In this document: piece after piece, positions 1-64,000 of the stretch
Layout of the letters: each line of letters begins with the position of its first letter
Position numbering within the stretch: the first letter of the stretch is position 1
Assembly: GCF_964204645.1 (NCBI RefSeq)
Contig: NC_134032.1
Coordinates: 12,766,275-12,830,274, forward strand
Origin: Tubulanus polymorphus
Taxonomy: Eukaryota > Nemertea > Palaeonemertea > Tubulaniformes > Tubulanidae
DNA length: 64,000 nucleotides
Direction: 5' to 3'
Position numbers and translations under genes: made by a program
Notes under the pieces: generated by a model
Seen by the model: only the letters and a program-made list of their open reading frames with translations
Database searches by the model: none
What the model was told of the DNA's origin: nothing

Positions 1-64
1 AAAAGAAAAAGTGAAAGTCTGAATTTGTGAAATTACACAAAGTTTTATGATTTCTTGTTGTCAG

Positions 65-733
65 GATTGGACCGTTTGGCCGAGCCGCTGAAATCGACGT
101 GTACGGCTAAAGTGAAAGCGAATTCGGTAAAACAAGAATTCGAGAAACAAGACGAATTAAAACGCTCGGCGATGAGGGCTGTAGCTGCTCTGCTTACGAT
201 TTCCGATGCAGGTGAGATTCATACATATTTTTTTTGAATCGATTGAATCGAAATTGTCGGTTCAGTTGTCATCAGATAATGCGTCACGGAGTTCAATAGA
301 ACAGTACATATGTTTATAGCTTACGATGAATACGCTTTGGGTTAATTTCGGGTGTTTTAAAGGGAATGAAAGTTTCTTAAATTCACTTATTCTCGCGATT
401 TGTTCCCGCGATGATCCGCCAAAATTGCGGAGGTCCTGATAGTGGCGGATAACTGGGAGTTGTCTCTCTATATTTAATTCCATTTACCAAATGTAAGTCG
501 TCATTTCGACAGGTGGCCGGCACGATGACATTTCTCCGACCAAACAGAGTTCAGCTATATTAATGACATTTCACAAATTTTTTGTTTGTTTTCTTGTTGC
601 AGAAAAAAGTCCGCCGATGAACGAATTTCTGACGCAGATCAAATCGAATCCGGAGTTGAGTTATATGTTCGAGAGTATTCAGAAGGATACGTCTGCTTCG
701 AGCTCGGAGACGTCGCTAATGGATACGAGTTAA
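65..733 (+). CDS. CAND1: CAND1, C-terminal two exons (partial gene)
   Basis: This is the end of cullin-associated NEDD8-dissociated protein 1, the exchange factor that binds un-neddylated cullin-RBX1 and swaps SCF substrate receptors. Exon 65-211 starts after a TCAG acceptor and encodes a stretch containing [20 protein letters not shown], which I recognise as the conserved CAND1 C-terminal HEAT region. It ends at a GTGAG donor in phase 1. Exon 603-733 restores the frame (...DAEKSPP...), continues with [14 protein letters not shown] and ends ...SLMDTS-stop, matching the vertebrate CAND1 terminus. The rest of the gene lies left of the window. The call rests on direct sequence recognition and is firm. 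The intron 212-602 holds nothing else that I can identify. Confidence 0.95.
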
Positions 734-2031
734 ACCGGCGCCCGAGTTGAGCAGACGGAATTTCGAATTAGGCGTCGGTTTTGATGATGGTGACGACGAT
801 GAACTGTTACTCTTCGATTCAAACTGACCTGCTTGTAAATATAGACTGGAGAAGTGCTCGCATCGGGGTCGCGCTTCTGTTCACCTGACCCTCTCTCACT
901 TTGTTCCCTAACTCACCTATTCTCACCCCCCTATCTTCCCGACCATCCCACTCTTCACCTCTCCGGGCGCTCATTACCTTGCTATTTCCCGCTTCCTACA
1001 TCCCTGTCCCCCTTCCCTCTTCTAGCTCCTCCCACTGTCTTCACTCTCTCCATCTCAAACTTTCAGACCTCTATCGGAAGAGTACGGACGAAACTTACAA
1101 ATGACATCGTCATCATTTCCATGTTCTCAAAGACTTCTTATCGGCTAGTAACGTGTCAATTAGAGATATCACAGATAATGTGCTCTTCTTATGGCTGATA
1201 TTTTGGAGTTGAACTTGAGAACGAAAGTGGAATTTGAAATGCTTTGATTGTGTGTGACATGTAGTTTTTGACCACGTCAGATGTGTTGGTTCCATTGTTT
1301 GTTTCAGTTTACGTTATAAAAGACGTTGTTTTCTTGGTTCAGAATTTCGTGAATGAGTTGAGACAATTATGTGTTAGGTTGAATGTGCAGAGGCTCCTTA
1401 AACGAAAGAAATCAACTACTACGGATCCTCAGAACTTTGAGACCCGGTTCCATAGGTGCAGTTGTGAGTCAAGATGTGACTCTTGAGTTAGCGCATTTAA
1501 AATGAACTTGCCTCACAACTGTGGAACAGGGGCCGGGTTCCATAGTCTTGGCTTAGACTTGACCATGTTAGTTCTATAGCCAATCTAACAACTTGAGACC
1601 AATCTTAAGACTTAAGCCCACTTACGGACTTGAGTCTCGACTGTGGAACCGGCCCCTGGAGTTGGAGGACCTAAAATTCAGTGAGGATACTAGTAGGGCA
1701 GGGTTTTGTACTGTGGTAGAGTCTTACATTGCCAAATCCCTGTGAGTGAGAATGGGTCTTGTAGTGCAGAGATCTTACAATGTGAGGGAGTATGTTCATT
1801 CACAAGGCTCCAGTATAAAGTTATTAATTTCATCAAGATGTTAAGTTGTCTTTTTTGAGAAGGAAGGACATTCTGTGTATAACTGTATGATATTAGCATT
1901 TTCGTTAACTTTTCGCGCTCCGCAGAAAAAATTCTTGTGTGCTTTAGATTCGTATGTGCTTCACGCGTCGTCTGTCGATGGCTATTATATTATCATTTAT
2001 CATTGTAAAAAAATTTACTCTGCAAAATAAA
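734..2031 (+). other. CAND1 3' UTR with poly(A) signal
   Basis: Non-coding sequence follows the CAND1 stop. An AATAAA at 2026-2031 is the best polyadenylation signal before UBTF. A pyrimidine-rich stretch covers 880-1050, and a palindromic MITE (about 1438-1662) sits inside the putative UTR. No ORF here has recognisable content. Confidence 0.6.
1438..1662. mobile_element. Palindromic MITE, family 'GGTTCCACAGTTGTGAGTT', diverged copy
   Basis: The ends are inverted repeats (cccggttccataggtgcag at the left, its complement ...ctgtggaaccggcccc at the right). The interior repeats words of the form gagttaac/gacttaagc in both orientations. Better-preserved copies lie at 16712-16822 and 49441-49556. 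There is no coding capacity, and family assignment beyond 'non-autonomous DNA element' is not possible from the sequence alone. Confidence 0.65.
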
Positions 2032-2033
2032 TT

Positions 2034-2869
2034 TTCATGTAAAACTAGAGATATATTCTTGAGGATTATTTCTTGGAGTTGCTGCTTAATAAGTTAGTTC
2101 ATACATTCTTCGTTTTTACGGGGCTGAGTTCTGACGGGCCAATATCGCTTTCCTACCGGCAGGAACTGGTATATAGAGGATACAAACATGAACATTCAAT
2201 ATGAAAACATAAAATATTAAGAACTTTAGCTTTAAAATCGTACAAATAATCTTCAAAAATATTAAGCATTTCCAAAATGAAACACATGCAGTTTCAAGGC
2301 AAATCAAATCAAATACATGGAGCACAAGCAATTTTTTAAAACAAATATTGCCATATGGAGGATGAAATCGTCCTTATTCTCACTGTTTAATAAATTGAGT
2401 CATAATTCAAGGCTCGATTTTTAGCCTATAAAATTTTATTTTTGTAATATATCTTATTTACACTCGCATATCTAACAACACAATGGGAAAATTGAAAAGT
2501 CAATAACAAAATACTTGTTTAAATCGAACAAAGAGAAGTAACGGACAGTAACTAATTAGTCTTAACTAATTTATTTATTTTGTTTAACACTCAAATGCAT
2601 AACGGGTATTAGATTAGTAAAATATAATTACCGTCAAGTGTCGCCACCTAACCACGAGGATTTGAACTGATCTTAGCAGCGAAAACATGGCGGATGTTCT
2701 ACACGCGCGGTAGTTTCTAGTCGTAATTTCGCCGTCAAAATCCGGATTATCGTTGTTTGTCACCGGCTGAGAAAATTCAGTTCGTGCGATCGTTATTGTG
2801 GGTATCGAATACTGATACCGATCGGGTTTTATAATCGAGATATTCAGCGTCAAAATCGGGAATAATATC
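2034..2869. other. CAND1-UBTF intergenic region, UBTF promoter side
   Basis: AT-rich sequence up to about 2640, then a more CpG-containing stretch (2690-2830) directly upstream of the UBTF start codon, which is the likely promoter/5' UTR. I see no TATA box placement that I would trust and no other gene. Confidence 0.4.
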
Positions 2870-5800
2870 ATGCAGTCTGTATCATCAAACCTGCTGATTT
2901 CAAAACCTCCGTCTTCGTCGACGCCCGGGAAACGAAAAAAGAAGCAACCGAAGACGAAGAAGGAGATGTCTCCGCCTCCCGATCTCCCCTTCCAACAGCA
3001 GTCAGAATCTGAATCGAGTGATGGTAAGATCTCTAAATTTCTTCCATTGATTTATTTAACGAACCTCATTTATTTCGTCCGAACGAAAAAGAAAGTTGAT
3101 CCTCTCGCTCTTCCTGCCTTGGTTTTCCTCTTTGGCTCATCATCATCATCATCATCATCAATTGTGAAGGTTCTGTGGTAGGCTCCTTTGAGCCTGTGCT
3201 GTGGTTATCCTCCTCGTTGTTTCTCATTTCGTTGATAGGTTTCCCGGTTTGGGGAAAGACAGAGACTCCCTTCATTGGTTATTCAGTTAACGCGTTGAAT
3301 TAGTAATTAAAATCAACACGATTGTTGTTAATCGTTAATTTTAGTAATTTTATACTCATGATTAGTAAAATGGTTTTTAACTCATTGATTAGTACTTTTG
3401 ATTAGTAATTGGAATTTTCACAACTTTTACTATAAACATTAAATTGAATTTGACGAATTGGTTAACAATGATTGATTGAATGATTACTCGAAAACCGTGA
3501 TGATTACTCGTATTCCCCTTTGCATTTCTTTATACGTATTCGTTGAGGTAAAAACCGGACATCTATAGAAACAGAAAATTTTATTTCTATTCTAAGAATA
3601 AGAATTCTAATTTTTCGTTAAGTTTACAAATTGAAGAATAGGCCCCCTATTCATCAAAGCCGAAAAACCATCATATGATCAATGAACCAACAAGTCTTTT
3701 TTGATTGAGCATGGTACCTCTCTTTTACTCTTTTGGTACCGTAATTAGTGTATTGATTAGTCTAGTAGTGGAATCTGTTTGATTAGTCTAGTAGTTGAAT
3801 AATTTCAATCAGTTTATTTCAAAAGTTTGTAGGCCTAATTAATACTAAAGATTATTAAGGTGATTGCCTGCCTATCCATTTCCAGTCACTTGTTATACCT
3901 CTGATGAGGGGAAATATTCTTGAAAACTTTCATACTAAATGAATTTACTTGTGAACCCCTTTGAAAATGAGATTTATTCTATTTATGTGGTGTTTAACTG
4001 GTTTATGTAAAATCCGTTATAATGCCACCAATGAAAAACATGAAGTTATTACGGATTTGGCATTAGGCTTAGGGCTTATAAAGAATGGTGTTTTCATTGA
4101 ATTTGAGTTCGATTGAGCTAATTTTTTCTCTGAAAATAAGCATGAATATCCAATGTCTTTAGGCCTTTAGAAATTAAACTTTTTGAGGACAGGAGAAATT
4201 AAAATTTCTCAAATCTTTCTATGAATATCAAGATTAGATGAATAAGTCTTTGCTAATTGGGATTGGTTTTTTAGACCGGGTGTGCAACAGGCTGGTGCAT
4301 GATAAACACTTATGTTTTTTAACTAAAAAATTGAAAACACAAATGAATGATAAAAGTGAATCTTTTATTTTTGCGTAGAACTTTTTCATGTGACTGGGTC
4401 CACTGTCTAGGAGCTGACCACACACTCCACTACTATTTCAAATTAGTTACCGTACTACACTTAAGGACTTAATTACTTCTAAGGATGGCAAAAATAAGAT
4501 GCTCTTGATAAAGAAAAAAATCTTGTTCGTTTTCATTGAAAAACTACTAATTTCTAGGCCTATGTGAAATTACTCTCAATTGTGATGAAAACGAATGGAA
4601 CAAACTTCATCTAACTATTTCATCTTTTGTTTCAACAGCCATCGTAACAGATTAGTTGCACATGTAGAAAATCCACCATATCAATTTAGGCTAAACTGTT
4701 CTTGTGTTTTCGTTTTTGTTGTCGTTCAAATTGATATTGTCGGTTTATTCTTACGACGAGACTGGTTGAAATCTAGTCTCCGATATATTTACAACATTTG
4801 CTTAGACTCTTTGTTCCCTAAACCTAAAACCTCAAGGGTCGATACTCCTTGTATGTATAGAAACACTGACTGCTGCGATGGAATCACCGCGTGATTGGTC
4901 GCGCGTTTTCCCAGGCAAGCAACGCACCGCGTACCGCATGTACACGTCAGCGTTAGCGCGGTAACAATCATCCCCGTCGTCGACGGCGACGACGACTACA
5001 CCGACTCAAAGGAGTCTTTTATTGACTGCTTCGCGAGCGTTGTTTTACGTTGATGGGAGCGGTCGTTTTGCCGTCGTCGATGTAAATCTATTACTTTAAA
5101 TAGATATCGTAATAATAAACTGCGTTCGCGATGTGTTGTTAGTAATAGATGTTTCTAGACTGTCTCTCTCTATTCTACTAGACAATTCTCTCGTGTTCGG
5201 TAGCCAAGAATATTTTTTTTTCAAACGTGGTAAATTTCAGAAATATCGAAATAAAGCGAGAACTTTTCAATCACAAATGAAAATTTGAGCGTCTTATATT
5301 TGACGGAAAAAAGAACTTTTTTATAATCAGAATTGTCCACCTGTTAATGATACTAAATATCGCCTTATGCAAAAATGATTCAGACACTGACCTTACATGT
5401 TGGTTTAGTTTACCATTGATGCGAACTAAGTATTATTATTGTAAATCTATGGACCATATTTTAGCAGATTGATTTGAAATGAAGTTTCGAAAATATTTTT
5501 TGCTCCCCCGAAAAAGAGCATTTCGAGGGTTTGTAATAATCCCTGTAGTTTGATAGTTGGTTGCTCTGTTGTTAGATTTAAACCAGTGATATATTGATAT
5601 TGAGAGTTGTTGCCAACAAAAAGATACATTTTCATACATTATACAATTTGTTACATTGTATCACTCTCAGCTGTTAGACCTGACCTACATATGATCTTGA
5701 CAGACAGGCTACTTAACTGCATGTTAGACCTGACCTATATATGATCTTGACAGAGATCTGACTATAATGCAGGCTACATTTTATGTTAGCCAAAACAAGA

Positions 5801-8800
5801 AAACAAACTTGAAAGTTTATTGACACGTTGACAAATAACATGGATTATATTGTGCTTAATATTTTCAACAATAAATGACGTAATATAATTTGTTTCAAGG
5901 ATCAGAAGTTATTTAGAAAAATGAATATATCGATAATTGAATTGAATTAGAATTCACCGGTTGGTCTAGCTCACATCCTCTCAAAAATGATTATTGATAT
6001 TTATTGAAAATAAGATATGAGCAATGAAATGTATTTAATTATGAAGTAAACCCCACAAATTACAATTGTAATTGTTATTTTGAAATGCCAATACAATGAC
6101 GTAGTGCACATCGACTCACACAGAACCCCCTATGTTCATCCTCCCTCTGCAGGGACTCGAACCTGATGGCATCGCTACACTCAGCCACGGCACGAACCCC
6201 TGCATCAGTAGACCGGGTGCGCAGGTACATGCGCAGCTTTCCGAACGAAAACTGGCGGCACCAATCAGATTGTGCTCGTTGTATAATCGTTGAGGCAAAT
6301 TTCAAGGAAGAACTATAAATAGGAAAACCCGGGCTAAAATAAAACGGGATTTCTGATTGGCTAAAAATCACATCATCTGAACTGCGCATGTATCTGCGCA
6401 CACGGTCGATTATGGCAGGGTTTCGTGCCGTGGCAATCTCGATGCCATCAGGTTCGAATCCCTGCCGGGGGAGGATGCCTATGTTTCAATGAATATAAAC
6501 ATGTTTTTACGGCGTCAAATAAGGTTTAGTTTTAAACTGGATTTTCAAACGCCTGTATGAAACCTTGTTGGGAAGATATAGAATTGATTTGATTACTTCG
6601 ATGATTTTCATTTTTTTTCTTTTCAATATCAGATGACGAAATTCAGAAGAGCAAGAAGATGAAAATTGAGCTGAAGGAAACGGCAGTTCCAGGTCAGTTC
6701 CTCCTTAAAAATCTCATTTTAGATTTCCAGGGTTGGATTCCATATTTCGTCGAAATCTTCCATTCGTCCGCGCTTCACATGTGTTCAGGATTTCACCCGA
6801 GACGTAGGCCTATTTAATCGAAATGAACTACAAACACCGGACATTGAGATATTTTATCAGCGCGCTTTCAAAAACTAATCGTCCACACTATGCGTGTTCA
6901 GTACTTCACCTGAGACATTATTGATTGAAAATGAACTACAAACACAGGGGATCAGTCACTCAAAAGTTGGTTAAAGATAACCAGCGGATAAATACCATAG
7001 TAACAATGAACTTTTATTGCACTTGATAAAAATTTATTCTGCCTAAAATCCGTACAAATATGCTCATTGGTTTTACATAGTACATTAAAAGAGAACATAG
7101 AAACCCAAAACCAAAACGAGTTTAATTAAAAGCTTTGATGAACAAACGGGTTTTGCGCTTAGATTTAAAAACATCGATTAAAGGACTAGATTTAATTGGA
7201 CTAGGTAACATATTCCAGGCTTAAGTATTCCACGTAATATCCGCTGGTTTACTTTAATCACAGGCGCGTTGGAAGCAATTTTTGATTGCTGCGGCCAAAT
7301 GCCAATTTTGGACAGGTTCTAAATATTGCCGCGGTGAATTTACTTAATTTCTTCGAAAATGCGGTATAGAAAGACAAGAAAACGTCATTCAGTAAATTAT
7401 TGTGCCGCGGCTTTCGCAGCTGCAGTCGCTGCACTTCAAACGCCACCGAATCAACTTCTGAGTAACTGAGCCCTTGATCGGTATCGTTGTTGTACTGAGG
7501 GAATATTTAATTCATTTGATGCCCCATCGTCCTTACTTTCACAAGGAAATGTATATGCTAACAAACTTTCTTGTATAACGAAATACTTTCTCTATACAAG
7601 GATTTCCATGCGCAAAATCGGATAGGAAAACTCCGAATAAGTTCAGAGTATGTTCGCAGCAGCAGCAGCAGCAGCCGGATAATGGATCTCCAAGTAACTC
7701 CGGACTACGTTTGAAGTTGGAGAGTGAAACTCCAAATAAAGTCGGAGTTCGTTCGGATGACGTGAAAACGACAGCCGGCGTAAGCGATACGGCAGCGGGC
7801 GAGGCGGCGTCGGCGAGTTTATCGTTTTCGCTGGATTCCGCGTCGGATTTACCGCAGACGGTCGATATGGAAACTATGGACGAAGTGAAGACGAGACTAG
7901 AAATGAAATTCGACGAAGTCTCTGCAACAGATCGCAGTGCCAATTCATTGACTTGGAGGACGACGCGCGGTTATCGGACGCCAGGTGAATTGGGAATAAA
8001 AAAGCTGTGGCCGTTTTATATCTACCCCCAGTCTACAGTTCTCGGTCGAGATTGGACTCTATTGGGGTCGAAAAATCACTATTTTTATCTCGCGTTAGAA
8101 TTTGTTTGTCCCTTAATACAAACCTACGACAGGAATGGAATGCGGGGATATAGGAAAATCAGAAATGGATGCACGTTCAAGCCCTAATATAACCGCATAA
8201 TTTTGCTAATGTCAATTTCAACCTGACTTGAGAGCATTCCGGGTGGCCTAGCTCGCTCATTTTTGGTAGTACATACCTGAAAAAGGTCTTAGTAGGACCA
8301 GAAAGGACTGGCAGTCGACCTAAATCATCATTTTTTAATCCATTTGAAACTGTATTGAAGGATATCCAAAAAGTCTTCACTGAAAGGGGTTAATTGAAGA
8401 GAAGTGACTCCATGATTTGAAAGTTTAACAATACGTTTCCATGCCTACGTACCAAACTTCAGTTGAAATGATTTAGGTCGACTGCCTGTCCTTTCTGGTC
8501 CTATTAAGACCTTTTTCAGGTATGTACTACTAAAAATGAGCGAGCTAGGCCACCCGGAATGCTCTCAAGTCAGGTTGAAATAGACATTAGAGCAAAACAT
8601 CTGGGCCAGTTGTTCAAAAGTTTGTTAGAATACCATAGTGACAATGAACTTTCAATTGTCACTATGTCAACTATCCACTGGTTAACTGTAACAAACTTTC
8701 GGACAGCTGGCCGACCCTTTTATCTTGGAGCTGGTAAGAATTAACGCCGATATATGCGGCCTTTCTCTCAAATTCGCAGTTTTGCGGGCCCAAATCGGAA

Positions 8801-11800
8801 GTGGATTCGAATTCAGCGTTTAAACCGGGTTAATTTCGACCCTAAACCGAGAACTGTAGAACTGGCGGTCCAGGAATATTCTCTACATCGCAAAGAAATC
8901 ACGAAAAGACACGATCCAGGATAGATAAGGATTTATTCAATGGATTAATGATAATCTAGGAATGGCATGAAGCGTCATATTCTGGATTAGGAATCCAAAC
9001 TCTCGGACTAATAAGTAGGAGGTTAAAACGTGCAATGTCGGCCGGGTATTATACCCCATGTTCGGCGTCGTATATTTAAGACCACAAATCTCGCCGGCGG
9101 AAAGATCTTTTCAGGAATCCATGAACGTTTTTATTTTCAGCCGCCGCCGCTGGAAGTGCGCGACAACTCGGAATGCGTGACACGTTGTTAGAGACGCCTG
9201 CGGTATCGTTACCAGGTAAAAACTGGAGTCGATTGCGTTTTGGAATCGGGCGTTTGTTGCCCGGAATGAATCATCTCAAAATTCATGATTTAAAAATGGA
9301 TTTATTTCGCTTTAAATTGTGTGGATCGAATATTCGTAAAACTTGGATAAAATGGATCGAATTTCACTATTTGACCTCTACTGTGTAATCATGTGCCGAC
9401 AATGCTACTGGTGGCAATCGAGGATTCCGCTTTAGTGCCAAGTGAGGATCTACCTAGTGTCACTGGTGCGCTGTGGCACATCATCTACTGCTGCAATAGA
9501 GGGCTTCACTATAATGGCAAGTGAGGATCCACCAGGTGTCGCTAGTGTGCAGTAGGACATCAACTACTGCGGCAATGGACAATTTCACATGTCAGGCGGG
9601 CTTGTTAGTGTGCCGTGGGACAGTAAAACCGGGTTCCCGAGTTGGTTAACGGAAAAAGAAACCCGAAACCTGCTTGATGTTTTCCTTAGTGGGTCAAGAG
9701 GGAAAAAGTAAAATGATTTTGTTGAAATGAAATAAATCAATGTGCTTGTTATGTATTTTAACAGATGAATGGCAGAAAGAAGATGTTACTGAGTTGCTTG
9801 ATCGCATTCTGAAAGCATTGCCGAAAAATGATCATTTACAGATGAAAACGCAGTGCGAGAAGTTTAAGTGGGAGGATATTAGTTTTGGGGAGCATAGCGC
9901 CGAAGAGTGCAAAGCGCAATGGTTGATGCTCTCAAAACGGGTAAGTGTTCGGAGAACCTACTGCGGTAATAGAGGATTCTACTTGTGGCGAGTGAAGATT
10001 CAGCATTGGTTTATGTCGACTATTGGTCCGAGCTGATTATCTTGATGCATGATAGTTCGTCCTGATGCATGCTGGTTATCAATTGATTTCGGAGTTGTTA
10101 ATTTTCGTTGTCCGTTTATTTTCGTAGATTCGTCGATTCAGAACGCTGACGGAGATGGCGACCGATGCGGCGCAGATGATGAATGAGTACGGCGTCATCA
10201 GTGCTAACAAGAAACAGTTAAAGGTAAGTTAAAAGATTGTTAAAACAATTTATAAAACTTGTGCTCAAAATTTCTAATACTTAGTATGTTATACAAGTTC
10301 TGGTTGAAATTATACTATTCTCAACTTTGCTGTGTCTACTGAATTAACTCTTACTCAGTAGGCCTATTTGACCCCAACTCATGGTCGAATTTTACCAGTC
10401 TCATCTTTACCGCAGTAAGAGACAGAGTCTACTGTATTTCACAAACTCTTACTCAGTATTTGGCCCCAACTCGGGATAGAATTTTATTGGTCTCAACTTT
10501 ACTTCAAGTTAGAAACAAAGTCTACTACTTATTTCTCAAACTCTTAAACTAAATATTTGACTCTAGCTCAGGGTAGAATTTTACCAGTCTCCTTTACTTC
10601 CCGAATATATTCGATAAATTTTATCATATTTCGACAGCATCGTGATCCCGATTGTCCGAAACGCCCGATGACGCCGTTCTTCAGATATTATATGGATCAC
10701 TATAAGAGACTGAAGGAGCATAATCCAGACATGTCGGCGCCGGAAATGACGAAATATCTCTCCGAACAATTCAAAGATATTTCAGCCAAGAAAAAGGTAA
10801 GTTTTTTTCCGAACTAACCCTCAAACTTCCTCATTCCAGGGCTGTCGTCTTACAAACGGCGGTAAGTCCCCGTTTCACGGAGACTCGAGTCTTTAACACA
10901 TGGTGCCTACAGCCCCTCAAATCCCTCAAAAACCCCTCAAATTCCAAGATCCATTTTTAAAGGTACAAAATCCCTCAAATTCGGTTTAATGTTTTTAAAA
11001 CAAGATCGCATTTCTGGATTATTTCAATTTCATCTTCAATTGACCCGAGCAAAAAAGCAATTTTCTTAGAAAATTATTTTTAATTTCCTATTTTGGCAGA
11101 AAAAATACAATGACAAGTATCTGAAGGATCGCGCTGATTACGGAGAGGCGTATGAAAAATACAAGTAACTATTCACTCATGAGATTTTAAGATACGACTA
11201 AACTCGATAAGATTTTTCGTTAAATTTATGGGGTTTTTTATTTCAGACAGGAACACCCGGAGAAATTCTTGCAAGCGAACAAAAGTTCGTCCGGCACGAA
11301 TCGAAAAATCGGACCGATGAAACCGTCGTTGGCGTATCATATCTACACTACGCAGAAAGTAAAGGAACATCTCGAAAAACATCCGGAGGTTCGTAGTATA
11401 TCAACGGAGTCACGTTGTTCTCGCTGGTTCAAAATTAAAGCATAGCGGCACGCGACCTTATCAGGAATGGGTGTGGTGTGACCGTTATTGGCATTGATTT
11501 CCTTTATTTTTAGCACACAGGGAAATCCCTGGATATTTATAGGCGCTACCACTTGAGTGAAACTATACAATTATTGACGTATATACTAAGTAACAGTAAC
11601 TATGAGAATGTGTTTATACAATTATTGATGCACCCGTTATAAGATTGAGCGTGTGAACCTGACAGTCTTAGAAAGCCTGATAAGTAAATAAACTCCCGAT
11701 CATTTTTTTAAGCATGGGGTATCTTTTATATGCGTGGCGGTAAAGTGCCGTAGCATGGTGGGCCGCCGTGCTAAAACCCCTCAGCGAGAACACTGCGTCA

Positions 11801-14800
11801 CCCTGGGCCCAGTTTTATAGACTGGTTTTTAACTGTTACACAGGGGTTAAAGTATTTGAAAATGCATTATTGAGTCAGACCCCGGTTAAGGTTGATACCA
11901 GTCTATAAAACCGGGCCAAGAATTCTATCGAACGGTGGCCCTGAAAATTTCTGGTAAAATCTTAGGAAAGGCCCACCACTCTCCAGATAGTGTGTGTGAT
12001 GTAACGGGATGACCACTTAACTGAACATCAGGGAAACGGTGAACTTTCTTTGCTTGAAAAGAATCAGGGAATTTGGTAAAAAAACAAACAACAGGCAACA
12101 GGGAAATTACAGGGAATAGGTTTTTCATATTTTGGCTGTTTTGATTGATTGGAATCTTAGCAGGTAAAGTCAGGGTAAACAACTTACATGTCAGAAACTT
12201 GCAAATCATATAAAAGTGGCTGTACATATACTGTTTAAGTCTGTTGCGCGGAGGTTAGTTCATTTTCAATCAACTTTGAACTGAAACAATGGATTCTTTT
12301 CGTTGTAGCTTCCACGGAAGGAACTGGTTGAAGCGTATCGTAAACGTTGGAGCGATATGTCGGAGGCTCGTCGACAAAAATGGGTGCGACGCGCGATGGA
12401 AGATAAAATACGCTACGAGGTAAAATATTTGAACCAAACCCGCTGTCTCTAAAATAACGAAAAATTTATTAGTCGCTAAGTTTGGTTCGATGATTCGCAT
12501 TTTCAGAAAGAGATGTTGGAGTTCTGTGAACAGCATCCGGATTTCGTGCCAACCGGACGATCGGTGAAATTCAACAAAGCCGAACAGAAAATCAAAGATA
12601 TGATGGACGGAAAACCGGTTAGACCTCCGCCGTAAGTATTGCAGTCTCCGCTCCGGTCGAGGGAGGTCCACGGGTTCGGTGGCTGAGGACTGGTGTTACT
12701 GACCAGTTCTATCTTAATAAATTGTGGTACACTAGAGCTACCACCAGTTCCTGGTTTTCAATATTTGTTACTATTTCATAATGAGAAATACTGAGGTGAT
12801 TTGTTGGATATGTAGTACAGAAATATTTAAGATGTTACTGAGGGTCTTACTGTTGATTTCTGATTACTTTAACATTTTCTTTCATATTTCAATGAAATGT
12901 TACTGAAAGAAATTCAATTTGTTACTGATAGCACTTTTCAGAGGTTGGCAGCGCTGGAAGAAATACTGATTTAATTAGTTTGATGTGTTCAAAAATGTAA
13001 AAGATGTTACAGAGGGTCATATCCCTTGATTACTGATTAATTTGGCGTGGTATTTTGAATGAAATTTTCGTGAAAAAGATAGCACTATCCAGAGGTTGGC
13101 AACTGTGGTAAAATTCTAACTTTGGTAGTCAACCTTGCGCAAGAACTCTGAAATTAGATTCAGTTTAACTAAAACCATGTATGGAGCGCTGTAGGAATTG
13201 ATTGTTAAGTCGTGCTTGTATTTCAGAAATGCGTACGCTTTGTTTACGTCGATCACGCTTCAAGGCGGCGAGTTGAAAGACATTCCGAATATGGAGCGAA
13301 TGTCGGAGGTAGCGAAACGATGGAAGTCTCTGACGACCGCCGAGAAAGACGTATTCGTGAAAGAGGCCGAAGAGGTAAGACAGATAAATAACTAGATGAT
13401 ATGCTACTTAACCCTTTCAGTGCGTCTACACTGCAGTGTGGTGTATAAATCAGTGATAGATTTTGCTAGTACACTGCACTGCGGTGTATTGATTGTAATT
13501 AGTAATTATCTCTGTTGAAAAATGGCAGCACCTGTCAAACATAGTGAAATATTAGTAACTAACGATACACTGCACCGCGGTGTAGACGCACTATAGTGGT
13601 ATTCCTGTTATTCAACACACTAGGGTGGAATTTTTGAAAAATTTCAAATTATCTCCAGCACTATAGGGTATTAATTAGTCAGCACTGAAAGGGTTAAAAG
13701 TGCGCAAAGATAGATACCGGTACAAAGAGCACTGATATTTTTTTCAATAACAATCGGAGAAAAACATTTCATCCTGCCAGTTAAGATACTTTGTTACTTT
13801 AATTTCTGGTCATTCCACCTGATGATGGCTGTCAGTCAACAGTCAAAACAGACAATAACTTCTATCATATAGAATTCGAATTGTGGGATTTCTTCAATTA
13901 TGACCCGAGAAAGAAATATTTCATAGAAACTATTAGACAAAAATATGAGACATAAAGTAGGACATATTTTACCGCAGCGCCTTCATTAAGAACAATTTAA
14001 GAGAGGTACTTAAAGGACACTTGACATGTAAGATAACAGGCCACTGTACATAGGCCTATGGCCTTTGATAATAGATAATGATATGATATGACATATGATA
14101 TTATTGATTGATATATGATATGATATGATATGATATGATGGATTGGACCTTACGGATAATATCACCCTCTGAATGAATGTTCTTGTTGTCTTGGTAAACG
14201 AATTTCGTTTCGATTTTAGAAAAACAACGCCTTTAAGTCGGAATACGAAGAATGGGTGAAGACTTTGACGCCGGAGGAACAAGAAAAACTCGCTTCCGAA
14301 GAGAGGAAACGTAAGAAGAAAACGAAGGTAAAATTATGTGGAATTTATTCTAAGTCTGTGTGTTAATAATACAGTTAGGGGGGATCCTTCTGTAGGCTCT
14401 TTTACCTGGTATCATTGCTAGAAAGTATCTCATAAGATACAAGAACCTCCACTGTCTGTATCCCGGGTCAAAGTTTGGTGGCATCCCAGTTTGCTTTTGA
14501 TTAAAGATTCATATCAAGAAAACTCTAATTCTAGCGCTGAAATCAGAAATCTCGTGTTACCTGTCGGGATAGATTCCTTTCAATTTTTATTAACCCACCA
14601 AAAAGTCTCGTACCCTCACGATATGGGGATACTGCCGAAATCATTGAGCTGGGCTGCTGTGTGTCGAACTGGAGAGCTTTACCTCGCGAGTATGCCCAAT
14701 ATACAGTCGCAAATACAAAACGACAAGACTATTCAATAGTTAGTTTCTGAAAGTAAAAGTGTTTCCGAACTGATGCATGCACGGCAGCTTGCTCACTTCA

Positions 14801-17800
14801 GTTCTATAGTTCTTTAACTAGTCAAGGAATTTTTGTGAAATTACTCTGTAACTAATACCTCTCTTCTGTAAAACAATTTAAAATCTTTTTTACGCATTTT
14901 CAGGACACAACCAAGAGAGGGTATGTATAAACAGAATTATTTGAAATAAGGTGCAATACAACATCCACTGTTTACCGAGATAAGCAGTACCAATTTGGGA
15001 GTGGTCTACAGTAATTGGGATACAAAAGTGATGCAGACGCTTACTTGAAGTTTTCTCCTTTGAAACTTAGTTCTTATGAAAATAGTTCTTATATCCAGGA
15101 ATATGACCGATATACGTAGACCCTGGAATGATTAATTTTTGTGTGATGATCAATTGTAGAAGTTCCGATGAAAGCTCAAAAACTGCCACGAAAAAGTCCG
15201 GCAAAGTTAAACGCACACTGTATCCAGGCGAACCGAAGAAACCTCCCGGGTAAGTTCTATAGGTCTCACATAGATGGCGGTGCTGTCTGTTTCATTATTA
15301 TGTTGCAGCACATTATATGGATTGTCTACTACCAATTTCCTTAGCTTGACCCATAGACAGGCTGTCATTATTCCCTGAGTGGCCCGAGGAACCTCTTTGA
15401 GTAGAAACAGCCCTCACTGAGGATGTCTCAAAAAATTATCAGGGACATTTCAATCAAGGGTCAGAGAGAATTTGAATTTTTTGTGTCTCGTTGTTCTTGC
15501 TGGTGTGGAGTTGCACGATGAACCTCTTTGAGTAGAAACAGCCCTCGATGAGGATATTTGAGGAAATTTTGGACAAGGTTCAGGGAAATATCTGGGAAGT
15601 TTGGATTACTTGATCTGTATGGAGCCAGTTGGAATTTTCGACGTCAAATCAAAATTATTTTCCGCTAACTGATGTATTCCATCATTCTGCAGGAGCGGCT
15701 ATCACATGTTCACGATCGAGAAACTGCCGACGTTTTCCGAAACGCCGGCGAAGGAACGTCTCGGGCGTATCAGCGAACTGTGGCGCGCGATGACAGACGA
15801 CGAGAAGGCTGAATATACGCGACGCCGCGACAAACGCGTCGCCAAATACGAGAAAGCGTTGAAATCTTTCAAATCGGTAAAAATCAGTTTGAAAAAAAAA
15901 AAAGATAAATGATGACATAGAATCCCACAATACGAATGATAGAGCCCTTTCAGTGCTTAACCCTTTCCTACACTGCTGTCGCTGTGGACTTTACTAGTAC
16001 TCTGTTGTTATCTGTATGAAAAGATGGCAGCACGAGTCAAACATAGTGAAACAGTTACTAAGGATACACCGCACCGCGTAGTAGAAACACTATTGTGGTA
16101 TGCCTGTTATTCAATACACTGGGTTGCAATTTTTTTGCAATTTTCAAATCTTGTGCTTTAGGGGTATTGATTAGTTCGCACTGAAAGTCTTTGTTTTGGA
16201 TTGTATATATTCCTAGAAATTTTGATATAATTTAGGTAAAACTTAGTGAAACTTTGAAATAAACTACTACGCATGAGGGCAGTACTATTGATACATAAAT
16301 CTTAACCCAAGGAAACAATTCAGACTCAATATTTTGTCTATTCCTATTGTCGGATTTTATATCGTTAAAACATGGACAGACCTTTCCATAAGAGTCTATT
16401 TTGAAAAGAAAAAAGTGAAAATATTTTTACTATAGTCTAACGCAGAGATTTGTTTGTTTTTCAGACTTTGACGCCGGAAGAGCTAGAAAATTATGAAGCT
16501 TCGAAGGCGAATACAGGAAAATCTAGTGTGAGTAATTCATATCCCACAGTGTCTATATATCCGAGAACACTACTGTTGTGCTGTCTCTTAGTTCCTGTCA
16601 CCAGTTCTCAGTGCTACTGTTAACTTCGCCTCAGGTTTCAAGATATTTCTCTTTATTTCATTATTTCGTTCTTACAATCGGTCGTATTTGAGTTCTTTCA
16701 AGCGTTCCTGGACCCGGTTCCACAGTTGTGAGTTCGAGTTAACTCCGAGTTAAAATCAGTTCATTTTCAATGTTTTAACTCAAAAGAGTCAAATTTAACT
16801 CGGAACTGTGGAACTGGATCGTGCTGACTGTCTTCACACATTCTCTTCCTTATCCTGTTCCATTCTATCCAGTTCTATCTTCCTATGCCTTTCCTCCCTC
16901 CAAAAGTAAAGTCAAGGAAAAAAGCAAATCGACTTAAAGTGGCCACCGCATTAAAGTATTGTATTGTCTTTTCGCAGAAATCGAGGGCTAAAAACGTGAA
17001 AGTTGAACCGGCGAGCGAAGATGAATCATCGTCGAGTAGCTCGGACGAGAGCGATGACGACGATGACGACTCCAGCAATGAGGACGAAGAGAAAGCTCCG
17101 GAGGTCATCGTCAACGGCGATCAGAAATCGGCGAGCTCGTCGAGTAGCGAAGAGTCAGCGGCCGATGACTCGGATAACGGCGGCGATGACGGCGCCGACT
17201 CGTCGGACGACGAGTCGAAATCAAAACATTCCGACTCGGAGAAAGAAAATCGTCAGGTAAGAGATGTTGGAACCAGTAATGACAGTAAAGGTCGGCGAAA
17301 TGTGAAATGTATTTTGGTGTCATGAATGTCAAAAAAATGTCATCAACTCAGCAAAATACACCCCAATGCTACCAAGTTCCCTGATTCTCAACTCGGTGAA
17401 ATATTTGCAGTCCCCCAGCGCTAACGAGTTCCCTGATTCTCAAATCAGTGTAATATTTACAGTTCCCGTTGCTACGGAGTTCCTCGATTGTCAACTCGGT
17501 GAAGTGTTTTTGTAGTCCCCCAACGCTACTGAGTTCCCTCATTGTCAACTTGGTAAAATATTTACAACAGTCCCAGCAATGCTGAGTTCCCTGATTGTCA
17601 ACTCAATGAAATCCGCCTCCAAGCTACTAAGTTCCTCGATTGTCATCTGGCTGAAATAGCAGGCCAATCCTATGGAGTTCCTTGGGGTGGTGCCAGTTCA
17701 ATAGGAAAATGGCCTCTCCTGATATTCACATTATAGCGCCTGAGGTTTTACAATGAGTGCCTTTCAACGATTTTCAGGTTCCAGATGATAATAACGGTCA

Positions 17801-17906
17801 GAATAACGAGGAGGGCTCACCTTCAGCGAGTTCCTCGAGTGAATCTGAAAGCGAGGCGGCGAGTAAAGGTTCCTCATCGTCAGAAGAATCGGGTGATGAA
17901 AATTAA
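2870..17906 (+). CDS. UBTF: UBTF/UBF, nucleolar transcription factor, 19 exons, 854 aa
   Basis: HMG-box factor that organises rDNA chromatin and recruits the RNA polymerase I machinery in the nucleolus. Exons by splice sites and phase: 2870-3023, 6633-6692, 7601-7984, 9141-9215, 9765-9940, 10128-10223, 10638-10796, 11100-11164, 11247-11388, 12309-12419, 12507-12631, 13227-13374, 14220-14327, 14904-14920, 15160-15249, 15693-15876, 16465-16527, 16978-17256, 17778-17906. All phases match, giving 2565 nt with no internal stop. Residues about 225-300 (WQKEDVTELLDRIL...) correspond to the UBF N-terminal dimerisation region. HMG-like boxes lie at about 321-390, 412-485, 508-590 and 629-698 (cores PKRPMTPFFRYY, PKKPPGSGYHMF). 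A Ser/Asp/Glu-rich acidic tail covers about 720-854. Vertebrate UBF has about 764 aa and six boxes. Here there are four recognisable boxes and a roughly 220-residue low-complexity N-terminal extension (exons 1-4, with a CAG-encoded Q6). Donor 11388 (gttcgt) is weak. Confidence 0.92.
4860..5130. other. CpG-dense block inside UBTF intron 1
   Basis: In the 3.6 kb first intron, this segment has clustered CpGs (cgcgcgttttcc, ccccgtcgtcgacggcgacg) unlike the AT-rich sequence on both sides. It could be an alternative promoter or an unmethylated regulatory element. A short open stretch runs through it (about 51 codons) but lacks splice or start features that I can defend. Confidence 0.3.
6113..6492. 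repeat. Inverted pair of tRNA-like SINE arms (foldback)
   Basis: The left arm 6113-6207 (gggactcgaacctgatggca...) and right arm about 6413-6492 (...gatgccatcaggttcgaat) are inverted copies about 75-90 bp long. They contain a B-box-like GGTTCGAATCC, the pol III internal promoter word of tRNA-derived SINEs. A similar paired motif is at 59175-59330. They lie in UBTF intron 2-proximal sequence. Confidence 0.5.
6772..6965. repeat. Two diverged direct copies of a dispersed repeat
   Basis: The word pattern 'gtgttcaggatttcac ... gaaatgaactacaaacac' occurs at about 6780-6845 and again at about 6893-6950. Related copies are at 51500-51545 and 57128-57205. Non-coding, in a UBTF intron. Confidence 0.55.
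8197..8603. mobile_element. Foldback element with about 125-bp inverted arms
   Basis: The left arm about 8201-8327 and right arm about 8468-8596 are near-perfect reverse complements (cctgacttgagagcattccg versus its complement near 8560-8577). They are separated by about 140 bp of unrelated sequence without coding capacity. Located in UBTF intron 3. Confidence 0.8.
8606..8714. mobile_element. Small palindromic MITE 'GGGCCAGTTGTTCAAAA'
   Basis: About 109 bp. The ends ggccagttgttcaaaagt and its diverged complement ggacagctggcc bracket an internal palindrome centred on gaactttcaattgtcac. Related material is at 6965-7030 and 51565-51668 (same 'ttaaccagtggataa' word). Abuts the preceding foldback. 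Confidence 0.6.
9395..10022 (+). repeat. Diverged minisatellite units in UBTF introns 4 and 5
   Basis: Two to three degenerate units at about 9400-9600 and one at about 9955-10020 share the phrases 'actgcggcaatagaggattc' and 'gcgaggatccaccaggtgt' with the array at 50.5-51.3 kb. The later unit starts immediately behind the exon-5 donor. UBTF exon 5 (9765-9940) itself is not part of the repeat. Confidence 0.7.
10270..10592 (+). repeat. Intronic tandem repeat, period about 85-95 bp, 3-4 copies
   Basis: Successive units read 'actcttactcagta...gaccccaactc...gaattttaccagtctcaac'. The copies are diverged. They fill most of UBTF intron 6 and show no coding potential. Confidence 0.6.
11803..11922. 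mobile_element. Palindromic MITE 'GCCCAGTTTTATAGACTGGT'
   Basis: Terminal inverted repeats gcccagttttatagactggt and accagtctataaaaccgggc flank a roughly 80 bp interior. About 118 bp, non-coding, in UBTF intron 9. Confidence 0.75.
13409..13698. mobile_element. MITE family 'AACCCTTTCAGTGC', copy 1
   Basis: Ends aaccctttcagtgc and gcactgaaagggtt are perfect inverted repeats. The interior carries palindromic words cactgcactgcggtgta and caccgcggtgtagacg and the phrase 'atggcagcacctgtcaaaca'. About 290 bp, no ORF. In UBTF intron 12. Confidence 0.8.
13810..13905. mobile_element. Truncated foldback with CTGATGATGG core
   Basis: The segment contains cctgatgatggctgtcag followed by a terminal attgtgggatttcttc, the core and end of the foldback family seen complete at 24422-24598. 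The left arm is missing. Confidence 0.45.
14085..14142 (+). repeat. (GATAT)n microsatellite
   Basis: Near-perfect gatat/gatatat pentamer repeats in UBTF intron 12, just upstream of exon 13. Confidence 0.85.
15385..15600 (+). repeat. Direct duplication of about 100 bp
   Basis: 'gaacctctttgagtagaaac' followed by 'agccctc..tgaggat' occurs at about 15390 and again at about 15522, each followed by related 'caagg.tcaggga' text. In UBTF intron 15. Confidence 0.65.
15943..16190. mobile_element. MITE family 'AACCCTTTCAGTGC', copy 2
   Basis: Shares ends (ccctttcagtgctt ... gcactgaaag) and the interior phrase 'agatggcagcacgagtcaaa' with the copy at 13409. Shortened. In UBTF intron 16. Confidence 0.75.
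16712..16822. mobile_element. Palindromic MITE 'GGTTCCACAGTTGTGAGTT', good copy
   Basis: The left end acccggttccacagttgtga and right end aactgtggaactggatc are inverted. The interior gagttaactccgagttaa is matched by a complementary run. About 110 bp, in UBTF intron 17. Confidence 0.8.
17347..17690 (+). repeat. Intronic tandem repeat, period about 58-62 bp, 5 copies
   Basis: Units of the form 'gctac.gagttccctgattgt' + 'caactcggtgaaatattt' + 'gcagtccc' repeat from about 17347 to 17660. They fill most of the last UBTF intron and are non-coding. Confidence 0.8.
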
Positions 17907-19415
17907 TGCATAATTCTGCCACCTGGTGGCACTATGTACTGGCGTGAATCATCTCATCCGTGTATCTATTTTAAAATTTGGTCGGTAAAAGACTTTTATA
18001 TGCATATTTCTGTGCGACTTAATCTGAATAATTTGGTAGCAGTAAACTGTAAATAATGTCTGCATTTATAGAATGAAATCCGGATTCATCCTTCCGGTGC
18101 GATGTATAAATCGGCAATGAACTTTGTTTGTACATCGCATCGCTGGTGTATGAACGTTATTCGTAATTAGTTATCACCTCTATTGAAAGATGGCATCACC
18201 TGTCAAACATAATGAAAAATTAATAATTAACGATACACCGCATGGCGGTGTAGATGAACTCCGTTATTCATCGCACTGGGGTGGAATTTTCATATCTCCA
18301 GCAATTTTGTCAGCGGGGTTAAGAAAGACATTTCTTAACCCCGAACGGGAAAACTCGTAATGTTGTTATATCATGGATGAAAATGATTAGAATTTTACAA
18401 AAGCATTTATCATAGAGTTGAAAGCTTTGCTTGATCCGACGATGATATTTTAATGATGTTTGGGGATCGAAAATCAGTTTTTGGAGGCACGCGATAATCA
18501 GAGGCAATCGACTCCAGGGTAAACGGATGTACGATACATGCTCCCAATTGAGAAGCGGGATCACTCAGTTCTGGCATTTTTATCCCACATTGTGATTATA
18601 GCTTGGGTAATTAATTGATTTGATCGATTTCACTTGATTCTTAAATTTTTGTTAACGAGCTTAAATGAATTACCGGTAATCGATTTTCAAAGGTTCTATT
18701 TTTTTTTCTGAAAACTTGCACAAATCGTAACTAGCTTAGAATTTTTAATCGCATGTATTATAGTATATATCTTATTCTGTGTGTAATTGATTTCGTCGTA
18801 TTTTAATTTTTTTGATTTTATTTTAACCAATGATGATGTGTTTGTTTGCTGGTGAATCATCTGCGTAGAAGCGTTGCCGTTTCACTAGAGGAGTGAGAAT
18901 TATTCGTAATTTGATACAGTATGTTGACTATATTGAGATAACTCGTACTGGATATACTGAAAAATGAACTGATTTTAACTTTCGCAATCGACCTCTCGGT
19001 TCCACAACTGTGCGGAACTGGGTCCAGGTTCCACCGCTTCAGACATTCCGCATTAGTAATAATTTGTTGAAAATTTGTCTGGTATTCTTAGACTACTCTA
19101 CATATTGTAGTTCAATATCGATGAAACGTGAGGTCCCGAAGACATGCTTTTATTCACTTGACGAGCAAATATCGGGAGAATAGTGGTAGGTTTAAGTATC
19201 GAAATGTCCGAAAGGGGCCAGGTTGCTGATTGATGCATGTACTTGCATTTCAGAAGGTTAATGTGCGTCTGTCTGTATGGGGTATATATTTTTTACGTGA
19301 CACAGTTTTGTAAACAGCCACGTTCAAATAATTTTATATATTACGATGTATGTTTGTGATACACAGTCAAAAATGGTAAATAGTAACTGCTCACTGATTT
19401 TCAATCATGAATAAA
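17907..19415 (+). other. UBTF 3' UTR and downstream, poly(A) signal at 19410
   Basis: Follows the UBTF stop. AATAAA at 19410-19415 is a candidate cleavage signal. The stretch contains a third copy of the 'AACCCTTTCAGTGC' MITE (about 18080-18325), a short hairpin at 18308-18352 (ggttaagaaagaca/tttcttaacccc) and a fragment of the 'GGTTCCACA' element near 18990-19035. No gene seen. Confidence 0.55.
18080..18325. mobile_element. MITE family 'AACCCTTTCAGTGC', copy 3 (in UBTF 3' region)
   Basis: Retains the interior palindromic words cgatacaccgcatggcggtg and the phrase 'agatggcatcacctgtcaaa'. The ends are more decayed than in copies 1 and 2. Confidence 0.65.
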
Positions 19416-19689
19416 CTTGAATGTTTACAAAATGCTACTCGCTTTCCTTAAAATTTTGATGAGGCTTTATTTATCCAGACTTGATGAGTTGACAAGGTGC
19501 GTGTAATGCAATGGAGATAAGCCCAATGACTGCCTGAAATCTGTGAATTATTGACTACTGAGTGCTGAATCGAGGTTTTGGATTCAAGCCAGGTCTAGTG
19601 TTAATGCGGAACTTGGTAGCAGCACTGTGTGGTCAATATAGATTTCGTTCCAGTAGCCTAAAAAAGATACCAAATCCGCTGATGACCTG

Positions 19690-19742
19690 AAGGCAATTCC
19701 GATTTGATCGCCATCTATCGGAATTAAGCTGAACTGACTGGA
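19690..19742. repeat. Left arm of inverted repeat flanking the LINE
   Basis: ctgaaggcaattccgatttg and the following 35 bp are the reverse complement, with a few mismatches, of 21296-21349 (...gatcaaatcggtatttcc). The pair brackets the LINE fragment. Confidence 0.75.
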
Positions 19743-21145
19743 TTGCTCTTATTATCTCTGTCGGTCTTCTTTAGTGAACTACGAACTACGAACTACGAAC
19801 TACGAATATTTATTACACTCCAACCATTTCCATGGTATATGGAGGAAAAGAAACAGTATTTACAATTATTTACAAAAACAGTAGATAAAAGCACTTTGAA
19901 ACATAACAAACGTTATATACAACATACTATTTACACACACTACCGGAGGGATCTATATACATCCAGACCTAATTTGATAAATTTAGCAAGTTTAAAAGTT
20001 GGATTTTTTAAAACATCAAGATTCCGAAAGGTTTTTGAATTTAGGTAGCTTTCACGGAATACGGTAAGTAATTTACAGTCAAAAATGAAATGTAGTTCGT
20101 CGCCTAAAACGTTACAGGTGGGGCATAATCTATCGGTTCTCAGTAGATGGAGATTTGACAATTTATTTACAGGTAGGAGATAAGACCCAATCCTGAACTG
20201 GAATAAGCTGGTCACTAAGTCGTCATCAAGCCGATTTATATAGTTTTCAAATTTGATATCCTTCTTATATTGTCTAAAATTAATGTATAACGGGTTATTA
20301 TTTAGCCTAAATTCTGTCTCTTGCACATGCTGATCACGGAGTAAACGGTGTAATTGTTTTGGAGAAGTCCTAGAGTTTACCATAGATTGTTGTGTCCATA
20401 TATACGAAAGGCCACAGTCATCAAAAGTCTTCTTAATAAATAACAGCCAGGGGCTCTTAAACCTATCATTCAGATATAAATTATAAGATATCTTATAGAG
20501 AATTGAACTAAGTTTACTTTGTTTGCACTCTATCGTTTTGACCCAAAAATTAATCATTCTACGCTTTACGCTTATATACATAGGATAACGTCCTAACTCC
20601 GCTAATACTTGAAGGTTATGGGAATATTTTGTAACTTTCATGATAATTTTACAAAATAAAAAGTGGAGGTTTTCTAATAAGTCAAGGTTTTCATATCCCC
20701 AGACTTCGCAACCGTACAACGCGATAGGAGCGACGCACATGTCAAATAGTTTAAACATTACATCTACTGGAAGTTTCAAACGTCTGCCCTTTTGAATAAT
20801 AGAATACATAGCTTTCATAGCTTTATCATAGAGAAATTTTTTTGCTTTAGCGAAACTACGGTTCCAATTGAATTTCACTCCGAGATACACATAATCCTCA
20901 ACTAACTCTAACTCCTGATTACCGAACATGAATTTTGAAATACGCTTAATCCTACTTTTACTTCGAGCGAAGACTAATATTTTAGTTTTATCAACATTCA
21001 CCGTGAGGCCGTTGTCGGCGCAATATTCAAATAATGTATCTAAATGTGACTGGAGAGATTCCTCATCTTCAGCAAGAATGACTGTGTCATCCGCATAAAG
21101 GATAATGAATAAGCTAAGTAAAGTCCCTAGTTCTGTGACAATTCA
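19743..21145 (-). mobile_element. 5'-truncated non-LTR retrotransposon (LINE), reverse-transcriptase C-terminal part
   Basis: On the minus strand an open frame runs from about 21135 to 19940. It starts within the RT palm with YADDTVILAEDEE (catalytic YADD). It continues through ...DKTKILVF and ALYGCEVWG (thumb region typical of CR1/RTE-like elements) and ends with a Cys/His cluster, RLCPTC...DELHFIFDC, also typical of this LINE group. Everything upstream of YADD is missing, so the copy is dead on arrival. The frame is still open over about 390 codons, which indicates recent insertion. The element's 3' end carries a heptamer tail, (cgaacta)n at 19775-19806. A related 3' end is at 61895-62085. 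Confidence 0.85.
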
Positions 21146-21164
21146 CATTAAGCTTTTCAATAGT

Positions 21165-21350
21165 GTTACGAAAACGCGCTCGCCATCTGGTGCATAGAAA
21201 CAAAACTACAGCCTAGCAACTAATAAAGCCACCAGATGGCGAGTGCGTTTTCGACACACTTAAGAAGATCGACCGAGATAATTAGAGCAATTCAGTCAGT
21301 TCAGTGAAATTCCAATAGATGGCGATCAAATCGGTATTTCCTTCAGATCA
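21165..21350. repeat. Small palindrome plus right inverted arm
   Basis: 21170-21254 is a hairpin (cgaaaacgcgctcgccatct ... agatggcgagtgcgttttcg). 21296-21349 is the right inverted arm partnered with 19690-19742. Together with the LINE they look like an older foldback element split by a retrotransposon. Confidence 0.65.
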
Positions 21351-21942
21351 CTATTGAATTTTGAATAAGCTATATTAGTTATTCTGGGATGTCCCGGGTT
21401 TGAATCTGATGATAAAACCCTGTTGTCCCCACAATGCAAGTCCAGTTGCGAAGGCAGGCAACTCAACATGAAAATATTTTTCAAAATACCAGTTGAATTA
21501 ACTCAAGTGTATTAATAATTTAGGCACAGAAAATTTAATGATAAATCAGTTTTTAATCAATTACAAAAACAGCATAATTCAATGTTTGTATCAATTTTAT
21601 CACAGTACATATCAATCGATGAAAAGAATACATTCATTAATTTGTGGAAAAATATATGATTTATATAAGAGACATTGATCTCTTCTCCGAGGTTGATCTT
21701 AGTTATTACTGAACCTTCGGGAAACTTTGGACTAGATAGATAAACACCAGATTATAAACTCAATAGAGTTGTTACTTATTATTCAGTAGAATACGAAACC
21801 TTATGAGTCACATTCAAAATCAGACTTTTGGGACACTGAAAGTTTGTCTGACTCGACAGATACGTGGGTTAGATGTAATATATTTCTTCAAGTGTCACGC
21901 AAATATTTCAAGAAACATTCGACTTAATCAGAGTCCAGCGAG
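21350..21942. other. No gene seen; serpin 3' side
   Basis: AT-rich sequence downstream of the minus-strand serpin stop. It must contain the serpin 3' UTR, but I see no convincing AATAAA on the minus strand and no repeat that I recognise. Confidence 0.4.
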
Positions 21943-23112
21943 TTAAGCTGACGGATTCATCACGTGACCCATGAACAGAATCGCGCCGGTTCGATTGTCC
22001 CGGATCAGAAACAAGAACGGATGATCGGCGATGAACTCTGGCGGGTCCTCTCGTTTCATCGGCGCGCAGCGTAACATCGCGACCATCGACGTGGCGGCGG
22101 CCGCTTCGCTTCCTTCCTCGTTCACGTCGATGAACGCTTTCGTCAACGCTTTCGATATGAACAACATGCGCGTGCCGTCCATCGCGGAGAGGTCGGCGTC
22201 CGTGTCTGAGAACAAATCTTTAATCCCCATCGCGGCGAGCACCTCATTCAAACTGAAACCCGCCTCGAATTTAAACTTCGGCAACACGACCTTCACCTTG
22301 ATCGGACGCCCCTCGGCGACGATCCCGGCGAGAAGGTCGGCGTCCAAACGCGTCTCGAGGTCGCGGAGCCCGTCGCGCTTATCGGGCAACGCGACGAACA
22401 TACTCAGTCGCTTTTCGACGTACGGAAGTTCGATCGTTTTGAAGCCGCGTTTTTTGTCGTGCGCGAAATTGAAGTTTTTCGACGTTTCGCGCATCATTTC
22501 GACTTCGACGGAATTTTTTCCGTCGACGTAGAATTTCCGGCGCTCGGTCAATTTTTTATCAAACTGACTCGCCCAGTTACCTTTGAAGTAAATCGCGTTC
22601 ACCAAAACCAATCTGGTCAGCGAGTTCAAAATTCCCGGCTGGATCAAATCTTTTATCTTATCGGCCGTCTGCTCTTCGACCCATCTGTTAATCTTCTGTC
22701 GACAGGCGTCGACGTCTGCGCCGAAGTCCATTCGCTCGATTTCCGATTTATAATGCGTTCGGACCGCGGCGAGGAACTCGTCTAGGAAACTATAGCTCTC
22801 GTGTCCGAACAGACGGTTCGCCGTGCGCAGGGTGTAATCGTTGGCGCCGGCGAATAAAACCTCGTTCATCGCGGCGAAAGCTTTGTGATAATCGGGGAAA
22901 TCTTTCAGATATGTCGCCGTGGCGATCTGATCAAATGTATCGCCGCGGCAACCGAGGTGCGTCATTGCCAACGCCACCGAAATACTGTACGGAGAGAAGA
23001 ATAGGTTTTTGTCGGATGTTTTCTCGCGGAGCCGATGGAATAAATCTAAACCGAATTTCGACGCGGCGTTGACGAGCGGCTGAAACTGCGTTAATTCGCA
23101 CGAAGTGGCCAT
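21943..23112 (-). CDS. Serpin, clade-B-like, Arg at predicted P1
   Basis: Complete intronless serpin coding region of 389 aa, a normal length. It shows the shutter/breach landmarks LFFSPYSISVALAM, LVLVNAIYFKGNW and the C-terminal DHPFLFLIRDNRTGAILFMG. The hinge EEGSEAAAAT fits an inhibitory serpin. Counting P15 from the hinge Gly places P1-P1' at Arg-Cys within TSMVAMLRCAPMK, the same scissile pair as in human SERPINB6. This suggests inhibition of trypsin-like proteases. I chose ATG 23112 (MATSCELTQ). An in-frame ATG at 23187 would add 25 hydrophobic residues, but the sequence between (ttttttattttgcag) reads as a splice acceptor, so the extension is probably intron plus 5' UTR. With the short start there is no signal peptide and no KDEL, consistent with an intracellular protein. 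Confidence 0.93.
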   Translation of the reverse strand: MATSCELTQFQPLVNAASKFGLDLFHRLREKTSDKNLFFSPYSISVALAMTHLGCRGDTFDQIATATYLKDFPDYHKAFAAMNEVLFAGANDYTLRTANRLFGHESYSFLDEFLAAVRTHYKSEIERMDFGADVDACRQKINRWVEEQTADKIKDLIQPGILNSLTRLVLVNAIYFKGNWASQFDKKLTERRKFYVDGKNSVEVEMMRETSKNFNFAHDKKRGFKTIELPYVEKRLSMFVALPDKRDGLRDLETRLDADLLAGIVAEGRPIKVKVVLPKFKFEAGFSLNEVLAAMGIKDLFSDTDADLSAMDGTRMLFISKALTKAFIDVNEEGSEAAAATSMVAMLRCAPMKREDPPEFIADHPFLFLIRDNRTGAILFMGHVMNPSA

Positions 23113-23464
23113 TTTGAATCTTATTAGTAGATGAAATATTAAAGTCGTCAACGATACTAAGAAAAGACCTGCAAAATAAAAAAACACGATTTAAATGTTT
23201 TGTCAAATTTATTGCATTATTGAACCGATAAGGCGATATTATTCACTAAAACCCTCTCTCAAGTTCAAAATTAGCTACGTTGCATGGCCAATATTTGGCG
23301 TCTAGGGCAACGGAATGAGAGAGAGCGAGTTGGAACTTGGAAGAGGAGTTTTTTACCTGTCTTAACTCCTCGACAGATCCAGATGTTTCCCCAAATGGTC
23401 CCACTTTTCAAATTCTACCCCATTATAGAACGATGACCACACTCAAACGTGGTGAACGGATAAT

Positions 23465-23672
23465 AAGATAAAATCCCACTATTTACAGATTAAAAGAATT
23501 TAAAAACCAGAATTTATTTATTAAATCTAAAATATTTAAAAGACACAACGTTGACGATGATCTCTAGGGTGAGATCGTAACGTCGTGTCTTTCAAATATT
23601 TTAGATATAATAAATAAATTCTGGTTTTTAAATTCTTTTAATCTGTAAATAGTGGGATTTTATCTTATTCTA
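23465..23672. mobile_element. Foldback element, GATGATC/GTAACGTC core, copy 1
   Basis: Near-perfect arms: aaaatcccactatttacaga at the left and tctgtaaatagtgggatttt at the right. The arms are about 90 bp with a loop reading gacgatgatctctagggtga. No ORF. Confidence 0.85.
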
Positions 23673-23865
23673 CCCCATTAATTAACGAACAAATACGGAT
23701 CTTTCCTCGTCAACTTACGGTAATTGGAACAGTTAGGATTGAAAATGATGGTGAAAATCGCGTCGCTTTGGACCGAATTTGTTTGTTTCTGACACTGCGA
23801 TTTAGTTGATGTTGAAAATCCGCCCCATAAACCAGGATCCGGAAGTAGTTCAGAATTGAAAATTC

Positions 23866-24343
23866 AAAATAACTTTATTACACAAAGCATATCATCGGTT
23901 TAGGGTAATTAAGTACAGGACAGCAACTAAAGAATACAAATTGTACATATAGAATACAGGGTAACACAATAAGAGGAGGTACGATACAAACTCAGAAATG
24001 CTTTTCGGATCCTCGACTACCGCAATAGGTCACGGAGTCGTCCTAATACTGTGTTACTCCAGAGACCACCATCGTCCAGATTCGTTGAACCACACATTGT
24101 ACTAGCTTTTGGGCAACTGAATAACTCATACACTCTGACACTCTGAGAATGCGGATGAAATCTTACGATTCATATTGACAATCAAACGCCAGTTGGCCCC
24201 CCGACCTTCGAGTGTTGAGCCGGGACCTCCTCCGGATGGGCACACGACCTAGCACGCAAACATTCGCCAAAGTATTCCATTAGTTCATTAACGTCAGCGT
24301 CGCTCCATCTCTGCCGTTTTCTTAACGTTTTTTTATGTTTCAT
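23866..24343 (-). mobile_element. Probable transposon remnant with a 53-aa ORF
   Basis: On the minus strand, ATG 24343 to stop 24182 encodes 53 aa with the block RQRWSDADVNELMEYFGECL. This resembles the Trp-containing, helix-rich DNA-binding-like block found in repeated transposon ORFs of invertebrates. The resemblance is from memory only. Downstream non-coding sequence ends near an AATAAA (complement of 23873-23878). It could instead be a short orphan exon. Confidence 0.35.
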
Positions 24344-24421
24344 TTACTGTTCTAAAGCCTGCTCATGGTTGTCCGATCCTATTTTATTAAAGATACACAC
24401 TATCCGTGTATGATGATGACG

Positions 24422-24598
24422 AGAGAAATCCCACAATAACGAAGCCAAGATTGAAAAATCCTATATCAGAATGATTATATTTGAGTACGCCTGATGATGG
24501 CTAACAGTTGTTAGCCGAAACGTCGCTCCTCAACTATAATCATTCCGATATAGGATTTTTCAATCTTGGCTTCATTATTGTGGGATTTCTCTCGTTAA
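24422..24598. mobile_element. Foldback element, GATGATG/CGAAACGTC core, copy 2 (best)
   Basis: The arms gagagaaatcccacaataac and attgtgggatttctctc are inverted over about 65 bp. The loop reads cctgatgatggctaacagtt ... gccgaaacgtcgctc. About 177 bp, non-coding. Confidence 0.85.
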
Positions 24599-24599
24599 G

Positions 24600-25275
24600 A
24601 TCAAGAAGCCTGATCAAATCATATTTCATCTTTAGTCATTTAATCATTTGAATTCAAATGATTACTCCGAGATATAGGTCGAGTGATTCACGTTAGCCGG
24701 GATTACACGAATGTTTTTGACCCTACCCAAATTCGGCCCGGAACAACTATTCACACGGGCGCCAATGTGCCCGTGCTTTGGTCATCAGCCAAATTTTAGC
24801 ACGAGCAAAATTTTATTGCACGGCTTAATGAGCGCAACTGGTACCGGAAATGACTAACATCGCTTTGTTTTATCAAACATCCCGTTTTCCTCTATACACC
24901 ACCGTGACTGTCCAGCGTATGGTCTCTGGACAAATTTAGTGTTAAATGGTGATAAACTGTCCTCACAAATGTATCGGATTTTACATAGTAGGTCCCTTGG
25001 AAACGGTTTCGTATACCATGGGGTTTTGTAAAATCCTTAGACACAAATCGCTTTGGGCATTACTGGTACAACAATATAATTGAGAAGCCGACCTTTATCA
25101 AACGGGCCCTAAGAGAGAACGAATGCAAGATCAGTAGACGATTGGTTTGCAGCTCCAATTCAATATTTATTTCACGGAATAGCAGAACAATGAAGTCCAG
25201 AAAAAAATGAACAAATAAATAAATTTACAAATATTCGCAGAGGCCCGACCTGGCATAGATACGAGCAACCATATG
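24600..25275. other. Intergenic, low-copy repeat at about 24990-25180
   Basis: No gene. The part 24990-25180 (gctttgggcattactggtac, caaacgggcc) recurs at about 40090-40290 with moderate divergence. It is thus either the 3' flank of a duplicated MFS gene or a dispersed repeat. Confidence 0.5.
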
Positions 25276-26637
25276 TTATATATTTCGAACAGCAAGAGCA
25301 GTAAAAGAGTATAAGAAATGTGCTACACCTAAAGCTATGAATATTGCCGAGTAGCCTATGAAAGGTTCTACAGCGCCAGCTGCGAGAATGAATATGATTA
25401 CAATCACACGCGATACCAATCCATCTATTGCATATATAGTCTCATAATTGCCGTTGAATTTCGTATCGGTGATATCAGTGAGCCACGAAAAACTAAAACT
25501 GGTTATCAGTCCAAACGATAGTTTACAGATTATATCGGAACCGAACGCTTGCCAGACGTTTGTAATGAACGGATATGAAACGAATGAAATTGTCGTCATT
25601 ATGCAATAAACGATGAAATAAATCCAACGATGTTTCCTAGTTTTCGCCACCAGTAACCCAAATGTAATTGTGCTCAGGAATAGAACTGTCGACGATACCA
25701 ATATCACTGATGATATTTGCCACTGTTGTGCACCCTTAGAGACCTGTTCGATCAATAAAGGCATATACATATATCGTATATTGATAGAGATGTTATAAAG
25801 GCATTTCAGCCCGATTATCACCATCGTTTGGCCGTCTGTCAACATTGATTTTACAAGATTCATTTGGATAGGTTTCTCTTCAGATTTCCCCGAACTGGCA
25901 TTTTCTATCTCAACGAATGCACGAGTTACGCTCGTTATTACAAGGGCGGAGAAAAGAACCCAAAATGGCATCGCATATCCAACAAATTCGATCTCGTACA
26001 AACTAGTAGCATAACCATAAGCACCAGCGGTGTATGCAACACCGTACACTGCAGCTAAAGCTATAACTCGGTTGGCTTCGTTTTTAGACTCAATTGTCAC
26101 CATAGTGGATCCTGCAACCTTCAGAAACGTAACGGCAAGCCCGACGAGGAAATTCAGAATCAGCAATATCCACCAGATCGACACGAAAGCGGAGATCAAA
26201 ATAGTAACGAGTCCAAGGATCAGCCCAAACCAGAACGGGTATAGGTGACCATATTTGAATGTTAGTTTACCACACGATATATATGCAATCAGCATCCCAA
26301 CATCGTACGTGGCTTTGGTGATGGCCACCTTTCCAGCAATATGACTATCAGCAAGCAATGAACTATTGCGGAATCCACCTTGAAGATCGCTGACTACGGC
26401 AATTAATGCTCCTGATGACATTTTGACAATAAGACCTGATAGACATACGATACCAACGATAACTATAAGGTTTGCACGACAGCGGATTTGACAAAAATGT
26501 CCTTCTGGTGATGGCTGCTGCTGCCGCCGCTGCTGCTGCTGCTGTGTCTCAGATAAAGTTCCGTAATTGTCATTTACATTCGTGTCGTCGTCAAACAAAC
26601 TTCCTTTCATTTCAATTTCTTCAAGTTTCATCTTCAT
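25276..26637 (-). CDS. MFS-type multi-pass transporter, intronless, substrate unknown
   Basis: 453 aa with about 11-12 hydrophobic membrane segments. The first is NLIVIVGIVCLSGLIVKMSS near residue 57. A long cytosolic loop (VEIENASSGKSEEKPIQMN) near residue 245 separates two six-helix halves, the architecture of the major facilitator superfamily. The loop between helices 2 and 3 (CGKLTFKYGHLYP) is a degenerate MFS motif A. The N-terminus is cytosolic with a Gln-rich run (QQQQQRRQQQ) encoded by CAG/CTG-type repeats. There are no introns in the coding region, so the gene may derive from a retrocopy or belong to an intronless lineage. A truncated paralogue is at 38925-39842. I cannot assign a substrate. 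Confidence 0.75.
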   Translation of the reverse strand: MKMKLEEIEMKGSLFDDDTNVNDNYGTLSETQQQQQRRQQQPSPEGHFCQIRCRANLIVIVGIVCLSGLIVKMSSGALIAVVSDLQGGFRNSSLLADSHIAGKVAITKATYDVGMLIAYISCGKLTFKYGHLYPFWFGLILGLVTILISAFVSIWWILLILNFLVGLAVTFLKVAGSTMVTIESKNEANRVIALAAVYGVAYTAGAYGYATSLYEIEFVGYAMPFWVLFSALVITSVTRAFVEIENASSGKSEEKPIQMNLVKSMLTDGQTMVIIGLKCLYNISINIRYMYMPLLIEQVSKGAQQWQISSVILVSSTVLFLSTITFGLLVAKTRKHRWIYFIVYCIMTTISFVSYPFITNVWQAFGSDIICKLSFGLITSFSFSWLTDITDTKFNGNYETIYAIDGLVSRVIVIIFILAAGAVEPFIGYSAIFIALGVAHFLYSFTALAVRNI

Positions 26638-27236
26638 ACTTGTCTTTTAAAACGCTAAAATCATTCAATCTAGCAATATAGAAATGTCGATCTTATCTGC
26701 AGAAAACTGTGCCGAATTCGAACCAAGAAAACGGATGGACAAATTTTAGACTTCAGCTGACAAGAAACAGATTAACCTGCTAACAAAACAATTATGATTC
26801 GAGGGAACGAATTATGTATGACCTGGTCATGGTAATGAATCTTTTATTATGTTAAATTGTTATAGTATACGCTATATTGTTTATGCTTGTATATGGATTT
26901 AAAAGTCCATAAGAGTTTATTACTTTTGGCAATAAATACAAGTAATAATAGTTATTCGAATTGACCAGCGATAACGTACGGGTCACCTATAAATAACTTA
27001 GGGTGTTACGACTTGTGCATTCGAACGTGTCAATGTCATCCAGGTACAAACTTGGTACAAGTACATTGTTGAATCTAAAGGTTCGCGGAAATGTCTGGAT
27101 CTATGGGTCAATTTAAAGTCTTTATTTTTTAAGGATTTCCCTTTAGCCGAAGCGTAAGTGCGCCGCGCACTTTTCAGCTCGTGTGCGGGGGTTTTATCAA
27201 TCAACGCCCTTGTAAATGCCGAAGGAAATCCAAACG
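26638..27236. other. MFS gene 5' flank; nothing else recognised
   Basis: No gene or clear repeat between the MFS start codon and the MORN2-like remnant. A poly-AT stretch at 26850-26960 is the only notable composition feature. Confidence 0.4.
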
Positions 27237-27522
<286 letters not shown>

Positions 27523-27699
27523 TGAATTATCAAATTACTGTAGATAGAACCGATCAAGACTGTACATGTATCATAGTTTTAATCAAACCTGCGTACCTGT
27601 GCCGCTTTCTTACTGATGGTCACCGTGCATAGCACTGTCGTTGACCGTGACGCATACACGGACCTAACTATGCACTGTATATTAGAAACACAAAACTGC

Positions 27700-27776
27700 G
27701 CGGTAGAAGTTTTGATTTGGAGCTCTCCAAAAAAAGTAGAAATCCATTCCGACTACAAAAAGCAAAACTGCCAAAG
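27700..27776 (+). pseudogene. Dead copy of a short first exon (see 63758-63790)
   Basis: aagttttgatttggagc followed by an exon-like stretch ending at a GTGAGC donor matches 63723-63796. The start codon has become ATC (27742-27744), and the copy is two bases longer (35 versus 33), shifting the phase. It sits in the expected position for a first exon of the kinase remnant that follows. Confidence 0.6.
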
Positions 27777-28084
27777 GTGAGCCAATCGAATTTACAACGC
27801 AGAAATCTGCACAAATCACATAAAAGAAGCAACGGGTTCACTAGTAAGTAAGGATCAGTTGTTCCATTTCAAAATTACATCATCACGAATGAATATGGGA
27901 ACCGAGAATTTTAAAGCAAGAAGTTTTGATCTCAAAACCATAACTGCCGTCATCGCAAGCCTAATGAGTCACCGCTACCACTACTGTGGCAAGGTTCGCT
28001 AGTAGTTACTCGGTTATCCGCATTTCAATCAAAATCGAATCAATTTTTTAATTTTTTATTTTCTTAAAATTTTTTCTTGAATGA

Positions 28085-28190
28085 TATGGTTGCCTTACTT
28101 TTTGTCGTACAGTTACTCGAAACAACGTTAAGAGAGCCAACGAAAATCATGGCCGAAGTTTGCGCTAAACATAAACTTCAACCAAGGGGT
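28085..28190 (+). pseudogene. Decayed phosphagen-kinase exon (upstream domain)
   Basis: Aligns with exon 29679-29862 of the following domain (tatggttgccttactttttg, aacaacgttaagag, atggccgaagtttgcgctaa) but has lost about 35 bp and the frame. The region around the reactive Cys, CPTNLG in the good copy, reads CRTVTR. It indicates that the gene once had two kinase domains. Confidence 0.75.
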
Positions 28191-28285
28191 TACAAACTTT
28201 CATAGGCTAAGAAAGACATAAAAAATGTGAATTGTTCATCTTAAGCTTCTCATTTTTTCTTACTTCATATTCTTTAATGAGGTAT

Positions 28286-30234
28286 ACATGGTGAACATAC
28301 TGTCAGCGCTGGAAGTATTTATACTATTAGTAATAATTGTAGATTGGGACTGTCTGAAATCGAAGCTGTCACCGAAATGGCTGAAGGCGTCAAAGCCATC
28401 ATCGCCAAAGAAAAAGAAATGGTAATTGTTGCGATGAATGTCGATAAACTGGGATTTTTTTCATAGTTTCCAACAATCTTTATTTTGACATTCACAGGAA
28501 AGTAATTGGCAATATCCAGGTAGCATCGAAGATATGTACTCGTTGCTTGCAGAATCCAACTCGAAATCATTGTTGAAGAAATACCTGACACAAGAGGTAT
28601 TTGAAAATCTCAAAGATAAGAAAACTAAGCTTGGTGGAACATTGGCGCATTGCATCAATTTAGGTAAACATTCATCATTTAAAAGTAAAGGGAAATGTTT
28701 CGAAGTCGTGAGCAGCTTTTTATTTTTTTCTAATATTCGTTATGTTCATCAAATCTAGGTGTTGTTCACTTGGAGAGCCGTAATGGCATTCGTGCCTGTG
28801 ATCCGGAAGGATACGAAACGTTCAAAGATATTCTGGATCCAATTATCAAAGAATATCACATGTTCAAGAATTCTGAAATCAATCACCCGGATCCGGATTT
28901 CGGAAACTTGGAAGCTCTTCCATTTGGTGATGTTGACCCAGATGGTAGATATGTTGTTTCAACACGGGTTCGTGTTGGTCGCAGTGCAGACGGTATTCCA
29001 TTTGCTCCGTCTATCAGTGAAACGGTAAGTCCTGCTATTCTAGTAACGGCGGTATTTCATTATCATTGTAATAGGATACTGTATATTGGAAGAATCCAAT
29101 GCAATTTCAACGAGTCAATTCAATCATTGTAGCAACGGGCCAAAGTTGAAAGCAAAATCATGAAAGCTTTCGAATCCCTTCAAAGCGATAAGGAATACCA
29201 GGGTACCTATTACCAGTTGCCAAAACTGACTCATCAAGAGGCTGACCAACTGAGGATGGATCATTTCCTATTCAGCGAAACTGATGAGTAAGTAGATTTG
29301 TAATTAGGATCATACGTCAACTTTGTACAGCTGCTCTAAACAACTGATTTGAATTTGGATTCCTTTGGCAAATTACATTTTCTTATATTCTTATTCATTC
29401 GTAAACGAATTACTTTCAGAATATCTCGATCTACAGGTGTCTATCGCGACTGGAGTAAAAATCGTGGAATCTACTGCGGTAACGACAAAAAATTCCTCGT
29501 ATGGGTAAATGAAGAAGATCACTATCGTTTCATATCCATGCAGAAAGGAGGTGACCTCGCCCAAGTGTATCGCAGATTAGTGAAAGTATGTATGGTATCT
29601 GATCCTCCTAGAATCCCTACTATAATAGGGAATCAATGATCAACGGTTGATCATGCTTCAATTTCATTTAATTTCAAGGCTGTTAAAAAGGTGAAGCAAC
29701 AGGTTAAGTTCGCGCACAGTAAACGCTATGGTTACCTTACCTTTTGTCCTACAAATCTCGGAACAACGTTAAGAGCCAGTGTACACTTGAAGATACCAAA
29801 GCTTTCAGCGAACAAGACAATGATGGCCGAAGCTCTTGCTAAACATAAACTTCAGTCGCGAGGTAAATGAGTTGTAGGAGTCTCCTTAAAATCAGTCCAA
29901 ACTACTCTACTTTTATTTCTTCGCGATGGTGGGATTCTGTGCGATGTTAACCGCGGCACTAGTTTCAATTGTCTTCATTTTACCTGCTTTAGGAACATAT
30001 GGTTATAATACTGAGAGCGTTGGAGGTGTTTATGATATAAGTAATAAACGCAGATTGGGACTGTCTGAAATAGAAGCTGTCACAGAAATGGCTGACGGCG
30101 TTAAAGCCATCATCGCAATGGAAAAAGAACTGGAAGAAAAGGAGAGCAGTAAGAAATGGAAAATCGAATCGTCATTGCATTCCAATCACTTTACCGCCCC
30201 CTCCTCAGGGGACCAGCAAATCTGTTCGTTATGA
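28286..30234 (+). CDS. Phosphagen (arginine-type) kinase domain, diverged, 5'-truncated gene
   Basis: ATP:guanidino phosphotransferase family. Phase-consistent exons: 28286-28421 (tail of a preceding domain, ...[16 protein letters not shown]...), 28498-28663, 28759-29024, 29133-29287, 29420-29585, 29679-29862, 29993-30234. Conserved: STRVRVGRS (nucleotide-binding Args), [15 protein letters not shown] (catalytic Glu and Arg), [14 protein letters not shown] (reactive Cys), [13 protein letters not shown]. Altered: the guanidino-specificity loop, SGVGIY in arginine kinases, reads SRNGIR. The mobile loop GEHTES reads GYNTES, so the Glu/His pair (E314/H315 by horseshoe-crab numbering) is Tyr/Asn. 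The last 20 or so residues come from a dispersed repeat. Upstream exons are missing or dead (27700, 28085), so this is either a recently inactivated duplicate or a shortened, altered-specificity enzyme. Confidence 0.8.
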
Positions 30235-30710
30235 AAGTAAAGATACAAATGTTAAGGTTCATTCGATGAAAGTACCATCGTCGTACCATCCTCGCTGTGT
30301 ATACCAACCTAGCTGACTTGCTCTTACATTTTATTGTTATTATAACTATCATATCATTATTATCATTATTATCATCATCATCATCAATCATTAAAATTTG
30401 TTGGTCCAAACTCGAGCGTTTTATACATGAGGCAAATGCGAATATATTCACCCGCCGCGTGTTTTTGATCTGTGAATTTAGTAGGCTCATGTACCTCACG
30501 CCTTCGATCATGAGTACCGTCGCTGACTCTTATAGAATATTTAAAACGGTATGTTGGTTTTGAAAAATATTTAACTGATCTTCCTTTTATTCAAGAAAAT
30601 CATTTTGCGGGTTTCGTAAATGATTGAAGTCTGTATTTGAACTGGACATCTTGTCTGCCGAATTGCTGAGCGATCAAACCCGTAGAAAATAGACCTGTCC
30701 CTCAGCCAGA
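30190..30710. repeat. Direct repeat flanking the receptor pair, left copy
   Basis: Shares with 34190-34670, in the same order and orientation, 'caggggaccagcaaatctgt', 'cgaggcaaatgcgaat', 'gccgcgtgtttttctg' and then a minus-strand receptor fragment. It starts inside the last kinase exon. Confidence 0.75.
30632..30707 (-). pseudogene. Rhodopsin-type receptor fragment
   Basis: tttgaactggacatcttgtc and the next 50 bp match the ICL3/TM5 region of the intact receptors (31565-31645). Nothing else of the gene survives here. Confidence 0.7.
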
Positions 30711-31301
30711 TTCTAGTACGGGACAAATGATTGCTTCGCTTTGTTTAAGCATTGTATTTATAAACTTGAACTTGAACTTGAATAATAACAAAAATTTATT
30801 TTCTTATAGCGCCGTAATAATGGAATTTAATCACGGCGCTTATTTATTGCGCCGTACATTTAGACATGTGATACCGGGTTACAGCTCAGATGTATGAAAA
30901 TCGATTGAACGGACTCTTAAGCCTGATCCGTGCCAATTCATTCGACCCGGACCAAATCGTCTCCGTGCGTGTGCAGTATAGAACTCGATACCTCGTTCCG
31001 GGTCTTTTGCTGTATGGTTAATTTGGGTTAATTTTTATTTTTATCACATATACACTTTCGTATTAGTCGCTGATACTGTTGTTTCGTTGCTCCAATATCG
31101 TGTAAGGTTTGTGAGGTTTCGAACCAACCTCGATATATCCGATACGGAGACGTTTCATTCTGACAAATGGTTCGCAAAACGAGCCACCGCACTTCGCGAA
31201 ATATTTTCAACGTAAAATTCCGTCACTGATATGAGATAGATTTTCTACACATACCGTGGATCGTTTTGAATCAGGTTCGAATCCCAACTACTTGAATATT
31301 C
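30711..31301. other. No gene seen
   Basis: Spacer between the receptor fragment and the 3' end of the first receptor. It contains a short palindrome, gcgccgtaataatgg/...cggcgc, near 30810-30855, and nothing else that I recognise. Confidence 0.4.
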
Positions 31302-32276
31302 TCATAGTTTCACTATGCGGATCAATTCTTCACGAAATAACTTCAAATTCGCGATATATATGAAAAAATTTATAGCACTGTTTGTGATAGTAAGGGTTCC
31401 CCCGACGAGGTTCAGCAGTTGTAATATTTGAATCGGCAAATGCCTCAGTTTTCCACTCGTAAAGTTGACCAGGTTAAGTACAGTATTTGGCGCGTTCAAT
31501 ACGAAAAAAGCCACGATTACGCAAATTAGATTGCGTACGCATCTGCGTTCCTGTTCGCAAGTGTTGGTGTTTTTGAACTGGACATCTCGTCTGGCGAACT
31601 GAATACTGATCAAAACCGTCGAAAATATCAAACCTATCCAAGGAAGTATGGTGACGGTTAGATAGGAATAGATTATGTAAAAATAAACAAATGCATCCCC
31701 TACACTCTTTGATGGACAAGTCTTATATCCCCTTAAATAAGTCACAATACCAATTGCACTTTCCATTAAGGCGAAATAGATAAACACCAATATAACGAGA
31801 TTCCTGCGTCGAACCCGGGTCATCAGGCTTCCAATGCGCAGCGGTACTAGCACTGCTATACTGCGCTCCAAGGCAAAACACAACAAAATCCAAGAAGAGG
31901 TTTTTGTTCCGAAATTGATGAGCACCATTCCCAGTTTACAGATTACATCGCTAACGGAGTAGAATACATACCGACCATGCTTATTACCGGTCACATAGTG
32001 GATTCTTTCCAGAGACCTCAACGAAAAAGTGATGACGAAGATCGAATCGGAGAAAGCTAGCGGTACCAGATACTGAAAGGTACACGCGTCTAACGTGCGA
32101 CGCAGACGGAACAAGACGACTATAGACAGTAAACCCCCGGTAACACCGGTCACCATACAGAAATAGATGTAAATATTGAACGTGTACCAAATACCGCTCT
32201 GCCACGTACTAGATTGAAACATGTGACTTGTGAAAGCGTTTTCTGTCACTGTAGAGTTCGTACTCGGTAAAATCAT
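31302..32276 (-). CDS. Rhodopsin-like (class A) GPCR, tandem copy 1
   Basis: 324 aa, intronless, seven hydrophobic segments. The N-terminus carries N-glycosylation sites (NST) and no signal peptide. The TM3 Cys (DVICKLG) and an ECL2 Cys (YKTCPSK) can form the usual disulfide. The TM3 end reads ALERSIAV, where class A receptors normally have DRY. TM6 lacks the CWxP motif (VLNAPNTV). TM7 reads NSAINFFIY in place of NPxxY. A basic ICL3 (CEQERRCVRN) precedes TM6. This set of deviations resembles lineage-expanded peptide-receptor-like GPCRs of spiralians. The ligand is unknown. It is a close paralogue of the gene at 32972-33955. Confidence 0.85.
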   Translation of the reverse strand: MILPSTNSTVTENAFTSHMFQSSTWQSGIWYTFNIYIYFCMVTGVTGGLLSIVVLFRLRRTLDACTFQYLVPLAFSDSIFVITFSLRSLERIHYVTGNKHGRYVFYSVSDVICKLGMVLINFGTKTSSWILLCFALERSIAVLVPLRIGSLMTRVRRRNLVILVFIYFALMESAIGIVTYLRGYKTCPSKSVGDAFVYFYIIYSYLTVTILPWIGLIFSTVLISIQFARRDVQFKNTNTCEQERRCVRNLICVIVAFFVLNAPNTVLNLVNFTSGKLRHLPIQILQLLNLVGGTLTITNSAINFFIYIANLKLFREELIRIVKL

Positions 32277-32971
32277 CTTCTATCCTTCATTCGTGTCATT
32301 TACCATTTTTGTTGAAGCACTTAAAATCGGCCAGTCCATTAAGACTCCGCTCGATTCTGAATTCATTCAAAATGAAAGCACTTACGAATTGGAATCTGAT
32401 GGTAATGCGTAAGGACTAATGGGATGAAATGTGAAATATACCTAGCAGCTATTAGATATTCAAACAGTAAGCTATGTCTAGCTTTTAGCTCTTATCTAGA
32501 TTAACTCGAGTTGAATGATTTAAAACAATCGTTGATATGAACTACGACATGTTTGAAGGTGTTTGATATGAACATTGAGATGTATATTTACATCAAATTA
32601 ATCAATACCTTTTGTTGATTAAATTCCTACAGTTTTGTTCAAACGATATGGGTAGTAGAGGGCGGTATGAGTGATAAGAGTTACCGCAATAACGTACTGG
32701 TCACACGTCAGCTATTGGTCATCACACTGACCAGACAAACGTAGTATTGTCACCATCCATCGTGCGAGCGTGCTGCGGACGATGGTGGTACAAGCCTTCG
32801 CAACCAAGCGTGGCTCGCATTATAACGGGATAGTCAGAATTTCTTTCTTTTTATAGTTTTGATTTATTTTCCATGAAGAGGTCGCTCATAGCAAACAATT
32901 TTTTCGAAACACGGTCCTATCGCCATCAAGCCAAAGCGACAATACTCGCGGGCGCTCTATATTGAAAATAC
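32277..32971. other. Spacer between the two receptors
   Basis: No gene. It presumably holds the promoter of copy 1 and the 3' end of copy 2, with a short inverted word around 32756-32790 (catccatcgtgcg/cggacgatgg). Confidence 0.4.
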
Positions 32972-33955
32972 TCAGAGTTTCAATAAGCGCACCAACTCTT
33001 CACGAAATGACTTCAAAGTCACGATATATATGAAAACATTTACAGCACTATTTGTGATCATTAAAACGCCCCCAATAAGGTTAATCAAGTGGTCTATTTG
33101 TTTTGGTAAATGTCTTAATTTGTCACTCGTATTGCGAACCAGGAGAATTACAGTATTTGGCGCGTTCAAGGCGAAAAATGCAACGATTATGCAAATTAGA
33201 TTGCGCACGCATCTGCGTTCCTGTTCGGAAGTGTTCGTGATTTTGAACTGGACATCTCGTCTGGAGAACTGAATACTGATCAAAACCGTCGAAAATATCA
33301 AACCTATCCAAGGAATTATAGTCATAGTCGAAAGGGAGTAGATTATGATTATTTGTGCAATGATTTCTCCCGAAACTATGTTTGTTTGGCAGTTTTTTAA
33401 GCCATGTCCGATGGTTTTAACATGGAAAATGATACCCTGAGCGCCTTCCGTAACAGCGTAGTAAAGAAAAACCGATATAACAAGATTTCGGCGTCGAACC
33501 CGGGTCGCTAGTCTCCCGATGTGCAACGGAATCAGTACCGCTATACTGCGTTCCACGGCAAAACACAACAGAATCCAAGAAGAGCTTTTGATTCCGAAAT
33601 TGATTAGCACCATTCCCAGTTTGCACGTGACGTCATTAACGGCGTAGAACACGTAGCGACCATAAGCCTCGGTGCCGGCCACGATGTGGATTCGTTCCAG
33701 AGACTTTAACGAAAAAGTAAATACAAAAATCAAATCGGAAGAAGCTAGCGGTATCAGATACTGAAAGGTGCACGCGTCTAACGTACGACGCAGACGGAAC
33801 AAGACGACTATAGACAGTAAACCCCCGGTAACACCGGTCACCATCCAGAAATAGATGTAAACATTGAACGTGTACCAAACACCGTTCTGCCACATACTAG
33901 ATTGAAACATGTGACTTGTGACGGTGTCTGTCGAGTTTGAACCAGTAATTGCCAT
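32972..33955 (-). CDS. Rhodopsin-like (class A) GPCR, tandem copy 2
   Basis: 327 aa, intronless, same topology as copy 1. TM1/TM2 (VTGGLLSIVVLFRLRRTLDA) are nearly identical, while ECL2 (residues about 175-195) and TM7 differ most, as expected if ligand binding diverged. It has ERS at the TM3 end (FAVERSIAVL), LNAPNTVILLV in TM6 and NSAVNVFIY in TM7. N-terminal NST sites are present. Tandem, same orientation, 695 bp upstream of copy 1, so a local duplication. Ligand unknown. Confidence 0.85.
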   Translation of the reverse strand: MAITGSNSTDTVTSHMFQSSMWQNGVWYTFNVYIYFWMVTGVTGGLLSIVVLFRLRRTLDACTFQYLIPLASSDLIFVFTFSLKSLERIHIVAGTEAYGRYVFYAVNDVTCKLGMVLINFGIKSSSWILLCFAVERSIAVLIPLHIGRLATRVRRRNLVISVFLYYAVTEGAQGIIFHVKTIGHGLKNCQTNIVSGEIIAQIIIIYSLSTMTIIPWIGLIFSTVLISIQFSRRDVQFKITNTSEQERRCVRNLICIIVAFFALNAPNTVILLVRNTSDKLRHLPKQIDHLINLIGGVLMITNSAVNVFIYIVTLKSFREELVRLLKL

Positions 33956-35066
33956 CTTCCAGGCTACTGCTTTTACAGTGCATACACGTACGTAATTTTA
34001 CAGCTACCGAGGTCCACCCATTTATTAGCTGGCATCTCTTAAAACCAAATCCATTTGCTAATAAAACCAGGTTCTGTTTAAAGTAGAATCTATCCATTAA
34101 ACTCCCCGTGCGTAAACGAATTTTAAAAAGTAAAATCTGTTCACACGATAAACGATATTATACAGAATTGCCAAATAAAGGAGATACATTGAACTTCACC
34201 GCCCTTCTCCAGGGGACCAGCAAATCTGTTTGTAATGGAATTAAGAATACAAATTTGTTAATTCATTCGACGAATCGTTACAGTATACGTTGCTCCTAAA
34301 TCGAGCGTTCTTCGCACGAGGCAAATGCGAATTTTGATATTCAAACGCCGCGTGTTTTTCTGTGCTGTAAGCAGAAGCCCGTGTACGAAGTGGCAGGAAG
34401 TGTGCTAAAAAATAAAATCTAAGTACTTTTCCCCCTTTTTCTCCTGCACTATCTGCCTATCGTAGTTGATTGATCTTTGTTTGATCTTTGTTATTTTCTA
34501 ATTCTCTTACACATCTCTTGTGACTTGTATACTCGTAAATACAATAGTGTGACTTGTTAGCCCATATGGGCTGAGCACCAATTTCTTATTATATGTTAAT
34601 CTAATAATACGTATTCATGTGTATTTGAACTGGACATCTTGGCTAGCGAACTAACTATAGAGTATCAGTTTTTCAGGACAGCAAATGGCTGTCGAATGTT
34701 CCAACATTTCGATACAGTTAAATTCTAATTGAGTTTCATAATTATGTAATTAGTAAATTTTGTAATCAAACCCTTCGTGAAACTGAATTTTAATCGTAAT
34801 TAACTAAGCATGATCAAGGAAATTCGATTATGATTGAGATCTGTCACGGATTTCTATGCGGCCACCAATCCACTGAACGCACGCGAGTCGCAATTAAACT
34901 GCACCAGCAATTCTATTTATCTACACTTTTTTTACAATATATCGACTCAATTTCGTTTCAAAATCGCTGACAAGCTATGATTCCGATGGCATTTAAACCG
35001 CCAAAAAGCCCGTGATACCCGTCGAGCACCATCGTTCGCGTCATCATTTCAATCAATTCATCGATC
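33956..35066. repeat. Receptor 5' flank and right copy of the flanking direct repeat (34190-34670)
   Basis: 34190-34400 and 34618-34670 repeat the left flank at 30190-30710, including another receptor fragment on the minus strand (34622-34668, tttgaactggacatcttggc). 34700-35066 shows nothing recognisable apart from the promoter side of the next gene. Confidence 0.65.
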
Positions 35067-37937
35067 ATGAGTATGAGTAATATTAGTTATCGTTTAACGT
35101 TTGTTGCTTGTCTGTTTGTAGTGTGTTCGTTTTATCGGGTTGATGCCGCTTTGGCGACCGATGAAGGTAAGTTGATCGTTTCGCAAATACGTGTATCCGG
35201 TAGAACAACTGAACTGTTAAACGTTATCTAAATTGCAATTTCTCTTGTCATTTTTCTGCGATTTTTCATAATATGTCCGTTACTACTTCGCGACGACTCC
35301 GTAAATGTTTCGATGGAAAAACACATTTCTCCTGATGATAATCTTCTTTCAGATGCAGGTTCTGATTCCGCGGCGCGAAGCAATATTTCTACAAAAATTG
35401 CGAACGAAAATAACGACTGTCCTCGAGCAAGATGCGATATGCAATATAATTGCGGTATAATAGGTAGATTTTGTTCGTGCAACGCTTCGTGTGTCGTTAT
35501 GGGCACTTGTTGCGCCGACTATTTCGACGTATGCGCGCCCGAGCAAAGCTTCGATACGACAGCGGACGCGCGTGCGGTCGATTTTGGAAATTTCATAGAA
35601 TGTGTCGACTTCTCTATACCATATTTTCACTATGGAGCCAAAATGAAGTTTTTCTCCGTTTCTAAATGCCCGTCGTCGTCGTCGTCGTCGTTTTCAACGT
35701 TCAACGATTCCGACTTCAGTATTCTGCGGCATAAATGTGAAAATACCGTTCCGATAAACGGTAATTCGTCCGTATCTGATCTGGCTGGCTACACGCCCGT
35801 TGTCTTCGGGGAGATAGTATTTCGGAATTACTATTGTCTACGCTGTCACTTAAACGTAAGCTATTCGTCTATAACGGTCGTTAGGTTAGATTTCACAGTT
35901 CCGCCGCGAATGATGGATACAAGCATTCCTGTAAACAGACTCGACGAAGCTCTACTCGAAAAACTAGCGAACGAAAAGTTTCAAATTCAATTCGATTACA
36001 AAGAATTCCCATTTGCTAGTTGTTCTCGAAAGAAAATTCAGTATTGGATAATTCATTGCGATGATATCGAATACCGCGAATCATGCTTCGCATACATCGA
36101 GCCAGTTTATCTCATCGCAAATAGATCAGTAATCTTCAAAAACGTTCACTGCGCTTTGTGCAATGGCTTCGAGAGAAGTGACGTCAAATGCATTAAGTTT
36201 TATTCGACTTGGAACAATTACGGAATGCCCGTTCTATCCGTCATGTTCGATCTATCGCGGCCGATCGTAACGGAAGCCCGTTTGCTCGATTCGAAAACAT
36301 TAGAAACCATTAATAACTTCCCGCAATGTCAAAAACAAGGGGAAATATTCAACGTAGTGAACGGTGAGTGTATGAATACATTAGAATACGCGGCCGAATT
36401 TCCTCAAACCGACCTGCAGCGACCTCTATACGTAGACCTACACGCGTCCTATCAGTGTAATACGTTCGAGTCTCCGCTGGAAAAGTTGGCCAAAATCATC
36501 ACTTTACCGCCATCTTCCGTATTCACAATCGATATCAAACTGGGCTCCGTATATTCTTTGTCGACGTTAGGTTTGCAAATATTCTCGCATCTTATCGAAA
36601 GTGAAATCGTGCAGAAGTTCTTGCGCGTATTAAACGCGTCCGAAGCCGGTTGTAAACTGGTCGAATCGTCGTTTAGATTACGGTTGACGAATTTCCAGGA
36701 TTTTCCGCCGGTAGAGAAATGTCCGAGACAAACGCGCGTTTACAAGTTGGTGAATCAACAAGGCGTCGAATACGTGAAGGCTTTTGACGACGACACCAAT
36801 ACAACTCGTGGAGGTTGGATTCCGGTTCGGGCGTCTTCGGGTGTTTACGTAAACCGCACCATCGACGGAAATGTAACTAACAACGAAATTATTTTATGTG
36901 AACGGTTGAAATGTCAGGATGAGAAAGTATTCGGTATCGATCAACTCGATGTCAATTCAGACGGTTCTTCTTCGGTTAAAACTAATTCGGGAATCGAACT
37001 GATATTGACGAAAAGTCAGTTTCGAATTCACGGTAATTGGGTGGTGGTTTGTATGGACGATTTTTTCACGGATATCATAGAAACGGATGTGGAAGAAACG
37101 ATCACTTTAGTCACTAGTTCGTTATCGATGTTCGGACTGTTGGCGCTTCTTGTTACGTATTCGCTATTTCAAACCCTACGAACGATACCCGGCCTCACGT
37201 TAATGCACCTCGCCAGTGCGATGTTCTTCGCCGTTCTAATTTTCAACACTATCTCTTTCAATCCTGCTATCTTATCGCGCCCAAATCTATGCACGATCGT
37301 CGGAATGCTAGCGCACTATTTGTGGATCGTCGCATTTATGTGGACGAACGTCATCAGCTACGATAGTTTTCGTACATTTACTGGTTTTACCACAATCTCC
37401 ATTTCCGAGCGGTTGGATAGATACTATCGCTATTGCGTCTACGCTTGGTTCTTGCCGTTGATTCTGGTCGCGGCTTGCGGCGTTGTCACCGTTTGGTTCC
37501 CCGAATCGGGATTCAAATACTACGATATCCACATTTGTTGGATTTCCGACGTTACGCAACTGATCGCCACGTATCTCGCACCGATAGCAACGATCTGTCT
37601 ACTAAATCTTGTTTTCTTCGTAATCACTTTGAACGCCATTCGAAACACGAAAATAAGCATGAGAATAGCGTCGTCGACTATGCCAGCCACCGACAAAAGT
37701 TATACGTTAGTAGCTAAACTATCGTTGATTATGGGACTCAGTTGGTATTTGGGTTTCATCGCGAGCTACGGCTCGATTTACATACTGAAAATCATCTACA
37801 CCATAGTGAACGGTTCACAGGGTTTATTGTTATTTGTCTGTTTCGTTCTACGGCCGAAGATTTATCGTTTATATCGACGACAGATATCAAAATGTTTCTT
37901 CAAAGCGAACGAAACTACGGTTGGAATCGATAAGTGA
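35067..37937 (+). CDS. Somatomedin-B / Methuselah-like 7TM receptor, copy 1
   Basis: Two exons, 35067-35166 (signal peptide, MSMSNISYRLTFVACLFVVC...) and 35353-37937, phase 1 junction, 894 aa. After the signal peptide comes a somatomedin-B-like module at about 56-94 (CPRARC...FCSCNASC...TCCADYFDVC). It has the SMB spacing plus one extra Cys. A long Cys-rich ectodomain with many N-glycosylation sites follows, then a secretin/Methuselah-type 7TM unit at about 615-870 (LMHLASAMFF, WTNVISYDSFRTF, LSWYLGFIASYGSIY). I see no GPS cleavage motif (HLT/S), so it is Methuselah-like rather than an adhesion GPCR. It faces copy 2 in an inverted repeat. A CGT-encoded Ser run (SSSSSS, about residue 146) is specific to this copy. 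Ligand unknown. Confidence 0.88.
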
Positions 37938-38924
37938 ATGATCGTTTTCATTTCCTCACAAGACGTTACCACATATTACAACAACCAATACTTAACGTTT
38001 ATCAAGCCTTGAAGATTTCGAATTGTTCGTAAAACGTCATCAGTTTGTGTGTAGTTAACAAATTTGATAATGAATTATCATTAACTGGTGACTTTTTCCG
38101 ATATAACTTTTGCATTAATCGAGGATACCGATAATCAATGAATAGTTAGCGTTATACAGAATTTCACGACAAACCTTCTCAGCGCGTAATTGATGCTGGA
38201 TGTTAACATCAAATGGCTGATGGACTGGTGCATGTTGTACTCTACCGAAGATGAACGTCATATACGAGTAACAATTGACCTACTGTACTATCTACGCCAT
38301 CATCGCAAGATCTTGAAAGTTACTACTTTATTGTTTTTTAGAATCCCAAATGGCTCCGACGTTTCTTTTGTTCCATCCGATGATTTTGTTTTCCGACTTA
38401 TCGCACCCCATCATGTCTCGCATACACAATAAAGTCATTACTATAGATCACTCCTAACTCGAAAATGTTTTTCACATTCTGGCTCATGCGAATTTGGACT
38501 ATTTTGATTATAACTGCAGCGAACCCCCGATATACCGCCACCCCCGCCTACCGCCAGGTTTTCTCAAAGTACATCTCTATACAAATACATAGTAAAACAC
38601 CCTCGATATACCGTGATACTCTCTATAACGCCAAAATCTTTCTGCACCGATGTGGGCGGTGTGTCGGGGGTTTACTGTACAGGTTATGATTTTACAGACC
38701 ATATCCAACGGTAAGCCATTTGAACAACCTAAGGCGTCTTAAGATTTAAGATGACTTTTTGACTTTTGTCTATGTCACGTCTACGTAACTGGGTCCTGAT
38801 GCTAGATCTAATTAAAGTTAGATAAAGTTAAAAGGTAGTTTTAAATGTAAGTTTATTTTAACTTCGTTACATGCCGTACATTCATCACACAATGCAGATG
38901 AAGCCTGTGGTCTCTCTATCAATT
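37938..38924. other. Spacer with a MITE at 38515-38682
   Basis: 37940-38015 is homologous, inverted, to 40730-40812 (gacgttaccacatatta), so the inverted duplication extends past the stop codons. The rest is non-coding. Confidence 0.6.
38515..38682. mobile_element. MITE with 'CGAACCCCCGATATACCGCC' ends
   Basis: The left end cgaacccccgatataccgcc and right end gggcggtgtgtcgggggttt are inverted over about 30 bp. 168 bp, non-coding. Confidence 0.75.
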
Positions 38925-39842
38925 CAAATATATCTAACAGCAAGAGATGTAAAACAGTAGATAAAATCAAAAACACCAACACCTATAAAAATGGCTGAGT
39001 ATCCAATAAATGGTTCTACAGCGCCAACTACTAACATTAGTATTATTGCTACAATACGAGAAATGGCACCATCTATTCAAATATAGTCTTGTAATTATTA
39101 TCAAATCTTATCATTTCTTATCGGCAACATCCGAAAGCCAGGAAACACTGAAACTTGAGAGAAGCGCAAAAGATAAATTACAGATTGTAGAGCTTCCTAA
39201 TGCTTGCCAGACGTTAGCAACGAAAAGGAATTAGCAATGAAATTGCCGTCATCAGGGCCAAGTTTCACAAAAAAGTTTAAGCCTAAAACGGTTAAGTTTG
39301 AATTATTGTCCTCATTGAAAACATGAAGTAACCAATGGCAATTACACCAAAAATTTGAGTTTAACTTTTTTTGTGAAACTGAGCCCAGACAATAAACTAT
39401 GGAATACATCCAACGATAATTTCTGGTTTTGGCCACAATAAATCCGAATAGATTTGTACCTAGACGGTCGATGGCTGTCGGCACCAGTATTAGTGTACCT
39501 ATCTGCCAGTGTTTCCAGACGCCAACTACTCAAACAACAATAGCATATAAATGCAATGAAGGTTTGTACTAAAGGTATAGATACATTGAAGTCCGAATAG
39601 CACCAGTGTTTGGGCATCAATAAACATCCATTTTATCAGCTCAAGCTAAACAGGGTTTTCCTCGAAAATCCATCTGATGATCGCTCCGTATTTGGTAGTA
39701 ATTCAGACTGGTAACCGTTATCATTAGACTGGTCACCGGTATGAAGAATAGCATCTACATTTCCATACTCGGCATTACTAACCGTTTCGTGTTTTTCAAC
39801 AAGACATTCAGATGTGCGGTCCTCAATCTTCTCCATGATCAA
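38925..39842 (-). pseudogene. Truncated copy of the MFS transporter gene
   Basis: Minus-strand homology to 25276-26637: the C-terminal helices (ctgagtatccaataaatggt, caactactaacattag), the 'tgcttgccagacgtt' block, 'cgataatttctggttttggcc', and the loop before helix 7 at about 39600-39640. The N-terminal six helices are deleted. An N-terminal-like tail (MEKIEDRTSECLVEKHE) may remain at 39636-39842. Frameshifts and stops interrupt it, and a MITE splits it at 39257-39389. Confidence 0.85.
39257..39389. mobile_element. MITE 'GGGCCCAGTTTCACAAAAAAG' inside the MFS pseudogene
   Basis: The ends gggccaagtttcacaaaaaa and ttttttgtgaaactgagccc are inverted. The interior phrase 'aaccaatggcaattacacc' is shared, inverted, with the copy at 52637-52757. 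The interrupted alignment with the intact gene (25590-25625) gives the insertion point precisely. Confidence 0.85.
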
Positions 39843-40812
39843 TCTTCTATGTATCTACGATGTTTAATGAAGTCAGTAAATTAGGATATTACGAGATGGT
39901 GGTCACACATAAAGCAGTCTAATGGATAAAATGTATATGAGGGAAATGAATTCATCTAACTTTTGAATTCATTCAGAAAATAATTTTTTTTGTTGGTGAT
40001 TAAACTGGTATTTTATGTGTATATATTCATGACATTTAGGGTCAGGGTCGGGGTCAAGTGGAGAATAGAAATAGAATTTTACATAGGTACCGTGGAAACG
40101 GTTAAGTCGTATAGCATAGCTGACAGTTTTGTTAAAAACCTATCAGACACAAACAGCTTTGGGCATTACTGGTACAACCATATATAATTGAAACCCTAAT
40201 CTCCGTCAAACGGGCCTAAAACAACGAATGAAAGAGCATAACATATATCTTCAAAATTGGGTTGCAGCTGTGCGTTCTTCGGGAAGGTTACTGTGTGGTG
40301 CATGTAAGGTTTACCGTTTACCATTTAGTGCTTTTTATTCATTTTAATGACCCAGCATTGACATAGTTCAACATTTAGGATGTGACCTGAGGTTTACAGT
40401 TGTTGCATCTTTTCGGGTTTTGGGCAGCATCCAGATCCAAAAAGGAACAATACATTGCAGCTTGTCTTATTTTTTTCAATCTGATTTCGGGTTTTCTTTA
40501 TTTTCTTTAGTTTTTCGGGCTCTTATGTCATATCTAACAGACGAACAGTATTTGATGTGTTGTATTCTGTGTCAAATACCGGTATTCCGCCGAATGGAGT
40601 TGTGTATTTGAGTGTATTATATGGATAGATGTTGATTGTACTTGAAACGAAATCCAGCAAACCACTGGCACGGGCGAGTCCTAACTCAATCAAAAAGAAT
40701 TGTTTATAAATTAGGAATGTTTCAGCTGTATTAAAGGCTTGATAAACATTTAGTGTGTTTGTGATAATATGTGGTAACGTCTCATGGAGCGAAGCAGGAA
40801 TCGTCATTTACA
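39843..40812. other. Spacer with duplicated MFS-flank sequence (40090-40290)
   Basis: 40090-40290 resembles 24990-25180 (ggaaacgg, agctttgggcattactggta, caaacgggcc). The part 40730-40812 is the inverted 3' flank of receptor copy 2. No gene. Confidence 0.5.
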
Positions 40813-43676
40813 CTAATTGACTCCAGTTTCATTCGCTTTGAAGAAACATTTTGATATCTGTCGTCGATATAAATGATAAATCTTCGGTCGTAGAACGAAA
40901 CAGACAAATAACAATAAACCCTGTGAACCGTTCACTATGGTGTAGATGATTTTCAGTATGTAAATCGAGCCGTAGCTCGCGATGAGACCCAAATACCAAC
41001 TGAGTCCCATAATCAACGATAGCTTAGCTACTAACGTATAACTTTTGTCGGCGGCTGGCATAGTCGACGACGCTATTCTCGAGCTTATTTTCGTGTTTCG
41101 AATGGCGTTCAAAGTGATTACGAAGAAAACAAGATTTAGTAGACAGATCGTTGCTATCGGTGCGAGATACGTGGCGATCAGTTGCGTAACGTCGGAAATC
41201 CAACAAATGTGGATATCGTAGTATTTGAATCCCGATTCGGGGAACCAAACGGTGACAACGCCGCAAGCCGCGACCAGAATCAACGGCAAGAACCAAGCGT
41301 AGACGCAGTAGCGATAGTATCTATCCAACCGCTCGGAAATGGAGATTAGAGTAAAACCAGTAAATGTACGAAAACTATCGTAGCTGATGACGTTCGTCCA
41401 CATAAATACGACGATCCACAAATAGTGCGCTAGCATTCCGACGATCGTGCATAGATTTGGGCGCGATAAGATAGCAGGATTGAAAGAGATAGTGTTGAAA
41501 ATTAGAACGGCGAAGAACATCGCACTGGCGAGGTGCATTAACGTGAGGCCGGGTATCGTTCGTAGGGTTTGAAATAGCGAATACGTAACAAGAAGCGCCA
41601 ACAGTCCGAACATCGATAAAGAACTAGTGACTAAAGTGATCGTTTCTTCCACATCCGTTTCTATGATATCCGTGAAAAAATCGTCCATACAAACCACCAC
41701 CCAATTACCGTGAATTCGAAACTGACTTTTCGTCAATATCAGTTCGATTCCCGAATTAGTTTTAACCGAAGAAGAACCGTCTGAATTGACATCGAGTTGA
41801 TCGATACCGAATACTTTCTCATCCTGACATTTCAACCGTTCACATATAATAATTTCGTGATTAGTAACATTTCCGTCGATGGTGCGGTTTACGTAAACAC
41901 CCGAAGACGCCCGAACCGGAATCCAACCTCCACGAGTTGTATTGGTGTCGTCGTCAAAAGCCTTCACGTATTCGACGCCTTGTTGATTCACCAACTTGTA
42001 AACGCGCGTTTGTCTCGGACATTTCTCTACCGGCGGAAAATCCTGGAAATTCGTCAACCGTAATCTAAACGACGATTCGACCAGTTTACAACCGGCTTCG
42101 GACGCGTTTAATACGCGCAAGAACTTCTGCACGATTTCACTTTCGATAAGATGCGAGAATATTTGCAAACCTAACGTCGACAAAGAATATACGGAGCCCA
42201 GTTTGATGTCGATTGTGAATACGGAAGATGGCGGTAAAGTGATGATTTTGGCCAACTTTTCCAGTGGAGACTCGAACGTATTACACTGATAGGACGCGTG
42301 TAGGTCTACGTATAGAGGTCGCTGCAGGTCGATTTGAGGAAATTCGGCCGCGTATTCTAATGTATTCATACACTCACCGTTCACTACGTTGAATATTTCG
42401 CCTTGTTTTTGACATTGCGGGAAGTTATTAATGGTTTCTAATGTTTTCGAATCGAGCAAACGGGCTTCCGTTACGATCGGCCGCGATAGATCGAACATGA
42501 CGGATAGAACGGGCATTCCGTAATTGTCCCATGATGAAAAAAGACTGCACCTGACGTCACTTCTCTCGAAGCCATTGCACAAAGCGCAATGAACGTTCCT
42601 GAAGATAATCGATTTATTTGCGATGAGATAAACTGGCTCGATGTATGCGAGGCATGATTCGCGGTATTTGGTATCATCGCAACGAAGGATCCAATTCTGA
42701 ATTTTCTTTCGAAAGCAACTAACAAAAGGAAATTTTTTGTAATCGAATTGAAGTTGAAACTTTTCGTTCGCTAGTTTTTCGAGTAGAGCTTCGTCGAGTC
42801 TGTTTACAGGAATGCTTGTATCCATTATTCGCGGCGGAACTGTGAAATCTAACCTAACGACCGTTATAGACGAATAGCTTACGTTTAAGTGACAGCGTAG
42901 ACAATAGTAATTCCGAAATACTATCTCCCCGAAGACAACAGGTGTGTAGCCAGCCAGATCAGATACGGACGAATTACCGTTTATCGGCACGGCATTTTCA
43001 CATTTATGTCGCAGAATACTGAAGTCTGAATCGTTGAACGTTGATGACGGGCATTTAGAAACGGAGAAAAACCTCAGATTGATTCCGTTGTGAAAATATG
43101 GTATAGAGAAGTCGACGCATTCAGTGAAATTGTCTAAATTGATCGCACGCGCGTCCGCTGTCGTATCGAAGCTTTGCTCGGGCGCGCATACGTCGAAATA
43201 GTCGGCGCAACAAGTGCCCATAACGACACACGAAGCGTTGCACGAACAAAAAGTACCTACTTGACCACAAAGTCTTTTAGTGCTGCATCTTGCTCGATAA
43301 CAATTTTTATTTTCGTTGGCAATTATTGTAGAAATATTGCTGCTCCGCGCCGCGGAATCAGAACCTGCATCTGAAAGAAAATTTTCATTAGAGAAATGAA
43401 CGTGTTTTTCGGCCAAACATTTACGAAGTCGTCGCGAAGAAGTAACGGGCATATTTCAAAGAATCGTAGAACATAAAAATATAACAAGAGAAATCGCAAT
43501 TTAGGTGAATAACATTTAACATTTAACATTTCAGTTGTTGATCTCGATAGAGATATTTGCGAAACGAACTACTTACCTTCATCGGTCGCCAAAGCGGCGT
43601 CAACCTGATAGAACGAACACGCCACAAACAGACCAGCAACGAACGTTAAACGATAACTAATATTTCTCATGCTCAT
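40813..43676 (-). CDS. Somatomedin-B / Methuselah-like 7TM receptor, copy 2
   Basis: Exon 1 (43577-43676, signal peptide MSMRNISYRLTFVAGLFVAC...) and exon 2 (40813-43370), phase 1, 885 aa. The domain order is as in copy 1. The two proteins are almost identical from about residue 310 to the end, including all seven helices. The SMB N-terminal loop (CYRARCSTKRLCGQVGTFCS) and the first part of the ectodomain differ at many sites. An ATG-initiated frame also runs through the intron (from 43452, MPVTSSRRLRKCLAEKH), but the same frame is broken by a TGA in copy 1, so I prefer the spliced, signal-peptide form. Confidence 0.88.
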
Positions 43677-46078
43677 GATCGGAGATTTGACTAGAATGAT
43701 GATGACGCGAACGATGATATTTTATAGAACTGCGACTTCTTTCAGACGTGCGACGTGACTACAAAACACGATACGGCTTAATTCGTGTAATTCAATTGCG
43801 CTTTTTAATTCGATCGCATTCGATTTCGACATTTTCGGCTGCCATTCAATCGGTTTACGCGCACATTCGCGAATCGAATTGCAAATATTTCAATCGAATA
43901 AACTGAACTTTAAACTTTCCTTCGCCCGTAGCAACAGAGTAGATTCCGATAGATTTACCGCGACGTGGTTGTAATTCATTCTAAAAGCACCGGGATGAAT
44001 TACGCGTGCACGATGATTGTCATTGACAGATATAGAATTCACTTTGATGTCGAGATGCGCGTTACTGTATTTTCCCCCTATAGAGAAGAATTGCGGTATT
44101 AGATTATTTTTGAGATGTATTCAATGACTCAATGCGAGCTATATTTTAAGTTGAATTTTAGTTGTGTCCTTGGCGGATTAAACTTCGATTCCAATTTGTA
44201 AAAGGTATCGTATCTTAACGAACATGCATGAATCAACGTTCTTCAGTGTACTCGCTATAGTGTACTACTGTATGAACGCTATTCCCAAATCTCAACAACT
44301 TAAACTATTGCTGTTTATTCCCGAACAACCTGCAACAGATCTGGCTCTCCGGATGGGAATGATCTCGGTGACAAGCTGCTGATGATTACTGATTCCCGGA
44401 GATACAGCAATGAGCGCCAGCCCCTAAAATAAGTAGGTAATTGTTTCAGAAAGTTGCTTGATATCCAGCAGGAACTAGTTCGTTAACTGCGAGTTAGAGT
44501 TTAAAACTCTGAGTTGGAATCAGTTCATTTCCAATGTCTAAACGTCATCCTGGCTGTAAATGGTATAAACTAATTTGATATCAACTAATTTGTTCCTGGG
44601 ACGCCAAGTTTATCTCTGCTGATACAATTACCAGATCAGACCTGATGGATGATTTCCAGGCATTTTCAGCAACTTCATTGAACCACATTGTATGGCATTG
44701 TATCATATTTCAGGAGCCTTGAATCCAGTTTTGACAGGGTAAAAGCATTTAGTTTTACTATGCAGCCTCGTAGCTTTATCGGATCCGTTTTCATTTCTCT
44801 TCAGTTGCATGTTTTGGACCTTATGTTGAAATACAAATCTATACGAATAAAGTTATTTATCGTCGTATACACGACGCGCAGGGAAACAGTCAAACACGGA
44901 AACACGAAAAAAGACAGGCTTGATCTCGGGCACGGAACGATGTTTCTTTTAAACGCACAAAACACTGTGAAACGCTCGGAAACATGTTTCTTTCTCCTGT
45001 TTCCGTTTTTCACTGAGTCGTATGCATTGGGGCTATACATTATGAAAATGTAATAGCCGGAGAAGTAATCATAATTCATACATAAAATTAGAAACGTAGG
45101 ACCTTTAACATATAAAATGAATTCAATTTTCTACTCAGATCCCATGAATAATTGATTTATTAAAGACAGAATTCATCCTTTGTCTATAGATGAAGTTCAG
45201 ATGTATCACTACTGCAGATCTGAGGGCATTCCACTATATCGGATAAAACCAACAGTTTTCTATCATTCACTACTGTCATCTGTTAGCTCGTTAAGAAGAA
45301 AGTTAATTCAGTTTTAATCGAAATGTAGAAGAAATCGAACGCGGGCGATCAAATGTCTGCTAGCGACACCCGGCGGATCCTCGCCAGTACGCGAGAATGA
45401 CTGTAAATCATAGTACGTATTTGCTTCTATTGGCCCAAAACTGGTTGGTTGGAATTAATATCATATTTGATGACAACTGACTTTATAAAGTTCATACATC
45501 CAAATAGCACAATAAACTAATATCAATAGATATGTCAGTGTTCTCTGACTCACTGATCCAACAACAGATACCTCAAGTGACAGTTCCAATCAGCGGCAAC
45601 CAATTACATAAGAGCGATTTAATTTTGAATAAGAGATTGAGCTGAAATGTATAACAGTTGATATAATTATAGGTCTACAAAAATGGTCAAAACTGATAAA
45701 GTCTTGAATGCGGGATGAATAGAAATATGAAATCGTTATCTATGTCTAAAGAATAGCCATCAGCGGATCAATAATTGAATTTTAGATTTATGTAATTAAT
45801 CTTTAGAAATACTTGAGACAGTGCGACCCGATTAACGGACAACAGCTGCAGCCGGGGAACATCCCCGGTAGAGCTGTAGAATATAGACATTGTTGGTTTA
45901 GGTTTCTTCGCGAAAGTCGTGTACAAAACGCGCAGTTTATGGGTATTACTGCAGAAAAAATGTTGCATCGACGGTCAAAAACGTAATAGTCACCTGTTAA
46001 GATTCTTAAGGTCGTCAAGCTAGACGTCTTGTTTGTGCAAGACTTAGATTCCAGTGGTTATTCATCTCTGAAGTTACA
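43677..46078. other. Intergenic, no gene recognised
   Basis: 2.4 kb between receptor copy 2 and the fucosyltransferase. 44470-44535 carries a fragment of the 'GAGTTAGAGTTT' MITE. 45800-46000 could hold a 5' UTR exon of the fucosyltransferase. The short ORFs look like chance. Confidence 0.45.
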
Positions 46079-47769
46079 ATGCTTAACATATTCTACGATT
46101 TATCGAAATCGGTATCACGGGCTTTGTGGTCGAAACGATTGCGGTGTTTTTTCGTGGTTGTCTCCGTCATCGTCTTCGTCGCGACTGTCTTTATTCGAAA
46201 CGAATATATCGGTTTTGAACACGCGATAAAATCCCGTTTGGTGAATGTGCTTTGTGTTCCAGATACAGTCGTCGGTAATTCGTGCGGCCGTCGGAGTAAC
46301 CGGGAATCAGTCTCCGAAAAATGCAGAATGACGACCTATCCTAACTCTAGTCTTCATAAACGCGCTTTAAACTTCGTAAAAGCCGTAGGACTTCCACCTC
46401 TAACAGATCCGTCCGCGATATGGCGCGAGATGGACAACGGTATAAGACTGACCGCCCAACTGCAACACGTTCCTCAACAGGCCATCGAAGGATCTAAACA
46501 GCGAAAATCGAAGGAGATTTTAGTGTGGGGTGGATTTGCCTCGTCCTTCACATGGGATGCATACGAGAAAATATTCAAACGGAATCTAAATCCATTTTCG
46601 GGCTGCCCAGTAAATACCTGTGAAATTACTGACGACCGCTCTAAAGTCGGAACGGCTGACGTCATAGTGATTGAACGCCACATGATCCGGTCTGTTGGAC
46701 CATCGGGCCCCAGACCTAAACATCAAGTACAATTGATGTTAAACCTGGAATCGCCCCTTAACACTCCCCTACACTACGGAACCGGTTATCAATCGAGTAT
46801 AAACTGGACAGCTACTTACCGACGCGACTCGACCATTCCCGTTCCGTACGGAGTTTTTGTACGAAACAACGAATCAGATCGCTTTGAAGTTCTCAAAAAG
46901 AACTACGCCGCAGGTAAAACTAAGAAAGTCGCCTTGTTTGTTTCTAATTGCAACGATAAAAATGAGCGACTGAAATTAGCAAAAGAACTGTCCAAATACA
47001 TCAGTGTGGATATATACGGCAAATGCGGTACTCACAAATGTCCTAGAAGCCAGGAAAATATATGTTTCAATTTGTTGGACTCGAGTTACAAATTCTATCT
47101 AGCTTTCGAAAATTCAAATTGTAGGGAGTACATAACGGAAAAGTTCTTTGTGAATGGTTTATCGTAAGTATCATCTTGAGTCATCTTTCTTGTGGCCGAG
47201 TGGTAAAAAGCCGCAGGTCACGGTTTATGGGTTTATCTTGGTGGCAGCGAAGTAATACCGAAACCTGCTAATGATACTCGAATAATCTCGAATAACCCGG
47301 TGAATTGAGAAAAAAAGAACCATCAAACCTACTTGTAATGCCCGTTTCATTTCACGCTTAAAACATTTGTTAGATCTACCAAAACGTGTTCTTTCTATCT
47401 TTCAGTCGGGATATTGTACCTATAGTTTACGGCGCTCATAAAGATGATTATGAACGCGTTGCTCCTCCACATTCGTTCATACACGTCGACGATTTCGAGT
47501 CTCCGAAACAACTTGCCGAATATCTGCACAGATTAGACAAAAACGATCGTTTATACAATTCATATTTCCGATGGAAAGGAACCGGCAAAGTGTTCACTGG
47601 TGATCTATATTTCTGGTGTCGTTTATGTATGCTGAGCCACGCCGATGACGCCGATAAAAGACGATACGTGTCCAATTATGATCGCTGGTGGAGACCCGAG
47701 GGTATATGTAAAATGAATAGCGGATACCAGCGATGGACGTCTCCTACTCACGGTACACTGTGGTCCTAG
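46079..47769 (+). CDS. Alpha-1,3-fucosyltransferase (GT10)
   Basis: Golgi type II enzyme that transfers fucose from GDP-fucose to N-acetylglucosamine/LacNAc-type glycans. Exons 46079-47163 and 47406-47769 join in phase 2, giving 482 aa. The cytosolic tail is followed by one membrane anchor at about 22-40 (CFFVVVSVIVFVATVFI), a stem, and the catalytic region. The donor-site signature FYLAFENSNCREYITEKFF is the GT10 motif (usually ...DYITEK, here Glu), followed by SRDIVPIVYG and FIHVDDFESPKQLAEYL, typical of the family. The Cys-rich C-terminus (CRLCMLSHADD, GICKM) fits. I cannot tell core-fucosylating from Lewis-type specificity. Confidence 0.92.
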
Positions 47770-48346
47770 TAGCGCGATGGATGTGATTCGCGTCATAATG
47801 ATTTATCGTAATAGAAAGCGAAGATAGGCGGTGTCCATGGACCGTGGCCAACGGCTAAATCGAAACCGAACCACATGTTTTTTAGTTACGTATTGCTTCG
47901 CCAGGCGACTGTTTCTTTAGTAGCTCATTACTCAAACTGGCTTTATCTCGTTGTTAAAAGCGAATTCACTTTTGATAAAGATTTAAAAAAAACCCTCCAT
48001 TGAACCAGTGAAAAAATAGTGATGTTTGATTTTTATTGGTATAACGGATAAATCCGTATTATTCGCATGCCACAGTATGAATATTTGATCTGTGTGAAAT
48101 CTTAACCGTTAAGTGCTGCCCCTATACATAACGTTGGCGGTAAATCTGAGTACTAACTTATTACTCGCATGCCACAATAGGAATTTTGTGTGTTTGGGTT
48201 AGTTCATGCGTTTACCGCTAATGATATATCTAGGGACAGCACTTGACGGTCAAGATCTGACATATTCTCGAAGATAATTTTGAGCACGTGGGATCATCGT
48301 GGAGTGCTAAACTCCCGTAGCAACGCTGCCGGCGGTAGTCCAACTG
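47770..48346. mobile_element. Intergenic with a palindromic MITE (about 48100-48262)
   Basis: aaccgttaagtgctgcccct and, at the other end, agggacagcacttgacggtc are inverted arms of about 55 bp. Between them is a second short duplicated word, 'ttattactcgcatgccaca', also present just outside at about 48058. No gene. Confidence 0.7.
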
Positions 48347-50072
48347 CTAATCCCATATTTCCATTGTGTAATCATCAATATATGCATCTTTAAGTAACGC
48401 GATATTATAAATTGTCTTATTAACCCGAAGCGCTAACTCAGAATCCATGTAACGCGTAATCTCGGGGAATGACGCTATTTTTGTCGTTTTAATCGGTTTC
48501 AATTGTACGTCGTCGACGTACAGAACTCCGTCCGCACATTTCACCGAAACCCATTCAGAATCAACGAATATCTTTGTGTCGATTTCGTAAACCAACATTT
48601 CCTGCGTCGTCATGTTGACACATTCGCCTTTAGTCCGACCGAAAACTGCCAGACGATGTTTGAAGTAAATAAGCAATGATCCGCGTCCGCTGAAGAAAAA
48701 CGAAATCGTATAGTTTTTGATAGCAATGTCATCCATTACGTCGCCATAACGCAGATAAAACGCTTGACCAGCGGAACCAGGTGCTATCGTCTGACTGTTG
48801 TCTACACCTCCCTTTAGTGTAACATTGCTTCTGCTTTTGCTATTATCTACGGTCATATTGGCTCCCTCGCCGAACACAATTCCTCGTTCGGCGTCAACTT
48901 TCTCGAAATCGAAAAAATAACGGAATTTGGGCGGCGGTGATGCGTCAGCTCCTGAAATTAATTTTGGAAAAAGTCTACACTCCTTACAGCTAACACGTAC
49001 ATGAATTCACAGATTTCTACAAATATTTCTATGTCTGAGAAGACAACACGGCGGATGATAGTTAAGGGTTAACGACTAAGAATTTATATTTTCTAAGTGG
49101 ATGTTGGGATCTCGTCTATGCTTGACGTGAAGCCAAGGCTCACCGATATTCCCAGTAAACCATATGATTAACTCAATCTTATTGAGAAAAAAAACTACGT
49201 TGAAAGTCGTACAGTTGTCGAAGGAAAATATTCTCACCGTTAGCTCCTTTCTTATCGCTGCTTGTCTGTTTATATATCTGGAACAGACAGCAACAAGTTT
49301 AATTCCAAATCGACTGCCATCTAGAAACTGGCCATCGAATGGCAGTACGTAACCTACTCCTTCTTTTGATTTATAGATATATCCCGGGAATGTCGAGAAA
49401 TAAAATAAAATCGTTGTCTGAGTTGTGTATTTAAGACCCAGGACCCAGTTCCACAGTTGTGAGTTAGAGTTAACTCTGAGTTAAAGTTAGTTCATTTTCA
49501 GTGATTTAACCCAGAGTTAAATCTTAACTCGAAACTATGGAACTGGACCCAGAATATTGAAGATTTAACAACGATAATCTGTTACACTGACGTTTCTGAG
49601 GTAGATTATACCTATAATCTACCGATCTTAATCTTTTTGCAAATATGATGTCTCTGAAAATGGTTATAGTAGCATTCTGTCCGTTCGTGAAATAAATATT
49701 TAAATCCTAAATTTTCTATTGGTGTTTGATGATATAAAATTCAAAGAATCTTACCTGGTAGTAGTCGACGGTTCTGCCAGTAACGCTACACTGGTCATCG
49801 TCCGTAGTGACGTCATGTAGATAACAATTTCCGCCATCAGCGAAGGAAAAAGCCGAACATTTCTCATCATTCATACAATCAGTTCCGCACTCAAAAACGC
49901 TGCGAACTCTTTTCTCCGACCGGTTTTGCGAATTTCTGCTCGATTCAAGTTTTCCGATCGAACATTTGGAAAGTCGAGTGAATTTCTGATAGCGAGTGTC
50001 GGATGAAACGGCGACGGTAACGAGACAGAAAACGATGCATTGTAAGAAATTCGATTTGCTTTTTGCGTCCAT
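48347..50072 (-). CDS. Secreted PAN/apple + LamG-like domain protein
   Basis: Exon 1 (49755-50072) encodes a signal peptide (FLQCIVFCLVTVAVSS) and a PAN/apple-like module (CSIGKL...ECGTDCMNDEKCSAFSFA...NCYLHD...QC). A likely exon 2 is 49238-49417 (GYVLPFDGQFLDGSRFGIKL), flanked by a ctcag acceptor and gtgaga donor. Exon 3 (48347-48951) contains FRYFFDFEKVDAERG, FFFSGRGSLLIYFKHRLAVFG and VSVKCADGVLYVDDVQL, resembling a laminin-G/concanavalin-type beta sandwich, and ends ...MEIWD-stop. Exons 1 and 2 join in phase 0. The exon 2 to 3 junction does not (exon 3 needs phase 1), so an exon is missing from my model or a splice site is misplaced. The function is unknown; probably extracellular glycan or matrix binding. 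Confidence 0.6.
49441..49556. mobile_element. Palindromic MITE 'CCAGTTCCACAGTTGTGAGTT', good copy
   Basis: cccagttccacagttgtgag and the inverted ...aactatggaactggaccc flank gagttaactctgagttaaag. About 115 bp, in an intron of the PAN/LamG gene. Confidence 0.85.
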
Positions 50073-50560
50073 CGCGATTCTTCTTCCGAGGTCCGTTTCA
50101 AATCTTTATCGGGTTCTAAATGAAAAGAGCGAATGAATGCGCGCAGAACATCCAGCAGCAACGTTAATCTGATTTACATCAAAATGACGTTCCTTCGTCT
50201 TGAAATCGTTTTTTTTCAAACAACTTTAGCTTCCGAATGCCTTGAATGCATTTAGTTTCTTCAATGTTTGATGATGCCTGCAGCATTTTGCGAAGGAAGA
50301 AATAATGGGGCCATACACAGTGGATACTTTTTATTTACGTAAGCCAGACTTTACCGACGTTTTGCCCCGATTTACAGACATCCCGAGCACGAAATAATCT
50401 CTTGAATAACCGGTCGGACGATTAGCTCCCATGGTAGCACAAGTCTGTTTGAAAACCCTAGAGCTAAATTTCATAAACGTTAATTAACAACGGACTAGAA
50501 CAGAGTCAGGGGATTTTTGCATTAAGCCGAAACCGAGAGGCGTAAACCGAGATCTTGTTT
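50073..50560. other. 5' flank of the PAN/LamG gene; nothing recognised
   Basis: No ORF or repeat of note before the minisatellite. Confidence 0.4.
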
Positions 50561-51295
50561 GCAGCCTACGCGTGCGAATTCGAACTGTGGCAAGTGGGGA
50601 TCCACCAGATATCGTTTTAGTGAGAGTAGTAGGACATAAACTACTGTGGATTCCACTTGTAGCACGCACAAGGATCCACCAGGTATGCAGTTGTGGTAGG
50701 ACGAGGATTTCACTGTGGCAATAGAGGATTCCACTTGCGGGAAGCGAGGATCCACCAGGTGTGCTAGTGTGCAGTAGAGCATGAACTACTGTGGCAATAG
50801 AGGTTTCCACTTGCGGGAAGCGAGGATCCACCAGGTGTGCAGTAGAGCATGAACTACTGTGGCAATAGAGAATTCCACTTGCGGGAAGCGAGGATCCACC
50901 AGGTATGCAGTTGTGGTAGGACATGAACTACTGTGGCAATAGAGGATTCCACTTGCGGGAAGCGAGGATCCACCAGGTGTGCTAGTGTGCAGTAGGACAT
51001 GAACTACTGTGGCAATAGAGGATTCCACTTGCGGGAAGCGAGGATCCACCAGGTGTGCTAGTGTGCAGTAGGACATGAACTACTGTGGCAATAGAGGATT
51101 CCACTTGTGGGAAGCGAGGATCCACCAGGTGCTCTAGTGTGCAGTAGGACATGAACTACTGTGGCAATAGAGGATTCCACTTGTGGCATGCGAGGATCCA
51201 CAAGGTGTCTAGTGTGCAGTAGGATATCAACTACTGCGGCAATAGAGAATTCCACCTGCGGAAAGCGAGGATCCACCAGGAGCGCCTGTGAGAAG
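50560..51295 (+). repeat. Minisatellite array, about 60-76 bp units, about 10 copies
   Basis: The unit contains 'actactgtggcaatagagga', 'ttccacttgcgggaagcgag', 'gatccaccaggtgtgc' and 'tagtgtgcagtaggacatga'. Some units lack the last part. Copies between 50780 and 51200 are nearly identical, indicating recent homogenisation. Diverged units are at 9395-10022 (+) and, inverted, at 56545-56755. The long frames it creates are repeat artefacts. Confidence 0.95.
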
Positions 51296-52134
51296 ACAGA
51301 CACGAGAACGATGAATAACTTAACACTGAAGGAAATATCAAAACATTACTATAACTATCGCTTTTATTCGTATCTTCCATCTTCGTGTATTATTTTGCTA
51401 CGTACATAAATAATCAGTATTAATTTACATGTACTTTTTCTAAAGGAATCCATTCACTACATGTATGTCTAATGCAGGTTTGATCCCTATCACACTTTAC
51501 ACGCGTTCAGGACTTCGCCTCAGATAAAATCAATTGAAAACGCACTGACAAAGACCGGTGTTGCTCTTAAGTGTTGGTTTGAGTTAACCAGTGGATAAGT
51601 GACAATTCAAACTGTATTGTTACCATGCCATTTATCTGGTGGTTAACGTTAACCTATTTTTTGGGCAACCGAGACCAGACTCTACACTACAATCAAGGGC
51701 AGACCTGGGAAAAGACCAAGTTGTACCTAGATGTTAATTAAACGAAAGGCCCACAAGACGAACTGAGGTAAATTTTGTAAAATAGCCGCCAAAATGATGC
51801 ATTTCCCTCAATGCGTCAGCCAGTAGGGCCCTTCTAGACCGCCTAGATTGGACCACACTCTCGCGTTAATGAATATCTGAAGGATTGATGATTAATTACA
51901 GGCTGCAGATACATATCTGCATAAGAGCTATCGTAAAAAAAGTAACAATACTTTCCCATTCACTATAGCACAACAATAGGCTATTCCTTTTAAACCATGC
52001 TGGGTAAAGCGACGACATACCGCGAAATTGATCATCACAAAATAAAATCACAACAATAATAATAATAATAGCACTGGATAAATTATATGTACACAAAAAC
52101 TAAGTGTTCGTTGATTCCGCTTCGGTGCTGCCCT
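51296..52134. other. Intergenic, with a palindromic MITE at 51565-51668
   Basis: 51565-51668 is an inverted element (gttgctcttaagtgttggtt ... complement cttaacctattttttgggcaac, with 'ttaaccagtggataagtg' mirrored by 'atttatctggtggttaac'). 51490-51545 matches the dispersed 'gcgttcaggacttc' repeat. It contains the DLAT 3' UTR on the minus strand. No other gene. Confidence 0.6.
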
Positions 52135-55100
52135 CTATAGAAGCATCGCGGACGGGTTTTCGAGGAAATATCTGAATTCCTGTAACCACTGCGCGCCGAC
52201 CGCTCCGTCCACGACCCGGTGATCGCAGCTCAGAGTAACGCTCATTACCGTCGCTTCTCGAGTCCTGAAACAAAAACAACCGGAGAATCGACGTTAGAAA
52301 TTCATTCAAATGAAACATTTCAGAGTCCCTACAACTTGTCGTAAAAACTCTTCTCTAAAAAGAAAAGGCTTTTAAAGGTGGTTGAAATCCTTTAATTAGA
52401 GCAAAATGCCCAAAACTTCTTCAATTTTTAGAAATAGACAATTAGAAATGTTTGAAGACGTACAGAAAACTAGGCTTCAATTGGTAAAGATTTTCTTAAC
52501 CCTAATAGGTAGTTACTGAATTAGAAACCAGGTCTAGGTAGTGTTAAGGATAAAAAGTTGCTTACAACACCACCTCATCACCGGGAAACCGAGTATTCCC
52601 TGATTTTTTGCCGATTTTTCTTATTCCGAGATTTCCAGGGCCCAGTTTCACAAAAAAGTAAAACACAAATTTTTGGTGTTATTGCCATTGGTTACTTCAT
52701 GTTTTCATTGAGGACAAACTTAACCATTTTAGGCTTAAACTTGCGTGAAACTGGGCCCTGGTCGGTGGTCACCTTGAAATCTCAATGCTGATGGACTTGA
52801 TTATATTAATGCCAAATAGATTAACGATGACAACGTACCCGTTATCACTTTCATCATCGGGGAATAGCGTTTTTACAGAACTGCCGACTGCCAGTATACA
52901 AGCTTGAGGAGGATTGATAATCGCCGAGAAATTCTTTACGCCGAACATACCCAGATTTGAGATGGTAAAAGTGCCTCCCTGAAAAGTAAAAACGATGAAA
53001 TAATAATTACACGTATTGCGGAAGCGAATCTGGGAAAATTGGAAAGACGGGGTCTCGAAGAAAATACGAGGCATTTCAGCCGAGTCAAAAGCCCCGTTTG
53101 GGGTTCCGCTGTCAGTTTTAGATATTTCGAAAGAAATACAGTGGAACCTCGTTGCAACGAACTTCAGGGGACCAGAAAGAAAATCCGTTCGTTATAACCG
53201 ATAGTTCGTAATATCCAGTATGAAAGTAATGATATTGTCTTATTTGCGACGAAATTCTATAATATTTGTAATATCCGATGAATCGTTATATCCAAGTTCA
53301 TTATAACGAGGTTCCACCGTAGATACATAAGGTTGCAAATTCCCAGAAGATGAGTGTCAGATCAATGATCTAAGTCTTGATGAAAAGGGCCACCTCAAAG
53401 GGAAGGCAGGGGCTCCCATGTCTGAGATTATCTCTTAATTCTGCCTCTGTATTTATCGAAACAATACTTTGACAAGATATCTCCGAAGTACGAGCTTAGA
53501 CCTACTTGAAATTCTTGTGGTTGAAGTCGACCTTCGCGCGCCTTCGCGGCCAACGACTGTACATCGGAATTGATGCTCGACAAACCTTTCTGGTCGGCGT
53601 TAAATACTATCGGTGTTATGAGGCCGTTATCGGTGGCGACGGCGACGTTGATATCTACGTTGTGAAACCTAAATAAAAGACGAGATATTCGTACAGCGAG
53701 ACACGACGCAATCAACCCCCGAAATGCCGAACGTCGAATTTTTCCCCGAAAATAGAACATACGTATTCTAGCTTGGAACAACAGGGAGGTTATTTTGCCC
53801 TCATTAAAAATTCCCCGAGTTTTCTACACCGGTATGTTATAAAATTCCCTGAGTGAATCTGCGGCTCGTGAATGGAAAAATGTCTTGGTTTATAGTGAAT
53901 GTTATAATTCATCTACAAATCACGTATTGTAACAAAGGCCCGGTCAATAGTATCAAAATTTCCGGAGTTTTCTAGGTTTCTCTCAAAAATTGACCAAATT
54001 CCTCGAATTTTCCTCATTTTTGTGATTCCCGAGTTTTCGAGAAATTTCGAGAGCAACGGTTTTGGAATTTTTTTTTTCAACTACGTCTATAAACTTACTC
54101 TCTAATGTACGTATCCTGCCAGGAGGAGTTACACTCCGGACGCCTTTTACACGCGTGCGCTGCCGCTTTTATTATAAAATCATTTACGCTCAATTTCACG
54201 GAATCTTTCGATAAAACTTCGTTAAATTGTTTCCTCAATCTGAAATGAGAGTAAAATAGCGAATAGTTTAAGACAATGAACGATGGTCACTCGAACCGTT
54301 TGGGAAGTGTTTGACAACCAGATCGAAATTTAAATCTTTCAATCCCAAATCCCCTGATATTTCCATGATTCCATGACCCTTGATAAAAAAATCCCTGTGA
54401 ATCATAAGATGTGTCGGTGGGGGCTGTTTCTTATGAAGAGGTTCCTGGCACCGCTCATCACCAGTAAGAAAAAGAAGACACCACAAAATCAAATTCTATG
54501 ACTTTTCGCTAATTTTCAAAAAAAAGAATCAGAATTCCCTGATCTGCAAGAACCCTGATTAAAAACTCAGACTTTGCCCCTTACACCTCTGTTCACCATT
54601 CTACCCAGAATGAGAGATTTCCGTATGGTCATACCTGATAACTTGGTCCATTTCCACATCGACCGATAGATAATAATGTGGTATAGTCTGTTTTGACTGA
54701 ACCAAACGTTTGGCGATCGTCTGTAACAACAACGAAATCATGAACGAAACATATATGAATACGACACCCACCGGGGACCAGTTACCGTATATAGTTATGG
54801 CTTATACATGCATTTAAGACTAGTCTAAGACCATCTTAATTAGGGGCTGTTTGATTATGGGTCTACATGCAGTGTGGCTTAGTGGTAGAGTGCTCGCCCC
54901 CCAATCGGGAGGTTGTGTGTTCGAACCCCGGCTGTGCTGTAGTGTCCTTAGGCAAGGCATTAATTCACAATTGCTACTGGCTGACGACGCCTTGATCGCT
55001 CTGCAGCGTATCGGTGATGCAGCTCCCCAGGGAGAGTAAGAATGTACTGGATTGGTAACAGAAGCTGGGTAATAATTGAGTGACAGCGCTTTGAGCATTC

Positions 55101-58100
55101 ATTGGAAATGCGCTATATAAGCACTAATTATTAATTATTATTATATTACATGCGATCTAGCAATCTCTGCAAATCTCCCCGACTTATCCCTGACTTTCAG
55201 CTTTTTTTTGGGGAAAAAATTCCCCGACAAGAAAAGACAATTTTCCTGACTTTTCCTTGATTTCCGGGTAACCGGCCACGCGCTGTTTTTATTTACCTGT
55301 CTCATCGCCGTAATCGGGATATCGGTGAACGCCGCGCCGGATACGAATGGTGCGGGAGAAACTGCGGGTGCAGCTGCCGCCGGAGCGACAGCAGTAGTCG
55401 GCGATGGCACAAACTTTTCGACGTCTGACGCGCGGATTTCTCCCCCGGGACCGCTACCAGATACAGTCTGCAAAATAAAATTTACAGATAGATGAAAAAT
55501 AAAACATGACTTCACACTACAACTGATTTTGGAAGAAAATTGAAGAATAATTCATACTGCTGTCATCTACGTGGCTTCATGATGCTATGACTGATGTTGC
55601 ACATAATTGAACCGATAACTGACGTGTAACTTTCTTGTTTGAACGCAACTGATTTTAGTCATTTAGGAACTCACTTCGCAGAATATTAACATCGATACAA
55701 ATTTTTGACCCAAAAGACAACTTTCCAACACTCTTATTTCACTTGAAAAATGGCTTCGTGCTATGATTCATCTTCATAACAATTGAACTTATGATACTGC
55801 ATAACTTTCTTGTTTAAATACAACTGATTTAAATCATCTACAAATTGTGATGACTTTCAAACTTACTTATTATAGTTTCAATTAAAAGGTACTCATTGAA
55901 CATAGGTTCATTGAACTTACGTTTATATCGATACCCCTTTCTTTCGCCAGCGTTCGCGCGAGCGGACTGGCGAGGGCTCGGTCTCCCGTCTGAACGGTCG
56001 GTGTTGGCGCTACCACCGCGGGTGTCACGGGCGGCGTCACCGGCTGAGTTTCGACCGGTTTCATCGGCTCTGACTGAGGTTGCGGCTCAGCCGGCGCTGG
56101 AGTGGGTGACTTCGTCGGAGTTTCCTCCGATGCCTCGTAGTTGGCGAACGCGGCGACGTCTGATTCATCATTGACGATGATACACAACAGCTGAAAAATA
56201 AATTGCCCACGGGCAAAGTAGTTTACCTTGAACACTCGAGATGAGAAATCTCTTTAATGCCGAGTTCAAAGATCTATTTCATATTGCATTTTATCTTGAT
56301 TAAGAATTATTATTTTGTAGTCAAATAAGGCCAAAAATATACATTTTATTTGTCAACGGTTCAGCAGAATTTTGGTTTAAATATTTCCACAAACATCACA
56401 TGCTGCAGAAAGGGATGGATGAAAAGTGAGCTCAATAGCTAGCTGGGATTATTATCCCGAATAGGCTAAATAGTCGATTCGATGTTGATTAAAATGTAGC
56501 AGAAATTCAAGCCCAGAACACGGGGCCTCACAAGCGGAATTCTCGCTTGCAGTAAGTGGAATCCTCTATTGGCGCAGAAGTTTGGTGTCCTACTACACAC
56601 TAGCGACACCTGGTAGATTCAAGTGGAATCTTCTATTGCTGCTGCAGTTGATGACATACTGCACATCAGCACCTGGTGAATCCTCTATTGCCAGATGATG
56701 TCCTACTGTACACTAGCGACACCTGGTGGAACTTCACTTGCCACAGTAGTTAGTATTGTCATACAGTGTTTTATATTACCTTGCCAATCGGAATATCTTT
56801 CGTACCAGCGGCGACTAATACTTTTGCTAAAAAGCCTTCTTCGGGCGTTTCAAATCCCATTGTTGCTTTATCCGTTTCGATCTCCGCCAGTAAGTCACCT
56901 TCTGAAAGCTGATCGCCCTCCTTCTTCTCCCAGCTAATGATCGTTCCCAATTCCATAGTTGGCGAAAGCGCGGGTAGCGTAATTTTGAAGTGGTCCGGTA
57001 AACTGCCATCTGAGTTAATAAATACAAAAAAATCATGTAAAAGTACACGTAGCCTGCAAATCATTAGAGTTATCAATCGGCAGCTTGGACCCCGATCCTT
57101 CAAATATTCAATACTTCATCAATATTCAATTTGTGACTGGACTTCACACATGTGTTCAGGACTTCACTCAAAACATTTTTAATGGTAAATGAACTACAAA
57201 CACCAGACCTTAGGCATTAAATGTCTAATGTCTGGTGCACCGGTACGTTCAAAACATGTGAAGTTCAAAACATGTGAAGTGTGGAGTGCGGATTGTCTGA
57301 AGCCGTGGTTCCAGGCTGCAGATAGCTGTGGTGGAATGTCTGAAGGGGTGCAGGTGTTAAATGTCTGATGTCTGGTGCACCGGTATGTTCAAAACATGTG
57401 AAGTGTGGAGTGCGGATCGTCTGAAGCTGTGGTTCAGCTGCGGATAGCTGTGGAATGTCTGAAGGGGAGGTTCCAAGGGGCCGATTGATTGTCTGAAGGG
57501 GTGCAGGTTCCAAGCTGCAGAATGTCTGAAGGATTGGTTCCACGCTACACGTTGATACCTGTTATTAGATTATTTTCTATTTTCAGTGTAATCTTGATTG
57601 ATACTTACTTGAATAATTTCTAGTAATTGTAAACCTATTGACGTTGAAATCACTTGTGTAAGCAGCCTTGGATTTTTTACAACAAACAGTGTACGGCCTG
57701 AAAATGCAATAAGAATAAAAATTTATAATTAGGCTGATGTCGAACAAAACCTGTGTTGAAATCCGTGGATTGTGCAGGGGGTAGGCCTACACCTAGGCTC
57801 TGAATTTCAGAGTAAAAGAAGGGTCAATTGTGTGGGCCAACTGGTCAAGGTCAGCCAGAGAATGGACATTGATTGAACATAGGTAATTTCATGGTTAACT
57901 AATCACACCAATTTATGAAGAACAGGGCAATTGCTGGGACAGATCTTTGATTTTGGATCCCAAGTTTTTCGTGACAGGCCCCTGGTGGTGGTGGTGACTG
58001 ATAGTGAACGAAGTCTTACCGGCTGAGGAAAGTTGTTCGTGCAGTCGCCGCCGCTGCGGGTGAAATAAACCGAGCAGGAACGAGATATCTCAATCCTCGC

Positions 58101-58159
58101 TGCATCACGTATTTCTGCAGCGTCAGATTATCTCGCAGAAAAACTACTGGACGATACAT
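52135..58159 (-). CDS. DLAT: DLAT, dihydrolipoyl acetyltransferase (PDH E2), 10 exons, 519 aa
   Basis: Core of the mitochondrial pyruvate dehydrogenase complex: accepts acetyl from E1 on a lipoyl arm and passes it to CoA. Exons (minus): 58020-58159, 57609-57697, 56780-57009, 55921-56190, 55297-55467, 54635-54720, 54099-54239, 53506-53668, 52839-52978, 52135-52264. All phases agree (1560 nt). Residues 1-60 are Arg-rich and lack acids (mitochondrial presequence). One lipoyl domain follows ([11 protein letters not shown]..., lipoyl-Lys124 in ETDKATMGF), then a Pro/Ala/Thr linker, the peripheral subunit-binding domain ([17 protein letters not shown]...), a second Ala/Pro linker, and the catalytic domain with active-site [13 protein letters not shown] (His492, Asp496). 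Vertebrate DLAT has two lipoyl domains and about 647 aa. I find only one. Donor 52839 (GTACGT) was chosen by phase over GTTGTC four bases further on. Confidence 0.94.
52637..52757. mobile_element. MITE 'GGGCCCAGTTTCACAAAAAAG', copy 2
   Basis: Perfect ends gggcccagtttcac and gtgaaactgggccc, with the interior 'attgccattggttacttcat' shared, inverted, with the copy in the MFS pseudogene. In the last DLAT intron. Confidence 0.9.
53138..53321. mobile_element. Mariner/pogo-like MITE, 'ACAGTGGAACCTCGTT' ends
   Basis: The ends acagtggaacctcgttgcaa and ataacgaggttccaccgt are inverted and flanked by TA. This TIR type is known from pogo/Tigger-like Tc1-mariner elements. The word 'cttcaggggaccagaaag' links it to the repeat at 30205 and 34205. 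In a DLAT intron. Confidence 0.75.
54869..55143 (+). mobile_element. tRNA-derived SINE
   Basis: The head has pol III boxes: A box tggcttagtggtagag and B box gtgttcgaacccc, about 45 bp apart. Next come a roughly 150 bp body and the 3' end 'ggaaatgcgctatataagca' followed by an (att)n tail, the type of 3' end SINEs share with L2-like LINEs. It sits antisense in a DLAT intron. It is not a functional tRNA gene: the anticodon and T stems do not pair well. Confidence 0.88.
56545..56755 (-). repeat. Inverted, diverged units of the 50.5 kb minisatellite
   Basis: 'gtcctactgtacactagcga', 'cacctggtgga' and 'gtggaatcctctattg' are the reverse complement of the array unit. About three units, in DLAT intron 3. 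Confidence 0.85.
57120..57545 (+). repeat. Dispersed repeat plus tandem repeat, period about 130 bp
   Basis: 57128-57205 belongs to the 'gttcaggacttcac...gaactacaaacac' family. From 57225 two and a half units follow ('gtctggtgcaccggta', 'gttcaaaacatgtgaagtgt', 'gtggaatgtctgaagggg'). In DLAT intron 2, non-coding. Confidence 0.75.
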
Positions 58160-58560
58160 GATAGCGTTCTGAGAGAGATAATCCGATAGATAATCGGTCA
58201 AAAACACCAGCGATAATCTACCAGGCGTGAAACGAGATCAGCAGCATCGACCGTGAGAGGCACCGAGTAGCAATGTCAAATCAGAAGAAATTGATAACCC
58301 GACAATATACTGTGCGAGAAACGTCGCACTAGAGTAGGGTGCGCACTGAGGAATGACCAAGCCGGTCTCCCTCCGGCGGGCCGTCCATAGCCGAGTTTCG
58401 CAGCCGCCGGCTTCGCTGAACGTGGGTGGGCTCGATCGGCATGGCAGAATGGAAATGAAAATATTTTGCTAAATAAATCGCCCAACACACCACCGCCCCA
58501 GTGGTGCCGTGCCCGCCGGTCCAATCACTAACTTAAAAAAGTATTACAGAGAAAAATGTT
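58160..58560. other. GC-rich DLAT promoter region
   Basis: 58330-58520 is unusually GC-rich with hairpin-forming words (ccggtctccctccggcgggcc, agccgccggcttcgct) and lies just upstream of the DLAT start. Most likely a promoter. A structured RNA is possible, but I could not match it to any family I know. Confidence 0.45.
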
Positions 58561-60697
<2,137 letters not shown>

Positions 60698-60848
60698 AAC
60701 TATCTCTACCATGATTGAGAATGTGACACTTGTTCAAAATTTCAATCGAATCGCATCGCATAGTGCGTATATGTAAATGCTGTATTACTAAATATTTATC
60801 CATTTTCTTTATCAACGTATACTATTAATTCCTTTGTTTTCTGACATT

Positions 60849-60854
60849 AATAAA
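60849..60854 (+). promoter_or_regulatory. MORN2 poly(A) signal
   Basis: AATAAA 152 bp behind the MORN2 stop codon, in an AT-rich 3' UTR. Confidence 0.7.
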
Positions 60855-60939
60855 TTGTTAATAGAATACTAGGTTTTGAATGTGCTCTTGCTTCGTGTTT
60901 ATTGATTTTCTTGGCGATGAAGACGTTGTATATATATCT

Positions 60940-61269
60940 TCAAATACCAAGCGATCGCGAGATAGACAAAGATTGATTACTATTAAAAATCATTTGAGCT
61001 AAAATCAGTTCGGTAGGATCGGCTCTACCCGAGCCCGACCTACTTACAGATACGAGTCTATACATCTGAGCGTACGTCATCATTATCGTAGCCAATACGA
61101 CCGTTAAACAAGGCAAAAAAGCGAACGAATAGTGCCAGCTAATGACGTGTTTGTCAGGTAATTCGCATGGGTAGACAAACTCCGGTTGTACCATAAAAAA
61201 TGTCTCCGAAGTGCGAAACACAATGATGATAATGATAAAACTGAAGCGGAACTTATAACGACCCAACAT
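60940..61269 (-). pseudogene. Fragment of a class A GPCR (TM4-TM5 region)
   Basis: 109-codon frame whose middle (VYPCELPDKHVISWHYSFAF, LPCLTVVLATIMMTYAQMYR) looks like ECL2 with its Cys followed by TM5 and the start of ICL3 in an amine/peptide-type rhodopsin-like receptor. Neither TM1-3 nor TM6-7 is found nearby. It is either an orphan exon of a gene outside the window or a relic. Confidence 0.5.
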
Positions 61270-61466
61270 TATGTAGCAAATTCCGATAACGTATTTTGGA
61301 GTAATAATTAAACTTTCAGAAAAGGGTTTGACGATATTTGCATATCTCGGTGTTATGATTAAGAGAAAAGTTAAGGAACCTTCGCACGAAACGGTGACAG
61401 TAACCCCATCTAGACGGTATAATTAGCTATCCGTCCATGTTTCAGAATTCAGAAAATAAACGCCTT

Positions 61467-61637
61467 TAGGAGAGAATCCCACAATTATAACGAAAAAGTC
61501 CGAAAATGAAACTTCGAGATAGTAGTTTATTTCAACGTTTCGACTATATCCTAATAGTCATCTTCAGGAATAATAATCGGTATAATTTTTATTATTTATT
61601 ATAATTATCTTTTTATTATCATTGTGGGATTCTCTCC
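61467..61637. mobile_element. Foldback element, CGAAACGTTG core, copy 3
   Basis: Ends gagagaatcccacaattata and atcattgtgggattctctcc are inverted. The loop carries caacgtttcgactatatcct ... gtcatcttcagg, the reverse complement of the core in copies 1 and 2. Confidence 0.8.
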
Positions 61638-61894
61638 TCATCGCGTCAACACGGATATAGTGTTCTACCAATCGTGATAAACGCCTTTAAACTGGCAACC
61701 GAGGATCATACGATGCCCACGACGGGAGGGTGGTTTGATGTGTTTACAAGCTGTCATTTTCAAAATCTATAACATTCGAAAGCGCTGTCAATCGTGGTCG
61801 TTGTCGTTGTATGTGATTTTCATTGCAGCGCTAATGATCGGCACTGTTTGCCAAATGAATACATGACGAACAAACAATGACGTCACGTACGATA

Positions 61895-62085
61895 CCCCTA
61901 TGATAAGATAAGATAAGATATTTATTTCACTCTAACCATAAGAATGGTACGTGGAGGCAAGATTGAATACAAAGTATGAAATATAAAAATGTACAAAACA
62001 TGAACATAATTATATACATATATACATACAGACAAAACAAAATAGGAATTAACAAAATTTAAAATCAAATTTTCAGTAAACCTAT
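61895..62085 (-). mobile_element. LINE 3' end with (GATAA)n tail
   Basis: atttatttcactctaaccat...atggtacgtggaggcaag is homologous to the 3' end of the LINE at 19805-19850 (tttattacactccaaccatt...). The tail is a pentamer, (gataa)n at 61899-61922, instead of the heptamer there. Severely 5' truncated. Confidence 0.75.
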
Positions 62086-62586
62086 ATCATACGATAAATG
62101 CGCCACCTATGATAAACATTTGCGTCTAGACTCATCGGCAAACAAAAACTTTCGAGATTTATAATCGACTTATGAACCATATACTGCTATCCGCGCTGAG
62201 ACTGTAACACTCGTACTGCTCATAAAGCCAGTAGATGGAATTCCTAGGAAAAACGTTTTCCCCTATATCCTTTATACCGTACATTTTCGTTGGAAGACCA
62301 CAGAATCCAGCGATGTTAATGTACGTAGTAGCAGAAATTTGTCTTATTTATTATACCGATATACGAATTACAAGTCTACGATATATTCATGCTCGTTACA
62401 ATGTAGGAATCTTGCGAATGATCATGCAAATACACTGAAAAAAACTCTGTAAAACACTGTACAAATCACCCGATTGGGTAGATAGTATTTCGCTCTACCC
62501 AATCGGGTGTACAAATAGAACCTGGCAACGATAGCTTACCCGCCTTCGGTGCCTTTTCGACACTACGGAAACGAGGACATAGAAAT

Positions 62587-62728
62587 AAGATCCACTATCT
62601 ACAAATTAAAAGAATCTTAAAACAAGAAATTCCTTTATTCGAACAATCTAAAACATATAAAATACACGACGTTTCGATCTCACCCTAGAGATCATCGTCA
62701 GGTGTCAAAAAATGTAGAGAGAATCCCT
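62587..62728. mobile_element. Foldback element, core copy 4 (one arm)
   Basis: ccactatctacaaattaaaa and 'acgacgtttcgatctcaccc' + 'tagagatcatcgtcagg' match copy 1 at 23480-23575, inverted. The second arm is reduced to gagagaatccctcg. Confidence 0.75.
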
Positions 62729-63084
62729 CGAGGACATAGAAATTCTGCCAGCAGCATGCATTGAGAAAATCACCCAGACTTCACCCATCAGTTGGGTTCA
62801 GATCAGATGGGTTCTATCTGAGGGGTTGGGAAAAGACACTTCGTGCATAGATGCCACCAGATTCCAGGTTCCACAAGAATCACCAGATTCGATAATATGC
62901 GGATCACAACTTTGACTGACGCGTAATATATACCTACCTCTTTCGGAAATTCGAAATACTGACAAACAAGAAGATTTTCAAGCCTTTTTAAAAACGAATA
63001 CACTCTTTGTAATTATTTACGTCTTTATCAAATGTGTTCCAAAACTTGGATAATATAATTTTAATATTCTGATATTTTTTTCAT

Positions 63085-63180
63085 CACGATCTTTTTCATC
63101 GAAGATAGTCGAAACGTCGAATAAACTACTAGCTCCAGTAACAAACTCGGACTGATTTTCGTTATTATTAGGGGATCTCT
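63085..63180. mobile_element. Foldback fragment with CGAAACGTCG core
   Basis: tcgaagatagtcgaaacgtc and the following aataaactactagctcc resemble the core and half-arm of copy 3. Confidence 0.5.
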
Positions 63181-63757
63181 ATACATTTTTTTTCAGGGAC
63201 TGCAGTAATGAAACGATGTAGGCCAAATTGATGTTGACTTTGTTGAGTTCGCCTGTCAAGAAGAGCCGCCTTTTTTCATTGTATTTGTTCTTAAATGTAT
63301 TGACTTTGGTCAAATATGAAGAGCCGTTATATATCATATATACCCGTTTTATAGAGTGCACGAACTTTTTTTGGATTCGACCAAGTCCGAACAACCACTA
63401 GCCGGTTTTTACATTTAATTAAAAAGAAATCCGGTTGGCTGCTCTTTCATGTTATGGAGCCATTATTTGAAACGGTTCACGGGAATCTTCATTCATTCTC
63501 GGCGATACCTCTCTACCTAACAGCATTTTCAAACAACGAACTGTAACGGTCAATAATAACACGCAGTACCTGGTCGTTCAATTTCATGAATTATGAATAT
63601 ATACTTTTGTTTGGTTTTGGCGGAAGTGTGCGTTTCCATTGGAACCGACGCACTACGTACGTATGAGCACAGCTAATAAGTGTACTTGCGCACTGTGACT
63701 GGTCGTTGGTTGTCGTGCGGTTCAAGTTTTGATTTGGAGCGCTCGAAAAGGGCGAAA

Positions 63758-63790
63758 ATGTATTCGAACTACAAAAAGCAAAACAGCGAG
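63758..63790 (+). CDS. Possible first exon of the parental phosphagen kinase
   Basis: ATG followed by 10 codons (MYSNYKKQNSE) and a GTGAGC donor in phase 0. The same block with a ruined ATG precedes the decayed kinase copy at 27.7 kb, and the kinase exon 28498 also begins in phase 0. By synteny (MORN2, this exon, then kinase) the intact kinase gene would continue beyond the right edge. This is an inference; no kinase residues are present here. Confidence 0.45.
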
Positions 63791-64000
63791 GTGAGCTAGT
63801 CGAATTTACAACATGGGAATCTGTACAAAATACTCGTAAATAAATGCTAACTATTTCTACTGATGTAATAAAATTTGCCGCCGCAAAAGAAAAGAACCAC
63901 AGGTCGGCATAGAATGAGAGACGAGCTATTCCAATTCAAAACAACATTTATTTGTCAATCAATCAAGATTGCGCAAACTAAGAACTCTAAATGCAAGACG

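Follow-up and report, generated by a model that had tools for sequence, protein, structure and literature searches.

A truncated copy of the end of a predicted six-domain arginine-kinase gene, with an altered substrate site, in the nemertean Tubulanus polymorphus

Introduction

What is to be made of a phosphagen-kinase domain whose nucleotide-binding residues are kept and whose guanidine-binding residues are not? The question is raised by a domain copy, here called W, on contig NC_134032.1 of Tubulanus polymorphus (assembly GCF_964204645.1, 267.8 Mb). W lies in a stretch of 64,000 nt, positions 12766275 to 12830274 of the contig, which we refer to as the window. An initial annotation of this DNA described W as an intact domain with a selectively rewritten substrate site, and proposed an altered guanidine specificity or a regulatory role, with early pseudogene decay as a further possibility. 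Here we compare W with the other phosphagen-kinase domains of the genome, with bacterial relatives and with known structures, and ask which of these readings is best supported.

Results

Structure of the domain copy

The exons of W and of the features around it are given in Table 1. All five internal introns are GT-AG with consistent phases, and the frame runs without stop or frameshift to a TGA at 30232–30234, so that the exons are open and correctly spliced, as had been annotated. Together they encode 392 residues, a complete phosphagen-kinase domain. Pfam PF02807 matches exon 2, and in the genome search PF02807 and PF00217 were both above cut-off at the W exons. The phosphate-binding arginines (STRVRVGRS), the glutamate of NEEDH and the reactive cysteine of CPTNLG, features of the family that the initial annotation read as intact, are all present. 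The disabled frame or splice sites that mark an unprocessed pseudogene are absent from W itself; disablement is confined to the relic exon 5 upstream, and W no longer has the parental stop. The TAG of the parental last domain is TGG in W, which adds the tail; a KESSKK tail is common to W and B6, the last domain of the array described below.

Exon 1 opens at a splice acceptor, and W has no start codon of its own upstream of it. In-frame ATGs that could serve as starts occur at 28377 and 28419, both within the relic exon 6 of a preceding domain, and at 28534, inside exon 1. The relic exon 5 (107 nt) carries three indels, namely a 1-nt insertion, a 31-nt deletion and a 2-nt deletion. The relic exon 6 still reads GEHTV, as first reported; its codons absent from every B domain number seven nonsynonymous and no synonymous in the first 23 codons, and two nonsynonymous and one synonymous in the last 24.

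Table 1. Features of the window and related loci on NC_134032.1 (window positions or window equivalents, except for cluster A)
Feature	Position	Strand	Remarks
Major facilitator superfamily match	25276..26646	-	456-residue open frame
MORN-repeat exon or fragment	27244..27411	+	just 5′ of the W copy
Relic exon 5 of preceding domain	28087..28193	+	begins mid-exon; last 5 nt reach into intron
Relic exon 6 of preceding domain	28281..28421	+	open, no indel, donor GT kept, ends KEKEM
Domain W, whole	28498..30234	+	phosphagen-kinase domain copy
Domain W exon 1	28498..28663	+	splice signals, homology to B domains
Domain W exon 2	28759..29024	+	carries SRNGIR (parent-type SSNGIY) and STRVRVGRS
Domain W exon 3	29133..29287	+	splice signals, homology to B domains
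Domain W exon 4	29420..29585	+	carries NEEDH
Domain W exon 5	29679..29862	+	carries CPTNLG
Domain W exon 6	29993..30234	+	carries TYGYNTES; B6 stop lost, 25-residue tail
Rhodopsin-type receptor frame (Pfam 7tm_1)	31302..32279	-	single exon
Rhodopsin-type receptor frame (Pfam 7tm_1)	32972..33997	-	single exon; adjacent to the preceding
Cluster B, domains B1–B6	68740..79088	+	beyond window end
B7	80386..83901		single domain, 3′ of the six-domain gene; SGTGIY and GEHTES
Cluster A, domains A1–A3	contig 12690514..12699523	-	three fused domains

The other frames of the window listed in Table 1 match different families; judged by eye, the two receptor frames resemble each other.

The six-domain array and other arginine-kinase loci

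Genome profile searches gave at least 37 and at least 20 matches, lower bounds with the best candidates scored, and among these candidates the matches of both family models fall in three places on one contig: cluster A, W and cluster B. Cluster B, a paralogue of the kind that had been expected beyond 63.8 kb, starts about 4.7 kb past the end of the window. Its six fused domains, B1 to B6, form a joined frame of 2163 codons, including one terminal stop and with no internal stop, and in B1–B5 each last exon ends in a donor whose phase fits the acceptor of exon 1 in the domain that follows. The ordinary state in all six is SSNGIY and IHGEHTES; their arginine-kinase type is assigned by motif, as a predicted activity. 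In cluster A the joined A1–A3 frame has 1064 codons including the stop, again with none internal. The gene models of both clusters are built on motifs and splice signals, and the start position of B1 is approximate. The domain junctions of cluster A lie inside single exons, the last exon of one domain being fused with the first of the next.

Since per-exon trees of the B domains disagree and intron 4 of B5 and B6 is 97% identical, the sequences point to exchange between domains within the array. Parts of the six-domain gene look homogenised.

Fused phosphagen-kinase domains are known from structures. The two-domain arginine kinase of Anthopleura japonicus (PDB 4rf6-4rf9) and a two-domain taurocyamine kinase (PDB 4wo8) each consist of fused domains that align over nearly the whole of W; they have two domains each, against six and three in the T. 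polymorphus genes, and they keep GEH in the lid loop of both domains, whereas W is without it. In the structure-database alignments the Anthopleura enzyme is not the closest match to W. For the sea anemone Nematostella, isoforms of both creatine kinase and arginine kinase are reported (a title cited in PMC6429109). The best single-domain match, the arginine kinase PDB 4bg4, has the same fold family and substrate-loop length as W but reads SGVGIY and RGTRGEHTE where W reads SRNGIR and RGTYGYNTE. Among the papers listed by searches of open-licence full text, no six-domain arginine kinase was recognised from titles and the openings of abstracts.

Origin of the copy

W spans about 2.1 kb and was copied from the 3′ end of an arginine-kinase gene with six domains. 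Its homology to the array starts partway through exon 5 of a penultimate domain, covers the introns and extends 16 nt beyond the parental stop. The protein is 86.4% identical to B6 over 367 residues, which excludes a chance origin of the likeness at sequence level, and 79.4–85.0% identical to B1–B5; B6, the nearest relative, lies about 47 kb away. Because the homology spans introns, B6 is the closest domain and the KESSKK tail is common to both, W is, as judged from these alignments, a copy made at the DNA level from the 3′ end of a B-type array. W and B1–B6 are alike in the six-exon layout, the phases, the nucleotide-site arginines, NEEDH and CPTNLG. They differ in that Arg at 64 and 68 and a TYGYN lid loop occur only in W, and in that W is single, truncated and without the parental stop.

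Changes at the substrate site

Residues are numbered as in Limulus by anchoring on motifs, and positions 64, 68, 311, 312, 314 and 315 of W are presumably correct in that numbering. In the two substrate elements, W differs from all six B domains by S64R, Y68R, I311T, H312Y, E314Y and H315N. The first element had been described as a change from SGVGIY to SRNGIR; SRNGIR is indeed present, but the parental state is SSNGIY in six of six domains, and only the S-to-R and Y-to-R changes are specific to W. The second had been given as GEHTES to GYNTES; GYNTES is there, but the change is larger: where exon 6 begins, four residues out of five in a row differ from the parental RGIHGEHTES. Its restriction to this domain was correctly noted: the genome search matched 12 exon-6 copies, and all but W retain GEH.

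The conservation of these positions was assessed against the 10 other domains of the genome and 47 bacterial relatives from one scan. Position 68 is Tyr in all 10 paralogues and in 42 of the 47 bacterial sequences, and position 314 is Glu in all 10 and in 46 of 47; neither Arg at 68 nor Tyr at 314 occurs in any of these (in one bacterial sequence, position 68 falls in a gap). Among the bacterial kinases, position 311 is T in 36 of 47, 312 is variable, and 315 is K in 34 and N in two. Since 68 and 314 are highly conserved while 311, 312 and 315 are mostly T, variable and mostly K, respectively, the loss of Tyr68 and Glu314 is the alteration that matters most. Both residues contact arginine in functional arginine kinases, and the initial annotation was right that the arginine site is altered in W. 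Tyr68 is reported to hydrogen-bond the amino group of arginine (PMC5598448), and calculations have Glu314 bonding the guanidinium with a role in proton transfer (PMC11075012). In Clonorchis taurocyamine kinase, a Tyr-to-Arg change near the guanidine site (Y84R) is reported to leave the single domain D1 inactive, while the whole enzyme with Y84R keeps low activity (PMC3836730); by our own reading, Y84 is a different tyrosine of the same pocket as Tyr68.

The start of exon 6 is unusual at the nucleotide level too. Six changes absent from the B domains fall within five of its first six codons, in one 18-nt stretch, and the next 17 codons hold none. Such a pattern resembles clustered mutation more closely than it does four adaptive steps taken independently. 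A search of window 27001–31500 for a templated source gave no match of at least 10 bases and one of 9.

Is the substrate site singled out?

It had been claimed that change fell selectively on the substrate site and spared the nucleotide site. The private residues of W, those found in none of B1–B6, do not bear this out: they number 36 of 359 and are scattered over the domain. Three of eight arginine-contact positions are among them against 0.8 expected (P = 0.037), a weak enrichment in a set of positions that was chosen post hoc and is our own list. All seven nucleotide-site positions are kept, which would happen by chance about half the time (P = 0.47). With window sizes of our own choosing, clustering of the private changes is weak by amino acid (P 0.06–0.20) and moderate by nucleotide (P 0.002–0.03).

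Selection on W

Private nonsynonymous and synonymous changes (N:S) are 36:17 in W, against 4:9, 5:13, 8:28, 5:11 and 4:24 in B2 to B6, or 26:85 pooled (Fisher P 6e-8). Relative to synonymous changes, private amino-acid changes thus run at about 3–4 times the array rate. B1, with 31:23, is not different from W (P 0.32). In codon maximum likelihood with three topologies, the W branch has omega 0.33–0.35 against a background of 0.12 (2ΔlnL 15.9–16.7), and omega 1 is rejected (2ΔlnL 14.8–21.4). B7, a long branch attached inside the array, and A1–A3 were left out of these fits, and the results from single trees are read with caution, as per-exon trees disagree and domains seem to exchange sequence; private-codon counts were therefore added. 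Simulation of these counts gives W an omega of about 0.5, with P 0.015–0.027 for omega 1.0 and P 0.02 or below for omega 0.2, the latter being disfavoured also when the linker and loop cluster are left out.

A different picture comes from the 156 codons that are identical in all B domains, where W has 15 N to 4 S, an omega of about 1.2 (1.22), with no departure from neutrality; codons identical in B2–B6 only give 18 N to 6 S and omega 0.97. The matching N:S values are 0:6 for B2, 0:5 for B3, 2:11 for B4, 0:11 for B6, 6:5 for B5 and 21.7:18.3 for B1. Because B1 sits in an intact array and has a private N:S not different from that of W, and because the invariant-codon ratios of B1 and B5 are not low, the N:S ratio by itself does not prove a loss of function. 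The estimates differ because shared changes are handled differently in them, and by every one of them W is relaxed in comparison with most of the array.

At the 60 sites kept in at least 90% of the 47 bacterial kinases, W has three changes (S55L, A201T and E317Y, W numbering) where 6.0 are expected (P 0.11), and B1–B6 have none. The 31 private residues of B1 avoid all 60 sites, with 5.2 expected.

The frame tells in favour of constraint. Compared with the B domains (all six for protein; B2, B4, B5 and B6 for DNA), the W exons have no gap in 1077 nt, whereas the W and B6 introns have 14 gaps in 508 aligned nt and the 248 nt of relic exons contain three indels, every one of them in relic exon 5 (P 0.007 in comparison with the W exons). 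The chance of no nonsense change under neutrality is 0.085. Given this intact frame, W has probably been protected during much of its history, or is protected even now.

Discussion

The most economical reading is that W is a truncated, relaxed duplicate that is drifting to non-function, with decay in progress; we put its probability at about 0.58. We favour it because the upstream domain is broken, the private N:S ratio is high, the parental stop is lost and the arginine contacts are lost. In this scenario, a segmental duplication would have copied the end of a penultimate domain and the whole last domain, with introns, in truncated form. The copy would then have escaped the sequence exchange that seemingly acts within the array, and the changes of Tyr68 and Glu314 would be part of a general relaxation; a single clustered mutation event, or a few, may account for the four residues altered where exon 6 begins. 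Any product made may bind nucleotide and phosphorylate arginine poorly or not at all, and W would be drifting towards non-function with its frame so far kept. W is thus predicted to be probably a poor or dead arginine kinase, and possibly a pseudoenzyme.

Early decay, which the initial annotation had mentioned as a possibility, is the better default, but the neutral dN/dS of about 1 named there as its sign is not clearly seen: whole-domain estimates are 0.33–0.5, with neutrality at P about 0.02, while the invariant codons do give 0.97–1.22. Further points against decay are the 1077 nt without stop or indel, the intact splice sites and the changes at deeply conserved sites, which are not above chance.

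The main rival explanation is that W is a retained pseudo-phosphagen kinase: an expressed single-domain protein, started at 28377, 28419 or 28534, in which the fold and the binding of nucleotide persist and arginine kinase activity is gone. It might then serve to sense nucleotides, for instance, or associate with the six-domain enzyme. We regard this explanation as rather doubtful. The W frame and splice sites were kept while the adjacent relic exon 5 decayed, as were the nucleotide-site arginines, NEEDH and CPTNLG, and relic exon 6 has fewer new codons in its second half, where the two in-frame ATGs lie, than in its first (3 versus 7, both small counts). However, the changes of W are spread over the whole domain and reach deeply conserved sites that no B domain has altered. 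The more specific proposal of a conserved offshoot that keeps nucleotide binding, has lost arginine phosphorylation, serves as a regulator and takes its start codon from the leftover exon is unlikely.

Altered guanidine specificity, one of the two roles first proposed, is not favoured here; we consider it quite unlikely. In this reading Arg64 and Arg68 would suit the pocket to an acidic guanidine (taurocyamine, hypotaurocyamine or glycocyamine, for example). Two new positive charges do stand where the substrate carboxylate and amino group bind (PMC5598448), and the weak contact-site enrichment is in its favour. Yet the loop keeps the length of the array's arginine-kinase-type domains, and W has lost, as well as Tyr68, the nearly invariant Glu314, which in calculations is bonded to the reacting nitrogen (PMC11075012). 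Nonsynonymous changes are raised throughout the domain, so relaxed constraint can account for them with no need of a new specificity. The loss of Glu314 should hurt the phosphorylation of most guanidines. Creatine kinases lack Glu314.

A further possibility, that W remains a functional arginine kinase whose unusual site is tolerated, is very unlikely. Omega is below 1 by most estimates and the frame is open, and loss of His315 alone may be mild, since H315A in Daphnia arginine kinase is described as having no significant effect in an unfolding assay (PMC8839106); but Tyr68 and Glu314 are both gone, replaced by residues that none of the compared sequences has at these positions. Assembly or base-calling errors in this single assembly are an extremely improbable source of the motifs, as the substitutions keep the frame, six of them fall within 18 nt, and the copy differs from its relatives throughout, introns included.

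If the preferred reading of a relaxed, decaying duplicate holds, W shows that a domain copied from a multi-domain enzyme can lose its substrate site during general relaxation. Among the papers listed by a search of full-text literature, titles and abstract openings gave no example of a catalytically altered phosphagen kinase of this kind, which is what W would be if it were expressed and conserved. The neighbouring six-domain arginine kinase is more interesting than W itself.
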